Source: an uncultured bacterium (lineage in GTDB: Bacteria; Methylomirabilota; Methylomirabilia; Rokubacteriales; CSP1-6). Taken from it: a stretch of DNA of 14,957 bases. Under the pieces are notes generated by a model. That model was not told the origin of the DNA. It made no database searches and saw nothing but the letters and a program-made list of their open reading frames with translations. Positions 1-14,957 of the stretch are shown here, in pieces. How positions within the stretch are numbered: the stretch's first letter is position 1; every line of letters begins with the position of its first letter. The stretch is taken from positions 1 to 14,957 of the forward strand of contig CAMLFJ010000016.1 of NCBI GenBank assembly GCA_946479205.1. The letters are read 5' to 3'. The position numbers were made by a program, and so were the translations under genes.

Positions 1-1
1 C

Positions 2-679
2 TGCCACGTCACCCGGATCCTGACCGAGCGCGGCCGCGTCACCGGCGTCGAGACCCCGGGCGGGCGCGTGGAGGCTCCGGTGGTCGTGCTGGTGCCCGGG
101 GCCTGGGGCCAGCCGCTCCTCGATCCGCTCGGCCTCGACTATGGTCTCCTGCCGTACCGTATCCAGGTCTCGCTCTTCCGCTGGCCGCCCGCGCTGGCCC
201 GCCGGCACCCGGTGATCATCGACGCGGGCCAGAAGGCGTGGATCCGTCCGGTGGCCGGCAACCTGACGCTCATCGGGGTGGAGCTGGGCGCGGCGTACGG
301 CGGCGACCCGGACAAGCTGCACGAGGGCGTGGACGAGGGCTTCGTCGCGCTCTGCCGCGAGCGCCTCACCCACCGGCTGCCGCTCTTCGCCGACTCCACG
401 ATGCGCGGCGGCTGGGCCGGCATGATCATGATGAGCCCGGACGGCCGCCCGATCATCGACCAGATCCCGTCGATCCCGGGCCTCTACGTGATGCTCGGCG
501 ACTCCGGCACGTCCTTCAAGACCTCCCCCGCGATCGGCAAGTGCCTGGCCGAGTGGATCCTCGAGGGCAAGCCGCGCACCGTCGATCTCACCCCGTTCCG
601 CGCCGCCCGCTTCGCCGAGGGTCGCCCCTGGGTGGACGACGACAACTACGGCCGCGAGCGCCTGACCATCTCGCGCTAG
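2..679 (+). CDS. FAD-dependent oxidoreductase (DAO family), 3' part
   Basis: This is the C-terminal 225 residues of a gene that begins before the window; the frame is open from base 2, so the internal GTG at 68 is not taken as a start. The segment reads as the second half of a DAO-fold amine/amino-acid oxidase of the sarcosine oxidase beta or glycine oxidase type. It opens with the strand-turn-strand typical of this fold (V-T-G-V-E-T-P-G-G, then V-V-V-L-V-P-G-A-W). The C-terminus has a G-x-x-G-M-I-M-M-S-P-D-G-R-P-I-I-D substrate-domain block and then G-L-Y-V-M-L-G-D-S-G-T-S-F-K, followed by S-P-A-I-G-K, the usual closing FAD contact. Such enzymes oxidise a C-N bond with FAD and O2 or another acceptor; the substrate cannot be read from this part. 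The N-terminal GxGxxG Rossmann motif lies outside the window. mgtE follows after 37 bp on the same strand, so the two could be co-transcribed, but no functional link is obvious. Confidence 0.85.
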   Translation, partial: CHVTRILTERGRVTGVETPGGRVEAPVVVLVPGAWGQPLLDPLGLDYGLLPYRIQVSLFRWPPALARRHPVIIDAGQKAWIRPVAGNLTLIGVELGAAYGGDPDKLHEGVDEGFVALCRERLTHRLPLFADSTMRGGWAGMIMMSPDGRPIIDQIPSIPGLYVMLGDSGTSFKTSPAIGKCLAEWILEGKPRTVDLTPFRAARFAEGRPWVDDDNYGRERLTISR

Positions 680-716
680 CGAGAGGGCAGGGTGAGGGGC
701 GAGTGGCCCCACGCAC

Positions 717-2108
717 ATGACTCCGCCGAGAACCGAGCTCACCCCGCAACTCCTGAGCCGCCTGTCCGAGGGAGTCCCGAGCGAGATCGCCGCGGCGCTG
801 GCGTCGGTACACGAGGCCGACCTCGCCGAGGCCCTGAACCGGGTGGATTCGGGTCGAGCCGCCGAGGTGATCTCGGCGCTTCCGTTCGAGTTCGCGGTCC
901 GGGTGGTCGAGCATCCCGAGCTCGAGCGGCGCCACGAGGTGTTCCATCACTTCCCGACCGACAAGGCCGTCGCGTTCATCCAGGCCATGTCGCCGGACCA
1001 GCAGGCCCACCTCTTCCGCCGGCTACCCGACGCCGACCGCACCCGATTCCTCGAGGACCTCGATGCCTCGACGCGCGCGACGCTGGCGTTGCTCCTGGCG
1101 TTTCCGCCGACCACCGCGGGCGGGATCATGACGACCGACTACCTGAGCGTGCCGTCGACCGCGACCGCCGGGGAGGCGCTGGACCACGTCGCGCACGTCG
1201 GCCGCCGCAAGCCCGTCTACGCCATCTACGTGCTGGACCCCGGCGACCGCCGGGTCGTGCACGTCGTCTCGCTGCGGGAGCTCGTGGTCGCGGAGCGGCG
1301 CACCGCGGTCCTGGAGGTCGGCGAGCATCGCGGGCTCCTCAAGGTGGCCCCGATGGCGGACCGGGAGGACGTCGCGCGACTCCTGTCCAAGTACAATCTC
1401 CTGGCGGTGCCGGTGGTGGACGAGCACGGCCACCTGCTCGGCACGATCACGGTGGACGACGTGATCGACGCGGTCGTGAAGGAACAGACCGAGGACCTCC
1501 ACAAGATGGGCGGCCTCGAGGCGCTCGACGAGCCCTACTCGCAGATCGCGTTCGGCACGATGATCCGGAAGCGCGCCGGATGGCTCTGCGCCCTCTTTCT
1601 CGGCGAGATGCTGACCGCGACGGCCATGCAGCACTTCGAGGCGGAGCTCAGCCACGCCATCGTGCTCGGCCTCTTCATCCCCCTCATCATCAGCTCGGGC
1701 GGCAATTCGGGCTCGCAGGCCACCTCGCTGATCATCCGCGCCCTCGCCCTCCGGGAAGTGCGCGTGGCCGACTGGTGGTGGGTGGCCGCGCGGGAGCTGC
1801 CGGCCGGGATCTCGCTCGGCGCCATCCTCGGCGTGATCGGCATCCTCCGCATCACCGCCTGGCAATCCCTCGGCTTCTACGACTACGGCCCGTCCTGGCC
1901 GCTCGTGGCCCTGACCGTGGGCGCCGCCCTCGTCGGCGTCGTGACCTTCGGGTCCCTGGCCGGCTCGATGCTGCCGTTCATCCTCCGGCGTCTCGGCTTC
2001 GATCCGGCCAGCGCCTCGGCCCCGTTCGTGGCGACGCTCGTCGACGTGACCGGCCTCATCATCTACTTCGGCGTCGCTCTCCTGATCCTGCACGGCACGC
2101 TGCTCTGA
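717..2108 (+). CDS. mgtE: Magnesium transporter MgtE
   Basis: This 463-residue protein is the usual length for MgtE, a homodimeric inner-membrane Mg2+ channel gated by cytosolic Mg2+. Residues about 10-130 form the helical MgtE-N domain (S-E-I-A-A-A-L, then A-x-x-L-F-R-R-L-P and T-T-A-G-G-I-M-T). Residues about 135-255 hold two CBS domains (D-Y-L-S-V-P at 141, L-L-A-V-P-V-V-D-E-H-G at 228). Residues about 285-460 hold the five membrane helices. Family signatures are present: G-G-N-S-G-S-Q at 328-334 with the following I-I-R-A-L-A, F-D-P-A at 428-431, and D-V-T-G-L-I-I-Y-F at 443-451, where the Asp is the conserved pore residue of the last helix. The ATG at 717 is the first in-frame start and gives a full N domain; no strong Shine-Dalgarno is seen. 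Nothing resembling a Mg2+-sensing leader fits in the 37-bp gap upstream. It converges on the phosphohydrolase gene after 57 bp. Confidence 0.96.
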   Translation: MTPPRTELTPQLLSRLSEGVPSEIAAALASVHEADLAEALNRVDSGRAAEVISALPFEFAVRVVEHPELERRHEVFHHFPTDKAVAFIQAMSPDQQAHLFRRLPDADRTRFLEDLDASTRATLALLLAFPPTTAGGIMTTDYLSVPSTATAGEALDHVAHVGRRKPVYAIYVLDPGDRRVVHVVSLRELVVAERRTAVLEVGEHRGLLKVAPMADREDVARLLSKYNLLAVPVVDEHGHLLGTITVDDVIDAVVKEQTEDLHKMGGLEALDEPYSQIAFGTMIRKRAGWLCALFLGEMLTATAMQHFEAELSHAIVLGLFIPLIISSGGNSGSQATSLIIRALALREVRVADWWWVAARELPAGISLGAILGVIGILRITAWQSLGFYDYGPSWPLVALTVGAALVGVVTFGSLAGSMLPFILRRLGFDPASASAPFVATLVDVTGLIIYFGVALLILHGTLL

Positions 2109-2165
2109 CCGTTCGCCGAGTCCACGAGGCAGCGGCTGGGCCTGACCGGTGGGCCGCCCCGGGAC
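2109..2165. other. Convergent intergenic gap
   Basis: These 57 bp separate the 3' ends of mgtE and the minus-strand phosphohydrolase. The stretch is GC-rich, with a short GCGGC/GCCGC inverted pair, but it has no T-tract after it. I do not see a convincing intrinsic terminator. Confidence 0.4.
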
Positions 2166-3725
2166 TCAGGACCCCACGTAGGGAATGGTCCTTCCGCGGA
2201 GGTGGTGATTGCTCACGTCGAGCAGCCGGAGGATCGTCGGAGCGAGATCGATCACGTTGATCGTCGGCTGTCGTCCGTGGATTCCGTCGGCAGGCCGAGC
2301 GAAGAGCAGCACGCCTTCCTTGCTCGATGCGTGATCGCCGCTGCGTTCACTGCGATCCTGAGTCCTCACCTCCCCGATCTCTGGCGAGGTGACCCGCTCG
2401 ATCGGGTGCGACATGTTCCAGTCGACGAGGAGGTCTGGAAGTGCGTGTCGCATCGGGCCGGCCCACAGGTCCGACGTGGCGGTCACGTGTTCCACCAGCG
2501 GCTCGCCGGTATCCGCATTTCGCATCGCGAGCAGGCCCTCGGTAACCTCTTTCGCCAGTCGATCGAGCTCCGCTCCCGGGGTGACCACCCCGTCGGCGTC
2601 CCGACCTTTGACGTTGAAGCGGACCCCGCCGGTCGCGTAGCTGGGGTTGACCGCAAAGTACCGTCGCAGACGCAGGCGGTCCGTCTCCGCCTTCTGATAC
2701 GCGTGACTGAGCAGTCGACTGGGCGTGAGCCGCCGCCGCAGCGGAGCCGGTATGACGGCCCGATACACCGGAGCGAGGCGGTCCAGGAGCGGGGGCTTCC
2801 CCGCGGGGGCCGTGCGCGACACGGTGTCCAGACGCTCGAGGATCGCGTCGAAGAATCGGGACGCGGTTCTCTCGGGCCCAATGCCGTGACTCGAGTAGAC
2901 GAGCACGACCGCGTCCTTCGGGAGCGCCTCGAGCAATGCCGCGGTGGCTTCATCGAGCCCTCGATAGATCCGCAGCATCGGGTCACCCACCCGGGCAAGC
3001 AGTTCCGGGTCATGACGCTCGTGGGTGGGATCGTGTGCGTGCCAGCACATGTGCCCGACATCATGCGCTTCGTGGAACACCGAGAAGAACAGGTCCCAGG
3101 GTTCCTGCAAGATCATGTCGCGGCACAACCGGGTCTTCGTCACGATCCGTGACGACAGGGTGTCCACGATCGCGGTCAAGCCCTCGACCGAGTAGGCGTC
3201 CTGCTCGTTGATGGCACAACGGTTCGGGGGGAACCAGGGATTCAAGCCGTAGTCGCGCTCGATGCGAGCCGCCAGGGAGGGGGGATTGCAGTGAATGTGC
3301 TCTTCATCGGAACGCACATGCACGAACCAATCGCAAACCTGAATCCCGGACACGTCGGCATTGACGAACGCATACGGGACATCGACCAGCAACATCCGGC
3401 GGCCCCGAGCGCTCGCCGCCACCCAGAACGGGTCGACGGGGATCTCGGCCGGCGTCGCCATCCGCACCCGGTATCGTTGAGCGTCGAAGAGGTAGAACGC
3501 GTCGTGGAGTCCGTGCTCATCGGGCTGAGTGCCGCTCCACATCGAGGGCCAACAGGTGCCCGCCTCGAAGCCTCGTGGATTGGCGACCAGGGACCACGCC
3601 CCGGTCGTGAAGAGCTTCTTGAACGTCGGCAGCTGACCGCGGTCGGCCCAGTGCTTCAGTAGCCGGAAGTCAAGGGAATCGAACCCGATGATGGCGACGC
3701 GAGCCCGATCCTTGGCGTCATGCAT
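2166..3725 (-). CDS. Alkaline-phosphatase-superfamily hydrolase (type I phosphodiesterase-like)
   Basis: A 519-residue protein with the alkaline phosphatase/type I phosphodiesterase fold, likely a metal-dependent phosphomonoesterase, phosphodiester hydrolase or phosphotransferase. Visible active-site parts are G-F-D-S-L-D (metal ligand D16), E-A-G-T-C-W-P-S-M-W-S-G-T (nucleophile T57), a metal motif at 217-229 (F-H-E-A-H-D-V-G-H-M-C-W-H), Y-S-S-H-G-I-G-P at 277-284, G-D-H at 463-465, and a closing L-A-P-T-I-L-R-L-L. Two positions differ from the textbook family: the D of D-x-x-x-H aligns with H221, and the D of the S-D-H-G motif is S279. No signal peptide or membrane helix is seen, so it appears cytoplasmic. 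The ATG at 3725 overlaps the last 8 bases of the upstream glycosyltransferase gene, which implies translational coupling and a shared role, probably in glycan or nucleotide-sugar metabolism. The substrate is unknown. Its base composition is less GC-rich than the flanking genes. Confidence 0.82.
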   Translation of the reverse strand: MHDAKDRARVAIIGFDSLDFRLLKHWADRGQLPTFKKLFTTGAWSLVANPRGFEAGTCWPSMWSGTQPDEHGLHDAFYLFDAQRYRVRMATPAEIPVDPFWVAASARGRRMLLVDVPYAFVNADVSGIQVCDWFVHVRSDEEHIHCNPPSLAARIERDYGLNPWFPPNRCAINEQDAYSVEGLTAIVDTLSSRIVTKTRLCRDMILQEPWDLFFSVFHEAHDVGHMCWHAHDPTHERHDPELLARVGDPMLRIYRGLDEATAALLEALPKDAVVLVYSSHGIGPERTASRFFDAILERLDTVSRTAPAGKPPLLDRLAPVYRAVIPAPLRRRLTPSRLLSHAYQKAETDRLRLRRYFAVNPSYATGGVRFNVKGRDADGVVTPGAELDRLAKEVTEGLLAMRNADTGEPLVEHVTATSDLWAGPMRHALPDLLVDWNMSHPIERVTSPEIGEVRTQDRSERSGDHASSKEGVLLFARPADGIHGRQPTINVIDLAPTILRLLDVSNHHLRGRTIPYVGS

Positions 3726-4911
3726 GGGATTGCTCGCGGGACGCCCAGGACGGGTGGCGGCTCCCGAGTCGTTCGCGCATCAGCTTCGCCACTTCTTCCG
3801 CCAAGGCGCCCCAATCGTAGAGCCGGGCCCGCGCTTGTCGGCGGGCGACCTCGGCTTGGCCAGACGCCGACGGCGCGAGGGAACCGGCGATGCCGGAGAG
3901 CCACTCTTCCGCGGTGCGCGCGATCACCACGACGTCCGAATGGTCGAGAACCGCCTCGATCGGCGATGCCACCGAAGGGCGCCCGGCCGCGAGATATTCG
4001 TGCAGCTTCAGAGGATAGATGTACTTCGTATAGTCGTTGATCTCGTAGCACATCAGGCAGACGTCCATATGTTGGACGTAGCCCGGAAGGGCATCGAGCC
4101 GCTTGGTGCCGAGGAAGTGAACGTTCGGGAGCGCTCGGAGATCGGCCAGGGTTTGTTCCTTCCCGGAGACGTTTCCCATCGGCCCGACCATGACGAGTGA
4201 CCAGTCGGGCCTCGCGTGGGCGAGGCGCACCAGCAAGGCCAGATCGAGCTGCTTCTTGATCACGCCCGCATAGCCGATTCGTGGCCGGGGCACCGACGCG
4301 AGATCGAGCGGTTCGGCCTGGGGTGCCGCGAAACTCGCATAGTCCACCCCGTTCGGCACCAACGTCGTATGCGGATTGATGCCGCCCTTCTTCTCCAGGA
4401 GGCGAGCCGAGTGCACGATCACCTGGTCAGCCCGGCGTAGCAGCTGGACCTCGAGCGGGTGGTTGGGTAGATCCACGGTGGAGAACGAATACTCGTCATC
4501 GATGTGGTAGCAGCTGATGTCGTGGGGAACGAGATCGAGCGCATCGAGAAAGTCGTGCCGCCAGAGATGCAGGACGATGCGTCTCGCCCCCCGACGCTGC
4601 AGGTAGCGCCGGGCATCTGCGAGCATTCGGGCGAAGGTGAATCGGCGCAGTCGATCGGACGAGTAGAAGCGAGGGCGCAGCTTGCCCGGGGTCATCACCG
4701 TGAACTGGGGCGCCAGCTGGGCAAACTCCTGGCCCTCGAGGAAGCTGGGGGCCGCCGGCGTCCAGTACTGCCGCCAATTCTTGGGTGGATTCACCCACAC
4801 CACGTCGAAGTAGTGGGCGAGGCGCGTGAGGATCTGCTGGCGAGGCATCCATACCGAGTCCCATTGATCAGGGACGAGTGCGATCACCCCGACCGAGGAA
4901 GTCGGCGTCAT
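3718..4911 (-). CDS. Glycosyltransferase, GT4-like (GT-B fold)
   Basis: This 397-residue protein resembles family 4 glycosyltransferases, which move a sugar from a nucleotide donor to a lipid or glycan acceptor at the cytoplasmic face of the membrane. The N-terminal domain has V-G-V-I-A-L-V-P and V-V-W-V-N-P-P strands and Y-H-I-D-D-E-Y-S-F at 135-143. The C-terminal domain has L-V-P-N-G-V-D at 184-190, the turn G-Y-A-G-V-I-K-K at 213-220, L-V-M-V-G-P, and the donor-site block Y-P-L-K-L-H-E-Y-L-A-A-G-R-P at 299-312. The second Glu of the EX7E pair is E305; the first Glu is not conserved, as in other Y-P-L-K-L-x-E-Y-L members. I chose the ATG at 4911 because the fold begins right after it. The frame extends back to a TTG at 5049, but those 46 residues look unlike a real N-terminus and no clear Shine-Dalgarno decides between them. 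The stop overlaps the start of the phosphohydrolase gene. Confidence 0.85.
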   Translation of the reverse strand: MTPTSSVGVIALVPDQWDSVWMPRQQILTRLAHYFDVVWVNPPKNWRQYWTPAAPSFLEGQEFAQLAPQFTVMTPGKLRPRFYSSDRLRRFTFARMLADARRYLQRRGARRIVLHLWRHDFLDALDLVPHDISCYHIDDEYSFSTVDLPNHPLEVQLLRRADQVIVHSARLLEKKGGINPHTTLVPNGVDYASFAAPQAEPLDLASVPRPRIGYAGVIKKQLDLALLVRLAHARPDWSLVMVGPMGNVSGKEQTLADLRALPNVHFLGTKRLDALPGYVQHMDVCLMCYEINDYTKYIYPLKLHEYLAAGRPSVASPIEAVLDHSDVVVIARTAEEWLSGIAGSLAPSASGQAEVARRQARARLYDWGALAEEVAKLMRERLGSRHPSWASREQSHA

Positions 4912-5142
4912 CCGAGCGGAACCGGCCGACGCGACAAGGGGTCTGTGAACACTCTCATGGCAGACGTTAGCACGTGCAAGCGGGCGGCCAAAGTATTCGG
5001 GGGACCTGTCGCGGGTCGAGCCCTGATTGGCAGGGGTTCTTGCGCGCAAGAAGATCGTGCGGGTGCAAGGTTTTCACGGCTCGGCGGGGGCTCGGCTGAG
5101 CCATCGACCGATGGAACGGCGGTTAAGGGGAATACGGCAGGC
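4912..5142. other. Intergenic region between cyclase 3' end and glycosyltransferase start
   Basis: This 231-bp gap holds the 3' flank of the cyclase gene and the presumed promoter of the glycosyltransferase pair. It contains a perfect 12-bp palindrome, CTTGCGCGCAAG, at 5039-5050, and a CCATCG-AC-CGATGG dyad at 5101-5114. A small GGCTC/GAGCC hairpin lies at 5089-5102 without a T-tract. I see no convincing -35/-10 pair for the minus strand and no small gene. The 12-bp palindrome could be an operator for the pair downstream, about 130 bp from the chosen start. Confidence 0.45.
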
Positions 5143-7479
5143 CTACCGCAGCCGGAACAACCGCATCGGCGTCTCCACGTTCCGGAGCTCGCGCACGCCC
5201 AGGTCCTCCACCGCCAGGCCGTCCCCCAGCCGCGTGCGGGTCGCCTCGCTGATCACGATCTCGCCGTCGCCCGCCTGCGCGGCCAGCCGCGCCGCGATGT
5301 TGGTGGTCATGCCGGAGGCGGTATAGGTCCAGCGGGTGCCCGCGCTGCCCTCGATCTTGGTCGCGCCCAGGAGCGCGGGGCCGGTGTTGACGCCCACGTG
5401 CATGGCCACCGGCTCGAAGCGCGCGGCCAGCTCGGCGCCGATCTCGGCGGCCCGGCGGTGGATGGCCCGCGCCGCGTCCACCGCCGCGCGGGCGTGCGGG
5501 CCCTCGTGGAAGATCACCATGAGCCCGTCGCCCGCGGTCTCGTTCACGTCGCCGCCGTGCTTGACGATCTCGTCGAGGAAGGCGCCGAAGTAGCGCTCGA
5601 CGAGCGCGCCGAGGTCGTCGGGGGCGATGCGCGAGGACAGCCGCGTGTAGCCGCTGATGTCCGCGAAGAGCACGCTGACGTCGGTCTCGCGCTTGTCGAG
5701 CGACGGCGCCTCCGGCGCTTCCTCGATGAGCTGGCGCACCCGGCGCGGGACGAACTTGGCGAGGCTGCCGCGGATGAGCAGGCTGCGCTCGAGCTGCTGG
5801 GCGTAGTCCAGCACCTGGCGGTGCGCTTCCGCATTGGCCACCGCCACCGCGGCCTGGTCGGCCAGCGCCTCGAGCATCTCGAGGTCTTCGCCGGTGTAGG
5901 GCGCCTCCGACCGCTTGCCGCCCAGCACCAGCAGCGCGCGGAGCCGCGCCTGGAAGCGCAGCGGCACCACCACCTCGGCGTCCAGCGCCTGGTAGGCGGC
6001 GAGGGCCGCGCCCCGGTCGTGGCCGAAGCTCGGATCCGCAGCGAGCTGATATCGGGACAGCGCGCCCGGGGCGATCTCGAGAGCGGCCAGCACGTCGTGG
6101 GGGAAGCCGTCCACCAGGAGCCTCGTCGTGCGCACGTGCATGGACGACTCGATGGTGGTGGTGAGGCGCCGGGTGATCTCGTCGAGATCGAGCAGGCTCG
6201 ACATGGAGCGGGCCAGCGTGCGCATCGCCTGCGCGTAGTCGTAGCGCTCGCGGAAGAAGGTGCGGTCCACCGCCCGCCGCACCCGCTCGCGCAGGGGATT
6301 GAAGAGCAGCACGACCACGAACATGAAGGCGGCGGAGAACCACGGCGAGCGCGTGAGGTCGGTCTGGGCCAGCAGCGCGTTGGTCCCGGCCAGGAGCAGC
6401 GCGTAGGCGCCGGTGATGAGGCCGGCCAGGCCGGTGTAGATCACCGAGCGGCGGATGACCACGGTGGCGTCGAAGAGGCGGTAGCGCACGGTGGCGTAGC
6501 CGATGGCCGCCGGGTAGAGCAGCATGAGGGCCGAGCCCACCTGCGGATCGAACGGGCTCTGGTAGAGCTGCTGGAGCGGCCACAGCATGAAGCCGAGCCA
6601 GGCGCCGAGGCCCATCGCGATACCGAGCAGCAGCACGGTGGTCTGCTGGTTGACGAGCGGCGAGGCGGCCCGCCGGCGCGTGTCGAGCAGCGCCCCCACC
6701 TTGATCGGGAAGGAGAGCGTGCTGAGCACCGAGAGCACGGCCGCGGAGGCCGGATAGACCCAGCCGTTGACCAGGAGCCCCGGCGCGAAGACCTGGATCA
6801 GGATGAACGAGAGCGCGCCGGCCAGGCCGAGCACGACGGCCACCCGGTAGAGGCGCGGGATCACGCGGTGGCGCTCGAGCCAGCGCTCGCGGTCGGCATT
6901 GGCCGGGTACGTGAGGAAGAAGACCCACCCGTGGATGGAGAGCAGCGGGGCGAGCAGGCCGACGAGGGCCCCGGCGTAGGGGCGCGCGCCAAGCACCGCC
7001 TCGGGCACCGCCACGTTGGAGATGGCCCAGAGGCACATATAGAGGAGGAAGCGGCGGTTGGGTGCCGCCGCCGGGTTCTGCGCGTAGACCGCCGCGCCGA
7101 CGATCAGCAGGATGGCCGAAACCAGGAAGTAGACGCCGAAGTGGTCGACCAGCCGGCTCCAGGTCAAGGGCCTCGGGGCCAGCTCCACGGAGAGCCGGCG
7201 GCCCGCGCGTTCCACCTCGTAGCGGAGGGGGCCGGCGGCGGTCCGTACATGGGCGGCCAGGGTGAGCGGCGAGTCGCCTGCCACCGCGACCAGCCGGTCG
7301 CCCGGGCGCAGGCCCGCCGCGCGCGCCGCGGGATCGATGGGGCCGACATAGTAGTCGGGCGTGGCGAAGAATCCCGGATAGGGGCGGCCGGCGTCAAGCG
7401 CGAGGCCGCCGAGCAGCCCCAGCAGCACCGCGAGGCTCGCCGCGACCAGGAGCCTCGATCGCCGATCCCACCGCGCCAT
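5143..7479 (-). CDS. Membrane-anchored class III nucleotide cyclase with PDZ-like and GAF domains
   Basis: A 778-residue sensor cyclase. Order: an N-terminal membrane helix (about 9-29); a PDZ-like region (about 35-100, with A-G-L-R-P-G-D-R-L-V-A-V-A-G-D); several membrane helices between 112 and 395; a GAF-like domain (about 420-550); a short coiled linker; and a class III adenylate/guanylate cyclase catalytic domain (about 595-778). Catalytic residues visible are the two metal aspartates D607 (V-L-F-A-D-I-S-G-Y-T) and D651 (T-A-G-D-G-L-M-V-I-F), plus the transition-state pair N727 and R731 in T-N-I-A-A-R-L. The two base-selecting residues of classical adenylate cyclases are absent: the Lys four before D651 is E647, and the Asp after G723 is M724. 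It probably makes a cyclic nucleotide in response to a periplasmic, membrane or GAF ligand, but the product cannot be assigned. The ATG at 7479 has only a poor Shine-Dalgarno; see the divergent promoter region. Confidence 0.88.
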   Translation of the reverse strand: MARWDRRSRLLVAASLAVLLGLLGGLALDAGRPYPGFFATPDYYVGPIDPAARAAGLRPGDRLVAVAGDSPLTLAAHVRTAAGPLRYEVERAGRRLSVELAPRPLTWSRLVDHFGVYFLVSAILLIVGAAVYAQNPAAAPNRRFLLYMCLWAISNVAVPEAVLGARPYAGALVGLLAPLLSIHGWVFFLTYPANADRERWLERHRVIPRLYRVAVVLGLAGALSFILIQVFAPGLLVNGWVYPASAAVLSVLSTLSFPIKVGALLDTRRRAASPLVNQQTTVLLLGIAMGLGAWLGFMLWPLQQLYQSPFDPQVGSALMLLYPAAIGYATVRYRLFDATVVIRRSVIYTGLAGLITGAYALLLAGTNALLAQTDLTRSPWFSAAFMFVVVLLFNPLRERVRRAVDRTFFRERYDYAQAMRTLARSMSSLLDLDEITRRLTTTIESSMHVRTTRLLVDGFPHDVLAALEIAPGALSRYQLAADPSFGHDRGAALAAYQALDAEVVVPLRFQARLRALLVLGGKRSEAPYTGEDLEMLEALADQAAVAVANAEAHRQVLDYAQQLERSLLIRGSLAKFVPRRVRQLIEEAPEAPSLDKRETDVSVLFADISGYTRLSSRIAPDDLGALVERYFGAFLDEIVKHGGDVNETAGDGLMVIFHEGPHARAAVDAARAIHRRAAEIGAELAARFEPVAMHVGVNTGPALLGATKIEGSAGTRWTYTASGMTTNIAARLAAQAGDGEIVISEATRTRLGDGLAVEDLGVRELRNVETPMRLFRLR

Positions 7480-7574
7480 GAGAACCTGATAATACTCTTC
7501 AGCTGCGGGGGCCCAGAAATGGCCCCCGCACTCCCCCAGGCCGCGGACACCCGGCTCGGCATATACTTTCGCGG
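7480..7574. promoter_or_regulatory. Divergent promoter region, cyclase / acyl-CoA synthetase
   Basis: A 95-bp gap between two divergent start codons. On the plus strand a TATACT box (7562-7567) lies 7 bp before the GTG of the acyl-CoA synthetase gene. On the minus strand a TATTAT box (7494-7489) lies 9 bp before the ATG of the cyclase gene. With a normal -10 to start-site distance, transcription would begin at or within a few bases of each start codon, giving leaderless or near-leaderless mRNAs. This fits the absence of a Shine-Dalgarno before the GTG. Neither side has a good -35 box. The assignment is inference from spacing. Confidence 0.5.
7504..7530. repeat. Perfect 10-bp inverted repeat, possible operator
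   Basis: Arms TGCGGGGGCC (7504-7513) and GGCCCCCGCA (7521-7530) are exact reverse complements around the 7-base spacer CAGAAAT. The dyad overlaps the expected -35 position of the cyclase promoter and lies about 57 bp upstream of the predicted start of the acyl-CoA synthetase transcript. That placement suits a regulator acting on both genes. It has no adjacent T-tract, so a terminator role is unlikely. Confidence 0.6.
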
Positions 7575-9674
7575 GTGACCGACCTCAGCGCCGTCTTCCG
7601 GCCTCGCGCCATCGCGGTCGTGGGCGCCTCCGATGATCCCGTCAAGATCGGTGGCCGGCCGCTGGCCTTCCTGCTGCGCCACGGCTACGCGGGGCGCGTG
7701 TTTCCGGTCAATCCCGCGCGCGCCACCGTGCAGGGCCTGCCCGCCTTTCCCTCGATCGGCGCGATCCCGGAGGCCGTGGACCTGGCCATCGTGGTGGTGC
7801 CCGCGGAGCGCGTGCTCGAGTCCCTGGAGGAGGCCGCGGCCAAGGGCGTGCGCGCGGCCATCGTGTTCAGCAGCGGCTTCGCCGAGGTCGGCGACGCCGG
7901 GCGGGTCGCGCAGGCGCGCCTGCGCGAGCTGGCCGAGCGCACCGGGCTGCGGATCATCGGTCCCAACTGCCAGGGCTTCGCCCACCTGCCCTCGCGGCTC
8001 GTCGCCACCTTCGCCTCGCCGTTCCTCGAGCCCGGCCTCGCCACCGGACCCATCGCGATGGTGAGCCAGAGCGGAGCCATGGCCGGGATGATCTACGAGA
8101 TGGCCCGCGCGGCCGGGCTGGGCCTCAACTACTGGGTCAGCACCGGCAACGAGGCCGACGTGCAGGCGGCCGAGATCCTGGCCGAGGTGGTCGAGGACGA
8201 GGAGACCCGGGTGGCCTGCTGCTACCTCGAGGACATCAAGGACGCGGGGCGTTTCCGCCGGGCGCTGGCGCGGGCCCATCGCCGCGGCGTGCCGGTCTTC
8301 GTCCTGAAGTCGGGCCGCAGCGCGGTGGGCCGCCGCGCCGCCTCCTCGCACACCGGCGCGCTCGCGGGCGAGGACGCGGTCTACGACGCGGTCTTCGCCG
8401 ACTGGGGGGCGATCCGCTGCGCCGATCCGGCCGAGCTGCTCGCGCTGCCCCAGGCGTTCCTGCGCTACCGCGAGGCCGGGCGCCGCGTGGCGATCCTCTC
8501 CAACTCGGGCGGCCTCGGCGTGCTCTCGGTGGATCTCTGCGTGGATCTGGGCCTCGCGCCCGCCGAGTTCACGCCGGAGACGACGGCGGCGCTGCGCGCG
8601 GCACTGCCGGACTTCGCGGCCGCGGCCAACCCGGTGGACCTCACCGCCCAGATCCTCACCGACCCGGGCATGCTCATGCGCGTGCTGCCGGCCCTCGAGG
8701 CCGATCCGGGCGTGGACGCCATCGTCTTCCAGATCGCCCTGCTCGGCGCCGCGACCGATCTCGGGCAGCTGGTCGGCGACGTGGCCCGCGTCGCCGCCGC
8801 GACCCGCAAGGTCGTCGCGGTGAGCTGCCCGCAGCGTCCGGTCGTCGACGCCTTCCGCGCGGGCGGGGTGCTCGCCTTCGAGGACCCGAGCGTGGCCCTC
8901 CGCTCGCTCGCCTGCCTCGCCGAGGCGACGGCGCACCGCGCGCGCTGGCTCGATCGCGCGACCCTCGAGGTGCCTCCGCCCCCGTCCGCGCCGTCGGTAC
9001 CGGCCGGCCGAGCGGGCGAGCCGTTCCTCAACGAGTGGGAGAGCCAGCGGCTGCTCGCGCCGTTCGGGTTGCCGCTGGTGGACACCGTGTTCGTCACCGC
9101 GGCCCGGGCGGCGCCCGACGCGGCCGAGCAGCTCGGCTATCCGGTGGTGGTGAAGGCCTGCGCGGCGGCCCTGCCTCACAAGTCGGACGTGGGCGGCGTG
9201 GCCCTCGGGTTATCGGATCGCGCCGCGGTCGCGGACGCGTGCCGGCGCATCGAGGCCAGCGTGCGCGCGGCGGCGCCGGGCCTCGCGCTCGATGGCTTCC
9301 TGATCCAGCGCCAGGCGCGCGGGGCGCTCGAGCTCGCGCTCGGGGTGAAGGTCGATCCCGTCTTCGGGCCGGTCGTGCTGGTGGGCTCGGGCGGCGTGCT
9401 GATCGAGATGCTGCGCGATTTCCGGCTGCTGCTGCCGCCGATCGACGCAGGCGCCGCGGAAGAGGCGCTCCGGAGCCTGCGCATCGGCCCGCTGTGGGAC
9501 GGCGTGCGCGGCGGCGCGCCGCTCGATCTGCCCGCCGCGGTCGAGCTGCTCGAGCGCCTGGGCGAGGCCGCGCGCAGCCTCGGCGCCGTGATCAGCGAGA
9601 TCGACCTGAACCCGGTGCTGGTCGGCCGGCGGGGCGAGGGCGTCACCATCCTCGACACCCTCATCCGCCGCTAG
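7575..9674 (+). CDS. Acyl-CoA synthetase (ADP-forming), fused alpha-beta subunits
   Basis: This 699-residue single-chain enzyme of the NDP-forming acyl-CoA synthetase superfamily interconverts acyl-CoA, ADP and phosphate with free acid, ATP and CoA. Order: CoA-binding Rossmann domain (about 5-130, A-V-V-G-A-S at 14-19); succinyl-CoA-ligase-like domains (about 150-450, P-I-A-M-V-S-Q-S-G-A at 159-168); and a C-terminal ATP-grasp domain (about 480-697, V-V-V-K-A and P-H-K-S-D-V-G-G-V at 534-542, closing S-E-I-D-L-N-P-V-L-V). The phosphohistidine relay residue is H259 in S-S-H-T-G-A-L-A-G; H535 in the ATP-grasp part matches the second relay position. No acetyltransferase domain is fused, so it is an enzyme rather than a Pat-type protein acetylase. 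The preferred acid is not readable. GTG is the start; no Shine-Dalgarno precedes it, and a -10-like box lies 7 bp upstream. Confidence 0.93.
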   Translation: MTDLSAVFRPRAIAVVGASDDPVKIGGRPLAFLLRHGYAGRVFPVNPARATVQGLPAFPSIGAIPEAVDLAIVVVPAERVLESLEEAAAKGVRAAIVFSSGFAEVGDAGRVAQARLRELAERTGLRIIGPNCQGFAHLPSRLVATFASPFLEPGLATGPIAMVSQSGAMAGMIYEMARAAGLGLNYWVSTGNEADVQAAEILAEVVEDEETRVACCYLEDIKDAGRFRRALARAHRRGVPVFVLKSGRSAVGRRAASSHTGALAGEDAVYDAVFADWGAIRCADPAELLALPQAFLRYREAGRRVAILSNSGGLGVLSVDLCVDLGLAPAEFTPETTAALRAALPDFAAAANPVDLTAQILTDPGMLMRVLPALEADPGVDAIVFQIALLGAATDLGQLVGDVARVAAATRKVVAVSCPQRPVVDAFRAGGVLAFEDPSVALRSLACLAEATAHRARWLDRATLEVPPPPSAPSVPAGRAGEPFLNEWESQRLLAPFGLPLVDTVFVTAARAAPDAAEQLGYPVVVKACAAALPHKSDVGGVALGLSDRAAVADACRRIEASVRAAAPGLALDGFLIQRQARGALELALGVKVDPVFGPVVLVGSGGVLIEMLRDFRLLLPPIDAGAAEEALRSLRIGPLWDGVRGGAPLDLPAAVELLERLGEAARSLGAVISEIDLNPVLVGRRGEGVTILDTLIRR

Positions 9675-9800
9675 CAGGGCGCTCAAAAAGGCCCATCTGC
9701 TTCGTTGGCGCCCTCGACCGCGCGCTCAACGTAGAGAGACTACGCCTCGCGCGCGGCCATCGGGCGCCGCCTCGCATCTGGGCCTTTTTGAGCGCCCTGC
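9674..9800. repeat. 127-nt nested palindromic element, also likely two-way terminator
   Basis: The outer arms, 9674-9695 and 9779-9800, are 22-bp exact reverse complements. They hold GCAGGGCGCTC, a run of five A and GGCCCA on the left, and the mirror with five T on the right. Inside are three more exact stems: GGCGCCC/GGGCGCC (9707-9713 with 9762-9768), CCGCGCGC/GCGCGCGG (9718-9725 with 9749-9756) and CGTAG/CTACG (9730-9734 with 9740-9744) around an AGAGA loop. In total 42 bp are paired. The element starts on the last base of the acyl-CoA synthetase stop codon and fills the gap to the convergent gene. Its shape and the CTCAAAAAGG...CCTTTTTGAG ends resemble dispersed palindromic repeats (REP/MITE-like) seen in other GC-rich bacteria. 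The A and T tracts after GC stems would also work as terminators in both directions. Confidence 0.8.
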
Positions 9801-9810
9801 CAGGCTGAAG

Positions 9811-10218
9811 TCATGCGAGGACGGCGGCGCCCGCGGCCGCGCACTCCTGATCCTGCTCGCCGGTCCCGCCGCCGCAGCCGATGGCGCCGATCACGCGGCC
9901 CTTCACCACGATCGGCACCGCGCCGTGACTGGCCAGGAGCTGGCCGGGGACCGCGCTCCCCACCTGGGCCCAGAAGGGCGAGCCCTTTTGCACGCGGTCG
10001 GCCAGATCCGCGGTGGACATGCGGAAGTTCGCGGCCGCCATCGCCTTGGCCCGCGAGGTCTCGGGCGTGAAGAACCCGGTGCCGTCGCCGCGCGAGCACA
10101 GCACCAGGCGGCCCGCCTCGTCCACCACCGTGATCGTCATCGGGGTACCGAGGGCCTTGGCCTTCTCCCGCGCCGCGCGCGTCGCGCGCTCGGCCATCTC
10201 CAGCGTGAGCTCGATCAT
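9811..10218 (-). CDS. GlcG/HbpS-family (DUF336) heme-binding-like protein
   Basis: A 135-residue protein of the GlcG/HbpS family, small alpha-beta proteins some of whose members bind heme or sit beside glycolate and corrinoid genes; the exact role here is unknown. The N-terminal helix (L-E-M-A-E-R-A-T-R-A-A-R-E-K-A) is followed by I-T-V-V-D-E-A-G-R-L-V-L at 29-40, the S-R-A-K-A-M-A-A-A-N-F block at 55-65, and the closing G-A-I-G-C-G-G-G-T-G-E-Q-D-Q at 111-124 that marks the family. No signal peptide is present, unlike secreted HbpS, so it should be cytoplasmic. The frame stays open upstream to 10668, but the ATG at 10218 is chosen. It has a good Shine-Dalgarno (AGGTGG, 6-nt spacer), a promoter just upstream, and the upstream residues look unlike protein and cross the mlaA promoter. 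Confidence 0.88.
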   Translation of the reverse strand: MIELTLEMAERATRAAREKAKALGTPMTITVVDEAGRLVLCSRGDGTGFFTPETSRAKAMAAANFRMSTADLADRVQKGSPFWAQVGSAVPGQLLASHGAVPIVVKGRVIGAIGCGGGTGEQDQECAAAGAAVLA

Positions 10219-10224
10219 TACCGG

Positions 10225-10230
10225 CCACCT
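10225..10230 (-). promoter_or_regulatory. Shine-Dalgarno of the GlcG/HbpS-family gene
   Basis: AGGTGG on the minus strand, 6 bases before the ATG at 10218. It decides the start against a much longer open frame that continues upstream. Confidence 0.7.
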
Positions 10231-10269
10231 TTCTCGAAGCGTCTTCCGGGATCCTGCGATCGCGCCCGC

Positions 10270-10298
10270 ATTGAAGCCCGGCCGCCCCGCGCTGTCAA
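10270..10298 (-). promoter_or_regulatory. Sigma70-type promoter of the GlcG/HbpS-family gene
   Basis: On the minus strand a consensus -35 TTGACA (10298-10293) is followed by a 17-bp spacer and TTCAAT (10275-10270), which matches the -10 consensus at four of six bases. Transcription would start near 10263, leaving a leader of about 45 nt. Confidence 0.55.
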
Positions 10299-10398
10299 CG
10301 GCCCCGGGAGTGACAAATCCGGGGAGCGGGCTACCCAGTCCTGCCGCGTACAGACTATAGGTGGGGGCCGCGCCGGCGCCGTATCGTAGGGAAAGTGC

Positions 10399-10428
10399 TT
10401 GAAAGAACAGCGCTCGGTATCCTATGCT
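10399..10428 (+). promoter_or_regulatory. Sigma70-type promoter of mlaA
   Basis: TTGAAA (10399-10404, five of six) and TATGCT (10423-10428, four of six) are separated by 18 bp. Transcription would start near 10435, about 90 nt before the chosen GTG. The open frame of mlaA runs back into this -10 box, which argues against the upstream ATG at 10424 as the real start. Confidence 0.5.
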
Positions 10429-10525
10429 CGCGGATGGCCCGCCGTGGCACTGGCTTTGCTCCCCAGGGAGCGGGCCTGCCGACCGCGGCAACAAGCTCAG
10501 CCAGAACTCGAGGGGGACACGGAAC

Positions 10526-11533
10526 GTGCGTTTCGGATTCGGGATGCGACAGGCAGCGCTGCTGGTGGCGATCTCGGCCCTTGCCCTGGGCGGCTGTGGC
10601 ACGCTGTCCGGCGGGCTGCACAGCGAGTCGCTGACCGCCGCGACCGCGGGCTCCACCGACCCGGACAATCCGATCGCCGCGGCTCTCGCGCCCGAGCGGC
10701 AGCCGACCGGCGCGGTGGTCGAGCCTCACGCGGGTGAGCAGGCCATGGCCGCGACGGTGGCCTTCCGGCCCGCCTCCTTCGAGCTGATCCGGCCCGGATC
10801 GCAGCCCTCCTACATGGTCGCCTCGGTGGGGCCGCTCGTGGTCGCCCAGGCGCCCGCGTGGATGCTGGCCCAGGCGCGCGCCGCCGATCCGGTCGTGCCC
10901 TCCGAGGGCGTCCTCGAGGAGTACGACCCGTGGGAGCCGTTCAACGAGAAGATGTTCTCGTTCAACTACAAGCTCGACAAGTACGTGCTCAAGCCGGTGG
11001 CGAAGGGCTACAACTTCGTGATGCCGGACCGCCTGCAGCAGATGATCGACAGCGGCTTCGACAACCTGCTGGTGGTCCAGCGCGTCGTCAACAACCTGCT
11101 CCAGGGGCGCCCGCTGGGCGCGACCGCGGAGGTCGGCCGCTTCCTGATCAACAGCACGGTCGGCATCGGCGGCCTCTTCGACATCGCCAAGCAGGAGTTC
11201 AACCTGCAGAAGACCCGCGCCGACTTCGGCCAGACCCTCGGCATCTGGGGCATCGGGCCCGGGCCCTTCCTGGTCCTGCCGCTCATGCCGCCACTCACGG
11301 TGCGCGACGGCATCGGCACCGCGGTGGACGGGGCGATGGATCCCCTGAGCTACGTGCTGCCCTTCATCTGGACGCGACTCGGCATGAAGGTCGGCAACAT
11401 GATCAACGACCGGTCGCTCAACCTGGATCTCTACCAGGGCTTCGAGGAGACCACGGTCGATCTCTACAGCGCGGTGCGGAACGGCTATCTCCAGCGCCGC
11501 GAGAACATGATCAAGAGCCCGTCGCCGTACTGA
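10526..11533 (+). CDS. mlaA: MlaA/VacJ-family outer-membrane lipoprotein
   Basis: A 335-residue lipoprotein of the MlaA/VacJ family. Family members sit in the outer membrane and draw mislocalised phospholipids from its outer leaflet, passing them to the MlaC/MlaFEDB retrograde route. The N-terminus has a basic n-region, a hydrophobic stretch and a lipobox (A-L-G-G-C), giving lipidated C24. The MlaA domain spans about residues 132-325: D-P-W-E-P-F-N-E-K-M-F at 134-144, then F-N-Y-K-L-D and V-V-N-N-L-L-Q-G-R-P, F-L-I-N-S-T-V-G-I-G-G, a Gly-Pro-rich hydrophobic segment, and D-P-L-S-Y. Between C24 and the domain lies an extra stretch of about 105 residues rich in Ala, Pro and Gly, not usual for the family. 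The GTG at 10526 has GAGGGG 10 bases upstream; ATG 10544 is the alternative and keeps the lipobox. No other mla gene is adjacent. Confidence 0.9.
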   Translation: MRFGFGMRQAALLVAISALALGGCGTLSGGLHSESLTAATAGSTDPDNPIAAALAPERQPTGAVVEPHAGEQAMAATVAFRPASFELIRPGSQPSYMVASVGPLVVAQAPAWMLAQARAADPVVPSEGVLEEYDPWEPFNEKMFSFNYKLDKYVLKPVAKGYNFVMPDRLQQMIDSGFDNLLVVQRVVNNLLQGRPLGATAEVGRFLINSTVGIGGLFDIAKQEFNLQKTRADFGQTLGIWGIGPGPFLVLPLMPPLTVRDGIGTAVDGAMDPLSYVLPFIWTRLGMKVGNMINDRSLNLDLYQGFEETTVDLYSAVRNGYLQRRENMIKSPSPY

Positions 11534-11626
11534 GTTAGATACACCGGCCTTCGCCCCGCCGCACCGTTCCCCGCAGTCTTCCCCTCCACCTGACGCGATG
11601 CGTGCAACTCCTGCCGTGTTTTTTTG

Positions 11627-11656
11627 TTGACAGGATTCGACGGGGCGCAATATGTT
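11627..11656 (+). promoter_or_regulatory. Sigma70-type promoter of nrdJ
   Basis: A perfect -35 TTGACA (11627-11632) and a TATGTT -10 (11651-11656, four of six) are separated by 18 bp. Seven T lie immediately upstream (11619-11625), similar to an UP-element tract. Transcription would start near 11663. Confidence 0.65.
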
Positions 11657-11816
11657 GGGGTCCGCTTGAGACACAGACACTACCTATATGCACGAGACTT
11701 CACAGCGCGCAGCTCAGAACGACGCCCTCGCGGCGCCCCCACCCGCCTTTCCCGGCTGAAGTAGGCCCGTCTCCGTGAATCGAGCAGGGTCGTGGTTTGG
11801 CCAGTTTTCTTTTATT

Positions 11817-11822
11817 AGGAGG
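11817..11822 (+). promoter_or_regulatory. Consensus Shine-Dalgarno of nrdJ
   Basis: AGGAGG lies five bases before the ATG at 11828. It is the only full-consensus ribosome site I found in the window. Confidence 0.85.
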
Positions 11823-11827
11823 AGCTC

Positions 11828-14800
11828 ATGAGAGTCGCCCGGCGGTTCACCAGAGAAGGCCAGAGCCCGTACGCGGGGATCCAGTTCGATCAGCGAGTGT
11901 CGGAGATCAAGAACCCCGACGGCTCCACGGTCTTCCGCCAGGACGGAATCTCGGTGCCGGCCGGATGGTCCGGGGTGGCCACGGACATCCTCGCCCAGAA
12001 GTACTTCCGGAAGTCCGGGGTGCCGCAGTACGCGCCGGACGGCAAGCCGCTGCTGGATCGGGACGGCCGGCCGGTCCTGGGCGGTGAGCGGGACGCCCGC
12101 CAGGTCTTCCACCGGCTCGCCGGCTGCTGGATGCACTGGGGAGAGAAGTACGGCTACTTCGACACCCCCTCCGACGCCCGGGCCTTCTACGACGAGCTCT
12201 GCCACATGCTGGCGGCCCAGGTCGCGGCCCCGAACTCGCCGCAGTGGTTCAACACCGGCCTGCACTACGCCTACGGGCTCTCCGGCCCGGCCCAGGGCCA
12301 CCACTACGTCGATCCGGACACCGGCGTCCTCACCCGCGCCAGCTCCGCCTACGAGCGGCCGCAGCCGCACGCCTGCCAGCCCTTTCACGCCCTGATCTCC
12401 ACGCCCGAGGGACCCATCCCGATCGGGCAGATCGTGACCAAGAACCAGGTCGGCCTCGAGGTCTACGACGGGCGCGACGAGGGCGTCGGCACCACGCGGG
12501 TGGTGGCGGTCAGGGAGAACGGCGAGAAGGCGGTCTTCCGCATCGAGCTCCGCAACGGCGTGGCGGTCGAGGCCACCGGCGACCACCTGGTGTACGCGAT
12601 CGCCAACGGCGTCGGCGCCTGGCGCCGGGTCGACGAGGTGGAGCCGGGCGCGGCGCTTCGCCTGTCCACGCGGACGGACGTGCGCCGGGACTCGTACCAC
12701 ACCGAGGTGGACGAGGCGGCGCTGGTCGGCTGGCTGCAGGCCGACGGCTTCGTGGGCCAGGACGGCCTCAGCACCGACCATAGCCTCGCCGTCGAGTTCA
12801 CCACCATCGACAAGGACGAGCTCGACTTCATCGTCGAGCGGGTGCACCGCGTGTTCGACGGGGTGCACTACCACGTCCGCTCCATGGAGACGCGTACCCC
12901 GGGGCTCGACATCCACCGGATCCGCCTCTACGGCGAGCCGCTGCGGCCCTTCGTGGACAAGTACGGCCTGCTCCGCTCGAGCGCCGACCACGCGGTGCCG
13001 GCCATGATCCAGCGGGCCGGCCGCGACGCCCAGGCCGCCTACCTGCGCGCGCTCTTCCAGGCCCAGGGCACGGTGCGGCTGCGCTCGTACTGGGCCCGCC
13101 AGGCCGACGTCGCGCTCTCCACCATCTCGGCCGGGCTGGCGCACGGGGTGCAGGCCCTCCTGCTCAACATGGGCATCTACGCGAAGCTGGGGCGCGGCGC
13201 CGAGACCCGGGAGACCCGCCGCACGCCCTACGTCGTCTCGATCGTCCACGCGGAATCGCGGGCGCGCTTCCGGGACCTGATCGGCTTCATCTCCGACGAC
13301 AAGCGCCAGAAGCTCGACACCGCCTGCTCCGACCAGTTCGCGGGCAAGAAGCTGCCCGCGCTGCGGGACGAGACGGTGGTGCGGGTGGAGTGCGTCGGCG
13401 TGCAGCCGGTGTTCGACATCCAGACCGAGAGCGGACAGTACCTGTCCAACAACGTCATCGTCCACAACTGCTTCATCCAGTCCGTCACCGACGACCTGGT
13501 CAACGACGGCGGCATCATGGACCTCTGGACCCGCGAGGCCCGCATCTTCAAGTACGGCTCGGGCAGCGGGACCAACTTCTCCAATCTGCGCGGGGCGAAC
13601 GAGCCGCTCTCGGGCGGCGGCAAGTCCTCCGGCCTGATGTCGTTCCTGCGGATCGGCGACCGCGCGGCGGGCGCCATCAAGTCGGGCGGGACGACCCGGC
13701 GGGCCGCCAAGATGGTGATCCTCAACCTCGACCACCCGGACATCCTCACCTTCATCCGGTGGAAGGTGGTGGAGGAGCAGAAGGTGGCGGCGCTGGTCAG
13801 CGGCTCGCGCATGACCAAGCGGCGCCTCCAGGCGGTGCTGTCCGCGGTGCGCACCCCCGCCGGCGTCGAGGTCGATCCGCGCCAGAATCCGGCGCTGCGC
13901 TCCGCGGTGCGCGAGGCGCGCGCGGCCCTCGTACCCGAAGGCTACATCCAGCGCGTGCTGCTCCTGGCCGGCCAGGGCGTGCGCGAGATCCACTTCCCGG
14001 AGTACGACACCGACTGGGACAGCGAGGCCTACTACACGGTCTCCGGCCAGAACTCCAACAACAGCGTGCGCGTGCCCAACGCCTTCTTCGACGTGCTCGC
14101 GCGCCGCGGCCAGTGGGAGCTCAAGCGCCGCACCGACGGCAAGAGCGCGGGCGCGGTGCCCGCCGAGCAGCTCTGGGACGAGATCGCGCACGCGGCCTGG
14201 GCCTGCGCCGACCCCGGGGTGCAGTACGACACCACGATCAACGAGTGGCACACCTGCCCCGAGGACGGGCGGATCAACGCGAGCAACCCGTGCGTGACCG
14301 GCGAGACCCTGGTGGCCACCGCGGACGGCTGGCAGCGGATCGATGCGCTGGTCGGCAAGACCGCGCGCGTCATCGGCTCGGACGGCGAGCCCCACCTGGT
14401 GACCCGCATCTTCCCCACCGGCCACAAGCCGGTCTTCGATCTCCGGACGCGCCTCGGCTACCAGGTGCGGATCACCGGCGATCACAAGGTCCTCACGGTG
14501 GGCCGCGGCGACGTCGCGGTGGCCGACCTCACGGTGGGCAACCGCCTCACCCTCCGCGGCGCGGGCTTCGGCCGGCGCCGCCTCGCCACCGACCTGGCCC
14601 TGGGCGTCGGGGTGGCGGTGGCGGAGGGCTACCTGACGCAGTCGGTGGTCCGCGGTCACGCGCAGGAATCCCTCGTGCTCACCACCGACGCGGGCGAGTC
14701 TCCGATCCTGGCCGCGGTCGCCGACGCGGTGCACGCCGGGCGCGCCGCGCTCCAGGCGGTGGGCGGGCTCGGCCGCCAGGCGGGCAGCGGGGTGATCACC

Positions 14801-14957
14801 CGGACCGCGGCCACCGCGCGGCTCATGCTGAGCGAGGCCGCCGCGGTGGCGGTGTTCCGCGAGTTCGCGATCCTGGACGAGGGCGCCGCGTCCATCCGCT
14901 TCGCCCCCGCGATCTTCGAGCTGGACCGGGCGACCCTGGCCGCGGTGCTCCGCGGCC
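11828..14957 (+). CDS. nrdJ: Class II (B12-dependent) ribonucleotide reductase, two inteins, 3' incomplete
   Basis: This frame is open for 1043 codons to the window edge. It encodes an adenosylcobalamin-dependent ribonucleoside reductase, which makes deoxyribonucleotides without needing O2. After removal of the two inteins the visible host protein is 456 residues: 1-182 and 548-821. Host motifs are S-P-Q-W-F-N-T-G-L at 137-145, P-H-A-C joined to C-F-I-Q-S-V-T-D-D-L, E-A-R-I-F-K-Y-G-S-G-S-G-T-N-F-S, D-H-P-D-I-L-T-F-I-R-W-K, N-N-S-V-R-V-P-N, and D-T-T-I-N-E-W-H-T-C-P just before the second insertion. There is no N-terminal ATP-cone. The ATG is fixed by a perfect AGGAGG (11817-11822) with a 5-nt spacer. 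The expected continuation S-E-Y and the rest of the barrel lie beyond the window. Activity depends on splicing of both inteins, because each interrupts the chain at an essential cysteine. Confidence 0.95.
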   Translation, partial: MRVARRFTREGQSPYAGIQFDQRVSEIKNPDGSTVFRQDGISVPAGWSGVATDILAQKYFRKSGVPQYAPDGKPLLDRDGRPVLGGERDARQVFHRLAGCWMHWGEKYGYFDTPSDARAFYDELCHMLAAQVAAPNSPQWFNTGLHYAYGLSGPAQGHHYVDPDTGVLTRASSAYERPQPHACQPFHALISTPEGPIPIGQIVTKNQVGLEVYDGRDEGVGTTRVVAVRENGEKAVFRIELRNGVAVEATGDHLVYAIANGVGAWRRVDEVEPGAALRLSTRTDVRRDSYHTEVDEAALVGWLQADGFVGQDGLSTDHSLAVEFTTIDKDELDFIVERVHRVFDGVHYHVRSMETRTPGLDIHRIRLYGEPLRPFVDKYGLLRSSADHAVPAMIQRAGRDAQAAYLRALFQAQGTVRLRSYWARQADVALSTISAGLAHGVQALLLNMGIYAKLGRGAETRETRRTPYVVSIVHAESRARFRDLIGFISDDKRQKLDTACSDQFAGKKLPALRDETVVRVECVGVQPVFDIQTESGQYLSNNVIVHNCFIQSVTDDLVNDGGIMDLWTREARIFKYGSGSGTNFSNLRGANEPLSGGGKSSGLMSFLRIGDRAAGAIKSGGTTRRAAKMVILNLDHPDILTFIRWKVVEEQKVAALVSGSRMTKRRLQAVLSAVRTPAGVEVDPRQNPALRSAVREARAALVPEGYIQRVLLLAGQGVREIHFPEYDTDWDSEAYYTVSGQNSNNSVRVPNAFFDVLARRGQWELKRRTDGKSAGAVPAEQLWDEIAHAAWACADPGVQYDTTINEWHTCPEDGRINASNPCVTGETLVATADGWQRIDALVGKTARVIGSDGEPHLVTRIFPTGHKPVFDLRTRLGYQVRITGDHKVLTVGRGDVAVADLTVGNRLTLRGAGFGRRRLATDLALGVGVAVAEGYLTQSVVRGHAQESLVLTTDAGESPILAAVADAVHAGRAALQAVGGLGRQAGSGVITRTAATARLMLSEAAAVAVFREFAILDEGAASIRFAPAIFELDRATLAAVLRG
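12374..13468 (+). other. NrdJ intein 1 (365 aa) with LAGLIDADG endonuclease domain
   Basis: An in-frame protein intron between P-H-A and C-F-I-Q-S of NrdJ. Splicing parts are complete: nucleophile C1 (NrdJ residue 183) with block A C-Q-P-F-H-A-L-I-S-T-P-E-G, block B T-G-D-H with T68 and H71, block F V-G-V-Q-P-V-F-D-I-Q-T, and a terminal V-I-V-H-N followed by Cys +1. Between them sits a homing-endonuclease region. Motif 1 is L-V-G-W-L-Q-A-D-G (intein 117-125) and motif 2 is L-R-A-L-F-Q-A-Q-G (224-232). In motif 2 the catalytic Asp is replaced by Gln (Q231), so DNA cleavage is probably lost while splicing should be intact. Removal joins A182 to C548. Confidence 0.93.
14291..14957 (+). other. 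NrdJ intein 2, N-terminal part, cut by window end
   Basis: This begins at the Cys after N-A-S-N-P, where an uninterrupted NrdJ would read N-P-C-S-E. Block A is C-V-T-G-E-T-L-V-A-T-A-D-G-W (NrdJ residue 822 is C1). Block B is I-T-G-D-H with T62 and H65. A LAGLIDADG-like motif 1 follows as L-G-V-G-V-A-V-A-E-G-Y-L (intein about 104-115), with Glu (E112) in the catalytic acid position. At least 222 residues are visible. Blocks F and G, motif 2 and the downstream junction lie outside the window. Its sequence is clearly different from intein 1. Confidence 0.88.

What the first reader, a model, noticed from the sequence alone, without database searches (positions are those of the whole stretch)
12374..14957. 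One reductase gene carries inteins at both essential cysteines
The two inteins sit exactly before the Cys of CFIQS (matching the redox-active Cys, C225 in E. coli NrdA) and at the Cys of NPCSE (matching the radical-forming Cys, C439 in E. coli NrdA). Unspliced or half-spliced protein cannot be active, so deoxyribonucleotide supply hangs on two splicing events that both use cysteine chemistry. This could make the enzyme sensitive to redox state or zinc, a possible post-translational control. Inteins in ribonucleotide reductases are known; a control role is speculation.
Basis: partly seen in the sequence, partly recalled or inferred. Interest (0 to 1): 0.7.

Follow-up and report, generated by a model that had tools for sequence, protein, structure and literature searches.

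The report
Two inteins at reductase's catalytic cysteines
A bacterium's gene for the enzyme that makes DNA building blocks is interrupted twice, each time exactly in front of a cysteine the enzyme needs for catalysis, by self-removing protein inserts; this is real, recurs in relatives, and looks like ordinary selfish inserts rather than a shown control switch.

Summary
The open frame 11828-14957 (+) is a class II (B12-dependent) ribonucleotide reductase, NrdJ. Intein 1 (12374-13468, 365 aa) stands exactly before the redox-active cysteine (CFIQS). Intein 2 begins at 14291, exactly before the thiyl-radical cysteine (NP|C), and runs off the window; relatives supply the missing end (...VVHN|CSEY).

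It is a known kind. The SP-beta phage NrdE intein sits at the same radical-cysteine site, and multi-intein reductases are published. In a collected set (306 relatives plus the window) a third intein site lies at the third catalytic cysteine (DDTA|C); 16 of the 264 sequences with all three sites called carry inteins at all three.

In 84 long-NrdJ genomes from two phyla, 6 had site 1 without site 2, 6 site 2 without site 1, none both: gain and loss of mobile elements, not a fixed control device. Both endonucleases here have an altered catalytic acid, yet intein 1's endonuclease domain stays conserved.

Redox or zinc control is chemically possible but unsupported. One oddity: intein 2 follows proline (176 of 177 sequences), a residue reported as incompatible with splicing.

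The parts
11828..12373 (+). N-extein of NrdJ (182 aa, ...YERPQPHA)
   Evidence: Pfam Ribonuc_red_2_N 1.8e-38; aligns to 7b9p from residue 1 to the HAC before its Cys199
12374..13468 (+). Intein 1, 365 aa, C1...HN, full-length (Hint domain + LAGLIDADG endonuclease), at the redox-active Cys
12743..12745 (+). Intein 1 endonuclease motif C catalytic Asp (LQADGF), kept
   Evidence: 91 of 91 sequences with a letter in this column have Asp, window included
13064..13066 (+). Intein 1 endonuclease motif E: Gln (CAG) where 41 of 92 sequences keep Asp (FQAQG versus FQADG)
   Evidence: codon read
13469..14290 (+). Middle extein (274 aa), starts with the redox-active Cys of CFIQS, ends ...INASNP
   Evidence: 81% identical match in L001, which has both sites empty
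14291..14957 (+). Intein 2, N-terminal 222 aa (runs off the window), C1 after Pro(-1), at the thiyl-radical Cys
   Evidence: window residues 822-908 match the NpuDnaB intein 4o1r at 1.4e-7
14624..14626 (+). Intein 2 endonuclease motif C: Glu (GAG) where 90 of 120 sequences keep Asp (VAEGYL versus VGDGCL)
   Evidence: codon read

Best explanation
Two ordinary class 1 (Cys-type) inteins of the homing kind occupy two standing intein sites in a class II ribonucleotide reductase, in front of the redox-active and the radical cysteine. After translation each intein makes an N-S acyl shift at its Cys1, the host's own catalytic cysteine (+1) attacks, Asn cyclises and the exteins join, giving a normal NrdJ. 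The inteins got there by homing and stay because codons of catalytic cysteines can only be cleared by exact deletion. In this lineage both endonucleases carry an altered catalytic acid, so the elements are probably now inherited mainly with the gene; the endonuclease domain of intein 1 is kept because the fold matters for splicing or still has some activity. Shown: location, splice residues, occupancy pattern, motif changes, conservation. Inferred: that splicing occurs, that homing has slowed or stopped, why the domain is kept.
For: Exact empty-site alignment. C1/HN/+1 Cys at site 1 in 92 of 92; C1 in 169 of 169 and HN in 168 of 169 complete site-2 inteins. Model fold of intein 1. Independent occupancy of the sites. 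Intein 1 motif change only in the window's clade: Gln in 46 of 92 (80.7-100% identical to the window), Asp in 41 (47-68%). Host and intein distances correlate in 29 double proteins (Mantel r 0.93 and 0.87, p 0.001), and synonymous divergence window versus G076 is alike for intein 1 (0.46) and exteins (0.35, 0.46). Retention at conserved sites is the argument of PMC2814812 (abstract and passages).
Against: Splicing is not demonstrated for this protein. Intein 2 has Pro at -1, stated to block the first step (PMC13123727, passages). The endonuclease domain of intein 1 is not decaying (HEN/Hint distance slope 0.81, 95% 0.76-0.87, for the strict Gln clade; 0.97, 0.85-1.06, for all with a changed residue; 0.97, 0.92-1.01, for the Asp clade). 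For intein 2 the change is not clean: Asp also occurs in sequences up to 96% identical to the window's part (P0047, P0125), and Asp to Glu may leave an active enzyme. Signs of exchange remain: P0001 against P0129 and P0140 has intein 1 distance 0.02 but intein 2 0.15-0.18, and in Nitrospirota pairs L169/L170 and L169/L168 intein 1 has higher synonymous divergence than the exteins. Only one DNA pair of the window's clade was available for dN/dS, without error bars.
Confidence: 0.82

Rival explanations
1. Post-translational control: thiol oxidation (C1 to C+1 disulfide) or zinc stops splicing at one or both sites, holding back deoxyribonucleotide synthesis under stress.
For: Both inteins have Cys1 and Cys+1, the kind of pair whose disulfide blocks the P. 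abyssi PolII intein (PMC5874633, passage; PMC4031507, passage). M. smegmatis DnaB has two inteins, one of which is stopped by oxidation (PMC6195587, abstract and passages); zinc inhibition of DnaB splicing is in the title of PMC7360933 (search listing). Intein 1 has an internal Cys318 (84 of 92). The Aquifex NrdB intein improves iron loading (PMC8772380, passages).
Against: No cysteine in intein 2 besides C1 in the window part or in P0001. The +1 cysteines are host catalytic residues, so their presence is no evidence of selection for control. Occupancy is sporadic and the double state was absent from 84 surveyed long-NrdJ genomes. Cys340 of intein 1 is in only 47 of 92.
Confidence: 0.1
2. Intein 2 is a dying element: Pro(-1) and the altered endonuclease make it splice poorly, and a second reductase carries the cell.
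For: -1 Pro; shorter clade (mostly 360-363 aa versus 371) and faster endonuclease-domain change in the Glu clade (slope 1.49, 95% 1.34-1.67, versus 1.22, 1.15-1.30); a second class II reductase in the four relatives opened.
Against: -1 Pro is near-universal at this site (176 of 177) while C1 is kept in 169 of 169 and HN in 168 of 169 complete inteins, and the second reductase has the same NP|C junction. NrdJ exteins are under strong purifying selection (omega 0.09 and 0.11, one pair).
Confidence: 0.06
3. Assembly artefact or frameshifted pseudogene.
For: Two relatives (P0002, P0054) have frameshifted stretches inside intein 2.
Against: The window frame is open throughout; 30 of 188 sequences typed show both sites filled, as separate protein clusters.
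Confidence: 0.02

Closest known systems
SP-beta phage BnrdE intein (Bacillus phage SPBc2, NC_001884)
   Same: Same place: the radical cysteine (KFSNL|CVTGETLLL...VTGN|CSEV), same intein start CVTGET
   Different: Class I reductase, -1 Leu not Pro, Gly-Asn not His-Asn at the end, 385 aa; 22% identical to intein 1 in tblastn; not compared with intein 2 by score
NrdJ-1 split intein (marine metagenome)
   Different: Native exteins NPC and SEI, so it sits one residue further on, after the radical Cys, with Ser+1 (PMC13123727, passages); split. One relative here, P0286, has that register too (NPC|CITGD...IHN|SEYM)
RIR1 intein alleles (rir1-b, -g, -k, -l, -m)
   Same: Inteins in reductase genes, several per gene (uncultured Chloroflexi BAL53207.1 is listed under three alleles; PMC4071816, passages)
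   Different: Which letter corresponds to sites 1-3 here could not be established from the passages seen
M. smegmatis DnaB, two inteins
   Same: Two inteins in one essential protein, differing in behaviour (PMC6195587, abstract and passages)
   Different: Helicase; oxidation response shown there by experiment, not here
Aquifex aeolicus NrdB intein
   Same: Intein splitting catalytic residues of a reductase (PMC8772380, passages)
   Different: Small subunit, metal site; a benefit (iron loading) was measured

Membership tests
Class II NrdJ (PRK07562-like) | B12-type N-terminal domain and barrel domain with redox and radical cysteines | tested here: met
   PF08471 1.8e-38, PF02867 6.6e-44, both above cut-off; NF005736 1.3e-225 but below its whole-protein cut-off, as expected for a gene cut by the window; 7b9p 1e-182
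Class 1 intein, intein 1 | Cys/Ser at 1, block B TxxH, penultimate His, final Asn, +1 Cys/Ser/Thr | tested here: met
   C1, T68..H71, H364, N365, Cys+1
Class 1 intein, intein 1 | Hint fold | tested here: met
Class 1 intein, intein 2 | Cys1 and block B TxxH | tested here: met
   C1, T62..H65 in the window; Thr62 and His65 in 120 of 120
Class 1 intein, intein 2 | Final His-Asn and +1 nucleophile | tested here: inconclusive
   outside the window; HN|CSEY in P0001 and HN in 168 of 169 complete site-2 inteins
Homing intein, intein 1 | LAGLIDADG endonuclease with both catalytic acids | tested here: not met
   second acid is Gln; activity not tested
Homing intein, intein 2 | LAGLIDADG endonuclease with both catalytic acids | tested here: inconclusive
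   first position is Glu, still an acid; the second motif lies outside the window
Inteins with conditional splicing | splicing rate changes with redox state, zinc or other signal | not testable with these tools
   needs expression; only the C1/C+1 pair is present by sequence

The most novel reading that the evidence does not exclude
Class II reductases have their three catalytic cysteines (redox pair and radical) doubling as the +1 nucleophiles of up to three inteins, so active-site completion is gated by thiol chemistry; a conserved Pro(-1) at the radical-cysteine junction acts as a built-in brake, and endonuclease-altered inteins are kept because this staged maturation helps the enzyme.
Probability: 0.08. 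Interest if true: 0.75.

Novelty: new member of a known kind. Interest (0 to 1): 0.4.

Why it matters
It gives a clean case in which host catalytic cysteines serve as splicing nucleophiles, with empty, single, double and triple natural versions of the same enzyme for comparison. The natural Pro(-1) junction at the radical cysteine goes against a stated rule of intein chemistry and can be tested directly; an intein that splices well after proline would also be a useful tool.

Tried and rejected
Phage origin: tblastn of intein 1 in 50,697 phage records gave 23 records, all under 60% identity, and a viral-contig scan, which with a single protein reaches close relatives only, gave none. Control by zinc or a dedicated cysteine pair: no supporting pattern in the cysteine columns. 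Simple decay of the intein-1 endonuclease domain: not seen, its conservation relative to the splicing domain is not lowered. HSP-chaining count of insertion sites undercounted adjacent sites 2 and 3 and was set aside. The site tally was checked and corrected: P0199, P0276 and P0299 had been called filled at site 2 because their host reads CAEY, and P0286 has its insertion one residue later; 17 triples became 16, and 180 of 181 with -1 Pro became 176 of 177. A survey of a third phylum (G002's, named Planctomycetota) failed twice. Whether the site-1 allele has a published letter could not be found (searches; held open-licence library only; one search found no paper with at least three of its four terms). 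I make no claim that the three-site pattern is unpublished.

Counting limits: the 307 sequences are the window plus 306 distinct proteins, the best 120 listed from each of three searches (of 7999, 620 and 1181 matches, candidates capped); they were chosen by likeness to intein-bearing queries, so shares in them are not prevalences. 264 of 307 had all three sites called; 43 with any undetermined site were dropped from combination counts. TxxH (169 of 169 at site 2, 113 of 113 at site 3) is a loose pattern, [TS]xxH anywhere in residues 51-110. In one search, 81 of 245 genomes matched; I long-NrdJ by score (G102, G112, G121, G130 match only at about 1e-75 to 1e-82). Emptiness of 70 of the 77 rests on hit coordinates and open-frame length (at most 1247 aa), not on reading each; G144 (frame of 827 aa) and G295 (two hits) are the least certain. 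The list of matches was cut. In one search, G001 and G064 are called empty from adjacent hit coordinates; only up to 4 or 2 first-look candidates per genome were scored. One search leaves out rows shorter than 340 aa in both groups; one search leaves out the window (truncated) and P0102 (mini-intein). The four genomes opened for a second reductase were picked because they had a second hit; G066, G095 and G097 were not opened for it.
Full report
WHAT IS THERE. The window's last gene, open from 11828 to its end at 14957 on the + strand, is a B12-dependent (class II) ribonucleotide reductase, NrdJ. Against the intein-free Rhodobacter enzyme 7b9p the host sequence aligns as residues 1-183 and 546 onward, the two blocks meeting at one cysteine (PQPHAC / CFIQS), and the second block runs to SNPC. 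Between the blocks lie 365 codons (12374-13468) that start with Cys and end His-Asn, followed by the Cys of CFIQS: intein 1. A second insertion starts at 14291 (INASNP|CVTGETLVATADGW) and is cut by the window's end. P0001, 89% identical over the whole query, completes it: 361 aa ending VVHN, then CSEYMFLDDTACNLAS. No genome is held for the window; several of the nearest relatives are named Rokubacteria or Methylomirabilota, so the host is probably of that group.

WHICH CYSTEINES. In the phmmer alignments the CFIQS cysteine falls on position 134 of Thermotoga maritima NrdJ (1xje) and, by coordinates, 218 of human RRM1 (3hnc); the NPC cysteine on 322 of 1xje, and the cysteine of DDTAC on 333 of 1xje, 11 residues later. 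That 134/333 are the redox pair and 322 the thiyl-radical cysteine, and that these are C225/C462 and C439 in E. coli NrdA, is recalled. In each case the host's catalytic cysteine is also the +1 nucleophile of splicing.

HOW THE SITES ARE USED ELSEWHERE. In the first two protein searches, 188 sequences (window included) were typed by host anchors: 30 have both sites filled, 52 site 1 only, 55 site 2 only, 1 neither, 50 have an undetermined site (P0102's site-2 intein is a 132-aa mini-intein). A Nitrospirota genome, G243, has three inteins in its NrdJ: site 2, a new site at DDTA|C, and one at MNC|FAIA. A search with the DDTA|C intein brought the set to 307. Of the 264 with all three catalytic sites called (43 dropped), 16 carry inteins at all three, 34 at sites 1 and 2, 38 at 2 and 3, 18 at 1 and 3, 74 at 2 only, 53 at 1 only, 30 at 3 only, 1 at none (which corrects). 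P0189, labelled Candidatus Nitrospira bockiana on a 4.46-Mb contig, has exactly the three; P0197 (3228 aa) has five, the others at AIK|SGGTTRRA and APTG|TIGL. These sets were collected by likeness to inteins and are not prevalences.

A less biased view comes from whole genomes searched with a double-intein protein. Phylum of G001 (Rokubacteria): 95 genomes, 7 with a long NrdJ; site 1 only in G076, site 2 only in G065, G066, G095, G097, neither in G001 and G064, both in none. Intein 1 itself had one close relative in the 95 genomes (83% identity in G076); 56 of 95 had some match, the others at most 38% identical. Nitrospirota: 245 genomes drawn, 77 with a long NrdJ; site 1 in 5, site 2 in 2, both in none. 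Together 84 genomes: 6, 6, 0. The double state of the window is therefore uncommon, and the two sites fill and empty separately; about 0.4 doubles would be expected by chance, so the zero is not evidence of avoidance.

MOBILITY. Intein 1 keeps Asp124 in endonuclease motif C but has Gln231 in motif E (FQAQG). Of 92 sequences, 46 have Gln (all 80.7-100% identical to the window's intein), 41 Asp (47-68%), 5 Asn, Lys or Arg. Intein 2 has Glu112 in motif C (27 of 120 Glu, 75.7-100% identical to the window; 90 Asp, some up to 96.4% identical, such as P0047 and P0125); motif E is outside the window and in P0001 reads TADAT for TADGT. Loss of one acid is expected to cripple a LAGLIDADG enzyme (PhoVMA, which lacks its acids, is described as inactive: PMC8966425, passages), but Glu can be a natural catalytic residue (a PDB title speaks of an E178D change at the catalytic site of I-OnuI), so intein 2's state is open. 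Inheritance with the gene is supported: synonymous divergence between the window and G076 is 0.46 for intein 1 and 0.35 and 0.46 for the exteins (one pair, Nei-Gojobori), and among 29 double proteins host and intein distances correlate (r 0.93 and 0.87, Mantel p 0.001). Against pure vertical descent: P0001 against P0129 and P0140 has intein 1 distance 0.02 but intein 2 0.15-0.18, and in the Nitrospirota pairs L169/L170 and L169/L168 intein 1 has higher synonymous divergence than the exteins, near or at saturation. Against plain decay, the intein-1 endonuclease domain has omega 0.21 (splicing halves 0.34 and 0.19, exteins 0.09 and 0.11), and its distances are not raised relative to the splicing domain (slope 0.81 in the strict Gln clade, 0.97 in all with a changed residue, 0.97 in the Asp clade). 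In the Glu clade of intein 2 they are raised (1.49 versus 1.22). A splicing role of the endonuclease domain has a precedent cited in PMC10643990 (passage: the Haloferax volcanii polB intein).

THE PROLINE. Intein 2 follows Pro in 176 of 177 site-2 sequences (one Ser, P0023). A 2026 study of NrdJ-1 states that -1 Pro disrupts the first splicing step and is well known to be incompatible (PMC13123727, passages). Since splice residues at this site are kept and the host is under strong selection, this family very likely splices a Pro-Cys bond; how fast is unknown. Site 1 and site 3 have Ala at -1 (92 of 92; 114 of 114). The SP-beta intein at the same site has Leu.

OTHER REDUCTASES. Four relatives with a second hit (G001, G064, G065, G076) were opened: all four hold a second class II reductase (NF006417 and NrdJ_Z above cut-off) with an insertion of about 410 aa at the same junction, NP|C...HQ|CGEQ, ending Gln. 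So in G065 and G076 both class II reductases are interrupted; in G001 and G064 only the second is. The other three long-NrdJ genomes and other reductase classes were not examined for this.

CONTROL? Precedents are real: disulfides of splice-site cysteines (PMC5874633 and PMC4031507, passages), two DnaB inteins with one redox-sensitive (PMC6195587, abstract and passages), an Aquifex reductase intein that aids iron loading (PMC8772380, passages). Nothing in this sequence or its relatives singles out control over simple persistence at sites that cannot be deleted imprecisely (PMC2814812, abstract and passages). Multi-intein reductases are in print: phage nrdA with two putative inteins (PMC3653736, passages), several rir1 alleles listed for one protein (PMC4071816, passages); about 80 reductase inteins had been curated by 2009 (PMC2795772, passages).

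VERDICT. Confirmed observation, known kind. The parts a specialist would look at twice are the recurrence at all three catalytic cysteines and the near-universal Pro(-1) at the radical cysteine.

Noticed in passing
L160 (G243) protein residues 844-1210 and 1736-2028: A Nitrospirota NrdJ has, besides the radical-cysteine intein, inteins at the third catalytic cysteine (DDTA|C) and at a C-terminal MNC|FAIA site.
   Followed up: partly
P0197 (3228 aa), P0189 (2279 aa): NrdJ with five inteins, three of them at the three catalytic cysteines; NrdJ of Candidatus Nitrospira bockiana with exactly those three.
   Followed up: partly
L172-L175: Second class II reductase in four relatives with an insertion at NP|C ending His-Gln instead of His-Asn.
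   Followed up: partly
P0286: Insertion after, not before, the radical cysteine (NPC|CITGD...IHN|SEYM), the register of the NrdJ-1 split intein.
   Followed up: no
P0102: A 132-aa mini-intein at the radical-cysteine site, also after Pro; possible small tool intein.
   Followed up: no
P0023: Intein 1 of this sequence lacks the block B Thr and His (AASCR) and has Ser at -1 of intein 2; splicing-defective copy or sequence error.
   Followed up: no
window 13757-13957: NrdJ middle extein has a weak Pfam match to the TACO1/YebC N-terminal domain (8.3e-5, 23 bits, below the cut-off of 36); PF20772 is also listed for several relatives.
   Followed up: no
window 10424-11533: MlaA-like phospholipid-binding lipoprotein gene just upstream of nrdJ.
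   Followed up: no
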